NCBI RefSeq assembly: GCF_900185715.1
Contig: NZ_FYAS01000025.1
Location: 372,001-436,000, forward strand
DNA length: 64,000 nt
Source: Allobosea sp. CS1GBMeth4
GTDB lineage: Bacteria > Pseudomonadota > Alphaproteobacteria > Rhizobiales > Beijerinckiaceae
Reading direction: 5' to 3'
Shown here: positions 1-64,000 of the stretch, in pieces
How the letters are laid out: the number at the start of each line of letters is the position of its first letter
How positions within the stretch are numbered: the stretch's first letter is position 1
Program-made: the position numbers and the translations under genes
Notes under the pieces: generated by a model
Told to the model about the DNA's origin: nothing
Seen by the model: the letters and a program-made list of their open reading frames with translations, nothing else
The model's database searches: none

Positions 1-72
1 CCATGGCCGGACATCGCGCCGGGCTCCGCATCCACCGCAACCTGGCAGCGCGAACGACCCACGAACGCCAAC

Positions 73-98
73 GGCCCGCCTCCGTGAGGAGGCGGGCC
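73..98 (-). terminator. GC-rich hairpin after the DUF2852 gene
   Basis: Perfect 11-bp inverted repeat (73-83 and 88-98) with a GTGA loop, placed 31 bases past the stop of the DUF2852 gene on the minus strand. There is no T-run on either side, so intrinsic termination is only likely; it may just protect the mRNA 3' end. Confidence 0.4.
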
Positions 99-128
99 GC
101 CGACGGTCTACGGCTCTGAAGGGGCGGA

Positions 129-578
129 TCAGGCGCTTTCGACAGTATCCGTGCCGCCGTTGCGACGGCGCTCGTTCATGAACTGGTCGAACTCGGCCTT
201 GTCACGGGCCATGCGCAGCCGGCCGAGGAAGTCGTGGAACTCGCGCTGCTCGTCCTCGAGACGGCGCAGCGTCTCCTCGCGATACTCGTCGAAGGCGCGG
301 TTGCCGCTCGACGGCCCGCGGCCCCAGCCGCCGCCGAAGCCACCCCGGCCCCAGGGCTGGGAGCCGCCCATGCGCTCGCGCAGGCGCTCCATCTTGTCCT
401 GCAGGCGGTTCATCCGGTGCTCGTAACGCGCCTGACCACAACCATGTCCCATGCGTCCACTCCAGAACAGAAAGACCAGGGTCGCCAGACCCAGCGGCCA
501 GAAGATGATGAAGCCGAGCACCGCAAAGGCGAGCCAGGCCCCTTTTCCGTATTCATCGAGCTTCGCGACGATCGGCAT
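129..578 (-). CDS. DUF2852 family membrane protein
   Basis: A 149-residue protein of unknown function. After a short head it has one long hydrophobic segment at about residues 13-37, then a Cys/Arg-rich stretch, a charged helix rich in R, M and E that looks coiled-coil, a Gly/Trp/Arg-rich linker, and a basic-acidic helical tail. This order matches DUF2852, found in Rhizobiales as a small inner-membrane protein. The open frame extends upstream to 713, but the ATG at 578 follows a clear GAGAGGAA ribosome site and gives the family N-terminus, so the longer start was rejected. It is monocistronic. The function is not known. Confidence 0.85.
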   Translation of the reverse strand: MPIVAKLDEYGKGAWLAFAVLGFIIFWPLGLATLVFLFWSGRMGHGCGQARYEHRMNRLQDKMERLRERMGGSQPWGRGGFGGGWGRGPSSGNRAFDEYREETLRRLEDEQREFHDFLGRLRMARDKAEFDQFMNERRRNGGTDTVESA

Positions 579-734
579 CGATTCCTCTCGAACCTGAATG
601 GCAGCGGCGGATGCAGCTGCCGGCCAACCTCCCGACCGGCCTTCGCCGACCGTGTGAATGTAAATCACATTCACATATCTGGCCCCGCTTGCCAAGCCCT
701 TCAAGACCGCCAAGCCGAAATTTTCGGAAGGCGG

Positions 735-1382
735 TCAGGCCGGCGGCTCTGGCGGAAGACCCAAGCCCTTGAGATAGATCAACATTCCAGCTTCGAGCAG
801 ATCGGCGGCAGACATCGGAAGAGGGCGCCGGCCGGCATCGGCGCGGCCGAAAAGGGCGGCCACGCCATGCGACATCGCCCAGATGTGCAGCGCCATCATC
901 AGCGCCGGCGGGCGCTTGCCCTGCGGCAGCCCCGCGATCAGCGTCTCCGCCGCCTGCCGCAATTGCAGGAAGGCACGGTCGGCCGCGGCCCGCAATTCGG
1001 GGCTGGCATCGAGCGCCACCCCGGCCTCGAACATCGCCGAATAGAACGCCGGCTCGTCATGCGCGAAGGCGAGGTAGGCGCGGCCCAGCCGGTGGAAAGC
1101 CGTCTCGGCATCGGGTCTGCCATTGTCCCAGGCCCTGGCGAGCGCCGCCTCGAAGGCCGCGAAACCGCGCGCTGCGACATCGGCGAGCAGTTCGTCGCGG
1201 TCGCGATAATGCCGGTAGGGCGCCGCCGGGCTCACCCCCGCCATGCGCGCCGCCTCGGCGAAGGTGAAGCCGTTCGGCCCCTTCTCGCCGATCAGCCCCA
1301 GGGCGGCGCGCACCAGCGCCTCCTTGAGGTTGCCGTGATGATAGCCGCGCGGCTGCTCGGACTCGTTGCGTTTCCAGCTCAT
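735..1382 (-). CDS. TetR/AcrR family transcriptional regulator
   Basis: A 215-residue DNA-binding regulator. Residues about 15-65 form the TetR helix-turn-helix, with the usual helix of alternating A/M residues followed by SPAAPYRHYRDRDEL. The C-terminal half resembles the WHG-type ligand domain (TetR_C_33): a 'WAMSHGVAALF' type segment sits near residue 180. It would act as a dimeric repressor in the cytoplasm; the ligand cannot be read from sequence. No divergent efflux or enzyme gene sits beside it: ybgC lies upstream in the same direction and DUF2852 downstream. Its target may therefore be itself or a distant gene. Confidence 0.85.
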   Translation of the reverse strand: MSWKRNESEQPRGYHHGNLKEALVRAALGLIGEKGPNGFTFAEAARMAGVSPAAPYRHYRDRDELLADVAARGFAAFEAALARAWDNGRPDAETAFHRLGRAYLAFAHDEPAFYSAMFEAGVALDASPELRAAADRAFLQLRQAAETLIAGLPQGKRPPALMMALHIWAMSHGVAALFGRADAGRRPLPMSAADLLEAGMLIYLKGLGLPPEPPA

Positions 1383-1439
1383 GTTACGGGGCCTAACATG
1401 GCGCTCCGCCAGCGTCGATGCCAGCGGGCATCCGGCAGG

Positions 1440-1847
1440 TCAGACGATCTCGAGCCCGAGCCGGTGCCGCAGCAAGTCGGGGATGCGCCGCGCCTTGCCG
1501 CCGCCGACGCAGGCGACCTTGACCTGCGCCGTCACCAGCACCTCCTCGCCGCGCAGGATGCGCTGGTCGAGCTCCATGGTGGCGCCGCGCGCCAGGGTCG
1601 GCCTGGTCTCGACCGTGAGCAGATCGTCCATCACCGCCGGCCTGACGAAATCGATCAGCATGCGCCGCACCGCGAAGCCGAGCGCCGCCTCGCCGTCGAA
1701 GAGCTCGCGCTGCGCGATGCCGAGCGCCCGGATCAGTTCGGTGCGGCCGCGCTCCATGAAGCGCAGATAGGAGGCGTGATAGACGACGCCGGAAAAGTCG
1801 GTGTCCTCGTAATAGACGCGGACTGGGATGGTGTGGGCGCCGGCCAT
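1440..1847 (-). CDS. ybgC: Tol-Pal-associated acyl-CoA thioesterase YbgC
   Basis: A 135-residue hot-dog-fold thioesterase. The N-terminal segment has the YbgC/4HBT signature YYEDTDFSGVVYHASYLRFME at about residues 11-31, including the catalytic Asp, and the length is normal. YbgC hydrolyses short-chain acyl-CoA or acyl-ACP thioesters and is associated with the Tol-Pal envelope genes. In many alphaproteobacteria the order is ruvC-ruvA-ruvB-ybgC-tolQRAB-pal. Here ybgC still follows ruvB on the same strand, with a DUF3828 gene between, but tolQ does not follow; the next gene is a TetR regulator. Confidence 0.9.
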   Translation of the reverse strand: MAGAHTIPVRVYYEDTDFSGVVYHASYLRFMERGRTELIRALGIAQRELFDGEAALGFAVRRMLIDFVRPAVMDDLLTVETRPTLARGATMELDQRILRGEEVLVTAQVKVACVGGGKARRIPDLLRHRLGLEIV

Positions 1848-1934
1848 GGTCGTCCTTCAGCTCGGGCATTGAAGCGCTGTGATGGCGCCGGCGTTCTAGA
1901 CCGGCGGACTGCCCCCGGACAACTCGCCGGCCGC

Positions 1935-2462
1935 TCAGCGCTTGCAGGGCTTGCCCATGAACGAGCCGCAATCATAGGGCTGCGAGAGCGCCGCGCGGAC
2001 GGAATAATCCTTGCCTTCGAACTGGTCGACGATGTCGTCGATGCGCCAGCCGCCGTTCTCCCTGATCATCTGGAAACGGACAGTGACCGGCTTGCCGAAG
2101 CTGCGGAAGCGGGCCTCGACCGTCGCCTTGCCCGCCGCGACCGGAATCGTGCCGAGGGTGAGTTTCCTGATCTCGCCGTCCTGGCCGTTGAGGAAAGGGT
2201 CGGCCCCGATCTGGCCCAGCTCGCCGCTTTCCTCCTGATAGAGGTCGTCGCGCGCGAACAGCGCGGCGAGCTCCCGGCTCATCAGCCTGTCACGATGCGG
2301 CGGGCGCCAGGCCGGCTCGCCCTTGCCGGCAAGAGCCCTGATGGTGATCGCATAAGCGTCGGCGACCGGGCCGCGCGGCGCAGCGTCGTCGGCCCGGGCC
2401 GGCATGGTCGATGCAGCGACAAGCCCGCTGAGGCCGAGCACCGGAGCAAGCGCCTTGCGCAT
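1935..2462 (-). CDS. DUF3828-like secreted protein
   Basis: A 175-residue protein with a Sec signal peptide (MRKAL..., hydrophobic core, cleavage probably after ARA at about residue 24). The mature part has a 'NGQD' motif and a C-terminal 'GGWRIDDI' motif, like DUF3828/NTF2-like periplasmic proteins. The start ATG overlaps the ruvB stop by one base (TGATG), so it is translationally coupled to ruvB. Two Cys near the C-terminus could form a disulphide. Its function is unknown. Its place in the ruv operon is probably historical, since an exported protein cannot act with RuvAB. Confidence 0.8.
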   Translation of the reverse strand: MRKALAPVLGLSGLVAASTMPARADDAAPRGPVADAYAITIRALAGKGEPAWRPPHRDRLMSRELAALFARDDLYQEESGELGQIGADPFLNGQDGEIRKLTLGTIPVAAGKATVEARFRSFGKPVTVRFQMIRENGGWRIDDIVDQFEGKDYSVRAALSQPYDCGSFMGKPCKR

Positions 2463-3514
2463 CACGCCTCCTCCCCCTCGTCGCCGAACAGGCCGAACTG
2501 CGCCCCCTCGCGGCTCGGCTCCGGCATGCCGAGATGGCGGAAGGCGTGCGGGGTCAGAAGACGGCCGCGCGGCGTGCGCTGGATGAAACCCTGCTGCAGC
2601 AGGAAGGGCTCGATGATCTCCTCGATCGCGTCGCGCGGCTCCGACAGCGAGGCGGCGATGGTCTCGATCCCGACCGGGCCGCCGCCGAAATTGATCGCGA
2701 CGGTGGTGAGATAGCGCCGGTCCATCTGGTCGAGGCCGATCGCGTCGACGTCGAGCAGGCCGAGCGCCTTGTCGGCGACCTTGCGGGTGACGATCGCGTC
2801 CCCGTCGACAATGGCGAAATCGCGCACCCGCCTGAGCAGCCGCCCGGCGATGCGGGGCGTCCCGCGCGAGCGCCGCGCGATCTCGTTGGCGCCGTCGTCC
2901 GACATCGGCACGCCGAGCACCCGAGCCCCACGCGCGACGATGCCCTGCAGCTCCTCGACCGTGTAGAACTGCAGGCGGATCGGGATGCCGAAGCGGTCGC
3001 GCAGTGGTGTCGTCAGGAGGCCGGCGCGGGTGGTGGCGCCGACCAGAGTGAACTTCGGCAGGTCGATCTTGACCGAGCGCGCCGCCGGCCCCTCGCCGAT
3101 GATCAGGTCGAGCTGGTAGTCCTCCATCGCCGGGTAGAGGATCTCCTCCACCGCCGGATTGAGCCGGTGGATCTCGTCGATGAAGAGCACGTCGCGCTCC
3201 TCGAGATTGGTCAGCTGCGCCGCGAGGTCGCCGGCCTTGGCGATCACCGGCCCCGAGGTCGAGCGGAAATTGACGCCGAGCTCGCGCGCCACGATCTGCG
3301 CCAGCGTCGTCTTGCCGAGGCCCGGCGGGCCGACGAACAGGACATGGTCGAGCGCGTCGCCGCGCGTGCGGGCGGCGTTGATGAAGACCTGGAGGTTGGC
3401 GCGCGCGGCCGCCTGGCCGGTGAAATCGGCGAGCGAGAGCGGCCGCAGCGAGGCCTCGCTGTCGTCGTCGCGCTTGTCGGCCGACATCAGGCCGGGTCGC
3501 TTCGGGTCGCTCAC
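2462..3514 (-). CDS. ruvB: Holliday junction branch migration DNA helicase RuvB
   Basis: A 350-residue AAA+ motor that drives branch migration of Holliday junctions with RuvA. Walker [10 protein letters not shown] lies at about 62-70 and Walker B DEIH at about 113-116, followed by sensor motifs and the C-terminal winged helix ([12 protein letters not shown]...). Length and all motifs are normal. The start used is a GTG at 3514 that overlaps the GNAT stop as GTGA; an in-frame ATG nine codons later is an alternative. It is part of the ruvC-ruvA-GNAT-ruvB run. The acidic tail EEGEEA is unremarkable. Confidence 0.97.
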
Positions 3515-3999
3515 AATTCGATCTCCAGCTCCAGCGCGTCATGCACCGGAATGCCCTGGTAGCCTGTCTTGATGATCGTCGGGATCACCGAGCGATAGGC
3601 GTCGATCGCCTCGATATACAGCCCGGAGAAGCGGAAGCCATGCTTCTGGTAGAAGGTCAGCCCGGGCATGTTGTCATTGGTCAGCATCGCCCGCAGCCTG
3701 ACGGCGCCCGCGGCCCTCGCCGCCCCCTTCACCGCTTCGAGCATTCGCGACGCCACGCCCTCGCCCGGCTTCAGCGAATGCAGCGCGCACAGCACCGCCG
3801 TCTCGCCGTCGAGCGCCCAGCTCGCCGCCGCCAGCAACTGGCCGTCGGCCGTGAACATGCCGAGCAGGGGCAGCTCGGCGCAATCATACACCCTGAGGCC
3901 GATCATCATGCGATGCGAGCCCCAATGCCGCATCATCAGAGCAAGGAAGCCGGATTTGTCGGCGATCTCGCGGAAGATCACCGGCGGTTCCCTGCTCAC
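3511..3999 (-). CDS. GNAT-family N-acetyltransferase inserted in the ruv operon
   Basis: A 162-residue protein. The central acetyl-CoA-binding loop looks like a GNAT motif A ([13 protein letters not shown] at about residues 82-94), followed by a motif-B-like segment [12 protein letters not shown]. Its substrate is unknown. The start is a GTG at 3999 overlapping the ruvA stop (GTGA), and its stop overlaps the ruvB GTG, so the three genes are translationally coupled. Upstream reading frame belongs to an antisense-like extension and was rejected. It could acetylate a protein (perhaps a repair factor) or a small molecule; the operon position is the only clue. Confidence 0.82.
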
Positions 4000-4613
4000 T
4001 TCGCCAGCTCCTTCAGGCCGAGCCGGATCAGCTGCGCCGTGCCGGCTCCCTCGCCTGCTCCGCGCGATGCTGCGGCGACCGCCGCCACCGCCTGCGCCTG
4101 CGGATAGCCGAGATTGGTCAGCGCCGATACGGCGTCCGCCACCGGCTGCGGCAGCTTCCTGTCCTCGAGCGCGCCGGAAAGCTGCGCCAGCGCCGGGTCG
4201 ACATGGCCGAAGGCCGGCGCCTTGTCCTTGAGCTCGGCGCAGATGCGCTGGGCGAGCTTGGGGCCGACGCCGGGCGCGCGCGCCACCGCCGCCTTGTCGT
4301 TGCTCGCGATCGCGGTCGCGAGCGCGCCGGGATCGAGCGTCGAGAGGATGGCGAGCGCGACCTTGGCGCCGACGCCCTGAACCATCTGCATCAGCCGGAA
4401 CCAGTCGCGCTCCGCATCGGAGAGGAAGCCGTAGAGCCGGATCGCATCCTCGCGCACATGCGTCTCGATCGACAGCGCCGCCGCCTCGCCGACCTTCGGC
4501 AGGCGCTGCAGCGTGCGCGAGGAACATTGCACGACATAGCCGACGCCCTGCACGTCGACGATGACGTGGTCCTCGCCATACGAATCGATGATGCCCTTGA
4601 GCTTTCCGATCAT
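3996..4613 (-). CDS. ruvA: Holliday junction branch migration protein RuvA
   Basis: A 205-residue protein that binds the four-way junction as a tetramer and loads RuvB. It has the N-terminal OB fold (MIGKLKG...), two helix-hairpin-helix motifs in the middle ([11 protein letters not shown] and [10 protein letters not shown]), and the flexible linker leading to the RuvB-binding C-terminal UBA-like domain. I chose the ATG at 4613 because every RuvA begins MIG-LKG. An AGGAGG lies almost touching this ATG (one base apart), so the ATG at 4628, five codons upstream, could also be used. It is followed by the coupled GNAT and ruvB genes. Confidence 0.96.
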
Positions 4614-4700
4614 GCCTCCTGTTAGCATGGCCGCAGCCCGCCGCCAGACCGGATCGAACGCGCCGGACCCGCATTCTCCACCGGCGTCTGCCGATCGCGA

Positions 4701-5219
4701 CTATGCCTTCCGCAGCTGATACTGCGCCAGCAGCGCCCGCGCGCCGCGATGCTGCGCATGGCAGATCGCGACGGCGAGCGCGTCCGCCGCGTCGGCGCTG
4801 CGCGTCTCGGCCCTGGGCAGCAGGACGCGGATCATCGCCTGCACCTGTTTCTTGTCGGCATGGCCGACGCCGACGACGGTCTTCTTCACCAGATTGGCGG
4901 CGTATTCGGCGACGTCGAGCCCCGCCAGCGCCGGCACGACCAGCGCGATGCCGCGCGCCTGGCCGAGCTTCAGCGCCGATTGCGGGTCCCGGTTGACGAA
5001 GGTCTCCTCGACCGCGACCTCCTGCGGCTGATGCCGCGAGATCACGCCGGCGATGCCTTCGTGCAATTGCCGCAGGCGATCGGCCAGCGACTGCTTCTCG
5101 TCGCTCTCGACCACGCCGCAGGCGACGAAGGAGAGCTTCGTCCCCTCGCTGACGACGACGCCCCAGCCGGTCTTCCTGAGACCGGGGTCGAGGCCGAGAA
5201 TGCGAATCGGATCGGACAT
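4701..5219 (-). CDS. ruvC: Crossover junction endodeoxyribonuclease RuvC
   Basis: A 172-residue RNase-H-fold resolvase that cuts Holliday junctions symmetrically. The catalytic Asp is in [12 protein letters not shown] (about residue 11); the conserved [10 protein letters not shown] follows at about 69-78 and the C-terminal [12 protein letters not shown] carries the last acidic residues. The length is normal. It is the first gene of the ruv run, with ruvA 87 bases downstream. Confidence 0.97.
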
Positions 5220-5346
5220 CGGCGCAGACTAGATGATTCCCCTGCCAGGGATGGATGAACGACGCTCATCGCTGTCATCACCGCGACGGGGGTTGATTGG
5301 CGGGCGCCTTGCGTGAAGGAAAGAAAATCCTTCCCCGGCCGCTCCG

Positions 5347-6126
5347 ATGACCGCTCTCCTGACCTCGCTTTTTCCCGATGTGACGGCGGACGGCATCGCC
5401 GTCCTCCTCGGCGCGACGCTGCTCGGCGGGCTGGTCCGCGGCTTCACCGGCTTCGGCTTCGCCATGGTGTTCATGCCGCTGGCCTCGATCGTGCTCGGCC
5501 CGGTCGCCGCGCTCGGGCTGATCTGGGTGATCGACCTGCCCTTCGCCCTGCCGCTGGCGGCGCGCTCGGCGAAGCGGGCGGAGTGGCGCGAGGTCATCCC
5601 GCTGCTGATCGCCGCGACACTGACGCTGCCGCTCGGCATCGCCTTGCTCACCTGGCTGGACCGAGAGACCATGCGCTGGATCCTCGCCCTGCTGGTGCTC
5701 GCCGCCGTGCTGCTGATGGCCTCGGGCTGGCGCTATCACGGGCGCCCCGGCGTCACGCTCTCGCTCGGCGTCGGCGCGGCCTCCGGCCTCTGCAACGGCC
5801 TCGCCAGCATCGGCGGCATGCCCCTCGCCGTGTTCTGGCTCGGCGCCCAGCGCAACGACCGCCACAAGACCCGCGCCAATCTGCAGACCTATTTCGGGCT
5901 GAGCACCGTGGTGAGCGGCACGGTGCTGGCGCTGAAGGGCATCATCACCCTCGCCTCGGCGCTGATGGCGCTGCCGCTCTTCGCCGTCTACGGCGCCGGT
6001 CTCTGGCTCGGCACCCACGCCTTCGGCCTGGCGTCCGAGCAGACCTTCCGGCGGATCGCCTATCTGACGATCTTCCTGAGCGCGCTCGTCAGCCTGCCGT
6101 TCTGGGATGCGCTGATCGGGCGGTAG
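5347..6126 (+). CDS. TauE/SafE family sulfite/organic anion exporter
   Basis: A 259-residue polytopic inner-membrane protein with about eight predicted hydrophobic segments. The first contains the family Gly-rich RGFTGFGFAMVF and the fifth the matching CNGLASIGGMPLAVFW, the two-fold repeat typical of TauE/SafE. Family members export sulfite, sulfoacetate or related C2 anions; the substrate here cannot be told. It is monocistronic between ruvC (divergent) and the convergent yebC. A palindromic repeat follows its stop. A second family member lies at 39310-40068. Confidence 0.88.
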   Translation: MTALLTSLFPDVTADGIAVLLGATLLGGLVRGFTGFGFAMVFMPLASIVLGPVAALGLIWVIDLPFALPLAARSAKRAEWREVIPLLIAATLTLPLGIALLTWLDRETMRWILALLVLAAVLLMASGWRYHGRPGVTLSLGVGAASGLCNGLASIGGMPLAVFWLGAQRNDRHKTRANLQTYFGLSTVVSGTVLALKGIITLASALMALPLFAVYGAGLWLGTHAFGLASEQTFRRIAYLTIFLSALVSLPFWDALIGR

Positions 6127-6132
6127 CGACGG

Positions 6133-6228
6133 CCGTCATGCTCGGGCTTGACCCGAGCATCTCGTGACGAGGAATTACCGGAGTTTTCATCCGGCAGGAG
6201 ATTCTCGGGTCAAGCCCGAGAATGACGG
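6133..6228. repeat. Palindromic intergenic repeat, copy 1
   Basis: Two arms of about 31 bases (6133-6163 and 6198-6228) are inverted copies of each other with two mismatches, and each arm is also a hairpin by itself (CTCGGG-CTTGA-CCCGAG). The element fills the gap between the convergent tauE and yebC stops. It starts CCGTCATG and ends ATGACGG, like the copies at 9220 and 17595. It could act as a bidirectional terminator or a REP-like mobile repeat. Confidence 0.8.
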
Positions 6229-6234
6229 AGGATT

Positions 6235-6981
6235 TCAGCCGCCGAGCTTGGCCATCACCTCGTCGGCGATCTCGAAATTGGCGAAGACGTTCTGGACGTC
6301 GTCGTCATTGTCGAGCGCTTCCATCAGCTTCATCATCGAGGCGGCCTTGTCCTCGTCGAGCGGCGTCGTGGTGGTCGGCCGCCAGACCGGCTTGGCCGAG
6401 GCCGGCGCGCCGAGCGCGGCCTCGAGCGCCTTCGAGACCTCGTTCAGGGCGTCGAAGGCGCACAGGATGGTGTGGCCGTTCTCGTCCGAGATCACGTCGT
6501 CGGCGCCGGCCTCGATCGCCGCTTCCATCACCTTGTCGGCATCGCCCGCTTCCGGCGGATAGCTGATCTCGCCGACGCGGTTGAACATGAAGGACACCGA
6601 ATTGCTCTCGCCGAGCGCCCCGCCGGACTTGGTGAAATAGGAGCGGACGGCGGACGCGGTGCGGTTGCGGTTGTCGGTCAGCGCCTCGACGATCACGGCG
6701 GTGCCGCCGGGGCCGTAGCCCTCGTAGCGCACCTCGTCGTAGTTCTCGCCGTCGCCGCCGATCGCCTTCTTGATCGCGCGCTCGATATTGTCCTTCGGCA
6801 TGTTCTCGGCGCGCGCCGCCAGCACGGCCATGCGCAGGCGCGGATTCATGTTCGGGTCGGGCATGCCCATCTTGGCGGCGACGGTGATCTCACGGGCCAG
6901 TTTCGAGAACAGCTTGGAGCGCACCGCATCCTGCTTGCCCTTGCGGTGCATGATGTTCTTGAACTGTGAATGGCCGGCCAT
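6235..6981 (-). CDS. yebC: YebC/PmpR family regulatory protein
   Basis: A 248-residue protein beginning [19 protein letters not shown], the invariant YebC N-terminus, followed by the three-domain fold. In the middle, [20 protein letters not shown] (about 95-114) is the family signature. Members are described as DNA-binding transcriptional regulators and, more recently for some, as translation factors acting on proline-rich stalls. In many bacteria yebC adjoins ruvCAB; here a TauE gene separates them and yebC is convergent to it. It is divergent from phoX with a 135-base shared upstream region. Confidence 0.95.
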
Positions 6982-7048
6982 ACGCCCAAATCTCCGCTGC
7001 TTCTGCGCCGCGCGGCTTATACTCAGCCGGCTCGCCGCGAGGCAAGCG

Positions 7049-7066
7049 CCGTCACCGCTCTGTCAA
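7049..7066 (+). promoter_or_regulatory. Candidate Pho box upstream of phoX
   Basis: CCGTCAC-CGCT-CTGTCAA is an 18-base direct repeat with the 7-4-7 spacing of PhoB boxes (consensus CTGTCAT-N4-CTGTCAT); the half sites match 5 and 6 of 7 bases. It lies 51 bases before the phoX ATG, and a weak TCTAGC -10-like element starts nine bases after it. This fits phosphate-starvation activation by PhoB. Confidence 0.55.
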
Positions 7067-7116
7067 GCGCCGCTTCTAGCTTGGACCAAGTCGAATGTCA
7101 GCGATCGGGACCGGTC

Positions 7117-9120
7117 ATGAGCCAAGAAAACCAATATGAATCCACCTTCGGCGCCAGCATGCTCGAGCATGACGACGCGCCGCCGCAGAACCGGTCCGAC
7201 AACCCGACCATGGGCGAGCTGATCGGCCAGCGCTTCTCGCGCCGCGGCCTGCTGAAGGGCGCGCTCGCCGTCTCGGCGATCTCGGCGACGGTCGGCGCCG
7301 CCGCGCTCGCCACGGCCGAAGAGGCCAGGGCCGAGACGAAGGGCTCGGCCTTCAGCTTCAAGGAGGTCGAGGCCGGCGTCGATGCCGATCATCACGTCGC
7401 CGACGGCTATCAGGCCGACGTGCTGCTGCGCTGGGGCGACCCGCTCTTCCCCGACGCGCCGGCCTTCGATCCGGCGAAGCAGACGCCCGAAGCGCAGGCG
7501 AGGCAGTTCGGCTACAACAACGACTTCGTCGGCTATCTGCCACTGCCCGGCGCCGCCGACCCCTCGGCCCATGGCGTGCTCTTCGTCAACCACGAATACA
7601 CCAACCCGCATCTGATGTTCCCCGGCGTCGTCGAGATCAAGGACGGCAAGCCGGTGCTGAAGAACGCGACCATGGAGCGCTACGCCATCGAGGCGATGGC
7701 GCATGGCGCGACCGTCGCGGAGATCCGCAAGACCGACGGCAAATGGGCGCTGGTCAGGGATTCGAAGTACAATCGCCGCATCACGGTGGCGACCGAGATG
7801 CAGCTCTCCGGCCCCGTCGCCGGTACCGAGCGCGTCAGGACCGGCGCCGACGCCAGCGGCCGCAAGGTCTTCGGCACGCTCAACAACTGCTCCGGCGCGA
7901 TGACGCCCTGGGGCACCTTCGTCTCCGGCGAGGAGAACTTCCACGGCTATTTCTCCGGCAAGCTGCCGGACGGCCATCGCGAGGAAGCCAACTACAAGCG
8001 CCTCGCCATCCCCTCCTCGCCCTATGCCTGGGGCCGCTTCGAGGAGCGCTTCGACCTCGCCAGGGAGCCGAACGAGGCCAACCGCTTCGGCTGGGTGATC
8101 GAGGTCGACCCCTTCGATCCGAACTCCGTGCCGAAGAAGCGCACCGCACTCGGACGCTTCAAGCATGAAGGCGCCGACAACATCGTCGCCAGGGACGGCC
8201 GCGTCGTCGTCTATCTCGGCGACGACGAGCGCTTCGACTACGTCTACAAATTCGTGACCGCCGGCCGTTTCGATCCGAACAACCGCGCCGCGAACATGGA
8301 CCTGCTCGATTCCGGCACGCTCCATGTCGCCAAGTTCGCCGCCGACGGCACGGTGGAATGGCTGCCGCTGGTCTTCGGCCAGGGCCCGCTCACCGCGGCC
8401 AACGGCTTCGCCAGCCAGGCCGACGTACTGATCGAGACCCGCCGCGCCGGCGACCTGCTCGGCGCCACCAAGATGGACCGGCCGGAGGACATCACCCCGA
8501 ACGGCGTCACCGGCCGCGTCTATGTGATGCTGACCAACAACACCAGCCGCAAGGACGAACAGGTCGACGCCGCCAATCCACGCGCGAAGAACGCCTTCGG
8601 CCACATCATCGAGATCATCGAGGATGGCGGCGACTTCACCGCGACCAGGGGCAAATGGGAGATCCTGCTGACATGCGGCGACCCGTCCGTCGCCGCGGTC
8701 GGCGCGAGCTTCTCGACCGAGACCAGCAAGAACGGCTGGTTCGGCATGCCGGACAATGCCGTGGTCGATTCCGCCGGCCGGCTCTGGGTCGCGACCGACG
8801 GCAACGGCCCGAAGGAGACCGGCCGCACCGACGGTCTCTGGGCGGTCGACACCGAGGGCGGGGCGCGCCGGACCTCGAAGCTGTTCTACCGTGTGCCGCA
8901 CGGCGCCGAGCTCTGCGGCCCCTGCTTCACGCCTGACGACAGCACCGCCTTCGTCGCCGTCCAGCACCCGGGCGATGACGGCCCGGACTGGCCGGCCTTC
9001 GGCCGCCGCTCCTATTACGAAGACCTCTCCACCCGCTGGCCGGACTTCAAGCCGGACATGCCGACGCGGCCCTCGGTCGTCGCGATCACCCGCAAGGGCG
9101 GCGGCAAGATCGGGGTGTGA
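7117..9120 (+). CDS. phoX: PhoX family alkaline phosphatase (DUF839), Tat-exported
   Basis: A 667-residue protein. About 35 residues precede a twin-arginine signal (FSRRGLLKGALAVS..., signal to about residue 70), so the folded metalloenzyme is exported by Tat. The mature part is full-length DUF839/PhoX with the conserved NCSGAMTPWGTFVSGEENF and DGLWAVDTEG-type blade motifs of its beta-propeller. PhoX enzymes are Ca/Fe-dependent phosphatases releasing phosphate from esters in the periplasm. The ATG at 7117 was chosen over an upstream in-frame start at 6970 that would overlap yebC. The gene has a Pho-box-like site upstream and a strong terminator downstream. The true substrate is not certain. 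Confidence 0.9.
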   Translation: MSQENQYESTFGASMLEHDDAPPQNRSDNPTMGELIGQRFSRRGLLKGALAVSAISATVGAAALATAEEARAETKGSAFSFKEVEAGVDADHHVADGYQADVLLRWGDPLFPDAPAFDPAKQTPEAQARQFGYNNDFVGYLPLPGAADPSAHGVLFVNHEYTNPHLMFPGVVEIKDGKPVLKNATMERYAIEAMAHGATVAEIRKTDGKWALVRDSKYNRRITVATEMQLSGPVAGTERVRTGADASGRKVFGTLNNCSGAMTPWGTFVSGEENFHGYFSGKLPDGHREEANYKRLAIPSSPYAWGRFEERFDLAREPNEANRFGWVIEVDPFDPNSVPKKRTALGRFKHEGADNIVARDGRVVVYLGDDERFDYVYKFVTAGRFDPNNRAANMDLLDSGTLHVAKFAADGTVEWLPLVFGQGPLTAANGFASQADVLIETRRAGDLLGATKMDRPEDITPNGVTGRVYVMLTNNTSRKDEQVDAANPRAKNAFGHIIEIIEDGGDFTATRGKWEILLTCGDPSVAAVGASFSTETSKNGWFGMPDNAVVDSAGRLWVATDGNGPKETGRTDGLWAVDTEGGARRTSKLFYRVPHGAELCGPCFTPDDSTAFVAVQHPGDDGPDWPAFGRRSYYEDLSTRWPDFKPDMPTRPSVVAITRKGGGKIGV

Positions 9121-9170
9121 ACAGCTGGAGATCGGTCAGGGCCGGCTCGGCCCGGCGATTCCCAAATGAA

Positions 9171-9201
9171 ACGCCCGGCGAAAGCCGGGCGTTTTTCTTT
9201 T
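9171..9201 (+). terminator. Rho-independent terminator of phoX
   Basis: An 8-bp perfect stem (9172-9179 with 9184-9191), GAAA tetraloop, then TTTTTCTTTT. It is a textbook intrinsic terminator 51 bases past the phoX stop. Confidence 0.93.
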
Positions 9202-9219
9202 GGCTGCCATGTGGCTCTG

Positions 9220-9320
9220 CCGTCATGCTCGCCCTTGTGGCGAGCATCCACGTCTTGAACGCCGCGTTCGACCAATGAAGTTAAAGACGTGGATGGTCGG
9301 GACAAGCCCGACCATAACGG
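9220..9320. repeat. Palindromic intergenic repeat, copy 2
   Basis: Begins CCGTCATGCTCG and ends ACCATAACGG. The inner arms (ACGTCTT at about 9250-9256 and AAGACGT at 9284-9290) are inverted copies. A stretch of about 31 bases (9230-9260) is identical to 17605-17635 in copy 3. It lies between the phoX terminator and the end of the convergent fba gene. Confidence 0.75.
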
Positions 9321-9342
9321 ACAATGCGGGTTCAGCAGCTGA

Positions 9343-10425
9343 TCACGCCGCCTTCCTGGCGCCGAAGGTCGGGTCGAGCTCGCCCTTGGCGTAGCGCTTG
9401 GCCATCTCGGCCAGGGTGATGACCCGCTTGATCTTCGAGGCCTGCCCGGCGGTGTTGAACTCCTCGAGCCGCTTCTTGCAGAGCGCGGTCATCGCCTCCA
9501 TGGCGGGCTTCAGATACTTGCGCGGGTCGAACTCGCCGGGGTGCTCGGACAGGATCTTGCGGATCTGGCCGGTCATCGCCATGCGGTTGTCGGTGTCGAT
9601 GTTGATCTTGCGCACACCGTGCTTGATGCCGCGCTGGATCTCCTCGACCGGCACGCCCCAGGTCTGGGGCATCTTGCCGCCGTACTGGTTGATGACGTCC
9701 TGCAGGTCCTGCGGCACCGAGGAGGAGCCGTGCATGACGAGGTGCATGTTCGGCAGCTTCTTGTGGATCTCCTCGATGACATGCATCGCCAGGATCGCAC
9801 CGTCGGGCTTGCGCGTGAACTTGTAGGCGCCGTGCGAGGTGCCCATGGCGATGGCGAGCGCGTCGACCTTGGTCTCGGCGACGAATTTCACCGCCTCGTC
9901 GGGATTGGTCAGGAGCTGGTCGTGGCTGAGCTTGCCCTCGAAGCCGTGGCCGTCCTCCTTCTCGCCCTCGCCGCTTTCAAGCGAACCCAGGACACCGAGC
10001 TCGCCTTCGACCGAGATGCCGCCGAGATGGGCCATGTCGGTGACGGTCCTGGTCACGCCGACATTGTAGTCCCAGTCGCCCGGCGTCTTGCCGTCGGCCT
10101 TGAGCGAGCCGTCCATCATCACCGAGGTGAAGCCGGCCTGGATCGCGGTCATGCAGGTCGCCGGCTCGTTGCCATGGTCGAGATGCACGCAGACCGGGAT
10201 GTGCGGATAGATCTCGGTGACCGCGTCCATCATGTGCTTGAGCATGATGTCGTTGGCGTAGGAGCGCGCCCCGCGCGAAGCCTGGATGATCACCGGCGCG
10301 TCCGTCGCATCCGCCGCCGCCATGATCGCGAGCGCCTGCTCCATGTTGTTGATGTTGAAGGCCGGAACGCCGTAGTCGTTCTCGGCGGCATGGTCGAGCA
10401 ATTGGCGAAGCGTGATACGGGCCAC
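9343..10425 (-). CDS. fba: Class II fructose-bisphosphate aldolase
   Basis: A 360-residue Zn-dependent aldolase that cleaves or forms fructose-1,6-bisphosphate (glycolysis, gluconeogenesis, Calvin cycle). Zn ligands are in [10 protein letters not shown] (about residues 77-86), with further His in [11 protein letters not shown] and [10 protein letters not shown]. The phosphate-binding [12 protein letters not shown] is near residue 275. It belongs to the longer CbbA-like class II subtype. The start is a GTG at 10425 after GGAGGATCATC. A good promoter lies 37 bases upstream, and the other lower-glycolysis genes follow upstream on the same strand. Confidence 0.96.
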
Positions 10426-10461
10426 GATGATCCTCCGGTTGGGCTCTGCTTTATCCGGAGG

Positions 10462-10490
10462 GTTTAGAATCGAACTGTGGCGGACGCAAA
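10462..10490 (-). promoter_or_regulatory. Sigma-70-type promoter of fba
   Basis: On the minus strand TTTGCG (10485-10490), a 17-base spacer and CTAAAC (10462-10467). This is close to the alphaproteobacterial housekeeping pattern and gives a 5' leader of about 30 bases before the GTG. Confidence 0.5.
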
Positions 10491-10518
10491 GCGAAACCGG
10501 CTGAAAACGTGAACGCGA

Positions 10519-10776
10519 TCAGCGTCCGCGGGCTTCCAGGACCCTGGCGTGGTCCTCGATCGCCAGTTCCTCGGCGAAGTTGCCGGTGATCGACTTCGCC
10601 ATGACGAGCGGCTCAGCTGCATCCCTGCGCTGCTTGCGAACGAGATCGCAGAGCTCATCGAAGCGCTCCTCGACCGTATCGAAGCGCTTGTCGTGCTCGG
10701 AGAGCTGTGCCTGAAGCTTCTTCAGGTCTCGTACATCGCGGTCTGAACAGTCTCGCTCTGGCGAGCCTTGCCCTTT
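10519..10776 (-). pseudogene. Decayed tandem copy of the neighbouring coiled-coil gene
   Basis: The frame is open from an in-frame TGA at 10777-10779 to a TGA at 10519 and encodes a charged coiled-coil: RDVRDLKKLQAQLSEHDKRF, then an E/R-rich segment, VMAKSITGNF and IEDHARVLEARGR. It has no ATG, GTG or TTG before the late VMAK methionine, so a normal protein cannot be made. The layout RDV-coiled-coil-QRR-VM-E-RVLEARGR parallels the gene immediately upstream (RDVTDF..., LVMVRG..., DRMAAVEARLR). I read it as an old tandem duplicate that lost its 5' end. Initiation at a CTG codon or a sequencing frameshift are alternatives. Confidence 0.55.
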
Positions 10777-10787
10777 TCAAAACGCCT

Positions 10788-11069
10788 TCAGCGCAGCCGC
10801 GCTTCGACGGCCGCCATCCGGTCCTCGAGCTTGACGATGCGGTCGATCTCGATCTGCGTCAGGCGGTCCTCATAGACGGCCGCCGTGCCGCGCACCATCA
10901 CCAGCATGGCCGCGCTGTTGCGCCGCTCCCGCTTCTGCACGGTTTCGATCCGGTCGAGCCGGTCCGCGACCTCCCTGCGGAAGTCTGTGACATCGCGGCG
11001 AAACGCAGCGATATCGTCCTGAATCTTCATCAGGATGCGGGGCGCGGCGTCATCGACGTTCTCGCTCAT
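10788..11069 (-). CDS. Small coiled-coil protein of unknown function
   Basis: A 93-residue soluble protein, almost entirely helical and charged (MSENVDDAAPRILMKIQDD...; heptad-like LDRIETVQKRERR and a C-terminal IVKLEDRMAAVEARLR). Such small coiled-coil proteins are common orphans in Rhizobiales. The upstream 50 bases are unusually AT-rich for this region. A decayed relative follows it at 10519-10776. No RBS stands out. No function can be assigned. Confidence 0.65.
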   Translation of the reverse strand: MSENVDDAAPRILMKIQDDIAAFRRDVTDFRREVADRLDRIETVQKRERRNSAAMLVMVRGTAAVYEDRLTQIEIDRIVKLEDRMAAVEARLR

Positions 11070-11123
11070 GCGGAGAACATATCACAAACACCTATGGTTG
11101 CAAATGCAATCTACAGTTGCGGA

Positions 11124-12317
11124 TCAGGCCTTCCGCAGTGCCTCGACGCCCGGCAGCGCCTTGCCTTCCATCCATTCGAGGAAAGCGCCGCCGGCGGTCG
11201 AGACATAGGTCAGGTCCTCGGCGACGCCGGCATGGTTCATCGCCGCCACCGTATCGCCGCCGCCGGCGACGGCGACGAGCCTGCCGTCACGGACGCGCTC
11301 CGCCACCGCCTTGGCGACCGCGACGGTCGCCGTGTCGAAGGGCGGCAGCTCGAAGGCGCCGAACGGCCCGTTCCACACCACCGTCCTGACCTTGTCGAGC
11401 TTGAGGACGACCTCGGCGACGCTGAGCGGCCCGGCGTCGAGGATCATCTCGTCGGGACCGACCTCGCCGATCGAGACGACACGATGGCCGGGATGCGCCT
11501 TGAACTCGCGCGCCACCAGCGCATCGACCGGCAGCAGGATCTCGCAGCCCGCCGCCTCGGCCTTCGCCTCGATCTCGCGGGCGGTCTGGGCGAGGTCGTG
11601 CTCGCACAGCGACTTGCCGACATTGATGCCGCGCGCGGCGAGGAAGGTGTTGGCCATGCCGCCGCCGATGGCGAGCACATCGACCTTCTCGACGAGGTTG
11701 CCGAGCAGCTCGAGCTTGGTCGAGACCTTGGCGCCGCCGACGATCGCCATCACCGGCCGGGCCGGGTTGTCGAGCCCGGCCGAGAGCGCCTCGATCTCGG
11801 CCTGCATGGTGCGTCCGGCATAGGCAGGCAGCAGATGCGCCAGCCCTTCGGTCGAGGCATGGGCGCGGTGGGCGGCCGAGAAGGCGTCGTTGACGTAGAT
11901 GTCGCCATTGGCGGCGAGCGCCTTGACGAAATCGGGATCGTTCTTCTCGTCGCCGGCGTGGAAGCGCGTGTTCTCCAGCAGCAGGACCTCACCATTCTTG
12001 GCGGCGGCGATCGCCTTCGGCGCCTCCGTGCCGATGCAGTCGCCGACGAAGATCACCGGCTGGCCGAGCGCATGCGCCAGCGCGGGCACCACCTGCCTGA
12101 GGCTGTTCTTCTCGTCGCGCCCCTTCGGCCGGCCGAAATGCGCGAGGAGGATGACCTTGCCGCCCTTCTGCGCGATCTCGCGGATGGTCGGCACGACGCG
12201 GTCGATCCGGGTGGTGTCGCTGACCCTGCCCTCCTCCATCGGCACGTTGAGATCGACACGGACGAGGACGCGCTTGCCGGCGAGGTCGGCGTCGTCGAGG
12301 GTGCGGAAAGCGGGCAT
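11124..12317 (-). CDS. pgk: Phosphoglycerate kinase
   Basis: A 397-residue monomeric kinase, normal length, that interconverts 1,3-bisphosphoglycerate/ADP and 3-phosphoglycerate/ATP. It starts [20 protein letters not shown] with RVDLNVPM at about 20-27, then the substrate segment [10 protein letters not shown] and the nucleotide-binding [12 protein letters not shown] and [11 protein letters not shown]. The ATG at 12317 gives the family N-terminus; the open frame extends beyond but is not coding. The overlapping unknown pair 12329-13356 lies just upstream, with only 11 bases between, so they probably share a transcript. Confidence 0.96.
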
Positions 12318-12328
12318 CGCAGTCTCTC

Positions 12329-12898
12329 TCACAGGCGTTGGAACAAGGTTGGATAATCCAGGACGAGGCCGTCCTCGTCGACCGGAAGCTCGGCGGTGAA
12401 ACTGCCATCGGCCGTCTCGAACCGGAAGAGCCTCGGTGCGAGGCAGGTGTAGACCTGCTCGGTCACGACGGGCTCGAAGCTGTCGAACGGCACGAACAGC
12501 ATGGTGAAGCTGCGCCGCTGGCCGGGCTCCCAGGCGCAGCGGCGGATCGGCAGCGTGTTGGTGAAGGGCGTGGCGGAGAGGTCGATGTCGAGACAGGCGT
12601 CGAAAGCGTGGACATGGCCGCGCTCGCCATCCAGCCAGATGCCGCCGCGCCTCGACATGGCGAGCCGGCGGCCGTCGGTGGTCGCGATCAGGAAGGCTCG
12701 AACCGCGAAATCCGGCCCGCAATCGATCTGGTAGGTCGCGCCGTAGCGCGTCCCGTCACGCTCACCGATCAGCACCGCATCGGCGCGGACGCCGTCGGCT
12801 TCCGCACGCAAGGTGAGATGTTCGAGCCCGCCGCCTTCCAGCGCCCGCCAGCGGACGCTGCGCCCGTCCGCGAGACTGGCGGCCGGGCGGAAGCTCAT
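12329..12898 (-). CDS. Putative glycolipid-binding protein (PF06475 type)
   Basis: A 189-residue cytosolic protein of the putative glycolipid-binding family. It has the [13 protein letters not shown] beginning, the [11 protein letters not shown] strand, [35 protein letters not shown] (the family core, about residues 85-120), and a C-terminal YPTLFQRL. The fold is a long beta-barrel; the ligand claim rests on one mycobacterial homologue and is weak. Start ATG 12898 overlaps the stop of the upstream membrane protein gene by four bases (ATGA). Pgk follows 11 bases later, so the three are one unit. Confidence 0.8.
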
Positions 12899-13356
12899 CG
12901 CGGCAGGATCGGCGGCAGCACGCCGGGAACGCCGGCCTTCAGCACGATCACCGTCAGCACGACGGTCAGCACTGCCGTGACGATGCCGGTGAGCAGCAGC
13001 GCGCCGAAGCGCGGCGTCGCCTTGACGCGCTGGCGCAGCGAGGCGAGCTCCTCGCGCAGGCCGGCGAAGTCCATCGTGCCGGCGGCGATGTCGACCTTCT
13101 GGGCGCTGCGCTCCAGCGACGCCTCGGCGCGGGTCAGCACCGCTTCGTAGCGCGCGAACTTCTCCTCGATCCGGGCGGCCTTGTCCTCGATGCGCGAGAG
13201 CTGGTCGAGCTTGCGCGGATCGCTCGCGGCGGGGGGCTCGGCCGGCTTGGCTTCGGCGGCGCGGGCCGCGGCGATCTCCGCCATGCTCGGTGCCGGCGGC
13301 ACGGCGATCGCCTCGGCGGGGCTGGTCGTGGCGACGGTCGGCTCGATCTTGTTCAT
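12895..13356 (-). CDS. Coiled-coil protein with a C-terminal membrane anchor
   Basis: A 153-residue protein. The first 50 residues are Ala/Pro-rich, then a coiled coil (LDQLSRIEDKAARIEEKFAR..., to about residue 110), and one transmembrane helix (FGALLLTGIVTAVLTVVLTVIV, about 119-140) with a short tail. This topology suggests a tail-anchored cytoplasmic coiled coil. It overlaps the glycolipid-binding gene by four bases and follows gap by 63 bases. Function unknown; no family is recognised. Confidence 0.72.
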   Translation of the reverse strand: MNKIEPTVATTSPAEAIAVPPAPSMAEIAAARAAEAKPAEPPAASDPRKLDQLSRIEDKAARIEEKFARYEAVLTRAEASLERSAQKVDIAAGTMDFAGLREELASLRQRVKATPRFGALLLTGIVTAVLTVVLTVIVLKAGVPGVLPPILPR

Positions 13357-13419
13357 TGCGCGGTCCGTTCCTCGGCGGTGTGGATCGCGGCCGCGCCGAA
13401 CGGCGCGACCGCGGAGACG

Positions 13420-14430
<1,011 letters not shown>

Positions 14431-14635
14431 CTCAATCCTCTCCTTCGCCTTCGCCGGCTCGAGCCGGCGTCATTCACGCGGGCAAATCGGCCAAACCATG
14501 GCGGAACGCAAGGCCGGGCCCGAAAAAATCCAGGCTCGAGCGAGCGCCAGGCGCAGAATTGACCTCGGCCCCATCCTTCGGCACGGCCCGGCGAGCCTCC
14601 CCGGGACGAGGGCTGATGATATCCGAAGTCGCCGC

Positions 14636-16639
14636 TCAGCCGTTGTGACGCTTGATCGCAGCCTGCGCCACCGCCTCCGGCGTGATGCCGAAATGCTTGT
14701 AGACCTCCTTGTAGGGACCGCTCGCGCCGAAGGTGGACATGCCGACGAAGGCGCCGTCCGCACCCACCACGGCATCCCAGCCGAAGCGCACGGCGGCCTC
14801 GACCGCGACCTTGATCGGCGCCTCCCCGATGATCGCGGCCCTGGTCGCCTCGTCCTGCGCCAGCAGCAATTCGAGCGAGGGCACCGAGACGACGCGGGCA
14901 CGGAGCCCCTTCTCGGCCAGGAGCTTGCGCGCCGCGACCGCGATCTCGACCTCGGAGCCCGAGGCGAAGAGCGAGACCTGCGCCTTGCCGCCCTCCGCCG
15001 CCAGCAGCTCGTAGGCCCCCTTGGCGGAGCGGTTCGCCGCCGCGCCGTCGGTGCGCACCGGCGTCAGGTTCTGGCGCGACAGCGCGAGCACGGTGGGCCC
15101 GTCCGTGCGCTCCAGCGCGATCTGCCAGGCTTCGGCCGTCTCGATCGCATCGGCCGGGCGCAGCACGCGCATGTTAGGCATGGCGCGCAGGGATGCGATC
15201 TGCTCGACCGGCTGATGGGTCGGGCCGTCCTCGCCGAGACCGATCGAATCATGGGTCATGACGTAGACCACCGGCAGCCCCATCAGCGCGGCGAGCCGCA
15301 TCGACGGGCGGGCATAGTCGGCGAAGACGAGGAAGGTGCCGCCGGCCGTCCGGAAGCCGCCGTGCAGCGTGATGCCGTTCATCGCCGCGGCCATGCCGTG
15401 CTCGCGGATGCCGTAGCGGACATAGCGGCCCTTCGGCGTCTTCGGCGTGAAGTCCTCGAAGCCCTTGGCCCGGGTGTTGTTCGACGGCGTCAGGTCGGCC
15501 GAGCCCGAGACCAGTTCCGGCATCACCGGCACGATCACGTCGAGCGCCATCTCCGAGGCCTTGCGGGTCGCGACCGTGACCGGGCTCGCGGCCAGCGCCT
15601 TCTTGTGGGCGACGAGCGCCTTGCCGAGCTTCGCCGGCACGGTATGCGCCAGGCGGCGCTCGAACTCGCCGCGCTTGCGCCCCGAGGTCGCCGCCAGGCG
15701 CTCGTTCCAGGCCTTGCGCTCGGCGAAGCCGACGGCGCCGAAACCGCGCCAGGCCTTGAGGACCTCGGCCGCGATCTCGAACGGCCCGCCGCTGATGCCG
15801 AGCTTCTGCTTGGCGGCGGCGAGTTCCTCGGCGCCGAGCGGCTCGCCATGGGCCTTGGAGGTACCGGCCTTCTTCGGCGCGCCGAAGCCGATCACGGTCC
15901 TGCAGGCGATCAGCGTCGGCTTGTTCGACTTCTGCGCCCGGCGGATCGCCGCCTCGATCGCGTCGGGATCATGCCCGTCGACGCGCTCGGCCTTCCAGCC
16001 GCAGGCCTTGAAGCGGGCGAGCTGGTCGACCGAGTCGGAGATCGAGAGCGGCCCGTCGATCGAGATGCCGTTGTCGTCCCAGAGCACGATCAGCCTGTTG
16101 AGCTTCTGATGGCCGGCGAGCGCGATCGCCTCCTGGCTGATGCCCTCCATCAGGTCGCCGTCGGAGGCGAGCACATAGGTCCTGTGGTCGACCAGCTTCT
16201 TGCCGAATTCGGCGGCGAGCATGCGCTCGGCCATCGCCATGCCGACCGCGGTGGCGAGCCCCTGGCCGAGCGGACCGGTCGTGGTCTCGACGCCGGCGGT
16301 CATGAAGTTCTCGGGGTGGCCGGGCGTCCGCGATTCCAGCTGGCGGAACTTCTTGAGGTCGTCGAGCTCCATGCCGGGCGTGCCGGTGAGATAGAGCAGC
16401 GCGTAGATCAGCATCGAGCCGTGGCCAGCCGAGAGCACGAAACGGTCGCGATCGGGCCAGCGCGGCTCCGCCGCATCATATTTCAGGATGCGGGTGAAGA
16501 GCACGGTCGCCACGTCCGCCGCGCCCATCGGCAGCCCGGGATGGCCCGATTTGGCCTGCTCGACGCCGTCCATGGCGAGCGAGCGGATGGCGTTGGCGAG
16601 CCGCTCGTGCAAAGCGCGGTCGATCGCGGGCGTCGTCAT
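14636..16639 (-). CDS. tkt: Transketolase
   Basis: A 667-residue thiamine-diphosphate enzyme of the pentose phosphate and Calvin pathways, full length. The N-terminal domain has [10 protein letters not shown] (about 27-36) and the TPP motif GDGDLMEG...[10 protein letters not shown] (about 155-180); the central domain has the [11 protein letters not shown] segment and the C-terminal domain ends normally. The ATG at 16639 is used, because the frame extends to 16756 through the promoter. A strong promoter lies 89 bases upstream. Gap follows. Confidence 0.97.
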
Positions 16640-16727
16640 GAAGTCTCTCCGGCGAGGCGGGAACGAGGCTCGCATGCCGGAGCCGGCCGGCGGCGAACCC
16701 GCGAAGTTGCGAAAAAGGTCGCGCGTT

Positions 16728-16756
16728 CGATAGGCCGCCGGCTCAAGCGGAGTCAA
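16728..16756 (-). promoter_or_regulatory. Sigma-70-type promoter of tkt
   Basis: On the minus strand TTGACT (16751-16756), a 17-base spacer and CTATCG (16728-16733), a very good match to alphaproteobacterial housekeeping promoters. The leader to the tkt ATG would be about 80 bases. Confidence 0.65.
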
Positions 16757-16899
16757 TTCGCCTGCAAGGACGCGGATATCGAGTTTTCCCCACGCTTCGA
16801 TCGGATCAAATCGCCCAAAGCGCTTTCCACGCTCATATTTGTTAAACTAGCCTTCCGAATCGGATGAGCCGGCTCCGGCCGGCACGCAAAGGAAGAAGC

Positions 16900-17208
16900 G
16901 TGGCGTCTCCGGGACTGGATCACGCCCTGTCGCGCCTCGAAGGCGCGCTCGGCCAACTCGAAGCGGCCGCCCGCAGGCGGCTCGAGGTCGAGCGTGGCCG
17001 CGCCAATCTCGAAACCGAGCTCACCCTGATGCAGGACGACCGCGCCCGCCTCGCCGTCGAGCTCGACGGCGCCATGGCCCGCATCGGCCAGGTCGAGGGC
17101 GTCGCGCAGGAGGTCAACCGCAAGCTCGACCGCGCCGTGACCGCGCTCGCCGAGGTGATCGCCCGCGCCGAGGCCCGCCCCGAGGAAGAAGCCGAGCAGG
17201 ACGCCTGA
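16900..17208 (+). CDS. DUF4164 coiled-coil protein upstream of ZapA
   Basis: A 102-residue, wholly helical, charged protein (LDHALSRLEGALGQLEAAARRR..., then Q-V-E heptads) matching DUF4164, which sits before zapA in many Rhizobiales. The GTG at 16900 follows AAAGGAAGAA and gives the family N-terminus; an ATG at 16864 would add 12 Arg/Pro-rich residues. Its stop overlaps the zapA ATG (TGATG), so the two are translationally coupled. A role with ZapA at the division ring is an inference from this pairing. Confidence 0.8.
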   Translation: MASPGLDHALSRLEGALGQLEAAARRRLEVERGRANLETELTLMQDDRARLAVELDGAMARIGQVEGVAQEVNRKLDRAVTALAEVIARAEARPEEEAEQDA

Positions 17209-17576
17209 TGCCCCAGGTCAACGTCACCATCTCCGGCAAGGCCTATCGGATGGCATGCGGCGAGGGCGAGGAGCCGCATCTGGAGGCGCTCGCGCAGTTC
17301 TACGACGGCAAGATCGAGGAGATGCGCCAGGCCTTCGGCGAGATCGGCGACATGCGCCTGCACGTCATGGCGGCACTGATGGTCGCCGACGAGCTCAGCG
17401 AGCTGAAGCGGAAGGTCGAGACGCTGGAAGGTCGGCTGCAGTCGCTGCAGGGCGACGCCGGCTTCGCCGACCAGCGCGCCGGCGAGATCGAGGAGAAGGC
17501 GGCCGCCGCCCTCCTCGCCGCGGCCGAGCGCATCGAGGGCGTGGCGAAGAGCCTGCTGCCGGGCCAGGTGGGATAG
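17208..17576 (+). CDS. zapA: Cell division protein ZapA
   Basis: A 122-residue FtsZ-ring stabiliser. The N-terminal globular part (MPQVNVTISGKAYRMACGEGEEPHL) has the conserved beta-strands and GEE motif of ZapA, and the rest is the long dimerising coiled coil (ELKRKVETLEGRLQSLQ). It is slightly longer than E. coli ZapA because of an Ala-rich C-terminal coil. It is coupled to DUF4164 upstream. In many proteobacteria zapA, 6S RNA and ygfA are adjacent; here ddl is placed between zapA and 6S RNA. Confidence 0.93.
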   Translation: MPQVNVTISGKAYRMACGEGEEPHLEALAQFYDGKIEEMRQAFGEIGDMRLHVMAALMVADELSELKRKVETLEGRLQSLQGDAGFADQRAGEIEEKAAAALLAAAERIEGVAKSLLPGQVG

Positions 17577-17594
17577 GCGGCGAACTCCGCTACG

Positions 17595-17691
17595 CCGTCA
17601 TGCCCGCCCTTGTGGCGAGCATCCACGTCTTGAACACCGTGCCGCCCGAAGGAAGACGGGGATGGCCGGGGCAAGCCCCGACCATGACGGG
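17595..17691. repeat. Palindromic intergenic repeat, copy 3
   Basis: Begins CCGTCATGCCCGCC and ends ACCATGACGGG. The outer ends are inverted copies. The inner left half shares about 31 identical bases with copy 2 at 9230-9260. It lies between zapA and ddl, both on the plus strand, so this copy is not at a convergent gene end. Confidence 0.75.
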
Positions 17692-17768
17692 AAGCGAGCC
17701 CTTCATGCGCGCCGCCTTTGCAATTCCTCAATCATGCCTGACTGACGCTTCCCGGCGGAAGCGAATCG

Positions 17769-18848
17769 ATGAAGGCGGCGACGATGAGTGACAGGGTTCG
17801 GGTGGCGATTCTCCTCGGCGGCAGATCCTCCGAGCACGAGGTCTCGCTGATGTCGGCCGCGAATGTGATCAAGGCGATCGACAAGGCGCGCTACGACGTC
17901 GTCCCGATCCTGATCACCAAGGCCGGGCAATGGCGCGAGCTCGACTTGCAGAACGGCGTGCTACCCAGCCCGATCCCGCAGGACGGCGCCGAGCTCTGCC
18001 TGCTGCCGGGCGGCGGCGGGCGCCTGCTGCGCCTCCAGGACGGCGCCGCGCCGCAAACGCTGCCGAAGATCGACGTACTGTTCCCTGTGCTCCACGGGCT
18101 CGACGGCGAGGACGGCTCGGTCCAGGGGCTGGCTCAGGTCGCCGGTATCCCGCTCGCCGGCTGCGGCATCGTCGGCTCGGCCAATGCGCTCGACAAGGAC
18201 ATCGCCAAGCGGCTGCTGCGCGAGGCCGGCCTCAGCGTCGCCCGCTCGCTCACCGTCCGACGGGGCGAGGCGCTCGGCTTCGAGCAGGCCAGCGCCGCGC
18301 TCGGCCTGCCGCTCTTCGTCAAGCCGGCGCGGCAGGGCTCCTCGGTCGGCGTCAGCAAGGCGACGGATGCCGAGAGCTTCCAGGCCGCCCTCACCGAGGC
18401 CTTCCGGCACGACCGCGTGGTGCTGGTCGAGGAATTCATCGCCGGCCGCGAGATCGAGCTCAGCGTGCTGGAGCAGGCCGATGGCGAGACCATCGTCTCG
18501 CTGCCGGGCGAGATCGTCGCCGCCGCGAGCCACGGCTTCTATACCTACGAGGCCAAGTACCTCGACGAGGACGGCGCCCGCGTCGAGGTGCCCGCCCATC
18601 TGCCGGAGGAAACGATCGCCGATCTGCAGGAGCTGGCGAAGCGCGCCTTCTACGCGCTCGGCTGCGACGGCATGGCCCGCGTCGACTTCTTCCTGCGGCC
18701 GGACGGCAGCGCGCTGGTCAACGAGATCAACACGATCCCGGGCTTCACCGACATCAGCATGTTCCCGAAGGCGCTCGCCGCCAGCGGCATCCCCTATCCC
18801 GACCTGATCGACCGGGTGATCCGGCATGGCATCGCGCGCGGGGCGTGA
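17769..18848 (+). CDS. ddl: D-alanine-D-alanine ligase
   Basis: A 359-residue ATP-grasp ligase that makes the D-Ala-D-Ala dipeptide for peptidoglycan. It has VAILLGGRSSEHEVSL at the start, LHGLDGEDGSVQGLAQ (about 101-116), the ATP-binding KPARQGSSVGVSK, and the C-terminal Mg site NEINTIPGFTDISMFPKAL. The ATG at 17769 follows GGCGGAAG; the ATG five codons later (17784) is equally possible. It is not in a mur-ftsQ cluster, so it is probably the DdlA-like copy. The length is normal. Confidence 0.93.
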   Translation: MKAATMSDRVRVAILLGGRSSEHEVSLMSAANVIKAIDKARYDVVPILITKAGQWRELDLQNGVLPSPIPQDGAELCLLPGGGGRLLRLQDGAAPQTLPKIDVLFPVLHGLDGEDGSVQGLAQVAGIPLAGCGIVGSANALDKDIAKRLLREAGLSVARSLTVRRGEALGFEQASAALGLPLFVKPARQGSSVGVSKATDAESFQAALTEAFRHDRVVLVEEFIAGREIELSVLEQADGETIVSLPGEIVAAASHGFYTYEAKYLDEDGARVEVPAHLPEETIADLQELAKRAFYALGCDGMARVDFFLRPDGSALVNEINTIPGFTDISMFPKALAASGIPYPDLIDRVIRHGIARGA

Positions 18849-18920
18849 GCTCAAAAATCCCGGCGGCTTTTCGCGCCGCACCTCTGGCGCTTTGCCGGCA
18901 TGCATCCTACCTTGTCGCGG

Positions 18921-19074
18921 CGGGGCTGCCTGGTGCGTGAGAGTCATGTATTCCCGGGCCCATACGACTCCCTAGGGAGCTGTCCCTGACCGGGTCCCTT
19001 GGACCCGGACACACGGCGCCCACCTACTTTGTAGGTGTCCCGGGATCGAAATCTCCACGGCCGAGGTGGCTCCG
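18921..19074 (+). ncRNA. ssrS: 6S RNA (ssrS)
   Basis: About 154 bases directly upstream of the 5-formyl-THF cyclo-ligase gene, the conserved place of 6S RNA. A long closing stem is formed by GGGGCTGCC (18922-18930) and GGTGGCTCC (19065-19073), nine pairs with wobbles. Inside are a GGGTCC-CTT-GGACCC hairpin and a CACCTAC-TTT-GTAGGTG hairpin flanking the large bubble that mimics an open promoter. 6S RNA binds the sigma-70 RNA polymerase holoenzyme in stationary phase. The exact ends are estimated from the stem. The -10-like CTACCT at 18907 would put the start about here. Confidence 0.85.
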
Positions 19075-19081
19075 CACATCC

Positions 19082-19657
19082 ATGACAGACGCCGTCTCTC
19101 CCGGCCCCTCCCCTCGCAAGGCCGCGCTGCGGGCCGAGGCCCTGGCCCGGCGCGACGCGCTCGATCTCGACGACCGCCTGCTCTGGGACGAGGCCCTCGT
19201 CGAAAATGTGCTGGCACTGCCGGTGTTCAGCCAGGGCCCGGTCTCCGCCTACTGGCCGATGCGCTCCGAGGCCGATCCGCGCCCGATCCTGGAAGCCCTG
19301 CACGCGCGCGGCGTGCCGCTCTGCCTGCCGGCGATCGTCGAGAAGCACATGCTCTTCCGGCGCTGGGCCCCCTGGGAGCCGATCGTGCCCGGCGGCTTCG
19401 GCACGCTGGTGCCGAAGCCGGAGGAGCCGCTGATTCGGCCGAGGGTCATGATCGTCCCGCTCGCTGCCTTCGACCGGCGCGGCTACCGCATCGGCTACGG
19501 CAGGGGCTATTACGATCGCGCCATCGCCGAGCTCGAACCGGCCGCGACCGTCGGCATCGCCTATGCGGCGCAGGAGATCGAGGCCGTGCCGGCAGAGGCG
19601 CATGACCGCCGCCTCGACTGGGTGGTCACGCAGGACGAGACGATCCGCTGCTGTTGA
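19082..19657 (+). CDS. ygfA: 5-formyltetrahydrofolate cyclo-ligase
   Basis: A 191-residue enzyme that converts 5-formyl-THF to 5,10-methenyl-THF with ATP. The C-terminal signature with RGYRIGYGRGYYDRAI (about 135-150) is clear, and the N-terminal RKAALRAEALARRDAL helix carries the phosphate-binding Arg residues. The length is normal. It begins eight bases after the 6S RNA and is probably processed from the same primary transcript, as in other proteobacteria. Confidence 0.95.
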   Translation: MTDAVSPGPSPRKAALRAEALARRDALDLDDRLLWDEALVENVLALPVFSQGPVSAYWPMRSEADPRPILEALHARGVPLCLPAIVEKHMLFRRWAPWEPIVPGGFGTLVPKPEEPLIRPRVMIVPLAAFDRRGYRIGYGRGYYDRAIAELEPAATVGIAYAAQEIEAVPAEAHDRRLDWVVTQDETIRCC

Positions 19658-19837
19658 TTTCGCCACGGCGATCACGTCATTAGCAGGCGCGCCTTTCGTT
19701 CAAGACGCAGCCGTCCCGCCATGTTTTCTCGAACCGCGAGGTCCTGACGGCGCGGCCTGAGACAGCCGGGAGGTTCGGCTTGCGTGAAGGCGCGACGGGA
19801 CGGGCCGTGATCGGGCGGCCGATGGTTGGATAGTGAG

Positions 19838-20662
19838 ATGCGTCTACTCTTTCTCGGCGACATCGTCGGACGCGCCGGCCGTATCGCCGTGCAGGAGCGC
19901 CTGCCCGGCCTGCGCGAGCGCTGGCAGCTCGACTGCGTGGTGATCAACGGTGAGAACGCCGCCGGCGGCTTCGGCATCACCGAGGCGATCTGCGACGAAA
20001 CCCTCGCCGCCGGCGCCGATGTCGTCACGCTCGGCAACCATTCCTGGGACCAGCGCGAGGCGATGGTCTTCATCGAGCGCCAGCCGCGCCTGATCCGGCC
20101 GGCCAATTATCCGCCCGGCACGCCCGGCCGCGGCGCGACCGTGGTCGAGGCGCGGAACGGCGCCCGGGTCCTCGTCGTCAACGTCATGGGCCGGCTATTC
20201 ATGGACGCGCTCGACGACCCCTTCGCCGCGCTCGAGCGCGAGCTCGCCGCCTGCCCGCTGCGCGAGGCGGCCGACGCCGTCATCGTCGATGTCCATGCCG
20301 AGGCGACCAGCGAGAAGCTCGCCATCGCCTATTATCTCGACGGCCGCGCCAGCCTCGTCGTCGGCACCCACACCCATGTGCCGACCTCGGACACCCGCGT
20401 GCTGCCGGCCGGCACCGCCTACCAGACCGATGCCGGCATGTGCGGCGACTACGAGTCGATCCTCGGCATGCAGAAGGAGGAGGCGATCCGCCGCTTCCTG
20501 CAGAAGACGCCGGGCTCTCGGCTGGAGCCCGCGCTCGGCGAGGGCACGCTGTCCGGAATCGCGGTCGAGACCGACGACCGCACCGGCCTCGCCAGGGCGG
20601 CCTGGCCAGTGCGCCTCGGCGCCACGCTCGCCGAGACCTGGCCGGCCGCCTGGGATCGATAG
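19838..20662 (+). CDS. YmdB-family metallophosphoesterase (TIGR00282)
   Basis: A 274-residue calcineurin-like phosphoesterase. It has all metal-site motifs: FLGDIVGRAGR (residues 5-15), INGENAAGGFGIT, TLGNHSWDQRE, VDVHAEATSEK and VGTHTHVPTSD. Members hydrolyse 2',3'-cyclic nucleotides or cAMP and in Bacillus subtilis (YmdB) affect multicellular behaviour. In alphaproteobacteria it is usually next to ygfA, as here. The ATG at 19838 is used; a TTG four codons upstream is in frame. It ends nine bases before the BenE gene. Confidence 0.92.
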   Translation: MRLLFLGDIVGRAGRIAVQERLPGLRERWQLDCVVINGENAAGGFGITEAICDETLAAGADVVTLGNHSWDQREAMVFIERQPRLIRPANYPPGTPGRGATVVEARNGARVLVVNVMGRLFMDALDDPFAALERELAACPLREAADAVIVDVHAEATSEKLAIAYYLDGRASLVVGTHTHVPTSDTRVLPAGTAYQTDAGMCGDYESILGMQKEEAIRRFLQKTPGSRLEPALGEGTLSGIAVETDDRTGLARAAWPVRLGATLAETWPAAWDR

Positions 20663-20671
20663 AACCGACCG

Positions 20672-21826
20672 ATGTCGCAGCTCTTCTCTGCGCTCGTCGC
20701 CGTCTTCGTCGGCTATGCGGCGTCGGTCGCGATCATCCTCGCGGCCGCGCAGGCCGTCGGCGCGACGCCGGCCCAGACCATCTCCTGGCTGGCCGGCCTC
20801 GCCATCGCCAAGGGGCTGTCCAGCCTCATCCTGTCCTGGCGGCACCGGATGCCGATCATCTGCGCCTGGTCGACGCCGGGCGCGGCGCTGATCGCGGCCG
20901 CGAGCGGCGTCGACATGGCGTCCGCCGTCGGCGCCTTCCTCGCCGCCGCCGTGCTGATGATGGCGACCGCCGCCTTCCGCCCGCTCGGCGCCCTGGTCGA
21001 GCGCATCCCGATGAGCGTCGCCGCGGCCATGCTCGCCGGCGTGATCTTCCGCTTCGTCGTCGCCGTCTTCGACGAGATGCGCCTGCAGCCGGCCCTGGTC
21101 CTGACCCTGCTCGTCGTCTTCCTGCTGGCGCGGCTGTGGAACCCCTTCCTCGGCGTCATCGCGGCGCTCGGCGCCGGCCTCGCGCTCGCCTTCGCCACCG
21201 GCACGGCGGCGCTGCCGGCCGGCCCCGTCGCGCTGACCCATGTCGAGCTGATCGTCCCGCGCCTTGATCTCACGGCAATCGTCGGCATCGGCATCCCGCT
21301 CTATCTCGTCACCATGGCGGCCCAGAACCTGCCGGGCTTCGCCGTGCTGCGCGCCTCGGGCTACCAGCCCCCCACCGCCTCCTGCCTGTTCGTCACCGGG
21401 CTGATGTCGGCCCTCGCAGCGCCGACCGGCGCCCACATGGTCAACATGGCGGCGATCAGCGCCTCGATCTGCACCGGCGCCGACACCCACCCCGACCCGA
21501 AGGAGCGCTGGAAGGCCGGCATCTGGTACGCCCTGCTCTGGCTCGCCATCGCCGCCACCGCCGGCCTCCTGCTCGCCCTGATCCTCGCCATGCCGAAGGC
21601 ACTGATCGTCGCCGTCGCCGGGCTCGGCCTGGTCGGCTCGCTGACGGGCGCGCTCGGCCAGGCGATGGGCAGCGACAGGGACCGCTTCGCCGCGGTCGTC
21701 ACCTTCGCCGTTGCCGCCTCCAGCCTGTCGCTCTTCGGCGTCGGCTCGGCCTTCTGGAGCCTGGTCGCGGGGCTTACGGTCTTGACATTGGACCACGCCG
21801 CGGGCCGTTTGCGCGAACGATCATGA
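20672..21826 (+). CDS. BenE-family benzoate/H+ symporter homologue
   Basis: A 384-residue polytopic inner-membrane transporter with about 11-12 hydrophobic helices. The family motifs near CAWSTPGAALIA (about residue 65) and APTGAHMVNMAAISASICTG (about 250-270) are present. BenE imports benzoate with protons, but no benzoate-degradation gene lies nearby, so the aromatic substrate is unproven. The stop overlaps the next start by four bases (ATGA), coupling it to the ThiE-like gene. Confidence 0.87.
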   Translation: MSQLFSALVAVFVGYAASVAIILAAAQAVGATPAQTISWLAGLAIAKGLSSLILSWRHRMPIICAWSTPGAALIAAASGVDMASAVGAFLAAAVLMMATAAFRPLGALVERIPMSVAAAMLAGVIFRFVVAVFDEMRLQPALVLTLLVVFLLARLWNPFLGVIAALGAGLALAFATGTAALPAGPVALTHVELIVPRLDLTAIVGIGIPLYLVTMAAQNLPGFAVLRASGYQPPTASCLFVTGLMSALAAPTGAHMVNMAAISASICTGADTHPDPKERWKAGIWYALLWLAIAATAGLLLALILAMPKALIVAVAGLGLVGSLTGALGQAMGSDRDRFAAVVTFAVAASSLSLFGVGSAFWSLVAGLTVLTLDHAAGRLRERS

Positions 21827-22473
21827 GCACGCCCTCGCCCCGCACCCGCCTGATGCTCGTCACGCCGCCGGTCTCCGACCCCGGCGCGATCTCCTTTCGC
21901 CTGATGCAGGCCTTCGCCGGCGGCGATGTCGCGGCCGTGCTGCTGCGGCTCGCGCCCGGCGACGAGCGCAGCCTGACCGAACGCGTCAAGGCGCTGGCGC
22001 CGCCGGTGCAGGCGCAGAACGTCGCCCTGGTGGTCGAGGCCTCGCCCCAGGTCGCCAGCCGCGGCGGCGCCGACGGCGTCCACCTGACCCGCGTCGAGGC
22101 GATCGCCGAAGCCCGCTCCAGCCTGAAGCAGGAGCGCATCGTCGGCGCCGGCGGCCTGCGCTCGCGCCATGACGCCATGGATGCCGGCGAGGCCGGCGTC
22201 GACTACGTCATGTTCGGCGAACCGCGGCCGGACGGCTCGCTGCCGCCGCTGCCGGCGGTCGTCGAACGCGCCTCCTGGTGGGCCGAGATCTTCGAGACGC
22301 CCTGCATCGCCTATTGCCCGGACGCGGCCTCCGTCCCGGCGCTGGTGGAGACCGGCGCCGAGTTCGTCGCGCTGGGCGAATGGCTGTTCGCCGAGGGCGT
22401 CGACATCCGGGCCGCCGTCGCCGAGGCCGACGCCGCGATCGCCGCGCAATACGCCCGCAGGACGGCGCGATGA
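21823..22473 (+). CDS. ThiE-like TIM-barrel protein, probably not a true thiamine-phosphate synthase
   Basis: A 216-residue TIM barrel of the TenI/ThiE superfamily (RLMLVTPPVS start; GADGVHLTR at about 86-94; IVGAGGLRSRHDAMDAGEAGVDYVMFGEP like the GxSxH...GADYxxxG segment of ThiE; EFVALGEWLF at the end). The N-terminal Q-R-K substrate motif of ThiE is replaced by VLLRLAPGDERS and the pyrophosphate-binding Ser by Gly-Gly. It overlaps BenE upstream and the Sel1 gene downstream by four bases each, away from other thi genes. The role is unknown. Confidence 0.72.
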   Translation: MSTPSPRTRLMLVTPPVSDPGAISFRLMQAFAGGDVAAVLLRLAPGDERSLTERVKALAPPVQAQNVALVVEASPQVASRGGADGVHLTRVEAIAEARSSLKQERIVGAGGLRSRHDAMDAGEAGVDYVMFGEPRPDGSLPPLPAVVERASWWAEIFETPCIAYCPDAASVPALVETGAEFVALGEWLFAEGVDIRAAVAEADAAIAAQYARRTAR

Positions 22474-23399
22474 GGGCTGCGCTCGCCGCGCTCGCCCTGC
22501 TCCTCGCCTTCCCCGCTGCCGCCGCGGCGGAACCGGAGCCGGACCTCGCCTACGGCGCCTATCAGGCCGGACACTATCGGCGGGCCCAGTCGGAAGCGCT
22601 GAAGCGGCTCGAGACCGATCCGAACGACGCCGCGGCGATGACGCTGCTCGGCGAGATCTACCGGCAGGGGCTCGGCGTCCGCGAGGACGCGAAGGCCGCG
22701 GCCGACTGGTACCGGCTCGCGGCCGAGAAGGGCGACGTCAACGCGATGTTCGCCTTCGCCATGGCGATGCTGGAGGGCCATGGCGTGGCGCGCGATCCGA
22801 AGAAGGCCGGAGCCCTTCTGGAGAAGGCCGCAGCCGCCGGCCACCCCGCCGCCAACTACAATCTCGCCATCGCCCTGCTCGCGACGGCGCGGCCGCAGGA
22901 CGACCAGCGCGCCATCGGCTGCCTCAGGGTCGCCGCCGCCTCCGATCTCGGCGACGCCCAGCACGCTCTCGCCGTGCTCTACAAGATGGGCCGCGGCGTG
23001 CCCCAGGACGACGGCATGGCGGCGGACTGGATGGGCAAGGCCGCCGCGACCGGGCTCATCGCCGGCGAGGTCGAATACGCGATCATGCTGTTCAACGGCG
23101 ACGGCGTCGCCAAGGACGAGCGCGCCGCGGCGCGGCTCTTCATCCGCGCCGCCAACAAGGGCAACGCCATCGCCCAGAACCGGCTGGCCAAGCTCTACCA
23201 GTTCGGCCGCGCCGTCCCGCCCGATCTGTCGGAGGCCGCCGCCTGGCATCTCGCCGCCCGCGCGCAGGGCCTCTCCGATGCCACGCTCGATCAGGTGCTG
23301 GAGCGGCTTTCGCCGGAGCAGCGCAGCCGCGCGGCCGGCCTCGCCGCCGACCGGATCGAGGCCACGGCCTTGACGACGCCGAGCCAACCGAGCAAGTGA
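22470..23399 (+). CDS. Exported Sel1-like repeat protein
   Basis: A 309-residue protein. A Sec signal peptide (MRAALAALALLLAFPAAAAA) is followed by at least five Sel1-like repeats of about 36 residues, recognisable by A-x-x-LGEIYRQGLGVREDAKAA, then MLEGHGVARDPKKA, YKMGRGVPQDDGMA, LFNGDGVAKDERAA and YQFGRAVPPDLSEA. Such proteins are periplasmic solenoid adaptors. ATG 22470 overlaps the previous stop, so it is translationally coupled to the ThiE-like gene. No enzymatic motif is present. Confidence 0.88.
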   Translation: MRAALAALALLLAFPAAAAAEPEPDLAYGAYQAGHYRRAQSEALKRLETDPNDAAAMTLLGEIYRQGLGVREDAKAAADWYRLAAEKGDVNAMFAFAMAMLEGHGVARDPKKAGALLEKAAAAGHPAANYNLAIALLATARPQDDQRAIGCLRVAAASDLGDAQHALAVLYKMGRGVPQDDGMAADWMGKAAATGLIAGEVEYAIMLFNGDGVAKDERAAARLFIRAANKGNAIAQNRLAKLYQFGRAVPPDLSEAAAWHLAARAQGLSDATLDQVLERLSPEQRSRAAGLAADRIEATALTTPSQPSK

Positions 23400-23500
23400 C
23401 GGCGGAAATCCGCGCCGGGCAGCCGGCGCCGCTCCGCCACCGCCGCTCTTTGATAACTCGCTCCGCACTGCCGCGCGTCCCGCGCCCGAGGTTCGATACC

Positions 23501-24289
23501 ATGATCCGTTCTCCCCTGATGACCGTGATGACCGACGCCGTGATGAAGGCGTCGCGTTCGCTGAAGCGCGATTTCGGCGAGGTCGAGAACCTCCAGGTCC
23601 TCGCCAAGGGGCCGGGCGACTTCGTCTCCAAGGCCGACCACAAGGCCGAGGAGATCCTGCGCGCGGCGCTGGAGAAGGCGCGGCCGGGCTACGGCTTCGT
23701 CATGGAGGAGAGCGGCGTCGTCGCGGGGACCGACGAGAGCAACCGCTGGCATGTCGACCCGCTCGACGGCACCCACAACTTCCTGCGCGGCATCCCGCAC
23801 TGGAACATCTCGGTGGCGCTGGAGCGCGACAATCAGTTCATCGCCGGCGTGATCTACGACGCCGCCAAGGACGAGCTCTTCATCGCCGAGAAGGGCAAGG
23901 GCGCCTATGTCAACAACCGCCGCATGCGCGTCTCCGGCCGGCGCGAAGCGTCCGAGATGCTGATCGGCATGGGCGTGCCCCATATCGGCAAGGGCGGCCA
24001 CCCGCTCTTCCTGAAGGAACTCGGGGCGGTGATGAGCCGCTTCGCCAATGTCCGGCGCATGGGCTCGGCCGCCCTCGACATCGCCTATGTCGCCGCCGGC
24101 CGCATGGACGCCTATTGGGAGCGCGGCCTCAACACCTGGGATTTCGGTGCCGGCGCGGTGATGGTACGCGAGGCGGGCGGCACCTTCGGCACGCTCGACG
24201 GCAAGCAGCCGACCTCGGCCAAGGACGTGATCTGCGGCAACGAGGCCGGCGAGCCGGCCTTGCGCGCCGCGCTGAAGACCGCGCTCTGA
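23501..24289 (+). CDS. suhB: Inositol monophosphatase family protein
   Basis: A 262-residue Mg-dependent, Li-sensitive-type phosphatase. Metal site 1 is GFVMEESG with DPLDGTHNFLRGIPHW (about 87-100), and metal site 2 is LNTWDFGAGAVMVREAGG (about 213-230). These are the three hallmarks of IMPase/SuhB/CysQ. It most resembles the SuhB-type myo-inositol-1-phosphatases, but substrates vary. The start at 23501 follows GAGG. An upstream frame (from 22169) is an out-of-frame shadow of the preceding genes. Confidence 0.92.
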   Translation: MIRSPLMTVMTDAVMKASRSLKRDFGEVENLQVLAKGPGDFVSKADHKAEEILRAALEKARPGYGFVMEESGVVAGTDESNRWHVDPLDGTHNFLRGIPHWNISVALERDNQFIAGVIYDAAKDELFIAEKGKGAYVNNRRMRVSGRREASEMLIGMGVPHIGKGGHPLFLKELGAVMSRFANVRRMGSAALDIAYVAAGRMDAYWERGLNTWDFGAGAVMVREAGGTFGTLDGKQPTSAKDVICGNEAGEPALRAALKTAL

Positions 24290-24374
24290 GCGGGATAGCG
24301 CGCTTTCCCGCTTGATCCCGGCGTGGCGGGAGGCGACAGTCGCCGCCGTGACGAAACCGATCGGATGAGCAGGC

Positions 24375-25418
24375 ATGGCCAGTGACGAGGCGGCCCCCGA
24401 GGTTCCGCCGCGGGAGCCCCCGGGGCCCGCGGCGCAGAGGCCGCAGACCTTCCGCTTCTCCCGTCCGCTGCGCTATGGGCTCCGCGCGCTGGTCTTCCTC
24501 GCGCTGATCGGCTTCCTGATCTTCATCCTGCAGGCGGGCCTCGTCACCGCCTTCATGACCAATCCGGGCCTCAACGGGCTGATCGGCGGCGCGCTCGCGG
24601 TCGGCGTGCTGCTGGCGCTGCGCGAACTCTGGCGCGTCGACAGCGAGGCCCGCGCCGCGACGCGCCTCGCCGCCGACCCGGCCGGCGCGATGGTCCGGCG
24701 CACCCAGGTGATCAGCCCGCTCGCCGCGGTCCTGCCGGCGCTGGAGCGCCGCAGCCTGTCCCCGGGCCAGGCGACCAGCCTGCTCGAATCGGTCGCCGTC
24801 CGGCTCGACGACGGCCGCGAGGTGCTGCGCTATCTCGCCGGGCTCCTCGTCTTCCTCGGCCTGCTCGGCACCTTCTGGGGCCTGCTCGAGACGGTTTCCT
24901 CGGTCGGAAACGTCATCAAGAGCCTGCGCACCGGCGCCGAGGCCGGCGTGCTCTTCGATGAGCTCAAGGCCGGCCTCGCCGCGCCGCTCGCCGGCATGGG
25001 CCTGTCCTTCTCGTCCTCGCTGTTCGGCATCGCCGGCTCGCTGATCCTCGGCTTCCTCGACCTGCAGGTGGCGCAGAGCCAGCGCCGCTTCCGCAACGAG
25101 GTCGAGAGCTATCTCGGCCTCGCCACCACGGACGCCGCGGCCATGGCGCCGGCGCTGCCGCTCGCAGGCCCGGCAGCGGCCGGCGACGTCGTGGTCGAGC
25201 GCCTCGACAAGCTCCAGGCGGCGATCCAGGACGGCACCAACAGCCGCGCCGCGACGCAGGCCCTCGCCAATCTCGCCGAGGGCATCCAGGGCCTCGTCCA
25301 GCACATGCGCTCCGAGCAGCAGCTGATCCGCGACTGGGTCGAGGCCCAGGCGGCCCGCGAGAAGGACCTGAAACGGCTGATCGAGCGCCTCGCCGCCGAA
25401 CGGGTGGGGGAGTCATGA
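24375..25418 (+). CDS. MotA/TolQ/ExbB-family proton channel-like protein
   Basis: A 347-residue inner-membrane protein. A Pro-rich cytoplasmic head is followed by two hydrophobic helices (about 36-58 and 66-84), a cytoplasmic loop, and two long helices near 155-175 (LAGLLVFLGLLGTFWGLLETV) and 200-230 (GLAAPLAGMGLSFSSSLFGIAGSLILG) that carry the MotA/ExbB channel-like signature. A charged coiled-coil tail ends the protein. It pairs with the OmpA/MotB-like gene 52 bases downstream, so the two probably form a stator-like unit anchored to peptidoglycan. No flagellar genes are near. Confidence 0.85.
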   Translation: MASDEAAPEVPPREPPGPAAQRPQTFRFSRPLRYGLRALVFLALIGFLIFILQAGLVTAFMTNPGLNGLIGGALAVGVLLALRELWRVDSEARAATRLAADPAGAMVRRTQVISPLAAVLPALERRSLSPGQATSLLESVAVRLDDGREVLRYLAGLLVFLGLLGTFWGLLETVSSVGNVIKSLRTGAEAGVLFDELKAGLAAPLAGMGLSFSSSLFGIAGSLILGFLDLQVAQSQRRFRNEVESYLGLATTDAAAMAPALPLAGPAAAGDVVVERLDKLQAAIQDGTNSRAATQALANLAEGIQGLVQHMRSEQQLIRDWVEAQAAREKDLKRLIERLAAERVGES

Positions 25419-25470
25419 GCCTGCCATCCTGCTGCGGCATCGAGAGCACTGACCACGAGGGCGTCTGAGC

Positions 25471-26487
25471 ATGGCCCTGTCGCGCGCGCATCGCCGGGAA
25501 GAGCTCAATTTCTGGCCGGGCTTCGTCGATGCGCTCTCGACGATGCTGATCGGCATCGTCTTCCTGCTCTCGGTCTTCGTCCTCGGCCAGTTCTTCCTGT
25601 CGCAGGAGATCAGCGGCCGGGACACGGTGCTCGACCGGCTGAACCGCCAGATCGCCGAGCTCAGCGATCTGCTCGCGCTCGAGCGGGCGAGCAGCAAGGA
25701 GGCCCGGGACTCGCTCGCTTTGCTGCAATCCTCGCTCGCCAGCGAGCAGGCCGAGCGCGCCCGCGTCCAGGGCCTGCTCGACGGCGCCGCCGGCACCGCG
25801 CCGGCCCGGCTCGCCGAGACGCAGAAGGCGCTCGACGCCGAGAAGCAGCTCTCCGCCAAGGCGCAGGCCACCGTCGAGTTGGTCAACCAGCAGATCGTCG
25901 CCATGCGCCGCCAGCTCGCGGCGCTGGAGGAGGCGATCGCCGCCGCCGAAGCCAAGGACAAGGAATCGCAGGCGCGCATCTCCGAGCTCGGCTCGCGCCT
26001 CAACGTCGCCCTCGCCCAGCGCGTGCAGGAGCTGGCGCGCTACCGCTCCGACTTCTTCGGCCGCCTGCGCCAGGTGCTCGGCACGCGGCCGGACATCCGC
26101 GTCGTCGGCGACCGCTTCGTCTTCCAGTCGGAAGTGTTCTTCGACGCCGGCCAGGCCGTGCTCAAGCCGGAAGGTCGCGGCGAGCTCGACAAGCTCGGCG
26201 CCATCATCGCCGATCTCGGCCGTGAGATGCCGCCGGACCTGCCCTGGATCCTGCGCGTCGACGGCCATACCGACAACCGGCCGATCCGTTCGCCGCAATT
26301 CCCCTCGAACTGGAGCCTGTCGACCGCGCGCGCCGTCGCCGTGGTCGAATACCTGATCAGCAAGGGCATCCCTGCCGACCGCATCGCCGCCACCGGCTTC
26401 GGCGAGTTCCAGCCGCTCGACGTCGCCAACAACGACGAGGCCTGGCGCCGCAACCGCAGGATCGAGTTCAAGATCACCGAGCGGTGA
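25471..26487 (+). CDS. MotB-like OmpA-domain protein with coiled-coil stalk
   Basis: A 338-residue protein. The N-terminus ([39 protein letters not shown]) is MotB-like: one transmembrane helix beginning with a conserved [10 protein letters not shown], whose Asp may be the proton-carrying residue. A coiled coil of about 150 residues follows, then a C-terminal OmpA/MotB peptidoglycan-binding domain ([24 protein letters not shown]...RRIEFKI). The periplasmic coiled coil is much longer than in flagellar MotB. It functions with the MotA-like partner upstream. Similar pairs are widespread in alphaproteobacteria with unknown role. Confidence 0.88.
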
Positions 26488-26602
26488 GGCGGGCTGCCCG
26501 GGTCGCTGGGTTTCGCCGGCCGCCCGGCGCAGGAATGTTGGGCATGGGCCAGGCTGCCGGTCCCGCGTCGGCACGCCAATCCCGACGTCGCGGGAGGACC
26601 GG

Positions 26603-26956
26603 ATGGCAAAGCACAGGATCTACACGACGAGCTTCGCGAGCATCTACCCGCTCTATGTCAGGAAGGCGGAGAAGAAGGGGCGCTCGCAAGCAGAGGTCGA
26701 TCAGGTCATCTCCTGGCTCACCGGCTATGACCCGGACGAGCTGAAAGCCAGGCTGGACGCCCAGGTCGATTGCGAGACGTTCTTTGCCTCGGCTCCCAAA
26801 CTCAATCCGTCGCGAAGCCTGATCAAGGGCGTGGTCTGCGGTGTCCGGGTCGAGGAGATCGAGGAGCCGACGATGCGGGAAATCCGCTATCTGGACAAGC
26901 TGGTCGATGAGCTGGCACGGGGGAAGCCGATGGACCGGATCTTGCGAAAGAACTGA
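26603..26956 (+). CDS. DUF2200 family protein
   Basis: A 117-residue small soluble protein starting [19 protein letters not shown] with [23 protein letters not shown], the DUF2200 signature, and a conserved [15 protein letters not shown] and [15 protein letters not shown]. The family is widespread and uncharacterised. The start ATG at 26603 follows GGGAGGACCGG. It is monocistronic, and a GC hairpin lies just after it. Confidence 0.9.
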
Positions 26957-26982
26957 TCCCCGGTCGAGCCGACGCCACAGGC

Positions 26983-27009
26983 GGCGTTCCCCAAACGCAT
27001 GGGAACGCC
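26983..27009. terminator. Hairpin after the DUF2200 gene
   Basis: A perfect 9-bp inverted repeat (26983-26991, 27001-27009; GGCGTTCCC) with a 9-base loop, 26 bases after the stop. No T-run follows, so it is a weak or Rho-assisted terminator at best. Confidence 0.4.
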
Positions 27010-27175
27010 CGCAGGATGAAGCGACCGCCGGCCCGAACCTATGCGCGCCGCTCCCGCGAAAAGCGGAAGCGTGTCATGCCCTGCCGGCAGGTGCGCCGTC
27101 TCGCGACCATGCTAGCGTGGCTGGTATGGTAGTGTGCCAGGCGCGGACCACCGCAGCCCTGCCGGCAGGAGCAGC

Positions 27176-27919
27176 ATGATCGATATCCGCATCACCCAGG
27201 ACAAGAACGAGCTCGGCCGGCAGGCGGCGGCGCTGGGCGCGCAGGCGATCCGCGCCGCACTCGCCCGCCATGGCGAGGCAACGATCATCGTCGCCACCGG
27301 CGCGAGCCAGTTCGAGATGCTGCAGCACCTCGTCGCCGCCGACGGCATCGACTGGTCGAAGGTCACCGCCTTCCATCTCGACGAATATGTCGGGCTGCCG
27401 CAGAGCCATCCTGCGAGCTTCCGCGGCTATCTGAAGCAGCGTTTCCTCGCCCCGCTCGCGGTCAAGCCGGCCTTCGTCCCCGTCGATGGCGAGGCCGATC
27501 CCCTCGTCGAGACGAAGCGTCTCAATGCGCTGATCGCCGGGCGCCGCGTCGATCTCTGCTTCGCCGGCATCGGCGAGAACTGCCATCTCGCCTTCAACGA
27601 TCCGCCGGCCGATTTCGAGACGGAGCAGCCCTATATCGTCGTCACGCTCGACGAGGCCTGCCGCAGGCAGCAATTCGGCGAAGGCTGGTTCGAGAGCTTC
27701 GAAGCCGTGCCGGAACAGGCGATCTCGATGAGCATCCGCCAGATCCTGAAGAGCGAGCTGATCATCCTGTCGGTGCCGGACGCGCGCAAGGCAAAGGCGG
27801 TCAAGGACGCGCTCGAAGGCGAGGTCACGCCGCTGCACCCGGCCTCGATCCTGCAACGCCACCCCAATACGGTGCTGTTCCTCGATCCGCCCGCCGCCTC
27901 CCTGCTGAAGACGGGCTGA
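27176..27919 (+). CDS. nagB: Glucosamine-6-phosphate deaminase
   Basis: A 247-residue aldose-ketose isomerase/deaminase that turns glucosamine-6-phosphate into fructose-6-phosphate and ammonia. It has the phosphate-binding [11 protein letters not shown] (about 42-52), the catalytic region [11 protein letters not shown] (about 65-75), the [17 protein letters not shown] motif (about 127-143), and a C-terminal VLFLD. ATG 27176 follows GGCAGGAGCAGC. The longer frame from 27134 was rejected. It overlaps no gene but ends seven bases before nagA, making an amino-sugar degradation operon. Confidence 0.92.
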
Positions 27920-27926
27920 GGCGGCG

Positions 27927-28949
27927 ATGCCCGTTTCGCCCGGCCTCGTCGATCTCCAGGTCAACGGCTTCGCCGGCGTCGATTTCAACGATCCGGCGAT
28001 CGGCCCGGCCGATCTCGACCGGGCCCTGGAGGCGATGCTCGCGACCGGCGTCACCCATTGCCTGCCGACGATCATCACCGCCCATCCGCACGAGCTGGTC
28101 GAGCGCTTCCGGGCGCTCGACGCCGCCGTCGCCAGCAGCCGGCTCGGGGCGCTGATGTGTCCAGGCTACCATCTCGAAGGCCCGTTCCTGAACCCGGCGC
28201 CGGGCTATCACGGCTGCCACCCGCCGCAGGCGATGACGGCGGCCAGGCCGGAGCTGATCACGGAGGTCGAGCGCGGCCTGTCGCGCCCGATCCTGATGGT
28301 GACGCTCGCCCCCGAGGTCGAGGGCGCGGTCGCTCTGACCAGAGTCCTGGCCGGCGCCGGCAGGATCGTCGCCATCGGCCATTCCGCCGCCGATTTCGCT
28401 CAGGTCGCGGCCGCGGCCGATGCGGGCCTGTCGCTCTCGACGCATCTCGGCAACGGCCTGCCGCAAACGCTGCACAAGCTCGCCAACCCGATCTTTGCCC
28501 AGCTCGCCGAGGACCGGCTGATGGCCGGCTTCATCGCCGACGGGATTCATCTGCATCCGAAGGCGCTGAAGGCGCTGATCCGGGCCAGGGGCTTCGAACG
28601 CTCGATCCTGGTGACCGACGCCGTGGTCGCGGCCGCAGCGCCGGCCGGCCGCTACCATTTCGCCGGCATGGCGGTCGATCGCATGCCGGATGGTTCGGTT
28701 CGCCAGGGCCAGGGCCTGCTCGCCGGCTCGGCGCTCTGCCTCGACGAGGCGGTGCGCAACGTCGTCGCCTGGGGCATCGCGACACCGGAGCAGGCTTTCG
28801 CCATGGCCTCCGACCACGCGCGCGCCGCGATCCGGCCGGCGCTGTCGGCGCATGGCCTCGCGCTTGCGGAGGCCGAGGTCGAATGGTCGGATGATCTCGT
28901 GGTGAGGCGGGTCCGCCTCGCCGGTCAGGAACGCCGCTACGACGCATGA
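27927..28949 (+). CDS. nagA: N-acetylglucosamine-6-phosphate deacetylase, N-terminally short
   Basis: A 340-residue amidohydrolase-fold deacetylase working before NagB. Motifs: PGLVDLQVNGFAGVDFND (with the E. coli-type Gln/Asn instead of His-x-His), YHLEGPFLNP, the metal His in AIGHSAADF and STHLGNGLP, and the catalytic Asp in LVTDAVVA (about 228-235). The protein begins directly at the PGLVDLQ strand, so it lacks the roughly 40-residue N-terminal part of the small beta-domain seen in E. coli NagA. No upstream in-frame start exists. It is followed 34 bases later by a solute-binding protein gene. Confidence 0.9.
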   Translation: MPVSPGLVDLQVNGFAGVDFNDPAIGPADLDRALEAMLATGVTHCLPTIITAHPHELVERFRALDAAVASSRLGALMCPGYHLEGPFLNPAPGYHGCHPPQAMTAARPELITEVERGLSRPILMVTLAPEVEGAVALTRVLAGAGRIVAIGHSAADFAQVAAAADAGLSLSTHLGNGLPQTLHKLANPIFAQLAEDRLMAGFIADGIHLHPKALKALIRARGFERSILVTDAVVAAAAPAGRYHFAGMAVDRMPDGSVRQGQGLLAGSALCLDEAVRNVVAWGIATPEQAFAMASDHARAAIRPALSAHGLALAEAEVEWSDDLVVRRVRLAGQERRYDA

Positions 28950-28983
28950 GCGCCTCGACGGCGCGACAACGAAGGGGAAGGCA

Positions 28984-30174
28984 ATGACCAGGAAGCTTCA
29001 GGCTATCGACCGCCGCACCGTCCTTGGCGGCCTTGGCGCGCTTGCGGTGGGCGGGCCGGCGCTCGCGGCGTCGCCGCCGCTGCCGACCAGCCCCGTCGTG
29101 ATCAGCGTCATGGATGTCGGCGGCGCCCTCGCCCTGATGCAGAAGGCCTTCGAGGATTACCGCGCCGCCAACCCCAGGCTGGTCTCGCGCATCGCCTTCG
29201 TGAAGGCCCCTGCCCCCGAGCTCGCCAGCAAGCTCAAGGCGCAGCAGGATGCCGGCAAAGTCGATCTCGACCTGATCCTGACCGGCAGCGACGGCCTCGC
29301 CGCCGGCCTCGAGCAGAAGCTCTGGCAGAAGATCCTGCCCGATTTCGCCGACAAGTTTCCGAACATCGAGGCGAATTACGAGCCGGCCGCGCTCAACCTG
29401 CACAAGGCGCAGGGCGACGGCTTCGGCGTCGTCGTCAACTACTACCCCTCCGGCCCGCTGCTCGAGTACATGCCCGACCGGGTCAAGACCGTGCCGACCA
29501 CGGCCGCGGAGCTGCTCGCTTGGGCCAAGGCCAATCCGAACCGGTTCATGTATGCCCGCCCGACCAATTCCGGCCCGGGCCGCACCTTCATGATGGGCCT
29601 GCCCTATATCCTCGGCGACAAGGACCCGCAGGACCCGGTCGGCGGCTGGGACAAGACCTGGGCCTATCTGCAGGAGCTCGGCCAATACATCGAGTACTAT
29701 CCGGCCGGCACCGGCGCGACGATGAAGGAGTTCGGCGACGGCTCGCGCGACATCATCATCTCGACCACCGGCTGGGACATCAATCCGCGCGCCCTCGGCA
29801 TCGTCCCGAAAGAGGCGAAGATCCACACGCTGAAGGGCTTCCACTGGGTCTCGGATGCCTTCTTCATGTGCGTGCCCAAGGGCATCCCGAACGACCGGCT
29901 GGCCGTCGTGCTCGACATCATGGCGCATGTGCTGACGCCGAAGATGCAGGCCTATTCCTATGACGAGGGCTATCTCTATCCCGGCCCGGCGGTGAAGAAC
30001 GTGCCGCTCTCGCTGGCGCCGGAAGCGAGCCAGAAGGTCATCGCCGAGTTCGGCCGCCCGGAATATGGCGACCTCATCGCCAACAACCCGATCGAGCTGC
30101 CGCTGAAGCCCGACAGAATGGTCGTCGCCTTCCGGAAATGGGACGAGCTGGTCGGATCGAAACGGGCGAAGTGA
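28984..30174 (+). CDS. Extracellular solute-binding protein (ABC type, orphan)
   Basis: A 396-residue protein with a signal sequence carrying a Tat-like RR motif (IDRRTVLGGLGALAVGGPALA, about residues 8-28). The mature part resembles the spermidine/putrescine or iron-type solute-binding family (SBP_bac-1/6 fold: VVISVMDVGGALALMQKAFEDY... and GTGATMKEFGDGSRDIIIST). It follows nagA by 34 bases in the same direction, but no permease or ATPase gene follows; the next gene is convergent. It may supply a transporter encoded elsewhere. The substrate, possibly an amino sugar given the neighbours, is an inference. Confidence 0.83.
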   Translation: MTRKLQAIDRRTVLGGLGALAVGGPALAASPPLPTSPVVISVMDVGGALALMQKAFEDYRAANPRLVSRIAFVKAPAPELASKLKAQQDAGKVDLDLILTGSDGLAAGLEQKLWQKILPDFADKFPNIEANYEPAALNLHKAQGDGFGVVVNYYPSGPLLEYMPDRVKTVPTTAAELLAWAKANPNRFMYARPTNSGPGRTFMMGLPYILGDKDPQDPVGGWDKTWAYLQELGQYIEYYPAGTGATMKEFGDGSRDIIISTTGWDINPRALGIVPKEAKIHTLKGFHWVSDAFFMCVPKGIPNDRLAVVLDIMAHVLTPKMQAYSYDEGYLYPGPAVKNVPLSLAPEASQKVIAEFGRPEYGDLIANNPIELPLKPDRMVVAFRKWDELVGSKRAK

Positions 30175-30194
30175 GTCGCTTTCCTGGCAGTGGG

Positions 30195-30219
30195 ATGCTC
30201 GGGCCGGGCCCGCGCATCG
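30195..30219. terminator. GC hairpin between convergent genes
   Basis: An 11-bp stem with one mismatch (30195-30205 and 30209-30219; starts GATGCTCGGGC) around a CGG loop. It fills the 58-base gap between the solute-binding protein gene and the convergent ABC exporter gene. The GATGCTCGGG core resembles one hairpin of the palindromic repeat at 6133, so it may be a half copy. No T-run. Confidence 0.4.
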
Positions 30220-30232
30220 CGGCAGCCGGCGC

Positions 30233-32011
30233 CTACGCCGCCTCCAGCCCGAACTGGAGCGCTGCCAGCCGTGCATAGAGCCCGCCCTTGGCGACGAGGG
30301 CGGCATGCGTGCCTTCCTCGACCACCCGCCCGTCCTCCATCACCAGGATGCGGTCGGCGGAGAGGATGGTGGCGAGGCGATGGGCGACGACGAGGGTCGT
30401 CCGGCCCTGCATCAGCCGGTCGAGCGCGTCCTGCACGGCGCGCTCGCTCTCCGAATCGAGCGCCGAGGTCGCTTCGTCCAGCAGCAGGATCGGCGCGTCC
30501 TTCAGCACGGCGCGCGCGATGGCGAGGCGCTGGCGCTGGCCGCCCGACAAGGTGACGCCGCGCTCGCCGATGACGGTGTCGTAGCCTTGCGGCAGCGCCT
30601 GAATGAAGCCGTCGGCCGCGGCGAGCCTCGCCGCCTCCTCGATCTCGGCACGGCTGGCCCCGGGGCGGCCATAGGCGATGTTGTCGGCGACGGAGACGCC
30701 GAACACGGTCGGCTCCTGCGGCACCAGCGCGAAGCGGCTGCGCCATTCGCTCGGATCGGCCTCCGGCCCGGCGACGCCGTCGACGACGACGCGGCCGGCG
30801 AAGGGATCGTAGAAGCGCAGCGCCAGTTGCAGCACCGTGCTCTTGCCGGCGCCCGAGGGGCCGACCAGCGCGACCCGCTCGCCCGGCGTGATCGCCAGGT
30901 CGAGCTCGGCGAGGGCGAGGGTTTCGCGGCCGGGATAGCGGAACGAGACGCCTTCGAAGGCGAGCGCGCCGACGGGCGGCGCAGGCAGCGCCTTCGGATG
31001 CGGCGGCGCGGTGATCGCCGGCCTGGTCGCCAGGATCTCGCCGAGCCGTCCGGCGGCGCCGGCGGCGGCCGAGATGTCGCCATAGACCTCGGAGAGCTGG
31101 CCGAGCGAGCTCGCCGCCAGCACGGCGTAGAGCACGAATTGCGACAGGCGCCCGCCGCTCATCCGGCCGGCGAAGACCTCGGTCGCGCCGACCCAAAGCA
31201 CCAGCACGACGCTGGCCGAGACCAGGAAGATCGCGATGCCGGAGAGCCAGGCGCGCGAGCGCGTCGCATCGCGCGAGGCGGCATAGGCGTCGTCCGAGGC
31301 CGCCTGGAAGCGCTGCGTCGTCGCGCGCTCGGCCCCGAAGGACTGCATGGTGCGGATCGCCCCCACCGCCTCCGAGGCGAAGGCGGAGGCGTCGGCGAGC
31401 CGGTCCTGCGCCGCGCGGGCGCGCTTGCGCACGCTGCGGCCGGAGAACACCAGCGGCAGAACGACGAGCGGGATCGCGCCGATGACGATCGCCGACAGCC
31501 GCGGGCTCGTCACCACCATCATGGCGAGGGCGCCGAGGAACATGATGGCGTTGCGCAGCGCGATCGAGGCGGTGGAGGCGAAGGTCGACTTGATCTGGGT
31601 GGTGTCGGCGGTGAGGCGCGAGACCAGGTCGCCGGCGCGACTGGCGTCGAAGAAGGCCGGCTCGAGCCGGGTCAGGTGCCGGAAGACGTCGGCCCGCAAT
31701 TGCGAGACGACGCGCTCGCCCACCGTCATCACCAGGTAGAAGCGGAACGAGCTCGCCAGCGCCAGCACCGCGACGACGCCGATCAGGATCGCGAAATAGG
31801 AATTCGCCAGCTGCTGCTCGCCACCGGAGAAGCCGACATCGATGACGCGCCTGACCGCGAGCGGCAGGGCCAGCGTCGCGAGCGAGGCGACGACCAGCGC
31901 CACGAGCGCCAGGGCGATCCGCCGCTTCTGCGCCACCGCATAGGGCCAGAACGAGCGCAGCGCCTTGAAATCGGGCCGTGCCTTGCCGGGTTGCTTGTCC
32001 TCGTCCGCCAC
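30233..32011 (-). CDS. ABC exporter half-transporter (MsbA-like fusion of permease and ATPase)
   Basis: A 592-residue type IV ABC exporter. Six transmembrane helices lie in residues about 25-320 and the nucleotide-binding domain in about 345-585, with Walker A GPSGAGKST (about 380), signature TLSGGQRQRLA, Walker B ILLLDEATSAL and H-loop VVAHRLAT. It acts as a homodimer in the inner membrane, exporting a hydrophobic compound such as a lipid or drug. The substrate is not predictable. It is monocistronic, divergent from rpmE and convergent to the solute-binding gene. Confidence 0.9.
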   Translation of the reverse strand: MADEDKQPGKARPDFKALRSFWPYAVAQKRRIALALVALVVASLATLALPLAVRRVIDVGFSGGEQQLANSYFAILIGVVAVLALASSFRFYLVMTVGERVVSQLRADVFRHLTRLEPAFFDASRAGDLVSRLTADTTQIKSTFASTASIALRNAIMFLGALAMMVVTSPRLSAIVIGAIPLVVLPLVFSGRSVRKRARAAQDRLADASAFASEAVGAIRTMQSFGAERATTQRFQAASDDAYAASRDATRSRAWLSGIAIFLVSASVVLVLWVGATEVFAGRMSGGRLSQFVLYAVLAASSLGQLSEVYGDISAAAGAAGRLGEILATRPAITAPPHPKALPAPPVGALAFEGVSFRYPGRETLALAELDLAITPGERVALVGPSGAGKSTVLQLALRFYDPFAGRVVVDGVAGPEADPSEWRSRFALVPQEPTVFGVSVADNIAYGRPGASRAEIEEAARLAAADGFIQALPQGYDTVIGERGVTLSGGQRQRLAIARAVLKDAPILLLDEATSALDSESERAVQDALDRLMQGRTTLVVAHRLATILSADRILVMEDGRVVEEGTHAALVAKGGLYARLAALQFGLEAA

Positions 32012-32031
32012 GATTCATCCGTCCTGAAAAG

Positions 32032-32060
32032 CTTGCGCGGAGCCTGCTCCTGCGCTATGG
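32032..32060 (+). promoter_or_regulatory. Sigma-70-type promoter of rpmE
   Basis: CTTGCG (32032-32037), 17 bases, CTATGG (32055-32060), a near-consensus alphaproteobacterial promoter. It predicts a leader of about 90 bases before the rpmE ATG. Confidence 0.6.
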
Positions 32061-32156
32061 GCAGCCCACTTCACGACAGGCTCATACGAATTGTTCGAAG
32101 AGCCGGCGATGCGCGCCGCGTTCCGGCCGCCCGCTTTTCGAATTGAGGATTTCGCC

Positions 32157-32390
32157 ATGAAGACCGGCATTCATCCCGACTACCACACCATCAAGGTCGT
32201 CATGACCGATGGCACCGAATACTTCACGCGTTCGACCTTGGGCAAGGAGGGTGACACCCTCAACCTCGATATCGACCCGAAGACGCACCCGGCCTGGACC
32301 GGCGGCAGCCAGCAGCTGATGGACCGCGGCGGCCGCGTTTCGCGCTTCAATTCACGCTTCGGCGCCCTCGGCGCTCTCGGCAAGAAGTAA
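32157..32390 (+). CDS. rpmE: 50S ribosomal protein L31
   Basis: A 77-residue large-subunit protein ([20 protein letters not shown], conserved SxTG-type [13 protein letters not shown] and RFNSRFG near the end). It has no Cys, so it is the zinc-free C-minus form. ATG 32157 follows TTGAGGATTTCGCC; an upstream in-frame ATG at 32091 was rejected. It has its own promoter and terminator and stands alone. Confidence 0.97.
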
Positions 32391-32423
32391 ATCCGGCTTC
32401 GCGGCCCGACGGGCCGGTCAGCC

Positions 32424-32462
32424 CACGCAAAAGCCCGGCCTCGCGGCCGGGCTTTTTGCGTG
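32424..32462 (+). terminator. Strong terminator of rpmE (can work on both strands)
   Basis: Long inverted repeat CACGCAAAAGCCCGGCC (32424-32440) and its complement (32445-32462), TCGC loop, with TTTTTGCG on the plus side. Because the A-run and T-run lie inside the stem, the structure reads as a terminator from both directions and also serves rcdA on the other strand. Confidence 0.88.
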
Positions 32463-32491
32463 GATAAGGTCGACGGGCGGCGGCCGGTTCG

Positions 32492-32520
32492 CATCGTGCC
32501 CGGCTGTCGCGGGCATGATG
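32492..32520. repeat. Short hairpin at the end of rcdA
   Basis: CATCGTGCCCG (32492-32502) and CGGGCATGATG (32510-32520) form an 11-bp stem with one mismatch. It resembles a single arm of the palindromic repeats (CATGCCCG core) and lies nine bases after the rcdA stop. Confidence 0.4.
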
Positions 32521-32528
32521 GGGTGCCG

Positions 32529-33056
32529 TCAGCGCAGCAGGCCGAGCCGCGCCTGCAGGCTTTCCAGCTGGCCGCGCACCGGATTCGGCTCGGCCGGGCG
32601 GGCGGCGCCCGACATCTGCTCCTCGAGCCGGCGGATCCGGTCCTGGAGCCGGATCGAGTGCGCGGTCAGGTCGCGCAGCCGCTCGGGCAGACGGCCGGCC
32701 TCCGCGCTGGATGGCTGCAGCATCGGCTCGGCGATGCGGACCTTGTTGTGCTCGGCCCGGGCCTGCTCGGCGCTCATCTCGCCCTCGGCGACGGCGCGCT
32801 GCACCAGCAGCCAGGAGGCGATCTGCATCAGGCGCGTGGTCAGGCGCATGCTCTCGGTCGCATAGGTCAGCGAGACCTCGCGCGGAAGGGCGGCCGATTC
32901 GGCGCGCCCGTCCCCGTCGAGATAGCTCGCCGTGCCCTCGACCAACCCCATCCCCTCGCGGAACAGCTGCATGAACGCGTCCGATTTGACGAAGCTGCGC
33001 GCAAACGAGATCGCGCCCTCATCGGCCTCGGGCCTCAGCATCGTCAGATCGGTCAT
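32529..33056 (-). CDS. rcdA: DUF1465 protein, RcdA-type regulator of CtrA degradation
   Basis: A 175-residue helical protein. The N-terminal ISFARSFVKSDAFMQLFREGM and central ATESMRLTTRLMQIASWLLVQRAVAEGEMS match DUF1465, the family of Caulobacter RcdA, an adaptor that helps ClpXP degrade the cell-cycle regulator CtrA. The C-terminal part is a coiled-coil (SIRLQDRIRRLEEQM). ATG 33056 was chosen because GGAGAC precedes it at eight bases; the ATG two codons upstream is too close. The upstream region contains GTTAAGGTTAAC (33169-33180), TTAA half-sites of the CtrA type. Whether it acts on CtrA here is inferred from the family. Confidence 0.8.
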   Translation of the reverse strand: MTDLTMLRPEADEGAISFARSFVKSDAFMQLFREGMGLVEGTASYLDGDGRAESAALPREVSLTYATESMRLTTRLMQIASWLLVQRAVAEGEMSAEQARAEHNKVRIAEPMLQPSSAEAGRLPERLRDLTAHSIRLQDRIRRLEEQMSGAARPAEPNPVRGQLESLQARLGLLR

Positions 33057-33237
33057 TCCCATGTCTCCAATCGGCACAGCGGCGTGCGATCGAAGGACAC
33101 GACGCCGACTCTGGCCGGGACGCCGCAAGGATAACGCCATCGTCGTGTCGGCGCCGTGGTAACCCCTCGTTAAGGTTAACGGTGCCATGGTCCGGCCCGG
33201 CGCACCCCGCCCGTCCGGCCGATCCGGACCGTGGACG

Positions 33238-33264
33238 AAAAAAGAGCCGCCCCGAAGGCGGCTC
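33238..33264 (-). terminator. Rho-independent terminator (end of the candidate sRNA)
   Basis: 8-bp perfect stem (33244-33251 with 33257-33264; GAGCCGCC), 5-base loop, followed on the minus strand by six T (33238-33243). It is a strong intrinsic terminator, 143 bases past the stop of the 33407-33703 gene. Confidence 0.85.
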
Positions 33265-33331
33265 GAAGGTCAACAGGGAGGCGTCAAACAGAGTGGGCAG
33301 GAGCCACTCGACATCCAGACAATCTGGACGA
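33238..33331 (-). ncRNA. Candidate small regulatory RNA with anti-Shine-Dalgarno loops
   Basis: On the minus strand, in the 350-base gap between rcdA and the next gene, about 94 bases could form three hairpins. Hairpin A (33312-33330) has TCCAGA/TCTGGA. Hairpin B (33291-33309) has GAGTGG/CCACTC with the loop CUCCUGC. A single-stranded linker holds CCUCCCU (33275-33281). Hairpin C (33244-33264) is a terminator followed by six T. The CUCCU loop and CCUCCC linker are anti-Shine-Dalgarno motifs, as in alphaproteobacterial trans-acting sRNAs (AbcR/alpha-r14 types). A TTTATG -10-like element lies at 33338-33343 and a CtrA-type box spans the -35. It could instead be a processed 3' end of the upstream mRNA. 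Confidence 0.5.
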
Positions 33332-33353
33332 TGCGATTCATAAATCGGAATCG

Positions 33354-33369
33354 TTAAGCGGCCGTTAAC
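33354..33369 (-). promoter_or_regulatory. CtrA-type binding site TTAA-N7-TTAAC
   Basis: The plus strand reads TTAAGCGGCCGTTAAC, and because the two halves mirror each other the minus strand also fits TTAA-N7-TTAAC, the CtrA consensus. It lies 22-38 bases ahead of the predicted start of the candidate sRNA, overlapping its -35 region. It sits 37 bases after the stop of the small exported protein, so it does not obviously serve a protein gene. Confidence 0.5.
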
Positions 33370-33406
33370 GCCGGCTGAAAATGCGACAAATTCGAGCGAT
33401 TACGGT

Positions 33407-33703
33407 TCAACGCGTGATCGTCAGCTTCAGGCCGAAGCGGTCGCTGTGCAGGTGCTCGCCCAGGGTGTAGCGGTAGGTGGCGCCGAGGCTGACCCGGGGC
33501 GCCAGCTCGCGCCTGATCTCGATGCTGTGGCCGCCGAGCACGGTGACCGGCGCCTGCACGACGACGACGGTATCCGGCAGCTTCAGCCTGAACGCGGCGA
33601 GCGGCTGGCCGCCATCCTCGCGCAGGCCCAGGCTGGCGATGTCCTCCAGGGCGAAAGCCGGAGCGGCGGCGAGCAAGGCAATGGCGAGCGCAATGACGCG
33701 CAT
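33407..33703 (-). CDS. Small exported protein of unknown function
   Basis: A 98-residue protein with a Sec signal peptide (MRVIALAIALLAAAPAFA). The mature 80 residues are beta-rich with alternating hydrophobic residues (DTVVVVQAPVTVLGGHSIEIRRELAPRVSLGATYRYTLGEH). ATG 33703 follows AGGAGGGAGACG, an almost perfect ribosome site; the ATG ten codons upstream was rejected. Probably periplasmic. No family recognised; no operon partner. Confidence 0.75.
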   Translation of the reverse strand: MRVIALAIALLAAAPAFALEDIASLGLREDGGQPLAAFRLKLPDTVVVVQAPVTVLGGHSIEIRRELAPRVSLGATYRYTLGEHLHSDRFGLKLTITR

Positions 33704-33986
33704 CGTCTCCCTCCTGTCGAAAAGCAGGCGCATCGCCCGGCAACTGTCCGGCGGTCATGCTCTGCCTGCTGCGCTGTCGAACGCGGCCCGGCCGCGACAT
33801 TGCGTCGGCTCGGGCGGGCGGCACCCGCCGCCTTCGTCCACTTGTTCAGGATAGGCACTTCGGCGGTCGCTGCGAAGATGAATATCCGTTCATCTGCCGG
33901 CGCATCTTGTCGCGTGGCGGAAAAGCCTCATCGGCCGGCGACGACGGGTCGCGACCTTGCCTCCGCTTGACCGCCGCAGCCGTGCC

Positions 33987-34187
33987 TCAGGCCTTCTTCT
34001 GGAAGAAGGCGTCGGCGGCCGAGCGCGAGGCCGATTTGGCGTCGCGCGCCAGCTTCAGCCGCTCGATCTCCGCTTCGAGCAGGCCGATCCGCTCGCCGAG
34101 CTCGGCCACCGAGAGCTGCGACAGGTCCTGCCCGATCTCGTGAGCCCGCTTCGGCGCCGGGCGGTCGTCGTCGAGAAATCCAGCCAT
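33987..34187 (-). CDS. DUF1192 family protein
   Basis: A 66-residue protein (MAGFLDDDRPAPKRAHEIGQ, then LSQLSVAELGERIGLLEAEIERLKLARDAK and a short tail ending FFQKKA). This is DUF1192: a Pro-rich head and one coiled-coil helix, common in Rhizobiales beside a quinone oxidoreductase and divergent from it, as here. Function unknown. The start ATG 34187 follows AGGCGAGGC. Confidence 0.88.
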   Translation of the reverse strand: MAGFLDDDRPAPKRAHEIGQDLSQLSVAELGERIGLLEAEIERLKLARDAKSASRSAADAFFQKKA

Positions 34188-34268
34188 CGCAGCCTCGCCT
34201 TGCATCCTCGGAGCGCCGGAGCTTAATCGGACGGGAACGCCGAGACCACAGGCGAGGAGATGCCCATC

Positions 34269-35267
34269 ATGACCGCCCTGCCCGCGATGATGACCGCGAT
34301 CGGCTTCGACGCCCCCGGCGGCCCCGATGTCCTGAAACCGCAGCAGCGCCCCGTGCGGGGGCCCGGCCCCGGCGAGGTCCTGGTCGAGGTCGCGATCGCC
34401 GGCGTCAACCGGCCCGACGTGCTGCAGCGCCAGGGCGGTTATGCCCCGCCGCCGGGCGCCTCCGACATCCCCGGCCTCGAGCTCGCCGGCCGGATCGTCG
34501 CCCTCGGAGAGGGCGCCTCGCGCTATCAGCTCGGCGACCGGGTCTGCGCGCTGGTCGCCGGGGGCGGCTACGCCCAATACGCCGTCGTCCATGAGGACAA
34601 CGCCCTGCCGATCCCGGCCGGGCTGTCGCTGGAGGAGGCGGGCGCGATCCCGGAGACCTATTTCACCGTCTGGACCAATGTCTTCCAGCGCGGCGGGCTG
34701 AAGCGCGGCGAGAGCTTCCTCGTCCATGGCGGCAGCTCGGGCATCGGCACCACCGCGATCCAGCTCGCCAAGGCCTTCGGCGCGACCGTCCTGGCAACCG
34801 CGGGCTCCGACGAGAAATGCGCGGCCTGCCGCGCCCTCGGCGCCGACCACGCCATCAACTACCGGAGCGAGGATTTCGTCGCGGCCGCGAAGGCGGCGAC
34901 CGGCGGGCGCGGCGTCGACCTGATCCTCGACATGGTCGGTGGCGACTACATCGACCGCAATTACGACGCCGCCGCCGAGAGCGGCCGCATCGTCCAGATC
35001 GCCTTTCTGCACGGCGCGAAGGCGGAGGTCGACTTCCGCCGCCTGATGATGAAGCGGCTGACCCATACCGGCTCGACGCTCCGCCCGCGCAGCATCGCCG
35101 AGAAGGCGCAGATCGCCCGCGAGCTCGAGGAGAAGGTCTGGCCGCTGCTGACGGCCGGGCGCTGCAAGCCGGTGATCCACGCCCGCTTCCCGCTGGCGCA
35201 GGCGGCGCAGGCGCACCGGCTGATGGAGAGCAACGCCCATATCGGCAAGATCGTGCTGACGGTGTGA
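34269..35267 (+). CDS. NAD(P)H-quinone oxidoreductase, PIG3 type
   Basis: A 332-residue zinc-free member of the medium-chain dehydrogenase family. It has the N-terminal GroES-like domain (RPDVLQRQGGYAPPPGASDIPGLELAG), the NADPH-binding VHGGSSGIGTTAIQLAKA (about residue 150), GSDEKCAACRALGADHAINY, and the C-terminal HTGSTLRPRS and AHRLMESNAHIGKIVL typical of PIG3. It reduces quinones, probably for detoxification. The ATG at 34269 is best placed behind GAGGAG; 34260 is also in frame. It is divergent from DUF1192. Confidence 0.88.
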   Translation: MTALPAMMTAIGFDAPGGPDVLKPQQRPVRGPGPGEVLVEVAIAGVNRPDVLQRQGGYAPPPGASDIPGLELAGRIVALGEGASRYQLGDRVCALVAGGGYAQYAVVHEDNALPIPAGLSLEEAGAIPETYFTVWTNVFQRGGLKRGESFLVHGGSSGIGTTAIQLAKAFGATVLATAGSDEKCAACRALGADHAINYRSEDFVAAAKAATGGRGVDLILDMVGGDYIDRNYDAAAESGRIVQIAFLHGAKAEVDFRRLMMKRLTHTGSTLRPRSIAEKAQIARELEEKVWPLLTAGRCKPVIHARFPLAQAAQAHRLMESNAHIGKIVLTV

Positions 35268-35304
35268 GGCGCTGATCCGGTCCTGATCGAGGTGGACCGC
35301 CGCG

Positions 35305-35355
35305 CCCCGTCGTCCCGAACGAGCGGCGCGGCCGCGCCGATCCGGGACGAAGGGG
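35305..35355. repeat. GTCCCG-type palindrome upstream of trcR
   Basis: CCCCGTCGTCCCG (35305-35317) and CGGGACGAAGGGG (35343-35355) are inverted copies with one mismatch, separated by 25 bases containing a GCGGCGCGGCCGCGCC inner palindrome. It resembles the element at 50047 (both have CGTCCCGA arms) and not the CCGTCATG family. Confidence 0.6.
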
Positions 35356-35401
35356 ATTATGCTTGAATTGGAGCGCAGAAGCCCCTGCCGCACGCTTTCC
35401 A

Positions 35402-35429
35402 TGGACAGCGATCACGGCTTTGCCTATAA
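35402..35429 (+). promoter_or_regulatory. Sigma-70-type promoter of trcR
   Basis: TGGACA (35402-35407), 16 bases, CTATAA (35424-35429), close to consensus. The expected leader is about 115 bases before the GTG start at 35550. Confidence 0.65.
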
Positions 35430-35549
35430 GGCGCTCCATCCTCCTCATCGTCGATGATTTGGATGACCGGCCGGGGCGGCCGGTCGGCGCCTGAGAGCTA
35501 TTGCCCGCGGCCTTCGCTGTATCGCCGCGACATCCCTGGGAGACGGCCC

Positions 35550-36284
35550 GTGTCACAAACGCCGCTGATGCCGAAAGCCACCGCGGTCTGGCTGGTCGAG
35601 AACACCTCGCTGACCTTCGAGCAGATCGCCGAGTTCTGCAAACTGCACCCGCTCGAAGTGCGCGGCATCGCCGATGGCGAGGTCGCGGCCGGCATCAAGG
35701 GCCTCGATCCGATCACCTCCGGCCAGCTCACCCGCGAGGAGCTCGAGCGCGCCGCCAAGGATCCGAAGCATCAGCTCAAGCTCGCCGAGCGCAAGGTCAA
35801 GGTGCCGGAGATCAAGCGCACCAAGGGCCCGCGCTATACCCCGGTCTCGAAGCGCCAGGACCGGCCGAACGCCATCCTCTGGCTGCTGCGCAACCACCCC
35901 GAGCTCAAGGACGCGCAGATCATCCGCCTGATCGGCACGACCAAGACGACGATCGCCCAGATCCGCGACCGCACGCACTGGAACACCCAGCAGCTGCAGC
36001 CGATCGACCCCGTCAGCCTCGGCCTGACCTCGCAGATGGATCTCGATTTCGAGGTGGCCCGCGCCGCCAAGGAGCGCCCGGCCATGGTCCTGCAGGAGAC
36101 CGGCTCGACCCTGCTCCCGGCCGAGGAGACCACGGCGCCGGAGCCGGCTCCGTCCTCCCAGCCCTTCGCCGACATGAGCCGGCCGAAGCGGCAGGAAGAA
36201 GAGAAGATCGACGTCGAATCGGTGTTCGCCAAGCTGAAGCAGCTCAAGCGCCCGGCCGACGAGGACGACGACGGCGGCTACTGA
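35550..36284 (+). CDS. trcR: DUF1013 protein, TrcR-type cell cycle transcriptional regulator
   Basis: A 244-residue protein of DUF1013. It has a conserved MPKATAVWLVENTSLTFEQI start, a helix-turn-helix-like EFCKLHPLEVRGIADGEVAAGI, a second conserved block RPNAILWLLRNHPELKDAQI...LIGTTKTTIAQIRDRTHW, and an acidic, less conserved tail. The family is called TrcR, a transcriptional regulator linked to the alphaproteobacterial cell cycle. The GTG at 35550 follows GGGAG; the ATG 18 bases later (MPKATAV) is an alternative. A good promoter lies upstream. Confidence 0.88.
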   Translation: MSQTPLMPKATAVWLVENTSLTFEQIAEFCKLHPLEVRGIADGEVAAGIKGLDPITSGQLTREELERAAKDPKHQLKLAERKVKVPEIKRTKGPRYTPVSKRQDRPNAILWLLRNHPELKDAQIIRLIGTTKTTIAQIRDRTHWNTQQLQPIDPVSLGLTSQMDLDFEVARAAKERPAMVLQETGSTLLPAEETTAPEPAPSSQPFADMSRPKRQEEEKIDVESVFAKLKQLKRPADEDDDGGY

Positions 36285-36308
36285 GCCAAGGCACATGGAT
36301 GGGGGCGA

Positions 36309-37199
36309 GTGACCGTGACGACCGATCTCGCCTTCACTTTCCTCGGCACCGGCGCGCCGCCGGTCAGCCTGCGCCGCGCCGGCCCCGCCCATCTCGTCGA
36401 GGCCGGTGGGATCAAGGTTCTGGTCGATTGCGGCTCCGGCGTCAGCCAGCGCCTCGTCGCCGCCGGCCATGCCGGGGCCGGGATCGACGCGCTCATCGTC
36501 ACGCATGAGCATTCCGACCATCTGGTCGACTTCTACCAGCTCGTCGTCTCCGCCTGGCATCAGGGCCGCAACCGGCCCTGGCGCGTGCTCGCGCCGCAGC
36601 CGGCGCTCGCCAATATGCGCGGGCAATACGAGGCCTTCGCCCGCGAACGGGCGCTGCGCATCGCCTTCGAGAAGCGCCCGGACGCGACCGGCCTCGAGGT
36701 CGCCTTCGAGGAATTGCGCGAGGGCCGGGTCTCCGGCCTCGGCGGGCTTTCGATCGAGGCCTTCCTCGTCGATCACAAGCCGGTCGAACCGGCCTTCGGG
36801 CTCGCGCTCTCGGCCGGCGGCAGCCGCATCGTCTTCTCCGGCGACACCCGCCTGACGCCTTCGCTGGAACAGGCCGCGCAGGGCTGCGACCTGCTGGTCT
36901 GCGAGGTTTTCGTCGACAGCCAGATGCCGGTGGTCGCCGGCGTCCGCTCGGCGCAGACGGTGGCCTCGGTCCAGAGCTATCACATGACCCCGGCCGTGGT
37001 CGCCGGCCTGGCGAGCCGCGCCGGCGTCGAGGCGCTGGCGCTGACCCATCTCGTCCCGCCGGGAGCCGACACGGCGGCGCTCTTCGCCGAGATCCGCGCC
37101 GGCGGCTATGCGGGCCCGCTGATCGTCGGCGAGGATCTGATGCGGCTCGAACTTCCGGCGCGCCTGCTGCGCTGGAACGGCGCCGCGCTGGGGCTCTGA
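36309..37199 (+). CDS. MBL-fold metallo-hydrolase, RNase Z/AtsA-like
   Basis: A 296-residue metallo-beta-lactamase-fold hydrolase. Motif II THEHSDHLVDFY (about 60-71) holds His-x-His-x-Asp-His; the downstream metal ligands are in IVFSGDTRLTP and the terminal LTHLVPP. It resembles arylsulfatase/ribonuclease Z-like proteins rather than a lactamase. The GTG start at 36309 lies 24 bases after trcR, so the two may share a transcript. The substrate is unknown. Confidence 0.85.
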   Translation: MTVTTDLAFTFLGTGAPPVSLRRAGPAHLVEAGGIKVLVDCGSGVSQRLVAAGHAGAGIDALIVTHEHSDHLVDFYQLVVSAWHQGRNRPWRVLAPQPALANMRGQYEAFARERALRIAFEKRPDATGLEVAFEELREGRVSGLGGLSIEAFLVDHKPVEPAFGLALSAGGSRIVFSGDTRLTPSLEQAAQGCDLLVCEVFVDSQMPVVAGVRSAQTVASVQSYHMTPAVVAGLASRAGVEALALTHLVPPGADTAALFAEIRAGGYAGPLIVGEDLMRLELPARLLRWNGAALGL

Positions 37200-37200
37200 A

Positions 37201-39117
37201 CTAGCCCAGCCCCCTGCCCTTCAGCGCCGTGTCGATCTCGGACAGCACGCCCGGATCCTCGATCGTCGCTGGCATGGCGTAGTCCTCGCCATCGGCGATC
37301 TTCTTCATCGTCGCCCGCAGGATCTTGCCGGAGCGCGTCTTCGGCAGCCGCGCCACGGTGATGGCGAGCTTGAAGGCGGCGACGGGGCCGATCTTCTCGC
37401 GCACCAGCCCGACCAGCTCCTTCTCGACCTCGGCCGGCGATTGCGTCACCCCGGCCTTGAGCACGACGAAGCCGCAGGGCTGCTCGCCCTTGAGCGTGTC
37501 CCTGATGCCGACCACGGCGCATTCGGCCACGGCCGGATGCGAGGCCAGCACCTCCTCCATGCCGCCGGTCGAGAGCCGGTGGCCGGCGACATTGATGATG
37601 TCGTCGGTGCGGCCCATGATGAAGACATAGCCGTCCGCGTCGATGAAGCCGGCATCCGAGGTGTTGTAATAGCCCGGATAGGTCTCGAGATAGCCGCTGC
37701 GGAAGCGGGCATCGTCCTGCCACAGCGTCGGCAGCGCGCCGGGCGGCAGCGGCAGCTTGACCACGATCGCGCCCATCGTCCCCGCCGGCACCGGCCTGCC
37801 GCCCTCGTCGAGGCACTTTATGTCGTAGCCCGGCATCGGCACGCTCGGCGAGCCGTGCTTCACCGGCAGAAGGCCGAGACCGACCGGATTGCCGACCATG
37901 CAGGCGCCGGTCTCGGTCTGCCACCAATGGTCGATCACCGGCACCTTCAGCACCTCCTCGGCCCATTTCAGCGTGTCGGGATCGGCCCGCTCGCCGGCGA
38001 GGAACAGCGTGCGGAACTGCGAGAGGTCGTAATCCTTGAGATGGATCGCCTGCGGGTCCTCCTTGCGGATGGCGCGGAAGGCGGTCGGCGCGGTGAACAT
38101 CGCGACCGCCTTGTGCTCGGAGATCACCCGCCAGAACGCGCCGGGATCGGGCGTGCCGACCGGCTTGCCCTCGTAGAGGATCGTGGTCGCGCCCTGCAGC
38201 AGCGGCCCGTAGACGATATAGCTGTGGCCGACGACCCAGCCGACGTCCGAGGCGGTGAACATCACCTCGCCGGGCTTCACGTCGTAGAGCTGCGACATCG
38301 TCGCGAGCAGCATGACCATGTGCCCGCCATTGTCGCGCACCACGCCCTTGGGCCGGCCGGTGGTGCCGGAGGTGTAGAGCACGTAGAGCGGGTCGGTGGC
38401 GGCGACCTCGACACAATCGGCCTTGCGGCCGCCGGCGCGGGCGGCGGCGACCAGCGTCCGCCAGTTCTTGTCGCGGCTGACGTGCATCGACGCGTCGACC
38501 TGCGGCCGCTGCAGCACGATGCAGGCCGCGGGCTTGTGGGCGGCGATGTCGATCGCGGCGTCGAGCAGCGGCTTGTATTCGACCACGCGCGTCGGCTCGA
38601 TGCCGCAGGTCGCGGTCAGGATCAGCTTCGGCCTGGCGTCGTCGATGCGGGTCGCCAGCTCCTTGGCCGCGAAGCCGCCGAACACCACCGAATGCACGGC
38701 GCCGATCCGGGCGCAGGCCAGCATGGCGAAGGCCGCCTCGGGGATCATCGGCATGTAGATGACCACGCGGTCGCCCTTGCCGACGCCCTGATCCTGCAGC
38801 ACGGCCGCCAGCGTCGCGACCTCGTCCAGCATCTGGGCATAGGTGAAGCTGGCCTTGGTGCCGGTGACCGGGCTGTCGTAGATCAGCGCCGCCTGCTCGC
38901 CGCGCCCGCCTTCGACATGCCGATCGAGCGCGTTGAAGCAGGTGTTGCAGGTCGCATCCGGGAACCAGCGGCCATAGGCGCCGGCCTTCGCGTCGAAGAT
39001 CGCCTGCGGCGGCTTGATCCAGGCGACGCCCGCGGCGATCCCGGCCCAGTAGCCCTCGGGGTCGCGCTGCCAGGCGGCGTAGGTCTCGGCATAGCGGCTT
39101 GCATGGCTGGCAGTCAT
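37201..39117 (-). CDS. prpE: Propionyl-CoA synthetase (AMP-forming)
   Basis: A 638-residue acyl-CoA synthetase activating propionate (or acetate) with ATP and CoA. It has the PrpE/ACS-type start (YAETYAAWQRDPEGYWAG), the AMP-binding P-loop YTSGTTGRPKGVV (about 279-291), a WWQTETG motif, and the C-terminal LPKTRSGKILR (about 598-608) whose Lys is the usual acetylation control site. The ATG at 39117 follows GAGGAACG. It is divergent from a TauE exporter. PrpE and not Acs, from the short-chain PrpE-type N-terminus; the call on substrate is from similarity. Confidence 0.92.
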   Translation of the reverse strand: MTASHASRYAETYAAWQRDPEGYWAGIAAGVAWIKPPQAIFDAKAGAYGRWFPDATCNTCFNALDRHVEGGRGEQAALIYDSPVTGTKASFTYAQMLDEVATLAAVLQDQGVGKGDRVVIYMPMIPEAAFAMLACARIGAVHSVVFGGFAAKELATRIDDARPKLILTATCGIEPTRVVEYKPLLDAAIDIAAHKPAACIVLQRPQVDASMHVSRDKNWRTLVAAARAGGRKADCVEVAATDPLYVLYTSGTTGRPKGVVRDNGGHMVMLLATMSQLYDVKPGEVMFTASDVGWVVGHSYIVYGPLLQGATTILYEGKPVGTPDPGAFWRVISEHKAVAMFTAPTAFRAIRKEDPQAIHLKDYDLSQFRTLFLAGERADPDTLKWAEEVLKVPVIDHWWQTETGACMVGNPVGLGLLPVKHGSPSVPMPGYDIKCLDEGGRPVPAGTMGAIVVKLPLPPGALPTLWQDDARFRSGYLETYPGYYNTSDAGFIDADGYVFIMGRTDDIINVAGHRLSTGGMEEVLASHPAVAECAVVGIRDTLKGEQPCGFVVLKAGVTQSPAEVEKELVGLVREKIGPVAAFKLAITVARLPKTRSGKILRATMKKIADGEDYAMPATIEDPGVLSEIDTALKGRGLG

Positions 39118-39309
39118 GAAACGCGTTCCTCTTCGCCGGCTGTTCATCCTAGAGCTGCGCTCGGGCTGGCCGTCTGCGGGCCGGATCTGGCGCGGGATCG
39201 TGCCCATGTCCGCCGCTTGCGCGCAAGCGCCGCCATCTCAGACTTTCAGCGCACTCGGATGGGCCGCGTCGCACCTCCGGCGCGCCGCCGGGCCAGGATC
39301 GCCGACCGC

Positions 39310-40068
39310 ATGAGCTTCGACCTCGCCTTCTTCTCCGTGATGGTCCCGGCCGTGGTCCTGATGGGGCTGTCCAAGGGCGGTTTCTCCGGCCTCGGCCTGC
39401 TCTCGCTGCCGCTGATGGCGCTGATCGTCTCGCCGGTGCAGGCGGCGGCGATCATGCTGCCGATCCTGATGGTCCAGGACGTCGTCACGGTCTGGTCCTA
39501 TCGCCGCGAGTTCGACCGCCGCAATCTTGCGACCTTGCTGCCCGGCATGCTGCTCGGCGTGCTCGCCGGCTATCTGCTGGCGGCGAAGGTCTCCGACGCC
39601 GCCGTCGGCCTCGCGGTCGGCGTGATCTCGATCGGCTTCGCGCTGCGCCGGCTGCTCGCGGGCAAGACGGCGCCGCAGCCGGTGACGACGGCGAACTACG
39701 CCGCAGGAACGCTCTGGGGCGCGATCTGCGGCTTCACCAGCATGATCGCCCATGCCGGCGGCCCGCCCTTCCAGATCTATGTGATGCCGCAGCGCCTGCC
39801 GCCGGCGGTCTTCGTCGGCACCGGCGCGCTCTTCTTCGCGCTGATGAACTGGATCAAGGTGCTGCCCTATTTCGTCCTCGGCCAGTTCAGCCCGCAGAAC
39901 CTCGCGGCCTCGGCGGCGCTGGCGCCCGTCGCGATCCTCTCGACCGTCGCCGGCGTCTGGCTGGTCAGGCGCGTCCCGGCCGAACGCTTCTACACCCTGA
40001 TCTACTGGCTGCTCGTCGCCGTCGGGGTGAAACTCGTCTTCGACGGACTGCGTCCGCTTTTCGGCTGA
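39310..40068 (+). CDS. TauE/SafE family exporter
   Basis: A 252-residue polytopic membrane protein with about eight hydrophobic helices. The SKGGFSGLGLLSLPLMAL at about 20-37 and FTSMIAHAGGPPFQIYVMPQRLP at about 143-165 are the two repeats of the family. The substrate is unknown: sulfite, sulfoacetate and other organic anions occur in the family. It lies divergent from prpE and 62 bases before an acyl-CoA ligase gene. Different from the first TauE copy by loop sequences. Confidence 0.88.
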   Translation: MSFDLAFFSVMVPAVVLMGLSKGGFSGLGLLSLPLMALIVSPVQAAAIMLPILMVQDVVTVWSYRREFDRRNLATLLPGMLLGVLAGYLLAAKVSDAAVGLAVGVISIGFALRRLLAGKTAPQPVTTANYAAGTLWGAICGFTSMIAHAGGPPFQIYVMPQRLPPAVFVGTGALFFALMNWIKVLPYFVLGQFSPQNLAASAALAPVAILSTVAGVWLVRRVPAERFYTLIYWLLVAVGVKLVFDGLRPLFG

Positions 40069-40130
40069 TTGCCGTGGGCGGAGCGGGCTTCTAGGCTGTC
40101 CGGCAACAACCGCCGGGAACGCCGAACGTC

Positions 40131-41759
40131 ATGCCGCTCTCACCTTACGACACCGATCTCGACCGCAACCCGGCGAACTTCCAGCCGCTGTCGCCGCTGC
40201 CCTTCCTCGAGCGCGCGGCGAGCGTCTTCCCGGACCATGTCGCCGTCATCCACGGCCCGCTGAAGCGCTCCTATGCCGAGCTCTATGCCCGCACCCGCCG
40301 GCTCGCCTCGGCGCTGCGCAAGCATGGCATCGGCAAGAACGACACCGTCGCGGCCATGCTGCCTAACACGCCGGCCATGCTCGAATGCCATTACGGCGTG
40401 CCGATGTGCGGCGCCGTCCTCAACACGCTCAACACCCGCCTCGACGCCGCGATCATCGCCTTCTCGCTCGACCATGGCGAAGCCAAGGCTCTGATCACCG
40501 ACCGCGAATTCTCGAAGACGATCAGGGAGGCGCTTTCGCTCTGCAAGGTGAAGCCGCTGGTCATCGACTATGACGACCCGGTCTATGACGGGCCGGGCGA
40601 GCGGCTCGGCGGCACCGAATACGAGGATTTCCTCGAGCAGGGCGATCCCGATTTCGACTGGCTGATGCCAGCGGACGAGTGGGATGCGATCTCGCTGAAC
40701 TACACCTCCGGCACCACCGGCGATCCCAAGGGGGTGGTCTACCACCATCGCGGCGCCAATCTGCTCGCGACCTCGAACGCGCTCACCGGCGGCATGGGGC
40801 GGCACCCGGTCTATCTCTGGACGCTGCCCATGTTCCACTGCAATGGCTGGTGCTTCCCCTGGACGATCTCGCTGCTCGCCGGCACCCATGTCTGCCTGCG
40901 CCAGGTCCGCGCCAGGGCGATGTACGATGCCCTCGCCGATCATGGCGTCACCCATATGTGCGGCGCGCCGATCGTGATGTCGACCTTGCTCAACGCGCCG
41001 GAGGCCGAGCGCCGCAGCTTCGGCCAGAAGGTCAATTTCTTCACCGCCGCCGCCCCGCCGCCCGAGGTCGTGCTCGCCGGCATGGCGCAGGCCGGCTTCA
41101 ACGTCGTCCATCTCTACGGGCTGACCGAGGTCTACGGCCCCGCCGTGGTCAACGAGTGGAACGGCGCCTGGGATGCCCTGCCCGCCGGCGAGCAGGCGGC
41201 GCTCAAGGCGCGCCAGGGCGTGCGCTATCCGGCGCTGGAGGGGCTCGACGTCCGCGATCCCGACACGATGCAGCCCGTGCCGCGCGACGGCCAGACGCTG
41301 GGCGAGGTGATGTTCCGCGGCAATGTCGTGATGAAGGGCTATCTCAAGAACCCGAAATCGACGAAGGCCGCCTTCGCGGGCGGCTGGTTCCACTCCGGCG
41401 ATCTCGGCGTGATGCATCCCGACGGCTACATCCAGCTCAAGGACCGCTCGAAGGACATCATCATCTCCGGCGGCGAGAACATCTCCTCGATCGAGGTCGA
41501 GGATGCGCTCTACAAGCACCCGGCCGTGCAGGCCGCCGCCGTCGTCGCCCGCCCCGACGAGAAATGGGGCGAGACGCCCTGCGCCTTCGTCGAGCTCAAG
41601 CCCGGCCAGCACGCCAGCGAGGCCGAGATCATCGCCTGGTGCAGGACCCTGCTCGCCTCGTTCAAATGCCCGAAGACGGTGATCTTCACCGAAGTGCCGA
41701 AGACCTCAACCGGGAAGATCCAGAAGTTCAAGCTGCGGGACATGGCGCGGGGGTTGTGA
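40131..41759 (+). CDS. Fatty-acyl-CoA ligase family protein (AMP-binding, DmdB-like)
   Basis: A 542-residue acyl-CoA synthetase. P-loop YTSGTTGDPKGVVYHHRG lies at about 189-206, the acyl pocket region LPMFHCNGWCFPW follows, then YGLTEVYGP, the DRSKDIIISGGENISS hinge, and the C-terminal PKTSTGKIQKF with the catalytic Lys. The pattern is the medium-chain or 3-methylmercaptopropionyl-CoA (DmdB-like) ligase group; the substrate is not certain. The last 34 bases recur at 43670-43706 at the far end of the neighbouring accessory segment. Confidence 0.9.
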   Translation: MPLSPYDTDLDRNPANFQPLSPLPFLERAASVFPDHVAVIHGPLKRSYAELYARTRRLASALRKHGIGKNDTVAAMLPNTPAMLECHYGVPMCGAVLNTLNTRLDAAIIAFSLDHGEAKALITDREFSKTIREALSLCKVKPLVIDYDDPVYDGPGERLGGTEYEDFLEQGDPDFDWLMPADEWDAISLNYTSGTTGDPKGVVYHHRGANLLATSNALTGGMGRHPVYLWTLPMFHCNGWCFPWTISLLAGTHVCLRQVRARAMYDALADHGVTHMCGAPIVMSTLLNAPEAERRSFGQKVNFFTAAAPPPEVVLAGMAQAGFNVVHLYGLTEVYGPAVVNEWNGAWDALPAGEQAALKARQGVRYPALEGLDVRDPDTMQPVPRDGQTLGEVMFRGNVVMKGYLKNPKSTKAAFAGGWFHSGDLGVMHPDGYIQLKDRSKDIIISGGENISSIEVEDALYKHPAVQAAAVVARPDEKWGETPCAFVELKPGQHASEAEIIAWCRTLLASFKCPKTVIFTEVPKTSTGKIQKFKLRDMARGL

Positions 41760-41762
41760 GGG
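41726..41762 (+). repeat. Left copy of a 37-bp direct repeat (end of the acyl-CoA ligase gene)
   Basis: GTTCAAGCTGCGGGACATGG and the following 17 bases to 41762 are repeated at 43670-43706 with a single mismatch (C against G at 41741/43685). The left copy is the coding 3' end and stop of the acyl-CoA ligase gene; the two copies bracket the low-GC accessory segment. Confidence 0.85.
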
Positions 41763-41813
41763 GGGTGTGCTCAAGCCGCTAAGGGGCGGAAGCGGACGTT
41801 GAGTTTTCTCTGA

Positions 41814-42065
41814 TCAGTCCGGTGCCCGACGTTGAAGAGGCCTTCGCGTTCTGACTGTCACGTAACCCTCGGTCCAATGATCCTTCCCGATTTCATACGG
41901 GTCGATCACGAAGCCTTCTGGCGCGTCGCGGAAGCCCTTTAGCGCTGCGGTCCGGGCTTGAGCGTGTTGAGCGTCGGCCAAGGATGCGTAAACGCCGATG
42001 AGCTTATCGTCGGTCTCGCCTTCACCGAGATCATGCGTGTGGAAGAGCACGAATACGGTCGTCAT
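41814..42065 (-). CDS. Small protein, DUF7336-like
   Basis: An 83-residue protein (MTTVFVLFHTHDLGEGETDD, then KLIGVYASLADAQHAQ and LKGFRDAPEGFVIDPYEIGKDHWTEGYVTV). The layout H-x-D-x-KLIGVYAS...GF...F-ID-Y-x-DHWTEGY fits a small widespread family (DUF7336) of unknown function. It is the first gene of the accessory segment and is less GC-rich than the flanks. A GGGTCG-type motif copy lies on each side (41783-41802 and 42121-42150). Confidence 0.65.
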   Translation of the reverse strand: MTTVFVLFHTHDLGEGETDDKLIGVYASLADAQHAQARTAALKGFRDAPEGFVIDPYEIGKDHWTEGYVTVRTRRPLQRRAPD

Positions 42066-42120
42066 CGACGCGAACCTGTTCTGAAAATGATGTCGCGCCG
42101 CGTATCACGTTGTGAAAGCA

Positions 42121-42150
42121 GTGTCAGCTTAGGGTCGATAGCGGTCATTA
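42121..42150. repeat. GGGTCG-type interspersed motif, best copy
   Basis: GTGTCAGCTTAGGGTCGATAGCGGTCATTA fits the pattern TGTCnGC-nnn-GGGTCG-AnAGCnGnC. Weaker copies lie at 41783-41802, 42909-42935 and 43343-43372, one in each spacer between the small genes of the accessory segment. I give the positions here because the pattern was not seen in the other spacers of the window. Confidence 0.55.
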
Positions 42151-42175
42151 ACTCAGCCCGCCTACGCTACGGGCG

Positions 42176-42562
42176 ATGGCGGCCGACGTTCCCTCTTACG
42201 TTCTTGAAAGCCTGACGCTCGTCGGCCCTGCAAAGGCAGTCGGCTATCTGCCCCTCCAGACCATCACGCAGGTGCTCGGGCTAAAGGTCGAGGATGTCAT
42301 CGCGCAGGCAGTGGCTCGCGGCCTGAGAGCTATCGCCATTGGCCCGCACCATTGCTGCATCAAAAGCGGGGCGCTCTACGTTTTCGATGAAGAGGCTCTT
42401 GAGTCGGTCTTGCGCGTCGGGTCTGCTACACTCGAACAGGTGAAGGCACCGGCCGAACCCGAGATGTTCGTGCGGTTCATCGCCAGTGACTGGTTTGTGG
42501 CGGAGCACCCAATCATGCCAATCATCCGCGCCGCTTTTGCCGACAATTCAATGCCTGCTTAG
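42176..42562 (+). CDS. Hypothetical protein of the accessory segment
   Basis: A 128-residue soluble protein (MAADVPSYVLESLTLVGPAK, a central ITQVLGLKVEDVIAQAVARGL that could form a helix-turn-helix, a Cys pair in IGPHHCCIKSG, and a hydrophobic C-terminus). No family is recognised. The next gene starts two bases after its stop, so the pair is a small operon. Composition is lower in GC than the flanking chromosome, suggesting transfer. Confidence 0.55.
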   Translation: MAADVPSYVLESLTLVGPAKAVGYLPLQTITQVLGLKVEDVIAQAVARGLRAIAIGPHHCCIKSGALYVFDEEALESVLRVGSATLEQVKAPAEPEMFVRFIASDWFVAEHPIMPIIRAAFADNSMPA

Positions 42563-42564
42563 GG

Positions 42565-42891
42565 ATGAGTATGGACTGGTCACCCGCTACAGAGCCTTTC
42601 ATTTACGACCAGATCAGAGTCGACGAAGCTCAAATGTCGGCAGACGAGCTGCGCATTTGGAAGTGCGTTGCCATCACGCCGGTCAAATGGGCGCTCAAGC
42701 CCCGGGGTGATCTGACCGGTGACTTTTGGGTTGTCGCCATATGCGGTAGATCCGTGATCTGGTATAATGACATTGAAGATGGCTTTGATATCTCTCCGTA
42801 TTCATCATTTGGAGAGATCGACGTTTATTATGCTGGCCAATATGAGTTGCGGCACGTCATGCAGCAAATCATCGAACGAATCTCAGACTGA
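42565..42891 (+). CDS. Hypothetical protein of the accessory segment, second gene
   Basis: A 108-residue acidic soluble protein (MSMDWSPATEPFIYDQIRVD..., aromatic-rich middle GDFWVVAICGRSVIWYNDIEDGFDISPYSSFGEIDVYYAGQYEL, and a helical end). The start lies two bases after the preceding stop, so the genes are coupled. Its size, acidity and aromatic beta-strands resemble immunity-type proteins, but I cannot show this. GC content is clearly lower than in the surrounding genes. Confidence 0.6.
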   Translation: MSMDWSPATEPFIYDQIRVDEAQMSADELRIWKCVAITPVKWALKPRGDLTGDFWVVAICGRSVIWYNDIEDGFDISPYSSFGEIDVYYAGQYELRHVMQQIIERISD

Positions 42892-42908
42892 CCGCGGCGA
42901 GAATGCCT

Positions 42909-42935
42909 GTCCGCAACGGGTCGGTAACGGGTCGC
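42909..42935. repeat. GGGTCG-type interspersed motif, third copy
   Basis: TGTCCGCAACGGGTCGGTAA followed by CGGGTCG; it contains the GGGTCG core twice. It lies between the stop of the 42565 gene and the end of the convergent 42947 gene. Confidence 0.45.
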
Positions 42936-42946
42936 TTCTGCGTGCA

Positions 42947-43288
42947 CTATTCGTCGGAAATAATGCCCTTCGCCAGCCGCTTGACCTCGGCATTCTCGTG
43001 AAAGCGAATCCGTGAGCGAACGTATTTCTGCGCGCCTGCTACCGCGCGAGCCATCCCCCGATGGCCATCCGTGAAGTCATTTGAGACGTGGGCGCAAAAG
43101 CGCTTTCCACTAAGCGGAGCTTCGCCCGTCCAGCTCGACTGAGACTTATCGAGATAGTCGGTCTTTCCAATGTGACTTGATGAAGTGTCCTTGCCGGAGG
43201 CCGGAGCACGACCATTCCGATACTCTTCGGGACAATGGCGCTGATTGACCGGCGGCTTGTTCGTGCGCCTGTGATTTTTGTCGGTCAT
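42947..43288 (-). CDS. Hypothetical basic protein of the accessory segment
   Basis: A 113-residue hydrophilic, basic protein (MTDKNHRRTNKPPVNQRHCP, Ser-rich middle, then KRFCAHVSNDFTDGHRGMARAVAGAQKYVRSRIRFHENAEV). The first half looks disordered; the second may fold as a short helical domain. ATG 43288 is used; the frame is open to 43471, across a motif repeat and a terminator. No family recognised. It is convergent to the 42176-42565 pair. Confidence 0.5.
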   Translation of the reverse strand: MTDKNHRRTNKPPVNQRHCPEEYRNGRAPASGKDTSSSHIGKTDYLDKSQSSWTGEAPLSGKRFCAHVSNDFTDGHRGMARAVAGAQKYVRSRIRFHENAEVKRLAKGIISDE

Positions 43289-43342
43289 CGTATGATTAAG
43301 TTCGCGCTTGATCCAAACGCAATTCTGCCGCGTTTGCGCTAC

Positions 43343-43372
43343 GTCTGCAACGGGTCGAAAGCTGACCTTCCC
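43343..43372. repeat. GGGTCG-type interspersed motif, fourth copy
   Basis: GTCTGCAACGGGTCGAAAGC followed by TGACCTTCCC, a good copy of the accessory-segment motif. It lies upstream of the 42947-43288 gene. Confidence 0.5.
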
Positions 43373-43435
43373 GCCTTCAACATCACCGTCGATTCCAGCG
43401 ATGCCGCGGCGGCGGCACGCAACCCTGTCCGCCAT

Positions 43436-43461
43436 AAAAAACCGGCCCCTCTCGGGGCCGG
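43436..43461 (-). terminator. Terminator of the DUF465 remnant
   Basis: Perfect 8-bp stem CCGGCCCC/GGGGCCGG (43442-43449, 43454-43461), TCTC loop, then six T on the minus strand. It matches the terminator at 47559-47586 behind the intact DUF465 gene, showing that the duplication included the terminator. Confidence 0.8.
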
Positions 43462-43472
43462 CCATGCACAAG

Positions 43473-43709
43473 TTACGCGGAACTCCCTGCGGGCCGCCGC
43501 GGCCCGCCCTTGGAACTCAATGCAGCGTCGGCGACGGCATGGTCTGCCGCACCCGCTATCTCATCCTTCAGCGGCAGCTTCTTCCGCTTGATCTCGGCCA
43601 CACCGAGATCGTCTGACGAGGGGCTGGCCACCGCTTGCGCGATCGCTTCCTCGAGCTGGCGATGCTTGCGTTCAAGCTGCGGGAGATGGCGCGGGGGTTG
43701 TGAGGGCAT
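43473..43709 (-). pseudogene. Frameshifted, chimeric copy of a DUF465 gene
   Basis: The frame holds LERKHRQLEEAIAQAVASPS and SDDLGVAEIKRKKLPLKDEI, nearly identical to the intact DUF465 protein at 47635-47823. Compared with that gene, two bases (CG) are missing just after the KDEI codons, so the ERVRQTMPSPTLH end is lost and a foreign AGAADHA... tail follows. The N-terminus is not the DUF465 one; it is read through the reverse complement of the acyl-CoA ligase 3' end (43670-43706). The copy is thus a fusion at the junction of the accessory segment and unlikely to be functional. Confidence 0.75.
43670..43706 (+). repeat. Right copy of the 37-bp direct repeat
   Basis: Matches 41726-41762 with one mismatch. 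Its left part overlaps the DUF465 remnant, where the sequence already resembles the repeat (GTTCnAGCTnnGGnGA-ATGG in the intact DUF465 gene), so the junction may have formed by recombination at this short homology. Confidence 0.8.
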
Positions 43710-43733
43710 TCGCCACCGATCTTCCGACCAGCC

Positions 43734-44840
43734 CTATAATTTCGCCGCCGCCCACTCCCCAACGCATGCAAGAAATCGATCCGCCGCCTCCAGCTCTGCG
43801 ACCGCGATCCATTCGTCCGGCTGATGCGCCTGCGCGATCGAGCCGGGGCCGCAGACCAAGGCCGGGATTCCGGCCTGCTGGAAGAAGCCGGCTTCGGTTC
43901 CGAACGGCATCGCGAGCGGCGGCCAGAGCCCGCCAAGGCCGCGCGCCACGCCGGCGGCCGGGCCGTCGGGATCGCAATCGAGCGGCGGCACGCGCGCAAG
44001 CGCGGTGGTCTCGACGCTCACCCCGGCCGGCAGCCGTCCCGCCAGGCTCTCGACGGCGGCGAGCACGGCGCCGGCCATGAACGCTTCCGGCGGCCGGACC
44101 TCCCAGACGACCTCGCAGCGTTCCGGAACGATGTTGATGGCGCTGCCGCCGGCGATCTTGCCGATGTTGACGGTGGTTCCGTTTCGCTCTCCGGCCTCGG
44201 CGCCACCGAGGGACGCGAGGGCCGCGACGAAGGCCGCCGCCGGCTCGATCGCGCTGGCGCCGAGGCGCGGATCGCTGGAATGCGCAGGGCGGCCCCGGAA
44301 GACGCTGCGATAGCCGTAGAAGCCGCGATGGCGGAGCCCGATGCGCATCTGCGTCGGCTCACCGATGATGGCGAGCGCCGGCGGCGGGCCTTGCGCCAGC
44401 AGGTCGGCGATCAGCAGCGGAACCCCGAGGCAGCCGACCTCCTCGTCATAGGACAGGGCAATGTGGATCGGCCGCCGCAGGCTCCCGCCCCGCCAGCCCG
44501 CAACCGCCGCGAGACAGGCCGCGACGAAGCCCTTCATGTCGACGGCGCCGCGGCCGTGCAGGCGCCCATCCCGGCTGGCGAGCGCGAACGGATCGCCCGC
44601 CCAGTCCTGACCGTCGACCGGGACGACATCGGTATGTCCGGAGAGGACGATGCCGCCCGGCTCGTCGGGCCCGAGCGTCGCCAGGAGATTGGCCTTCTCG
44701 CCGGCGGCGTCGCGGGTCAGGCGTATCCGCGCCCCCGCGCTCGCGAGATAGTCGGCCGTCCAGTGGACCAGATCGAGATTGGAGCGCCGCGAGGTCGTGT
44801 CGAAAGCCACGAGCCTGCGCAGGATCTCGACCGTCTCCAT
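43734..44840 (-). CDS. argE: Acetylornithine deacetylase-like M20 peptidase
   Basis: A 368-residue metallopeptidase of family M20A. Metal ligands are in SGHTDVVPVDG (about 71-81), GRGAVDMKGF (about 103-112), YDEEVGCLG (about 137-145), GEPT, and the terminal His in SIAQAHQPDEW. The dimerisation domain is in the middle. ArgE removes acetate from N-acetylornithine in arginine biosynthesis; many Rhizobiales use ArgJ instead, and related enzymes cleave other N-acyl compounds, so substrate is unsure. ATG 44840 is used; the longer frame to 45965 is a shadow. EamA lies eight bases upstream. Confidence 0.88.
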   Translation of the reverse strand: METVEILRRLVAFDTTSRRSNLDLVHWTADYLASAGARIRLTRDAAGEKANLLATLGPDEPGGIVLSGHTDVVPVDGQDWAGDPFALASRDGRLHGRGAVDMKGFVAACLAAVAGWRGGSLRRPIHIALSYDEEVGCLGVPLLIADLLAQGPPPALAIIGEPTQMRIGLRHRGFYGYRSVFRGRPAHSSDPRLGASAIEPAAAFVAALASLGGAEAGERNGTTVNIGKIAGGSAINIVPERCEVVWEVRPPEAFMAGAVLAAVESLAGRLPAGVSVETTALARVPPLDCDPDGPAAGVARGLGGLWPPLAMPFGTEAGFFQQAGIPALVCGPGSIAQAHQPDEWIAVAELEAADRFLACVGEWAAAKL

Positions 44841-44848
44841 GGTGCCGC

Positions 44849-45796
44849 TCAGAGCCTCGGCCGGCCCGGCTGCGGCACGAGCCTGGACCAGGCTCCTTTC
44901 GCGGATCTCGTCGCGAGGAAGAACCCTGCGAGGATCAGCATCATGCCGACGAGGTGGAAGCCGCGGACCGGTTCGCCCAGGACGGCGACGGCGAGCAGCG
45001 CCGTGAACAGCGCCACCAGATGGAAGGACACGCCGGTGACGCTCGGCCCCAGCGTCGCCACGCAATGCCCCCAGAGGATGAAGGCGATCAGCGAGGCGAA
45101 GACGCCGATATAGAGCACGGCCGCGACCGAGCCGGCATCGGTCGGAATGCGTGCGCCCCGCGCCAGCTCGACGAGCCAGAACGGCGCAAGCACGAGCAGG
45201 CCCGCTGCCATCGTGGCAGCGAGGAAGACGAGCGGGCTCAAGGCCGCCGGCTTGCGCCGGAGCAGGACCGAATAGACCGCGTAGTTGGCGACCGCGACGA
45301 GCACGAGCAGTTCCCCGCCATCGGCCCGCAATTCGCGCAGCTGCTGGAGATCGCCGCGCGCGACGATCCAGACGACGCCGGCGAAGGAGACCGCGATGCC
45401 GGCGAGCGTCCGGCCGGAGACGCGCTCGACCCCGAGCGCGAAGGCCGCCAGCGGCACCATCAGCGGCAAGGTCGAGTTCAGGAAGGCGACGCTGGCGGCG
45501 GGCGTCGTCTGCAAGGCGAGATACCCGAGAGCGTTGTACCCCGCGATCCCGAAGGCTCCGCACGCGACGATCAGGCGGAGATGCCGCCGCACCAGCGCCC
45601 GTTCCTGCCAGAGCTGCCGGCCGACGAAGGGGACGAGGCAGGCCAGCGCCACCAGCCAGCGCCCGACGGCGAGCGAGACCGGCGGAAAGCTCGGCCCGAG
45701 CGCGCGGCCGAGCACGAGGTTGCCGGCCCAGAACAGCGGCGGCAGCCAGAGCAGGAGCAGCGGACGGGCAAGGAGCCCTCTCGACTGGGCGGACAT
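44849..45796 (-). CDS. EamA/DMT-family transporter
   Basis: A 315-residue membrane protein with ten hydrophobic helices in two EamA repeats (PLFWAGNLVLGRAL near the start; LIAFILWGHCVATLGPSVTGVSFHLVALFTALLAVAVLGEPV near residue 250). The family exports amino acids, nucleosides or other metabolites. It ends eight bases before the argE-like start, so the two are probably cotranscribed, and starts eight bases after alaX ends. The substrate cannot be told. Confidence 0.9.
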   Translation of the reverse strand: MSAQSRGLLARPLLLLWLPPLFWAGNLVLGRALGPSFPPVSLAVGRWLVALACLVPFVGRQLWQERALVRRHLRLIVACGAFGIAGYNALGYLALQTTPAASVAFLNSTLPLMVPLAAFALGVERVSGRTLAGIAVSFAGVVWIVARGDLQQLRELRADGGELLVLVAVANYAVYSVLLRRKPAALSPLVFLAATMAAGLLVLAPFWLVELARGARIPTDAGSVAAVLYIGVFASLIAFILWGHCVATLGPSVTGVSFHLVALFTALLAVAVLGEPVRGFHLVGMMLILAGFFLATRSAKGAWSRLVPQPGRPRL

Positions 45797-45804
45797 GGCC
45801 GGCG

Positions 45805-46524
45805 TCACGCGCCGTCGAGGCCGATGCGCAGGCGCCGGTTGTGCCGGCCCTTGTTGTCGATCTTGAGGATGCGCACCGGTCGCGACGCCCCCGTTCCCGC
45901 CAGATGCGTCCCGCAGCAGGCCTGACGGTCGAGCCCGGCGATCTCGACGACCCTGATCCGGCCATCGGCCGTCGGCGGCGGTGCCACCGAGCGCGAGCGG
46001 ATCAGGCCGGGCTCGTCGACGGCCTCGCCCGCGTCGATATAGGTCTCGAGAACCGGCAGGTCCTGCCTGATCACCTCGTTGATGGCGCCTTCGAGACCGC
46101 GCAGGCGTTCGTTGTCGGCCTCCGGCAGATCGAAATCGATCCGGGCAGTGCCGTCCTCGTTCATCTGCACGCCGGTCACGAGGGCGCCGTCGAAGCCCTG
46201 GTAGACGAGCGCGTTGACGATGTGCAGATCGGTGTGGAGCTCGCGCATGAGCTGGCGGAACGGCCGGTCGACCTCCGCCACCACGGCATCGGACAGCGTG
46301 ACCGGCTCGGCGAGCAGATGCCAGATGCCATCGCCTTGCGTCTCGAAGCCGGCGAGCGCGACCTCGCCGCCCGACCAAAGCAGGCTCCCCCGATCGGGCA
46401 GCTGGCCGCCGCCACCGGGATAGAATGGCGAGCGCTCGAGCCGGACCCGCCCCGGCTCGGCTGCGGTCACGACGGTTTCGAGCGCGAACAGCTCGGGCTC
46501 GTCCAGGCAGAAATAGCGCGTCAC
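45805..46524 (-). CDS. Alanyl-tRNA editing protein AlaX
   Basis: A 239-residue free-standing editing domain that hydrolyses Ser- or Gly-tRNA(Ala). The N-terminal beta-barrel has the GGGGQLPDRG loop (about 37-46), and the metal site is HTDLHIVNALV (about 95-105) with CCGTH (about 199-203). Length puts it in the medium AlaX class. It is the first gene of the alaX-EamA-argE-like run. Divergence from the AraC gene is absent; AraC lies upstream on the same strand. Confidence 0.9.
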   Translation of the reverse strand: MTRYFCLDEPELFALETVVTAAEPGRVRLERSPFYPGGGGQLPDRGSLLWSGGEVALAGFETQGDGIWHLLAEPVTLSDAVVAEVDRPFRQLMRELHTDLHIVNALVYQGFDGALVTGVQMNEDGTARIDFDLPEADNERLRGLEGAINEVIRQDLPVLETYIDAGEAVDEPGLIRSRSVAPPPTADGRIRVVEIAGLDRQACCGTHLAGTGASRPVRILKIDNKGRHNRRLRIGLDGA

Positions 46525-46590
46525 GCGAAGACTCCTTTTGGAAGAAGTCTGGAGCCGCGGCCCGGAGCGGTATTGGCGGAAATTGAGCGG

Positions 46591-47427
46591 TCAGCGGCTG
46601 GCGGCCGCCCTCTGGTATTGCAGGGGCGTGATGCCGAAGGAGCGCTTGAAGTGCCGCGTCAGCGCGCTCTGGTCGTAGAAGCCGCTGGCCAGGGCGGCGT
46701 CCGCGATGGCTGCCCCGGCCCTCAGCTCCCGGATCGCCGCCTTCAGCCGCAGCTGGGTCAGATAGGCGTGCGGCGTCAGCCCGACGCCGCGCTTGAACAG
46801 GCCGATGAGCTGGAACGAGGTCATGCCGACCCAGAGCCCCATCTCGTCCAGGGTCAGCCCGCTCTCGGCCTGCCGGGACGCCATCAGCCGGGTCACCCGC
46901 GACAGCGCGGCCGCGTCTCGCGGCGCGACCGGGACGGACCTCGCGCCGTCGCCATGACGCCGGAAGAGCTGGCCGAAGCTGGCGGCCAGGAGCTCGCGCT
47001 GCTCGAGCGGGTCGCGACCATCGTCCAGGCTGCGGTGCAGCCGGGCGAAGGCCGCGATCAGATCGGCATCGGCGACGACGTTGCGCATGAAATAGGCCGG
47101 ACGGGCGATGCCGAGATCGGCCGTCACCTGATCGATGGCGGGCTGCGTCAGATAGATCGAGCGATAGCGCCAGCGCCTGCTCCGGCCCATGCGGCCGGAA
47201 TGAGGCTCGGCGGGGTTGAAGACCAGCAGCACGCTCTCGTGCGCCTCGTCGCTGCGGCCGCGGCTCTTAAACTCGGAGCCCCCGCTCTCCGTGACCGCGA
47301 CGACGAAGGCGTCGTGCTGGTGTGGCGCGTAGTCATGCGTCGTGAAATCGGCATGAAGGCAGCTGACGCCGTTCATGCCGGCCGCATTCCAGTATCGCGC
47401 GGTGTTGTGCGGATCGACGCGGGACAA
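46591..47427 (-). CDS. AraC-family transcriptional regulator
   Basis: A protein of about 278 residues. The N-terminal cupin-like ligand domain (about 15-140) has TTHDYAPHQHDAFVVAVTESG, and the C-terminal pair of helix-turn-helices has LTLDEMGLWVGMTSFQLIGLFKRGVGLTPHAYL and a second one ending RHFKRSFGITPLQYQRA. I chose a TTG at 47427 because AGAGGG precedes it at the right distance and it restores the usual DPHNTARYWN start; an upstream start at 47511 or the ATG at 47376 are also possible. It may regulate the alaX-EamA run. Confidence 0.82.
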   Translation of the reverse strand: MSRVDPHNTARYWNAAGMNGVSCLHADFTTHDYAPHQHDAFVVAVTESGGSEFKSRGRSDEAHESVLLVFNPAEPHSGRMGRSRRWRYRSIYLTQPAIDQVTADLGIARPAYFMRNVVADADLIAAFARLHRSLDDGRDPLEQRELLAASFGQLFRRHGDGARSVPVAPRDAAALSRVTRLMASRQAESGLTLDEMGLWVGMTSFQLIGLFKRGVGLTPHAYLTQLRLKAAIRELRAGAAIADAALASGFYDQSALTRHFKRSFGITPLQYQRAAASR

Positions 47428-47558
47428 CGGGATATCCCTCTCGGCTCGGACGCTTCTCGCACGATCGGCGCCGCGCTTCCAGCCGTCGACGCGCCGCGCC
47501 GGCCGGCGCACAGTCTCGGTTCCGGTCGCCTCGCACCGGCTGGGAAGCGGCTCTCTAC

Positions 47559-47586
47559 AAAAAAAACCGGCCCCTGTCGGGACCGG
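47559..47586 (-). terminator. Terminator of the DUF465 gene
   Basis: 8-bp stem with one mismatch (47567-47574, 47579-47586), TGTC loop, then eight T on the minus strand (47559-47566). Strong intrinsic terminator 48 bases after the DUF465 stop; homologous to 43436-43461. Confidence 0.88.
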
Positions 47587-47634
47587 CTGCGAACTGCTGA
47601 TGCGTCGCGGGCCGCCGCGGCCCGCGCTGTCATC

Positions 47635-47823
47635 CTAATGCAATGTCGGCGACGGCATGGTCTGCCGCACCCGCTCGATCTCGTCCTTCAGCAGCAGCTT
47701 CTTTCGCTTGAGCTCAGCCACGCCGAGATCGTCCGACGAGGGGCTGGCGATCGCCTGGGCGATGGCTTCCTCGAGCTGGCGATGCTTGCGTTCGAGCTCG
47801 GCGAGATGGGTCTGCAGCGACAT
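47635..47823 (-). CDS. DUF465 (YdcH-like) protein
   Basis: A 62-residue protein (MSLQTHLAELERKHRQLEEA, then SSDDLGVAELKRKKLLLKDEIERVRQ), a helical hairpin typical of DUF465/YdcH. Function unknown. It has its own terminator and a CTCCTGATG leader; the intact counterpart of the remnant at 43473. Divergent from a second DUF465 gene at 48055. Confidence 0.9.
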   Translation of the reverse strand: MSLQTHLAELERKHRQLEEAIAQAIASPSSDDLGVAELKRKKLLLKDEIERVRQTMPSPTLH

Positions 47824-48054
47824 CTGGATCCTCCTGATGAGCGTTCTGGCAGGTCAAGTCTGACACAGAGCCGGCTTCGCGTCTGCGGGGCAGACGGGCA
47901 CCGCGCCATGAGTTTCTGTGATCCCTTCCGGGATCTTTCCCGAGGCGCGTGAATGCGAGCGGGCCGTCCCGGCATCCACGCCGGCGACGCCCTTGCCGCG
48001 CCGCCCGCGCCTGCGCATAGTCGCGCCCGATCGCGGCGATGATGAGACGGCTTC

Positions 48055-48273
48055 ATGGGATTCGAACTGAGCCCGGAGGAGATCGAGGTCCTGCAGGCAG
48101 AGCTGGCGCGCCTGCGCGAGGAGCACCGCGATCTCGACAGCGCCATCGACGCGCTCGAGCGGCTCGGCCCCGTCAACCAGGTCCAGATCCAGCGGCTGAA
48201 GAAGCGCAAGCTCTATCTGCGCGACCGCATCTCCTATCTCGAGGACCAGCTGACGCCGGACATCATCGCCTAG
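48055..48273 (+). CDS. DUF465-family protein
   Basis: A 72-residue helical-hairpin protein (MGFELSPEEIEVLQAELARL..., RLKKRKLYLRDRISYLEDQ). It is more divergent from the 47635 protein than that one is from its remnant; the shared RLKKRKLYLRD block is the family mark. Divergent from the first copy with a 231-base spacer that contains no recognised site. Function unknown; 148 bases before purE. Confidence 0.85.
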   Translation: MGFELSPEEIEVLQAELARLREEHRDLDSAIDALERLGPVNQVQIQRLKKRKLYLRDRISYLEDQLTPDIIA

Positions 48274-48420
48274 CGGTCCATGGTTCGCCGCCCCTCCGTC
48301 GCGAAGGGGCGCGGTGCGCGGCCTCTTCTTCGGCATATCCGTCCGAATCCTTGATTCCGCGCTTGCCTGCGACGCAGCGGCCGGTCTAGATCGCGCGCTT
48401 CCTCCCTCCTCCCGGGAAGC

Positions 48421-48927
48421 ATGGATCTCATGGCCGAGCCGACCCCTCCCGTCGCCATCATCATGGGCAGCCAGTCCGACTGGGCGACCATGCGCCACGC
48501 CGCAGAGACGCTTCAGGAGCTCGGCATCGCCCATGACGCACGCATCGTCTCGGCCCATCGCACGCCCGACCGCATGGTCGCCTTCGCCAAGGGCGCCAGG
48601 GCCGAGGGATTCAAGGTCATCATCGCCGGCGCCGGCGGTGCGGCCCATCTGCCGGGCATGACCGCTTCGCTCACGCCGCTCCCCGTTTTCGGCGTCCCCG
48701 TCGAATCCAAGGCGCTCTCCGGCCAGGACAGCCTGCTCTCGATCGTGCAGATGCCGGGCGGCATCCCGGTCGGCACGCTCGCCATCGGCAAGGCCGGAGC
48801 GATCAACGCCGCGCTGCTCGCCGCCGCGGTCCTGGCGCTTTCCGACGCCGATCTCGCCGAGCGGCTCGACGCCTGGCGCGCCAGGCTGAGCGGCGCCGTC
48901 GCCGAGCGCCCCAGGGACGACGCATGA
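48421..48927 (+). CDS. purE: 5-(Carboxyamino)imidazole ribonucleotide mutase
   Basis: A 168-residue class I PurE that moves the carboxyl group of N5-CAIR to give CAIR in purine synthesis. It has [14 protein letters not shown] (about 11-24) with the substrate-phosphate loop, [26 protein letters not shown] and [24 protein letters not shown]. The start at 48421 is used; ATG three codons later fits the family equally well. Coupled to purK by a four-base overlap (ATGA). Confidence 0.95.
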
Positions 48928-50024
48928 TCCAGCCCGATCCGCGCGGTCTCGGCCCCGGCGCCGTTCTCGGCATCCTCGGCGGCGGGCAGCTCGCCCGCAT
49001 GCTGGCGCTGGCCGCGGCCGATCTCGGCGTGCGCGCCCACATCTTCGCGCCCGAGCCCGACAGCCCCGCCTACGAGGTCGCTGCCCGCCACACCATCGGC
49101 GCCTATGAGGACGAGGCGGCGCTCGCCAGCTTCGCCGACGCCGTCGACGTGGTGACCTACGAGTTCGAGAACGTCCCGGCCGCGACCGCCGCCTTCCTCG
49201 CCGCACGCACGCCGCTCCATCCCGGCGCCAGGGCGTTGGCGGTGACGCAGGACCGCCTCACCGAGAAGCGCTTCGTCGCCGGGCTCGGGCTTGCCGTGGC
49301 GCCATTCGAGCCGGTCGACTCGCTCGCCGACCTCGAGCGCGCCGTCGCCCGGCTCGGCCGCCCCGCCGTCCTCAAGACGCGGCGCTTCGGTTACGACGGC
49401 AAGGGCCAGGTCAAGCTCGCCGACGATGTCGACCTCGCGCAGGCCTGGGACGAGATCGGCCATTTCCCGGCGATCCTCGAAGGCTTCGTCAGCTTCTCGC
49501 GCGAGGTCTCGGTCGTCGCCGCCCGCGCCGCCGACGGCTCCTTCGCCGCCTTCGACGTCTGCGAGAACGAGCATCGCGACCATATCCTGGCGCTGACGCA
49601 GGTGCCGGCCCGCATCGGCGCAGAGGCCGCGGCCGCCGCCATCGAGGCGGCACGGCGCATCGGCGAGGCGCTCGCCTATGTCGGCGTCTTCGCCGTCGAG
49701 TTCTTCCTGGTCGAGAGCGGGAGCGGCGAGCAGGTCGTCGTCAACGAGATCGCGCCGCGCGTGCACAATTCCGGACACTGGACCAGCGAGGGGGCGCTGA
49801 CCTCGCAATTCCACCAGCATGTCCGCGCCGTCTGCGGCTTCCCGCTCGGCGCGACCGCGCGGCGCGGCCGCGTCACCATGCGGAACCTGATCGGCGACGA
49901 GGTGAAGGGCTGGCGCGCCATCCTCGCCGAGCCGGGCACGCATCTGCATCTCTACGGCAAGCGCGACGCAAGGCCGGGCCGCAAGATGGGCCACGTCACC
50001 CGCGTCGTCCCCGAGGGCGAGTGA
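48924..50024 (+). CDS. purK: 5-(Carboxyamino)imidazole ribonucleotide synthase
   Basis: A 366-residue ATP-grasp enzyme that carboxylates AIR to N5-CAIR with ATP and bicarbonate. It has the N-terminal [13 protein letters not shown] (about 14-26), the ATP-binding [33 protein letters not shown], and [23 protein letters not shown] (about 273-295). Normal length; purE and purK form one two-gene operon. Confidence 0.96.
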
Positions 50025-50046
50025 CGTCCCGCCGCGATCCTCGCGG

Positions 50047-50163
50047 AGCCCTCGTCCCGAGAAGCCGCGCAAGCAGCGTCGCGGAGGAAGCTCCGGCGGG
50101 CTCCGGAGACGTCCGAAGCATCCTTCGGGATGCGATCCGAGATCGCTCCTCGGGATGAGGGCT
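50047..50163. repeat. GTCCCG-type palindromic element between purK and rpsU
   Basis: Outer arms AGCCCTCGTCCCGAG (50047-50061) and CTCGGGATGAGGGCT (50149-50163) are inverted copies with one mismatch; a GCATCCTTCGGGATGC hairpin (50118-50133) lies inside. Part of the 324-base gap between purK and rpsU; it may terminate purEK. The CGTCCCGA arm is shared with 35305-35355. Confidence 0.65.
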
Positions 50164-50242
50164 TGACGTCTCCGGCCGATCTCGGAAACAGGCCGCCCCC
50201 TCGAAACCAGCGCGTTTCCGCGCGTTTTACCGCGGTGCGGCG

Positions 50243-50270
50243 TGGACAGGCTGCCTGAATTCTGCTATCC
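50243..50270 (+). promoter_or_regulatory. Sigma-70-type promoter of rpsU
   Basis: TGGACA (50243-50248), 16 bases, CTATCC (50265-50270). With the usual seven-base gap the leader before the rpsU GTG is about 70 bases. The rest of the 50164-50242 stretch shows nothing. Confidence 0.65.
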
Positions 50271-50348
50271 GCACGGCCTTCGCGGCGATCTTTCGGAGGA
50301 AAGGTCGCCGCCCCGATTCCGGACCACGTATAACGACGGACTCCAGAC

Positions 50349-50582
50349 GTGCAGGTTCTCGTTCGCGACAACAATGTCGACCAGGCGCTGCGGGCGCTGA
50401 AGAAGAAGATGCAGCGCGAAGGCATCTTCCGTGAGATGAAGCTCCGCGGCCATTACGAGAAGCCGTCAGAGAAGAAGGCACGCGAGAAGGCGGAGGCCGT
50501 CCGCCGGGCCCGCAAGCTGATCCGCAAGAAGCTGCAGCGCGAGGGCCTGTTGCCGGCGCCGGCGAAGCCGAAGCGCCCCTGA
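50349..50582 (+). CDS. rpsU: 30S ribosomal protein S21
   Basis: A 77-residue basic small-subunit protein ([38 protein letters not shown], basic helix to the end). The start is a GTG at 50349. It has its own promoter and terminator. The length and the RNN-type N-terminus are those of alphaproteobacterial S21. Confidence 0.96.
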
Positions 50583-50638
50583 GCCGGTCGGCCGGGACCA
50601 GCGCCCGGCCGCCGCGGATACCGTTCTGAAATCGGTGG

Positions 50639-50671
50639 GCGCCTGGAGCTTCTCCGGGCGCTGCTGTTTTT
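50639..50671 (+). terminator. Terminator of rpsU
   Basis: GCGCCTGGAG/CTCCGGGCGC (50639-50648, 50652-50661, one G-T pair) with a CTT loop, then TGCTGTTTTT. A second GC hairpin without T-run (50590-50610) precedes it. Confidence 0.75.
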
Positions 50672-50767
50672 GTAGCGTCGTTAACCAGGCATTGTCAGAG
50701 CTTGGGCGTTTTAGCGGAGGAGACGCGCTGCCCGGGCGGCGCATCAGGGGACGAGAGCAGCAGGGTG

Positions 50768-51628
50768 ATGGACAAGAGCATGGTCACAGGCAGGAACTGG
50801 CTGATCGCGACGGGCCTCGCGCTCGCGCTCGCAGGCTGCGACACGGTGAGCATGGGCTCCGGTGCCGGCGTCGCGGAACTCCAGACCGACAATGCCGAGG
50901 CCGCGAGCGTCAATATCCGCTCGCTCAGCGACGTGATCGACCGCAACCCGAACGACCCGCAGGCCTACAACACCCGCGGCGCGGCCTATGCCCGCATCGG
51001 CCGCTATTCCGACGCGATCTCCGACTTCACCAAGGCGGTGCAGATCGACGCCAATTTCGCGCCGGCCTACACCAATCGCGGCCTGGCACTGCGCCAGAGC
51101 GGGCGCAACGACGCGGCGCTGCAGGACTTCAACCGCGCCACCGCCGCCAATCCGAACTATGCCCCGGCCTTCATCGCGCGCGCCAATCTGCTGCGCGTCC
51201 AGGGCAACAGCCAGCAGGCGCTCGCCGATCTCAACACCGCCATCCGCCTGAATCCGGAATCGGCCGAGGCTTTCCACGCCCGCGGGCTGGTCTACCAGAA
51301 GGAAGGCCAGCACCAGCACGCCGTCACCGACTTCGACTCGGTGATCGACCGCAACCCCTACACCGCCCCGCCCTATATCGCCCGTGGCGAGAGCCTCAAC
51401 GCGCTGGGCAAATACGATTCCGCGCTCGAGGACTTCACCGCCGCGCTCAATGTCGACAACCGCAACGCCGCCGCCTGGGCCGGCCGCGGCTTCGCCTTCG
51501 AGAAGCAGGGCAAGAAGACCGAGGCGAGCGAGGCCTATCAGCGTGCCCTCGGCCTCGACGGCAACAACCAGATCGCCCGCGCCGGCTCGGCCCGCCTCGG
51601 CGGCGGTGGCGGCATGTTCCGCTTCTGA
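50768..51628 (+). CDS. TPR-repeat lipoprotein
   Basis: A 286-residue protein. The signal sequence ends in the lipobox LALAGC (Cys at about residue 24), so it is a lipoprotein. About six tetratricopeptide repeats follow (DPQAYNTRGAAYARIGRYSD, APAYTNRGLALRQSGRNDA, and so on, each 34 residues). TPR lipoproteins commonly act as periplasmic scaffolds for outer-membrane or envelope assembly. ATG 50768 is used; ATG 12 bases later is also usable. Monocistronic; a terminator for both directions follows. Confidence 0.88.
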   Translation: MDKSMVTGRNWLIATGLALALAGCDTVSMGSGAGVAELQTDNAEAASVNIRSLSDVIDRNPNDPQAYNTRGAAYARIGRYSDAISDFTKAVQIDANFAPAYTNRGLALRQSGRNDAALQDFNRATAANPNYAPAFIARANLLRVQGNSQQALADLNTAIRLNPESAEAFHARGLVYQKEGQHQHAVTDFDSVIDRNPYTAPPYIARGESLNALGKYDSALEDFTAALNVDNRNAAAWAGRGFAFEKQGKKTEASEAYQRALGLDGNNQIARAGSARLGGGGGMFRF

Positions 51629-51706
51629 GGCGCGCGGCCGGCTTTCCGCCGGCGGATCCCCGCCCGCCATCGCGCCTCTGTCCGGATCGGCGAGGAGGCG
51701 CGAACG

Positions 51707-51732
51707 AAAAGGGCCGGCATCGAGCCGGCCCT
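51707..51732 (-). terminator. Terminator of the pnt operon
   Basis: AGGGCCGGC/GCCGGCCCT, 9-bp perfect stem (51710-51718, 51724-51732), ATCGA loop, with TTTTCG on the minus strand. It lies 36 bases past the pntB stop and can also stop the convergent TPR transcript. Confidence 0.75.
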
Positions 51733-51768
51733 GCGCGACGCTGCGACAGCGCTCAGGCGCTCAGGCGC

Positions 51769-53175
51769 TCAGTGCGCCATCGCCTTGACGATCTCGTCGG
51801 TGACCTTCTTGGCGTCGCCGAACAGCATCATCGTGTTGGGCATGAAGAACAGCTCGTTCTCGACGCCGGCATAGCCCGAGCCCATGCCGCGCTTGATGAA
51901 CAGCACGGTCTTGGCCTTCTCGACGTCGAGGATCGGCATGCCGTAGATCGGCGAGGCCGGATCGGTCTTCGCCGCCGGGTTGGTGACGTCGTTGGCGCCG
52001 ATGACGAAGGCGACGTCGGCCTGGCCGAATTCCGAGTTGATGTCCTCGAGCTCGAAGACCTCGTCATAGGGCACGTTGGCCTCCGCCAGCAGCACGTTCA
52101 TGTGGCCGGGCATGCGGCCCGCCACCGGATGGATGGCGTATTTGACCTCGACGCCCTCCTTCTTGAGCAGGTCCGCCATCTCGCGCAGCGCGTGCTGCGC
52201 CTGCGCGACCGCCATGCCGTAGCCCGGCACGATGATGACCTTGCCGGCGTTCTTCATGATGTAGGCGGCATCGTCCGGCGAACCCTGCTTCACCGGCCGC
52301 GCCTCGGCGGCGGCGCCGCCGGCCGGCCCGGCCGTCTCGCCGCCGAAGCCGCCGAGGATGACCGAGATGAAAGAGCGGTTCATGCCCTTGCACATGATGT
52401 AGGACAGGATCGCGCCCGAGGAGCCGACAAGCGCGCCGGTGATGATCAGCGCCATGTTGCCGAGCGTGAAGCCGATGCCCGCGGCCGCCCAGCCGGAATA
52501 GGAGTTCAGCATCGACACGACGACCGGCATGTCCGCACCGCCGATCGGGATGATCAGCAGCACGCCGAGCGCGAAGGAGACCAGAACGATCAGCCAGAAG
52601 AGGAAATGGCTCTCCGTCTTCAGGAAGATCAGCAGCATCACCAGCAGCGCGATGCCGAGGCCGATATTGATGCCGTGGCGCTGCGGCAGCATGATCGGCT
52701 TGCCGCTCATGCGCCCGTCGAGCTTGAGGAAGGCGATGATCGAGCCGGTGAAGGTGATCGCGCCGATCGCGACGCCGAGCGCCATCTCGAACAGGCTCGC
52801 GCCCTTGATCCTGCCGACCTGGCCGATGCCGAAGGCTTCCGGCGCGTAGAGCGCCGCCGCCGCCACCAGCACGGCGGCGAGGCCGACCAAAGAGTGGAAG
52901 AAGGCGACGAGCTGCGGCATCTGCGTCATCTGCACGCGCTTGGCCATATAGGCGCCGAAGCCGCCACCGATGGCGATGCCGAGGATGACGAGCAGCCAGC
53001 CCGAGAAGCCGGCCGGCGGATAGAAGACCACCGTGGTCGCGACGGCGATCGCCATGCCGATCATGCCGTAGCGATTGCCCTGGCGCGAGCTCGTCGGATG
53101 CGACAGGCCCCGCAGGGCCATGATGAAGAGGACGCCGGCGATGACGTAGAGAAGGGCGGCGAGATTGGCGGCCAT
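51769..53175 (-). CDS. pntB: NAD(P) transhydrogenase subunit beta
   Basis: A 468-residue subunit of the proton-translocating transhydrogenase. The first two thirds hold the membrane domain (about nine helices; ITFTGSIIAFLKL and GGADMPVVVSMLNSYSGWAAAGIGFTLGN), and the C-terminal third is the NADP-binding domain III (VIIVPGYGMAVAQAQHAL..., HPVAGRMPGHMNVLLAEANVPYDEV, INSEFGQADVAFVIGANDVTNPAA, and KRGMGSGYAGVENELFF). It uses proton motive force to reduce NADP with NADH. PntAB lies five bases upstream. Confidence 0.96.
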   Translation of the reverse strand: MAANLAALLYVIAGVLFIMALRGLSHPTSSRQGNRYGMIGMAIAVATTVVFYPPAGFSGWLLVILGIAIGGGFGAYMAKRVQMTQMPQLVAFFHSLVGLAAVLVAAAALYAPEAFGIGQVGRIKGASLFEMALGVAIGAITFTGSIIAFLKLDGRMSGKPIMLPQRHGINIGLGIALLVMLLIFLKTESHFLFWLIVLVSFALGVLLIIPIGGADMPVVVSMLNSYSGWAAAGIGFTLGNMALIITGALVGSSGAILSYIMCKGMNRSFISVILGGFGGETAGPAGGAAAEARPVKQGSPDDAAYIMKNAGKVIIVPGYGMAVAQAQHALREMADLLKKEGVEVKYAIHPVAGRMPGHMNVLLAEANVPYDEVFELEDINSEFGQADVAFVIGANDVTNPAAKTDPASPIYGMPILDVEKAKTVLFIKRGMGSGYAGVENELFFMPNTMMLFGDAKKVTDEIVKAMAH

Positions 53176-53180
53176 GCGCG

Positions 53181-53612
53181 TCAGCCCTTCTTCTTGTACA
53201 TGGCGAGCATCCGCTCGGTGACGAGGAAGCCGCCGAAGATGTTCACCGAGGCCAGGATCAGTGCGATGAAGCCGAAGACCTTGGCCCAGAGCGGCCCGTC
53301 GCCCAGGGCAGGCGCGGCCTGGACGCCGACTGCGAGCAGCGCGCCGACGACGATGACCGAGGAGATCGCGTTGGTGACCGACATCAGCGGCGTGTGCAGC
53401 GCCGGCGTCACCGACCAGACGACATAATAGCCGACGAAGACCGCGAGCACGAAGATGGCGAGGCGATAGACCGTCGGGTCGACGCCCGTCGCGGCGCCGG
53501 CGGCTGCGGCCGCCTGCTCGGCATACTTTTCGGCGAGCTCGGCCGCCTGTTTCGCCAGTGCCGCGGCGGAGCGGGCCTGTTCGAGCGCCTGTTCGGGTGC
53601 CGGATTAGCCAT
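53181..53612 (-). CDS. pntAB: NAD(P) transhydrogenase subunit alpha-2 (PntAB, membrane part)
   Basis: A 143-residue subunit with the three membrane helices of domain II ([42 protein letters not shown], then a second and third helix). About 45 Ala/Glu-rich helical residues precede them. The split of PntA in two parts is usual in Rhizobiales and Rhodospirillum. The ATG at 53612 (MANPAPEQA) is used; the frame extends upstream into pntAA without being coding. It is the middle gene of pntAA-pntAB-pntB. Confidence 0.92.
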
Positions 53613-53638
53613 GACGTGACACTCCCCTCTGTGCGCCT

Positions 53639-54778
53639 TCAGGCCTTGGCCGCGAAATTCGGATGGATGACCGCCCCGTCCCGGGTCAGGCAGGTCGCCT
53701 TGACGAGCTCGTCCTCCCAATTCACCGCGAGCGTCTTCCCGGCCTTGTCGATCAGCGTCTCGACGAAGGCGAGGAGGTTCTTGGCGTAGAGGCTGGAGGA
53801 GGTGGCGGCGAGCCGGCCGGGCACGTTGAGGTGGCCGACGATCTTGACGCCGTTCGGCGTGGTCACGACCTCGCCCGGCTTGGCGAGCTCGCAATTGCCG
53901 CCGCGCTCGACCGCGAGGTCGACGATGACGGAGCCGGGCTTCATGCTCTCGACCATCGCCGCCGAGATCAGCTTCGGCGCGGGGCGCCCCGGGATCAGCG
54001 CGGTGGTGATGACGATGTCCTGCTTGGCGATGTGACTCGCCGTCAGCTCGGCCTGCTTGGCCTGGTATTCCTTGGACATTTCCTTGGCGTAGCCGCCGGC
54101 CGTCTGCGCCTGCCTGAACTCCTCGTCCTCGACGGCGAGGAACTTGGCGCCCAGCGATTCGACCTGCTCCTTGGTCGCAGGGCGGACGTCGGTGGCCGTC
54201 ACGATGGCCCCGAGACGCCGCGCGGTCGCGATCGCCTGCAGCCCGGCGACGCCGACGCCCATCACGAAGATCCGTGCGGCCGGCACCGTGCCGGCGGCGG
54301 TCATCATCATCGGCAGCGCCCGGCCGTATTCGGCGGCGCCGTCGATCACCGCGCGATAGCCGGCGAGGTTGGCCTGCGAGGACAGCACGTCCATCACCTG
54401 CGCGCGGGTGATGCGCGGCATGAACTCCATGGCGAAGGCCGCGACCTTGGCCTTCGCCAACGCTTCGACAGCCGCTTCGTTGCCATAGGGGTCCATGATG
54501 CCGACGACGAGCGCGCCGGCCGGCAGGCCGGCGATCTCGTCCTCGGCCGGGCGGCGCACCTTCAGCACGATGTCCGCTCCGGCGAGCGCCTCGGCGGCCG
54601 TCTGCGCCAGCGTGGCGCCGGCCGCTTCGTACTCGCTATCCGTAATCCCGGAGGCGAGGCCCGCCCCCTTCTCCACTGCGACATCGGCCCCGAGGCCAAT
54701 GAACTTGCGGACGGTTTCCGGCGTCACGGCGACGCGGGTCTCCGCCCCTTGCGTTTCGGCTGGGACAGCGATGCGCAT
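53639..54778 (-). CDS. pntAA: NAD(P) transhydrogenase subunit alpha-1 (PntAA, NAD-binding)
   Basis: A 379-residue domain I subunit, soluble, that binds NAD(H). [20 protein letters not shown] (the alanine-dehydrogenase-like start), [23 protein letters not shown] (about 117-139), [24 protein letters not shown] (NAD-binding, about 172-195), and [28 protein letters not shown] are all present. Length is that of the split form. 26 bases separate it from pntAB and 20 from the oxidase subunit IV gene. Confidence 0.95.
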
Positions 54779-54798
54779 GGAGGCCAGGCCTTTCGGGC

Positions 54799-55083
54799 TT
54801 AGTAGAGAAGGAGCGCGAGCAGCATCAGAACGAGGGGAACGAGCGTGGCGCGCCAGCCGACCGACGGGGCGGCGATGCCGACGCCGGTGCCGACCAGGGT
54901 CAGCAGCGTGCCGATGATCGCGGTACCCCAGGCATGCTTGGCGCCGCCGACGGCGAGCGCCGCGACGATGGCGAGGCAGGCCAGCGTGCCGACTTCGGCG
55001 AAGTGCACGAAGCCGCGATAGGTGCGCTCGTGCTCCTTGTAGTCCATCTGCGGAATGTCGGCGGCGTGTCCGTGGTCGGCCAT
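54799..55083 (-). CDS. aa3-type cytochrome c oxidase subunit IV
   Basis: A 94-residue protein. A hydrophilic head (MADHGHAADIPQMDYKEHER) with the conserved D-Y-x-E-H-x-x-T-Y is followed by three hydrophobic segments. The family (small subunit IV of aa3 oxidases) is a single membrane helix in the enzyme from Paracoccus; the extra helices here suggest a longer form. It lies 20 bases before pntAA in the same direction, so the two are cotranscribed. The ATG at 55083 is used; the frame is open to 55167. An operon of oxidase accessory and transhydrogenase genes is common in this order. Confidence 0.85.
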   Translation of the reverse strand: MADHGHAADIPQMDYKEHERTYRGFVHFAEVGTLACLAIVAALAVGGAKHAWGTAIIGTLLTLVGTGVGIAAPSVGWRATLVPLVLMLLALLLY

Positions 55084-55214
55084 GAAAAAAGTCCCGAGTT
55101 TGACCCTATCCTGACGCCCTGTACCGCACCTCGGAAGGGTCGGCAACGGAGCGGCCGTCGCGCGCATCCAGCGGCATGCGCCGCCGGATCACGAACATCG
55201 GCTCCACTGGCCTA

Positions 55215-55228
55215 TTAAATCGATTTAA
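55215..55228. promoter_or_regulatory. 14-bp perfect palindrome upstream of the oxidase IV-pnt operon
   Basis: TTAAATCGATTTAA, an AT-rich perfect palindrome in a GC-rich region, immediately preceded on the minus strand by TTGAC. It lies 132 bases before the oxidase subunit IV ATG. It is not an FNR box (TTGAT-N4-ATCAA) and has no clear -10 at the right distance. Likely an operator for an unknown regulator. The rest of the 55084-55334 gap shows nothing. Confidence 0.5.
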
Positions 55229-55334
55229 GTCAAGGAAAATCACCCGGCCGCTGCGTTGGGCGGCCAAGACGGCATCGTGCCGGCGGCAAGACTGGCCTGC
55301 CGGGAACGGCGCCGCTCGAGGCGCTTGCCCGAAT

Positions 55335-56690
55335 CTAGAGCCTGGCCTCGGCCAGCGCCGCCCGCTGCGCATCGGCCACCTGCGCCACGCCGAAATCCTC
55401 GATCTCCTGCTCGAACAGCCTGTGGAAGTTGAGCTCGGCGTCGAGATGCAGGAAGACGCCGCCCAGGCCGATCGCGGCGCGGTCCATGAAGACGAATTCG
55501 CGCGGCACCGTCACCGGCCCGCGCGCCTTCAGCGCCGAATGGACCTGGAAGGCTTGCTTGCGGCCGTATTCGGCCGGGCTGACCCCCTCTGCGATCCGAC
55601 GGGTGCGGTCTTCCAGCAGCGGGCCATAGATGAACCGCGCCCAGATGTTGAGGATGTCGATCAGCTCCTTGGTCAGGCCCTTGAAGCCCCAGACCTCGTA
55701 GGCGTGGACGACGCGGGCCTCCTCGCCTTCGAGCAGGCCGCGATAGAGATCGACGACGCCGCCGACGAAGCTCGGCGGGAAGATGCGGATGCAGCCATAG
55801 TCGAGCAGGTTGATGCCGCCGGGCTCGCCGCCCTCCTGGAAGACCGTGTAGTTCCCGAGATGCGGGTCGCCATGGATCACGCCGTGATGGCTGAACGGGC
55901 GCCACCAGGCCCGGAACATCGCGGTCGAGATCCGGTCGCGGACCTGCTGGCTCGCCTGCTTGTGGTTGAGGATCTTGTCGCCATCGAGCCAGCCCATGGT
56001 CAGGAGCCGGCGCGTCGACAGCTCCGGCACGACATCCGGCACCCGCACCTCGGGCGTCGCGGCGAGCATCTGCCGGTAGAGCGCGACATGCTTCGCCTCG
56101 CGGCGATAGTCGAGTTCTTCGCGGACGCGGGCGCTGATCTCCTTGGCGATCTCGCTGGTGTCGATCACCGCGCCCATGCGCCGGTGCAGCCCGAACAGGA
56201 TCTCGAGCTGGGCGATGTCCGCCTCGACCGCCGATTCCATGTCCGGATATTGCAGCTTGCAGGCGAGCGGGACGCCGTCGAGCGAGATCGCCCGGTGCAC
56301 CTGCCCGAGCGAGGCGGCGGCGGCCGGCTTGAGGTCGAACTCGCCGAAGCGCTCGCGCCAGCCCGCGCCGAGCTCGGCCTGCATGCGGCGCTTGACGAAG
56401 GCCGCGCCCATCGGCGGCGCCTCCGATTGCAGCTTCTGCAACTCGGCGGCGTATTCCGGCGGCACCACGTCGGGAATGGTGGCGACGAGCTGCGCCACCT
56501 TCATCAGCGGCCCTTTCAGCCCGCCCAGCGCCTTGGCCAGCGCCTCGGCATTGCCGGCGTTGCGGCCTTCGAGCCCGAACAGCCTGGCTCCGGCGATCCG
56601 CGCCGCCACCCCTCCGACATTGGCTCCGACGCGAGCATAGCGTGCCGCGCGGGCGGAGAATCGGTTGGCTTCGCTATCGCGTTCGGACAT
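55335..56690 (-). CDS. ABC1/AarF-family kinase-like protein
   Basis: A 451-residue atypical kinase. It has the KxGQ-type motif at about residue 64 in the variant form KVAQL (Gly replaced by Ala), an Ala-rich nucleotide loop PAAAASLGQVH, the catalytic Lys in GVPLACKLQYPDMESAV, HGDPHLGNY and the metal-binding LLDYG. These features place it in the UbiB/COQ8/AarF superfamily, but the short N-terminus and lack of C-terminal membrane helices separate it from UbiB. The substrate is unknown. ATG 56690 is used; OsmC lies upstream at 56767. Confidence 0.85.
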   Translation of the reverse strand: MSERDSEANRFSARAARYARVGANVGGVAARIAGARLFGLEGRNAGNAEALAKALGGLKGPLMKVAQLVATIPDVVPPEYAAELQKLQSEAPPMGAAFVKRRMQAELGAGWRERFGEFDLKPAAAASLGQVHRAISLDGVPLACKLQYPDMESAVEADIAQLEILFGLHRRMGAVIDTSEIAKEISARVREELDYRREAKHVALYRQMLAATPEVRVPDVVPELSTRRLLTMGWLDGDKILNHKQASQQVRDRISTAMFRAWWRPFSHHGVIHGDPHLGNYTVFQEGGEPGGINLLDYGCIRIFPPSFVGGVVDLYRGLLEGEEARVVHAYEVWGFKGLTKELIDILNIWARFIYGPLLEDRTRRIAEGVSPAEYGRKQAFQVHSALKARGPVTVPREFVFMDRAAIGLGGVFLHLDAELNFHRLFEQEIEDFGVAQVADAQRAALAEARL

Positions 56691-56766
56691 CGGGGCTCGC
56701 GCGGCTGATGACGGGCTGCCATTCGATGTAGGCGCTCCGCCCGGGAAAGCCAGCCGGCACGCTGTC

Positions 56767-57180
56767 TCAGGCGCACCCGGCCTGCTCGATCGCCACCGGG
56801 AAGCCGCGCCCGAGCGAGTTGGCGACCATGCAGATCGTCCGGGCTTTTTCGATGACGGCCGTGGCGTCGGCTCCGTCCTGCGTCTCGCATTCGACGCGCA
56901 TCGTCGCCGCCTTGGTCAGCAGAGGCGTGCCCGCGAGCTCGACCGTGACCGAGACGGCGATCCGGCCGAGCCCGACGCCGAGCTCGTGCGCGGCATAGCG
57001 CAGGTCGTTGCAGAAGCAGCCGCCGAGCGCGAGCGCGAGCAATTGCGCGCCGTTGAAGCCGAGCCCCATGCCGCCGGCCCTGCCCTCGGGACGATCGACG
57101 ATCACGGTATGCGCGCCCGCCCACCCCATCGCGGCCTGCGTGCCCTCGACATTGCGCAGTTCGACAGTCACCGATGCCAT
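56767..57180 (-). CDS. OsmC family peroxide-stress protein
   Basis: A 137-residue OsmC-fold protein. The first reactive Cys is in ALALGGCFCNDLRY (about residue 54), the second in KARTICMVANSLGRG (about 117). OsmC/Ohr enzymes reduce organic hydroperoxides. The ATG at 57180 follows AGGGGAACGCC and is preferred to the ATG at 57198. Two extra Cys (GGCFCND) sit together. Partner genes none; ABC1 gene follows 76 bases downstream. Confidence 0.85.
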   Translation of the reverse strand: MASVTVELRNVEGTQAAMGWAGAHTVIVDRPEGRAGGMGLGFNGAQLLALALGGCFCNDLRYAAHELGVGLGRIAVSVTVELAGTPLLTKAATMRVECETQDGADATAVIEKARTICMVANSLGRGFPVAIEQAGCA

Positions 57181-57247
57181 GGCGTTCCCCTGGCTCATTG
57201 GAAGCGCGAGACGCTAATCGCCGGCAACGCTCGCCGCCACTCCCCCG

Positions 57248-58123
57248 TCACGCCGCCAGGCTCGCCCTGACCTCCGCCACGCTCGCCGCTCGCCCCCCGG
57301 CCGCCTCGACCTGCCGCACCATGTCGGCGATCAGTTCGGCATTGCTCCGCGTTTCTCCGAACGGCGCATCCTCCAGCCCGGCCCGGACATGAACGCCGCG
57401 TGCGACCGCGGGCGCGACGATCTCCCTGAGGTCGACGCCGAGCCCGGCGATCATCACCGGCGCCTGCGGCGCGCACTCGGCCAAAAGGGCGAGATGGGCC
57501 TCGAGCGCATACGGCCTCGGCGGAAAGCCCCAGGCGAAGGCGTCGGAGAACATCAGCCGGTAGATCGGCGTCGGCATGCCGGGATAGGCCTTGGCCAGCG
57601 CCGCGCCCAGCCGGGTGAAGCCGGGCTCGTAGATCGCGTAGCTCGGATGGATCCCGTGCGCCTGGGCGACCGCCATCCCCTCGCGGATATGCTCGCCCGG
57701 ATTCTGGTAGATGAAGCCGGCCTCGCCCTCGGGGATACCGGCGAAGGTCGTCCAGTTGCAGGAGCCGGGATCGAGCACGCCCCATTCGACCAGGCCGCGC
57801 TTGGCGAGCTCTTCCAGATGCGTATAGCGGCCCGAGCCGATGATGTCGCCGGCGTAGCCCGAGCCGAGGATCGGAATCGTCGGATAGACGACCGCGTCGA
57901 CCTTGGCCCTGATGCCTTCGATCGCCTGCGCATAGAGCTCCCAGTCGTCGCGCTGGCGGCCGGTCTCCACATCGTAGACATGCAGATGGACGATCGCGGC
58001 GCCGGCTTCGACCGCAGCGATCCCGTCGGCGACGATGTCGGGGATCGCGATCGGGATGCCGGGCTGGCGCTGCTTGCCCCAGGGCCCGTTGATCGCGGCC
58101 TCGATCCAGATCGGCTTGGTCAT
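57248..58123 (-). CDS. BKACE-family beta-keto acid cleavage enzyme
   Basis: A 291-residue TIM-barrel Zn enzyme (DUF849/BKACE). IEAAINGPWGKQRQPGIPI opens the protein, the Zn ligands are VHLHVYD (about 45-51), and GLGVDLREIVAPAVARGVHVRAGLEDAPFGET is the family C-terminal block. BKACE enzymes condense a beta-keto acid with acetyl-CoA; the founding member cleaves 3-keto-5-aminohexanoate in lysine degradation. The substrate is not predictable here. Its ATG overlaps the doc stop by four bases, so it is translationally coupled to the toxin gene. Confidence 0.88.
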   Translation of the reverse strand: MTKPIWIEAAINGPWGKQRQPGIPIAIPDIVADGIAAVEAGAAIVHLHVYDVETGRQRDDWELYAQAIEGIRAKVDAVVYPTIPILGSGYAGDIIGSGRYTHLEELAKRGLVEWGVLDPGSCNWTTFAGIPEGEAGFIYQNPGEHIREGMAVAQAHGIHPSYAIYEPGFTRLGAALAKAYPGMPTPIYRLMFSDAFAWGFPPRPYALEAHLALLAECAPQAPVMIAGLGVDLREIVAPAVARGVHVRAGLEDAPFGETRSNAELIADMVRQVEAAGGRAASVAEVRASLAA

Positions 58124-58515
58124 GTCGGCGCATCCTTCGGCCAGTTGTCGCGGATCCAGCGCGTCAGCCCCTCCTCCTCGACCTCGCCGGCGGCGAGCGC
58201 AAGGACGATCGCGGCGGCATCGGCTTCGCTGGGGGCGAACTCGATCCCGTTCAACCGAAGGAAGATGATCAGCGCCAGCAGCGAGACGCGCTTGTTGCCG
58301 TCGATGAAGGGATGGTTCTTGGCGATACCGAACGCATAAGCTGCCGCCAGCGCCGCCATGTCGGTCTCGCCATAGGCGAACCGGTTGGTCGGGCGCGCCA
58401 AGGCTGATTCCAGCAGGCCCTGATCACGGATGCCGTCGGGGCCACCAAAGAGCGCCAGCTGCTCGGAATGGATATCAGCGACGACGTCGGGTGTGAGCCA
58501 GAGCGGCTCGGTCAT
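58120..58515 (-). CDS. doc: Doc-family toxin (death on curing, Fic fold)
   Basis: A 131-residue protein with the Fic/Doc motif HPFIDGNKRVSLLA at about 67-80 (full HPFxDGNKR). Doc toxins phosphorylate EF-Tu and stop translation. It begins MTEPLWLTPDVVADIHSEQL, with a conserved GIRDQGLLESALARP. The start overlaps the antitoxin stop (ATGA) and its stop overlaps the BKACE start (ATGA). The partner is of AbrB/MazE type, not the usual Phd. Catalytic residues are intact, so it is probably active. Confidence 0.9.
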   Translation of the reverse strand: MTEPLWLTPDVVADIHSEQLALFGGPDGIRDQGLLESALARPTNRFAYGETDMAALAAAYAFGIAKNHPFIDGNKRVSLLALIIFLRLNGIEFAPSEADAAAIVLALAAGEVEEEGLTRWIRDNWPKDAPT

Positions 58516-58772
58516 TTCGCCAGTTCGCGCAGCGCATTGGCATACTGCTTCATGGCCTTGCGGGCGATCGCCATGGTGCGCTCGTGCAGGTCGTCATGCG
58601 GCGTCAGCTTGAAGGCCCCTTCCGGCTGCTCGACCACCGTCAGCTTGTCGCCTTCCGCCAGCTTGAGCCGCGCCAGCAATTCCTTCGGCAGGATGATGCC
58701 CACCGAATTGCCGATCTTGCGGACCTGCAGGACCATCGCTTGGTCGCCGGCGGGCTTTCCGGGCTTGTTCAT
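58512..58772 (-). CDS. AbrB/MazE-type antitoxin
   Basis: An 86-residue swapped-hairpin DNA-binding protein. VRKIGNSVGIILPKELLARL (about 18-37) is the AbrB/MazE/SpoVT motif, followed by a helical tail (about 60-86) that would neutralise Doc. ATG 58772 follows GGAGAGCGCC; the frame is open to 58814. An inverted repeat lies 19 bases upstream and is the likely autoregulatory operator. First gene of the abrB-doc-BKACE unit. Confidence 0.88.
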   Translation of the reverse strand: MNKPGKPAGDQAMVLQVRKIGNSVGIILPKELLARLKLAEGDKLTVVEQPEGAFKLTPHDDLHERTMAIARKAMKQYANALRELAK

Positions 58773-58790
58773 GGCGCGCTCTCCGAGCTG

Positions 58791-58811
58791 TGTTCTACAA
58801 AGCGTATAACA
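58791..58811. promoter_or_regulatory. Inverted-repeat operator of the abrB-doc unit
   Basis: TGTTCTAC-AAAGC-GTATAACA, arms of eight bases with one mismatch and a five-base spacer, starting 19 bases before the antitoxin ATG. AT-richer than the surroundings. It fits autoregulation by AbrB-type antitoxins. Confidence 0.6.
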
Positions 58812-58862
58812 CAAGCGCCGCCATCGCGCAGCCCGGACACCAGCCGAGGCCAGCCGCCTGGA

Positions 58863-59480
58863 TCAGGGAAAGCTCTCGATCCGCTCATAGATCAGGCCGG
58901 AACCGGGCGCCTGCCGGATCTCGGCCTGAACCGCATCACGCACGGTCTCGGCCCTCGCCTGCGCGTCCTCCGGATCATCGGCGAAGATGAGCGCGACGGC
59001 CTCCTCCGGCATCGCGGCCTGCCCCATGATCGGGTGCCCGCCGGCATCGGGGGCAGTCCTGCCCAGCCTGATCGTCGCGGATTTTTCCGTCGCCAGCCAT
59101 TCGGCTGCGCGCGTGACGCTCGCAATCGGCATCCGGAGCATGACGAGGAAACCGCCATGCGCGCAAGCGGCGCCCGCCAGCGCGCGGCAGGCGAGCCGCA
59201 AAGGGTTTCGCAGTGAGGGCCGCATCGCCCGCGTGACCGCATCGGGCTGCTCGGCCAGCCGGCGATACGCCGGCGAATTCAGCACTGCGATATTGGCGAG
59301 GTCATAGACGGTGAGATAGTCGGGCGATCCGCCGCCCACCGCCTGATAGCGCGTGGCACGCAGGATGCCCGGCACCGTCAGCCGCTGCGGCACATGGTGG
59401 CCGCCATGCCAGCGTTCATAGGCCTCGCGCCGCGCCGGGTCGACATCGTTGGCGAAGACGAGGAAGGCGCTGCTCGTCAT
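58863..59480 (-). CDS. Hypothetical protein with EthD-like ferredoxin fold
   Basis: A 205-residue protein. The first 60 residues (SAFLVFANDVDPARREAYER, then WHGGHHVPQRLTVPGILRATRY) resemble the dimeric alpha-beta barrel of EthD and related proteins, a W-H-x-x-H-V-P segment being typical, and a second similar half follows (LRMPIASVTRAAEWLATE...). So two ferredoxin-like domains are likely. The start overlaps the ADH stop by four bases, so it is translationally coupled to the dehydrogenase. The substrate is unknown, perhaps an aldehyde or quinone step in the same pathway. Confidence 0.65.
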   Translation of the reverse strand: MTSSAFLVFANDVDPARREAYERWHGGHHVPQRLTVPGILRATRYQAVGGGSPDYLTVYDLANIAVLNSPAYRRLAEQPDAVTRAMRPSLRNPLRLACRALAGAACAHGGFLVMLRMPIASVTRAAEWLATEKSATIRLGRTAPDAGGHPIMGQAAMPEEAVALIFADDPEDAQARAETVRDAVQAEIRQAPGSGLIYERIESFP

Positions 59481-60481
59481 GGCCGCAGCATCACCTTGAC
59501 CGCGGCACGGCTGCGCATGAGGGCGAAGCCGTCGAGCGCCTCGGCCAGCGGCAGGCGGTGGCTGATCAGCTGGCGAAACCGCTCCGGCGTGGCCGTGATC
59601 GCCACGACGACCTCGCCCCAGCGCGCGACAGGCGCACGGTAGGAGCCGACGACGCTCTGCTCGAGCCGCACCATCGCCGTCAGATCGAAGCTCGCCCGCC
59701 GGGCATGGATGCCGCAGATCACCAGGACGCCGCCCGGAGCAAGCAGCCGCTGCGCCGCGCTCGCGACCTCGGGGACGCCGGTAGCCTCGAAGATCACCTC
59801 GTAGCCGGCGGGCTCCAGCGGCGCATCGCCGGCGAGCGCATCCCGCGTGTCGGCGAAGCCGAGGGCGCGAGCGCAGGCCAGCCTCGCCGCATCGTCGCGG
59901 CCGGCGATCGTCAGCGCTGCCGCGCCCGCCCGCTCGGCGAAGAGCGCGACGCCCAGCCCGATCGGCCCCGGGCCGAGCACGAGCACGCGCTTGCCCGCCA
60001 CCGCCCCGGCACGCGCCACCGCCTGCGCCGCGACGGTCATCGGCTCGGTCAGAGCCGCGAGCTCGGGATCAAGCCCCTCTGGCACGGCGACGCAGTTGCG
60101 CGCCGGCACGCTCGCCAGGCTGGCGAAGCCGCCGTCGCGGCGGATGCCTATACCGGTGCGCGCCGTGCAGCCGTCCTCCCCCCGCTCCCGGCAGCCTTCG
60201 CAGCGTCCGCAGGTCACGGAGGGCCTCACCACCACGCGCCGGCCGACCCAGTCGGACGGGCCGCGCTCGACCCGTCCCGCGAATTCATGGCCGAGCGTCA
60301 CCGGCATGGCGCTCGCCATCGCCTCGTAGCCCGCCGACCAGTCGGCGATGTGCAGGTCGGTGCCGCAGATCCCCGCGGCCTCGACGCGGACCAGCACCTC
60401 GTCCTCATGCGCTGGAGCGGGGGGCACGACCTCCTGGCGGAGGAGCCCGGGCTCCGGCGCGGCTTTTCGGATGGCGAGCAT
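59477..60481 (-). CDS. Zinc-dependent alcohol dehydrogenase (sorbitol/threonine dehydrogenase-like)
   Basis: A 334-residue medium-chain dehydrogenase. The catalytic Zn ligand is in AGICGTDLHIADWSA (about 37-51) with GHEFAG following, the structural Zn Cys set is CGRCEGCRERGEDGC, and the NAD-binding VLVLGPGPIGLGVALFAERAGA is at about 168-189. Sequence type is L-threonine/sorbitol/galactitol-dehydrogenase-like; the substrate cannot be read. It is coupled to the EthD-like gene and follows a Bug-type binding protein by 13 bases, which suggests uptake and oxidation of the same compound. Confidence 0.88.
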   Translation of the reverse strand: MLAIRKAAPEPGLLRQEVVPPAPAHEDEVLVRVEAAGICGTDLHIADWSAGYEAMASAMPVTLGHEFAGRVERGPSDWVGRRVVVRPSVTCGRCEGCRERGEDGCTARTGIGIRRDGGFASLASVPARNCVAVPEGLDPELAALTEPMTVAAQAVARAGAVAGKRVLVLGPGPIGLGVALFAERAGAAALTIAGRDDAARLACARALGFADTRDALAGDAPLEPAGYEVIFEATGVPEVASAAQRLLAPGGVLVICGIHARRASFDLTAMVRLEQSVVGSYRAPVARWGEVVVAITATPERFRQLISHRLPLAEALDGFALMRSRAAVKVMLRP

Positions 60482-60494
60482 TGCGGTGGTCCGA

Positions 60495-61472
60495 CTAGTC
60501 GACCTTGACGCCCGCGTCCTTGACGACCTTGCTCCAGATCTCGCTCTCGCGCTTCAGGAAGCCGTCGAAGTCGAAGCCGGGCGCCGCGGGGATCGAGCCG
60601 CTGGCGGCGAGCTTGCGCTGCAATTCGGCATCGCCCAGCGCCGTCGCGAGCGCAGCGCGCAGCTTCTCGGTCACCGCCGGCGGCGTTCCCTTCGGTGCCA
60701 TCAGGCCGACCCAGGCCGAGACGTCGAAATCGGCATAGCCCTGCTCGGCGACGGTCGGCACCTTCGGCAGCAGCCCGGCGCGCTCGCTGGTGGTGACGCC
60801 GAGCGCCTTCAGCGTGCCGCCCTCGACCTGCCCCGCCACGGCGGCCAGCGTCGCGAAAGTGACGTCGAGCGCCCCGCCCGCGACATCGGCGAGCGAGGGG
60901 CCCTCGCCGCGATAGGGCACATGCTGCATCTTGCTGCCGGTGCGCATGGCGAAGAGCTCGCCGGCGAGGTGCGCGACCGTGCCGGTGCCGCCCGAGGCGA
61001 ACAGGATGGGCTCGCGCCGCTGCTTCGCCAGCGCTTCCAGATCCTTCATCGTGTTCATCGGCGCGTTCGGCCGGGTCACCACCACGAAGGGCAGCTTCGC
61101 CATCAGCCCGACCGGGACGAGATCGCTGCGCCAGTCGAACGGCATGCTCGCCCGCAGCGCCGGGTTGATCACCATCGTGGTCGGCGCGGCGAGCAGCATG
61201 TAGCCGTCGGGATCGGCCTTGGTCACGGCTTGCGTGCCGGTCATCGTCGCGCCGCCGCCGCGATTGTCGATGATGACGCGCTGGCCGAGGATCTGGCTCA
61301 GCGATTCCGCGACCAGGCGGGCGGTCACGTCGACGCCGCCGCCGGCCGCGAAGGTGACGATCAGGGTGACGGGCTTGGCCGGATAGGATTGCGCCAGCGC
61401 CGGGCAGGCCATCGCGGCCGCCATGCCGGACAGGACGAACCGCCGGCTCATCGCCGGCCGACTCTTCTGCAT
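60495..61472 (-). CDS. Bug-family tripartite tricarboxylate-type substrate-binding protein
   Basis: A 325-residue periplasmic protein with a Sec signal (SRRFVLSGMAAAMACPALAQ) and the TctC/Bug start SYPAKPVTLIVTFAAGGGVDV. The carboxylate-binding segment IIDNRGGGATMTGTQAVTKADPDGYMLL and the C-terminal SEIWSKVVKDAGVKVD are family-typical. Bug proteins bind carboxylates such as citrate, tartrate or aromatic acids; membrane partners TctA/TctB are not in the window. It lies between LysR and the ADH gene. Confidence 0.9.
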   Translation of the reverse strand: MQKSRPAMSRRFVLSGMAAAMACPALAQSYPAKPVTLIVTFAAGGGVDVTARLVAESLSQILGQRVIIDNRGGGATMTGTQAVTKADPDGYMLLAAPTTMVINPALRASMPFDWRSDLVPVGLMAKLPFVVVTRPNAPMNTMKDLEALAKQRREPILFASGGTGTVAHLAGELFAMRTGSKMQHVPYRGEGPSLADVAGGALDVTFATLAAVAGQVEGGTLKALGVTTSERAGLLPKVPTVAEQGYADFDVSAWVGLMAPKGTPPAVTEKLRAALATALGDAELQRKLAASGSIPAAPGFDFDGFLKRESEIWSKVVKDAGVKVD

Positions 61473-61556
61473 TTTGAGTCCTCCCTGATTTTCTGTGCGG
61501 ACTCAAACGGAGCCGGCCAGCCGGTTCAAGCGACGTTCTATGTCCGGTCCATAGCC

Positions 61557-62468
61557 TCAAGGCATAGACGGCGCGCGCAGCTCATCCTTCAGGCAGCGCG
61601 CGAACTGCTCCGTCAACTCGCCGCGGGCGGCGAGCGGGCGGTGCAGATAGGCCTCGTAGCGCCTGCTCGTCGGCACGGGCAGGCAGCGCAGACGCGACAT
61701 GTCGGCGGCGCGCGCCGAGAACTCGTCGACGATGCAGACGCCGACACCGGCCTCGACCAGGGCGACCGCCGTCTCGGCGAAGCGCACCATATGCGTCCGG
61801 GCGGGCCGCAGGCCGTGATCCGACAGGATGCCGGCCACCATGTCGCCATGGACGGAGCGGGGCTGGAAGACGATCCAGGCGCGCTCGGCGAGTTCGGCGA
61901 GATTGACCCCGCCGGAGGACATGCCCGCATCGCCGGCCGGCAGCAGCAGCATCGGCCGGCCCCGGCCGACGGGCGTGCTGACGACCTCGTGGTGCAGCAC
62001 CGGAAACAGCGTCACCGCCGCATCGGCCGAGCCGTCGAGCAGATAGGGCAGCACCTGGCTGACCGTCAGGATGTCGAGCTGCAGCGAGACGCTCGGCAGT
62101 CCCGCGAGCAGCCGCGCCAGGGCCGCCGGAACGAGCCCGCGGCCGATGCTGGGCGAGGCGCCGCAGCGGAAGACCGAGCGCTCGGGCAGCGCCGCCTGCG
62201 CCGCCCGCTCCACCGCCGAGCGCATCTGCTCGAAGGCCCGGTCGATCTCGGCGAGGAAGCGCGCCGCTTCCTGCGTCGGCGTCAGCCGGCCGCGGACCCG
62301 GTTGAACAGCCTGGCGCCGAGCTGATCCTCCATGCGCAGGATCATCCGCGTCACGGTCGGCTGCGCGATGCGGAGTTCGCGCGCGGCGCCGGCGAGGCTG
62401 CCGCAGGCCATCACCGCCTTGAACACCTCGATCTGGCGGAAGGTCAGCACGCCATCCTCGCGGGACAT
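61557..62468 (-). CDS. LysR-family transcriptional regulator
   Basis: A 303-residue regulator. The winged helix-turn-helix is at residues about 8-65 (LTFRQIEVFKAVMACGSLAG, AARELRIAQPTVTRMILRME, LFNRVRGRLTP) and the rest is the inducer-binding domain. It is on the same strand upstream of the Bug gene (84 bases), not divergent as LysR genes usually are; it may control the Bug-ADH-EthD run. The inducer is unknown, probably the carbon source of that run. Confidence 0.88.
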   Translation of the reverse strand: MSREDGVLTFRQIEVFKAVMACGSLAGAARELRIAQPTVTRMILRMEDQLGARLFNRVRGRLTPTQEAARFLAEIDRAFEQMRSAVERAAQAALPERSVFRCGASPSIGRGLVPAALARLLAGLPSVSLQLDILTVSQVLPYLLDGSADAAVTLFPVLHHEVVSTPVGRGRPMLLLPAGDAGMSSGGVNLAELAERAWIVFQPRSVHGDMVAGILSDHGLRPARTHMVRFAETAVALVEAGVGVCIVDEFSARAADMSRLRCLPVPTSRRYEAYLHRPLAARGELTEQFARCLKDELRAPSMP

Positions 62469-62531
62469 TCCGGCGAAGAGGCCGCCGGTCTCGACGGCAG
62501 CGAAGCCGCCGAGGCCGGCAGGGTCAAGCGA

Positions 62532-63362
62532 TCACTCGCCCTTGTTGACCGAGATCGGCTTCAGCGCGTTGCTCGGCTGGACGTATTTGGCGATCAGCTT
62601 GTCATAGGTGCCGTTCGCCTGCAGCCGCTCCAGCGCACCCTTGACCGCGTCCCGCAGTTGGCCGCCCTCGGCGGTCTTCGGGAACGGGATGCCGGTCAGC
62701 GAGCGGGTGAAGGGCTCGCCGAGCGGAACATAGGTGTTCGGCTCGAGCTTCTGGAAATGGTTCATCGTCTCGCTGCCCTGGACGCCGCCCTGCAGGCGCT
62801 GGGTCTTGAGCTGGGTGCGCGCGTCGACCGAGCCCTCCGTGCCGACAACGGTGATCGCCGGCTTGCCCTTGGCAACGCAGTTCGCATCGCTCCACTCGCC
62901 GATCTGCTTCGGCCAGTTGGTCGAGCGGCTGGCGCCGACGCTCTTGCCGCAGAGGTCGTCGACCGACTTGATCGAGGAGGCAAAGGCGGTGACCGTGTAG
63001 AACTGCGCGCCCGAGACCATGTAGTCGACGAAATCGACCGTCTCGCGCCGCGCCGGCAGGTCGCTCATGCCGGCCATCACCATGTCGACGCGGCCGGTCG
63101 TCAGCGAGGGCAGCATCTGGGCGAAGGCGGTCTCCTGCCACTCGGCCTTGACGCCGAGCTCCTTGGCGATGGCCTCGCCGAGCTCGTAGTCGAATCCGGC
63201 CATCTGGTTGGTCGCCGGGTCCTTGTAGACGATCGGCGCATAGTTCGGCTGGGTCGCGATGACGATCTTGCCGGCGCTCTTGATCCGATCCGGCAGGGCC
63301 TGGGCCTGGGCGGCGAGCGCGGTGCCGGCGAGCAGCGCGGCGGCGAGCGAAAGGCGAAGCAT
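62532..63362 (-). CDS. Polar amino-acid-type ABC transporter substrate-binding protein
   Basis: A 276-residue periplasmic protein of the SBP_bac_3 family. Sec signal MLRLSLAAALLAGTALAAQA; then IKSAGKIVIATQPNYAPIVY, GFDYELGEAIAKELGVKAEWQETAFAQMLPSLTTGRVDMVMAGMSD (about 50-95) and a C-terminal RLQANGTYDKLIAKYV. The amino-acid ligand is unknown. The ATG at 63362 follows GGGAGACC. It lies 59 bases downstream of the ATPase gene and probably belongs to its operon. Confidence 0.9.
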   Translation of the reverse strand: MLRLSLAAALLAGTALAAQAQALPDRIKSAGKIVIATQPNYAPIVYKDPATNQMAGFDYELGEAIAKELGVKAEWQETAFAQMLPSLTTGRVDMVMAGMSDLPARRETVDFVDYMVSGAQFYTVTAFASSIKSVDDLCGKSVGASRSTNWPKQIGEWSDANCVAKGKPAITVVGTEGSVDARTQLKTQRLQGGVQGSETMNHFQKLEPNTYVPLGEPFTRSLTGIPFPKTAEGGQLRDAVKGALERLQANGTYDKLIAKYVQPSNALKPISVNKGE

Positions 63363-63421
63363 GGTGGTCTCCCTCTGGTCCTTGCCTGGATCGGCTTTGC
63401 TTGGGTTCACTTGGCTTAAGT

Positions 63422-64000
63422 TCACTTCAGGACGGCGGCGATGAAGTCGCGGGTGCGGGGCTGCTGCGGGGAGACCAGCACCTGCTGCGGCGGGCCCTGT
63501 TCGACGATCTCGCCCTTGTCCATGAAGACGACGTCGCTCGCGACCTCGCGGGCGAAGCCGAGCTCATGGGTGACCACGATCATCGTCATGCCCGTCGCGG
63601 CGAGGTCGCGCATCACGTTCAGCACCTCGCCGACGAGCTCGGGGTCGAGCGCCGAGGTCGGCTCGTCGAACAGCATCACCTGCGGCTTCATCGCCAGCGC
63701 GCGGGCGATGGCGATGCGCTGCTGCTGGCCGCCGGAAAGCTCGATCGGATAGGAATCGCGCTTCTCGGCCAGGCCGACGCGCTCGAGCAGCGCCATCGCC
63801 TCGGCGACGATCTCGCGCCGCGGCCGCTTCAGCACGGTGAGCGGCCCCTCGACGATGTTCTGCAGCACCGTCATATGGTTGAACAGGTTGAAGCGCTGGA
63901 AGACCATGCCGGTCTTGAGGCGCTGGCGCGCGATCTCGGCGTCGCTGAGCTCGTGCAGCTCGTTGCCGACGCGGCGATAGCCGATCAGCTCGCCGGCGAC
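63422..64000 (-). CDS. Amino-acid ABC transporter ATP-binding protein (partial, cut by window edge)
   Basis: The last 192 codons of a GlnQ/HisP-type ATPase. Visible are a Q-loop segment [21 protein letters not shown], the signature [20 protein letters not shown], Walker [16 protein letters not shown] and the H-loop [12 protein letters not shown]. The Walker A lies beyond base 64000, so the N-terminus is missing only because of the window boundary. The frame is open across the whole of 63908-64000. The permease genes are presumably further upstream. Confidence 0.92.

Follow-up and report, generated by a model that had tools for sequence, protein, structure and literature searches.

A conserved CtrA-type box precedes the small RNA BjrC1505 beside rcdA across an alphaproteobacterial order

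Proteins of the RcdA family deliver CtrA to ClpXP, GANTC is the site of CcrM, and GcrA acts at promoters in which GANTC is methylated. The small RNA BjrC1505 (Rfam RF02356) is said to have been described by Madhugiri et al. in 2012 from Bradyrhizobium and Rhodopseudomonas. According to the accessible portions of the papers concerned, CtrA of Caulobacter recognises the motif TTAA-N7-TTAA (PMC4287350), and the same motif stands at promoters in Methylosinus (PMC12403871). The Caulobacter RNA CcnA is reported in the available text as 182 nt long, located at the replication origin and equipped with a CCCC loop (PMC8959179). EcpR1 and GspR of Sinorhizobium meliloti are likewise alphaproteobacterial small RNAs, which act on cell-cycle mRNAs; in the accessible text they are placed downstream of divK-pleD and between SMc03844 and SMc03845, respectively, and have other pairing motifs (PMC4414408, PMC5928217). 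In the literature covered by our search, which left subscription journals and supplements mostly outside, the mention of BjrC1505 was a Herbaspirillum table, and neither a publication tying BjrC1505 or RF02356 to CtrA or rcdA nor a statement on a CtrA box or rcdA synteny for this RNA was found. Relative to the literature found in this way, the conserved CtrA-type promoter and the rcdA linkage of a known small RNA family may be new.

The window (the whole stretch of DNA that was analysed, 64,000 nucleotides from Allobosea sp. CS1GBMeth4, contig NZ_FYAS01000025.1, positions 372,001 to 436,000) was compared with these systems. In the covariance search against Rfam that a preliminary description of this DNA had proposed, minus-strand positions 33375-33237 matched RF02356 over the full length of the model (1-140) at 94.7 bits against a cut-off of 50, with the same sequence, three hairpins, linker and terminator. 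The RNA family was therefore already known, and on this comparison the stretch is the predicted promoter and gene of a known, little-studied small RNA family (Table 1). Three parts of the preliminary description held: the small-RNA gene on the minus strand (by the full-length match and the covarying hairpins), the CtrA-type box and the association with rcdA. Its statement that no such RNA was known had to be withdrawn, as did its emphasis on a pairing loop and its proposed kinship with AbcR and alpha-r14, given that positions 33100-33480, searched with E values up to 1, matched only BjrC1505, SorX, suhB/MmgR and SorY. The features of CcnA as given in the accessible text were not found here: the window RNA lies beside rcdA, has a predicted length of ~93 nt and has the loop CUCCUGC. 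The EcpR1 loop UCCGCCGCAUCU, as published in the portion available, is missing from the window RNA, whose neighbours are rcdA, a DUF1192 gene and an unnamed gene.

Table 1. Positions of the predicted RNA, its promoter elements and the neighbouring genes in the window
Feature	Position	Strand	Remarks
CtrA-type box TTAA-N7-TTAA (TTAA-CGGCCGC-TTAA)	33354..33368	-	single copy in window
GATTC, first GANTC site, in promoter spacer	33348..33352	-	25/25 genus loci
-10-like TATGAA	33337..33342	-	11 nt after second TTAA; at order-wide T/A-rich stretch, offsets ~26-28 from box start
GAATC, second GANTC site, overlapping -10	33335..33339	-	25/25 genus loci
BjrC1505 small RNA, predicted transcript	33238..33330	-	RF02356, 94.7 bits; 5' end placed by promoter spacing
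Hairpin 1 (UCCAG...CUGGA)	33312..33330	-	5/5 modelled pairs with changes on both sides; 93.2% of cells paired (78 sequences)
Hairpin 2 (GAGUGG-CUCCUGC-CCACUC)	33291..33309	-	6/6 modelled pairs with changes on both sides; 92.8% paired (78 sequences)
Linker UUGACGCCUCCCUGUUGA with anti-Shine-Dalgarno CCUCC	33270..33287	-	conservation given for CCTCCCTG
Intrinsic terminator, six T	33238..33264	-	stem 33264-33244, then T6; stem 98.5% paired (78 sequences)
rcdA (DUF1465), next gene downstream	32529..33062	-	start 33062 or 33056; NF051867, PF07323
DUF1192 gene, commonest upstream neighbour seen	33987..34187	-	PF06698, 2.5e-24

A single BjrC1505 copy was found in the genome of the window by covariance search. 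Matches at E ≤ 0.001 were obtained in 39 of 41 genomes of a set of relatives (own genome counted) and in 166 of 199 genomes sampled from the whole order (above the cut-off in 139/199), and in none of 14 control genomes, Caulobacter vibrioides being named among them. From the 41- and 199-genome searches, a subset of 176 order loci was analysed (for the 199-genome part, from among the matches listed). A covariance model without the promoter (R1) scored the window copy, itself part of the building set of the model, at 97.3 bits, and matched 61 of the 289 class genomes searched. Three genomes contain a second copy of RNA core plus terminator (L066, L067 and L151); these copies lack the CtrA box, and the stretch fetched for each contains no rcdA.

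Positions 33331-33238 folded at -38.3 kcal/mol (z = -3.93; 1 of 200 shuffles equally good) into three strong hairpins. The elements first read from the letters, namely three hairpins with CUCCUGC in the second loop, the linker GCCUCCCUG and a T6 terminator, were all present. For comparative analysis, 85 diverse sequences were picked from 168, and 78 of these were aligned (7 left out); the three second copies, L130 and four loci with no T5 run (L050, L053, L055, L121) had been left out beforehand. Standard pairs were formed in 95.2% of the cells of the three hairpins, versus 36.1-53.6% in slid controls, and both partners of the pair had changed in 72 cells; on each of five measures, none of 500 shuffles reached the observed value. 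Hairpins 1 and 2 and the terminator, as features of BjrC1505 membership, were conserved in these 78 sequences, and the hairpins of the family covary, which on comparative grounds establishes the predicted structure. Conservation of the hairpins and the box in related genomes, suggested as a check in the preliminary description, was thus observed for both.

In the minimum-energy fold, the linker additionally takes part in a fourth, weak stem. In the 78 sequences the share of paired cells in this stem was no better than in shuffles (117 of 500 as high), and its count of double changes was reached by just 16 of 500. The linker sequence CCTCCCTG was present in 71 of the 78 diverse sequences (168 of 176 loci) against 25 of 78 for CTCCT in the loop, although GGNTCCT occurred in 108 of all 176 loci. 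As judged from these alignments, anti-Shine-Dalgarno conservation resides in the linker more than in the loop of hairpin 2. In the Rfam alignments, the consensus sequences of SorX, SorY and MmgR/suhB have a similar CCUCCCU element ahead of the terminator; with these models the window scored 26.8, 19.7 and 23.1 bits, under the respective cut-offs of 46.6, 111 and 41. Compared with 33230-33309 (minus strand), RF02784, RF02651 and RF00519 share a CCUCCCU-plus-terminator module, perhaps a common 3' module of alphaproteobacterial small RNAs.

The 5' part of the Rfam model was examined separately. RF02356 draws 14 pairs within its first 43 positions. In 152 unique sequences, each anchored on a box that matched at ≥ 7/8 and was separated from the linker by 74-90 nt, these pairs formed in 43.6% of cells, compared with a shuffle mean of 43.5% and slides of 33-40%. 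Since pairing equalled that of shuffles, structure in these 43 positions was ruled out. Across the 167 loci whose box matched at ≥ 7/8, what is conserved there is the box and, to a lesser degree, the T/A-rich -10 region. The missing pair support and the conservation of box and -10 together suggest that the 5' third of RF02356 is promoter DNA taken for RNA structure; the RNA proposed here would differ from BjrC1505 as given in Rfam in that the model counts 43 promoter positions as structured RNA.

TTAA-N7-TTAA occurs once in the 64 kb (shuffle mean 0.01). This box, reported on the minus strand at promoter position in the preliminary description and read at 33368-33354, turned out to be conserved order-wide. 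Within a 90-nt promoter interval, at least 7 of its 8 bases were found in 166 of 174 evaluable order loci (2 of 176 dropped, with upstream sequence too short or containing N), in most cases at a distance of 77-82 nt upstream of the linker. In four control intervals of the same length farther upstream, such a box was found in 6/174, 5/175, 2/174 and 0/173. The box lies within the span of the Rfam model, so the count of 166/174 is biased by selection, and it was redone with a selection blind to the box. When named genomes were searched with a pattern covering 26 positions of the RNA core, 109 loci were obtained; all were used, and they include Mesorhizobium, Phyllobacterium, Microvirga, Methylobacterium, Roseibium, Hyphomicrobium and Brucella. 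The box (≥ 7/8) was present in all 105 evaluable loci (73 perfect; the other four had < 130 nt of upstream sequence) and in 2 of 103 control windows.

Selection by rcdA gave a similar picture. Among 61 order genomes searched, 56 had a match, and in the best 30 loci the linker was found in 27, with the box at the right distance in 25 of the 27. One locus (L262) had the linker and no box at the right place (1 of 26 linker loci with enough sequence), in another (L267) the linker was present and the promoter position fell beyond the contig start, and a recognisable linker was missing in three of the 30 (L248, L252, L261). Outside the order, 26 hits of the promoter-free model were considered (30 loci were fetched from the 61 matched genomes; that of the window and three from its family were set aside); the box was found in 22 of these and scored < 7/8 in 4, and the control contained it in 1 of 26.

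Across the 167 loci both TTAA halves at exact N7 spacing were far better conserved than the spacer. A T-run after the box was conserved across the order as well, and, with CtrA binding at the box predicted from sequence, the box could instead be bound by another factor or serve as an ordinary -35 element. We hold this to be improbable, given the conservation of both halves at exactly N7, the identity of the motif with that of Caulobacter and of promoters in Methylosinus cited above, and a sigma-70 consensus scan in which no promoter was found at the locus. The feature of a CtrA-controlled small RNA, a conserved TTAA-N7-TTAA at promoter position, is present, and the predicted BjrC1505 promoter is almost always accompanied by a putative CtrA binding site. 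If the 5' end of BjrC1505 lay upstream of the box, the box would not be its promoter.

The -10-like TTTATG noted in the preliminary description is present at 33344-33339 and overlaps a second -10-like hexamer, TATGAA (33342-33337); from the promoter spacing, we infer an RNA start near 33330. In the genus, GATTC-N8-GAATC brackets the -10 in 25/25 loci, with variable bases in the eight positions between, and GANTC was found in none of the three control windows of these loci. The other 151 loci included 12 with at least one GANTC and none with two or more. Two GANTC sites this far apart, which the preliminary description does not list, would arise by chance at a mean of 1.69 per window, so that only the conservation of the pair is informative. 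GANTC in the core promoter, as in GcrA/CcrM-type promoters, was thus found in every genus locus. The genome encodes CtrA, GcrA and a methylase with a RAMA domain, which we take to be of the CcrM type; ctrA is on the same contig (341378-342049 in contig coordinates), ~63 kb from the RNA.

The next gene downstream matched the NCBIfam equivalog NF051867, "protease adaptor protein RcdA", at 199.6 bits (cut-off 170) and PF07323 at 1e-53. The proposed association with rcdA extended well beyond the window: rcdA lies directly downstream on the same strand in 163/176 order loci and in 105/109 loci selected by the RNA core, the remaining four having just 37-414 nt of downstream sequence each. Such a position would also suit a cis-acting leader or attenuator of rcdA, in which promoter and terminated RNA set the read-through into rcdA with no role in trans. 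The distance from terminator to start codon (median 173.5 nt in 158 loci) and the rarer occurrence of CtrA-type boxes in that interval (43/158 at ≥ 7/8) are consistent with a leader. However, the RNA and the box were kept in five order genomes without a DUF1465 match (two at 8/8, three at 7/8) and in five genomes with rcdA elsewhere (in the order, one at 8/8 and one at 7/8; outside it, three at 8/8); outside the order, one further genome without a DUF1465 match kept the box at 8/8. The box being kept with the RNA where rcdA is missing or elsewhere indicates that it serves the RNA, which argues against a pure rcdA leader, and a plain terminator needs neither a conserved linker nor covarying hairpins 1 and 2. 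We therefore consider a leader unlikely. The five order genomes that contain the RNA and have no DUF1465/rcdA match (G155, G174, G145, G222 and G041) are 97-100% complete.

A wider survey covered 30 class-wide rcdA loci from 115 class genomes, the own locus and one of its family being among them. Outside the order, the linker was found ≤ 520 nt upstream in 4 of these 30 (L209, L211, L212, L235), and in 7 other class-wide rcdA loci the linker was missing but a box matched at ≥ 7/8. For the out-of-order RNA hits, rcdA was downstream within the fetched stretch in 12/26. By these two counts, the pairing of RNA and rcdA is a trait of the order and some relatives, and among rcdA loci outside the order it is exceptional, as far as gene neighbourhoods indicate. 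An element with N2 spacing (TTAAGGTTAAC / TTAACCTTAA) was observed between terminator and rcdA in the window (~33170-33181) and in genus loci (e.g. L003, L018, L030); TTAAnnTTAA occurs in that interval in 29/158 loci, and the N2-spaced element may belong to the own promoter of rcdA.

The usual gene order at the loci is DUF1192, RNA, rcdA, with a DUF1192 homologue detected in 120/176. The gene at 33407-33703 had no Pfam or NCBIfam match and was present in 5/176 loci (that of the window counted). A continuous mRNA running from it to the terminator had been named in the preliminary description as an observation that would overturn its reading; with the gene in only 5/176 loci, this fails as a general account and was discarded as a general source of the RNA. 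More broadly, the main product could be a 3'UTR-derived RNA, processed from the mRNA of an upstream gene (DUF1192 or, in the window, that at 33407-33703) with its end at the terminator. The upstream genes of the genus are on the same strand, the end of DUF1192 lies ~105-130 nt before the linker in most genus loci, and a terminator scan of 33000-33800 found no further terminator upstream of the RNA. Against this origin, a conserved promoter-type box at near-fixed spacing stands directly upstream of the RNA and the 33407-33703 gene is confined to those few loci, and we assign it only a slight chance. Read-through from upstream genes may occur in addition to transcription from the RNA's own promoter.

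A homologue was located in S. meliloti Ak57, in which DUF1192, a 362-nt gap, DUF1465 and rpmE follow in order. The gap contains a perfect box TTAACCGCAAATTAA at L416 2171-2185, hairpins, CTCCCTGTT and a terminator of the same kind. This homologue scored 46.0 bits (E 1.1e-9) with the promoter-free model and 27.2 bits with the Rfam model, the latter under the cut-off. Similar homologues were found before rcdA in Shinella and another Sinorhizobium. According to the accessible text of the paper by Pini et al., CtrA was bound at the rcdA promoter region of S. meliloti by ChIP and CtrA depletion was without effect on rcdA (PMC4433202), a result left unexplained and on which the present locus bears: a CtrA-driven RNA ending before rcdA would explain CtrA binding without an effect on rcdA. 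In the available portions of other papers, a CtrA ChIP signal is given for the rcdA promoter region of Caulobacter (PMC4287350), and agrobacteria are described with several rcdA starts and predicted CtrA sites farther upstream than in Caulobacter (PMC10469942), which fits a CtrA-driven RNA before rcdA. S. meliloti has another perfect box, TTAACCCTTTCTTAA, after the terminator and before rcdA (L416 2345-2359), so the ChIP signal there may be that of rcdA itself. In Shinella, too, a perfect TTAA-N7-TTAA was recorded in this interval, at L417 1849-1863.

As a whole, the locus is probably best explained by a CtrA-driven, trans-acting BjrC1505 small RNA. Phosphorylated CtrA would bind the box over the -35 region, and an RNA of ~93 nt would be transcribed from ~33330 to the terminator at 33238. 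The conserved linker GACGCCUCCCUGUU would pair with Shine-Dalgarno sequences, and from this complementarity, together with the promoter elements, we infer CtrA binding, cell-cycle timing and repression of translation in trans. BjrC1505 would then be a CtrA-timed, trans-acting repressor of translation, and the locus would have two outputs (RNA and rcdA) acting when CtrA is active. The two GANTC sites around the -10 may add a CcrM/GcrA input in the genus. Across the order, BjrC1505, for which no assigned function was found, would acquire a probable regulator and a usual neighbour in the genome. Beside CcnA, it would be a further RNA under a CtrA-type promoter, in this case a widely conserved RNA linked to rcdA. 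A wider reading is somewhat doubtful: that BjrC1505 is a core, order-wide RNA of the CtrA regulon, pairing with Shine-Dalgarno sequences as a post-transcriptional arm of the CtrA circuit (Hyphomicrobiales and some neighbouring orders) and gated by CcrM in the genus, and that the S. meliloti homologue below the cut-off accounts, as a CtrA-responsive transcript, for the ChIP signal at rcdA.

Candidate targets were searched with the linker. In one genome the ctrA start region ranked at the 5th percentile of 60 background starts for linker pairing; across 24 genus genomes (the linker of the window being used throughout) shuffled linkers were as good in 118/200, and ctrA was rejected as a target. 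The gcrA and rcdA start regions were not outstanding for linker pairing (one genome). The linker complement CAGGGAGGC had 73 sites genome-wide (one of them the RNA gene itself) versus 17 for the reversed control, and of the 30 sites inspected among these 73, few had a plausible start codon at ribosome-binding distance (e.g. L286), and none is put forward as a target. Elsewhere in the window, a protein of the TrcR cell-cycle regulator family is encoded at 35454-36284 (plus strand; PF06242, 4.6e-65), ~2 kb from the RNA, and a 6S RNA was identified at 18920-19076 (plus strand; RF00013, 76.5 bits).
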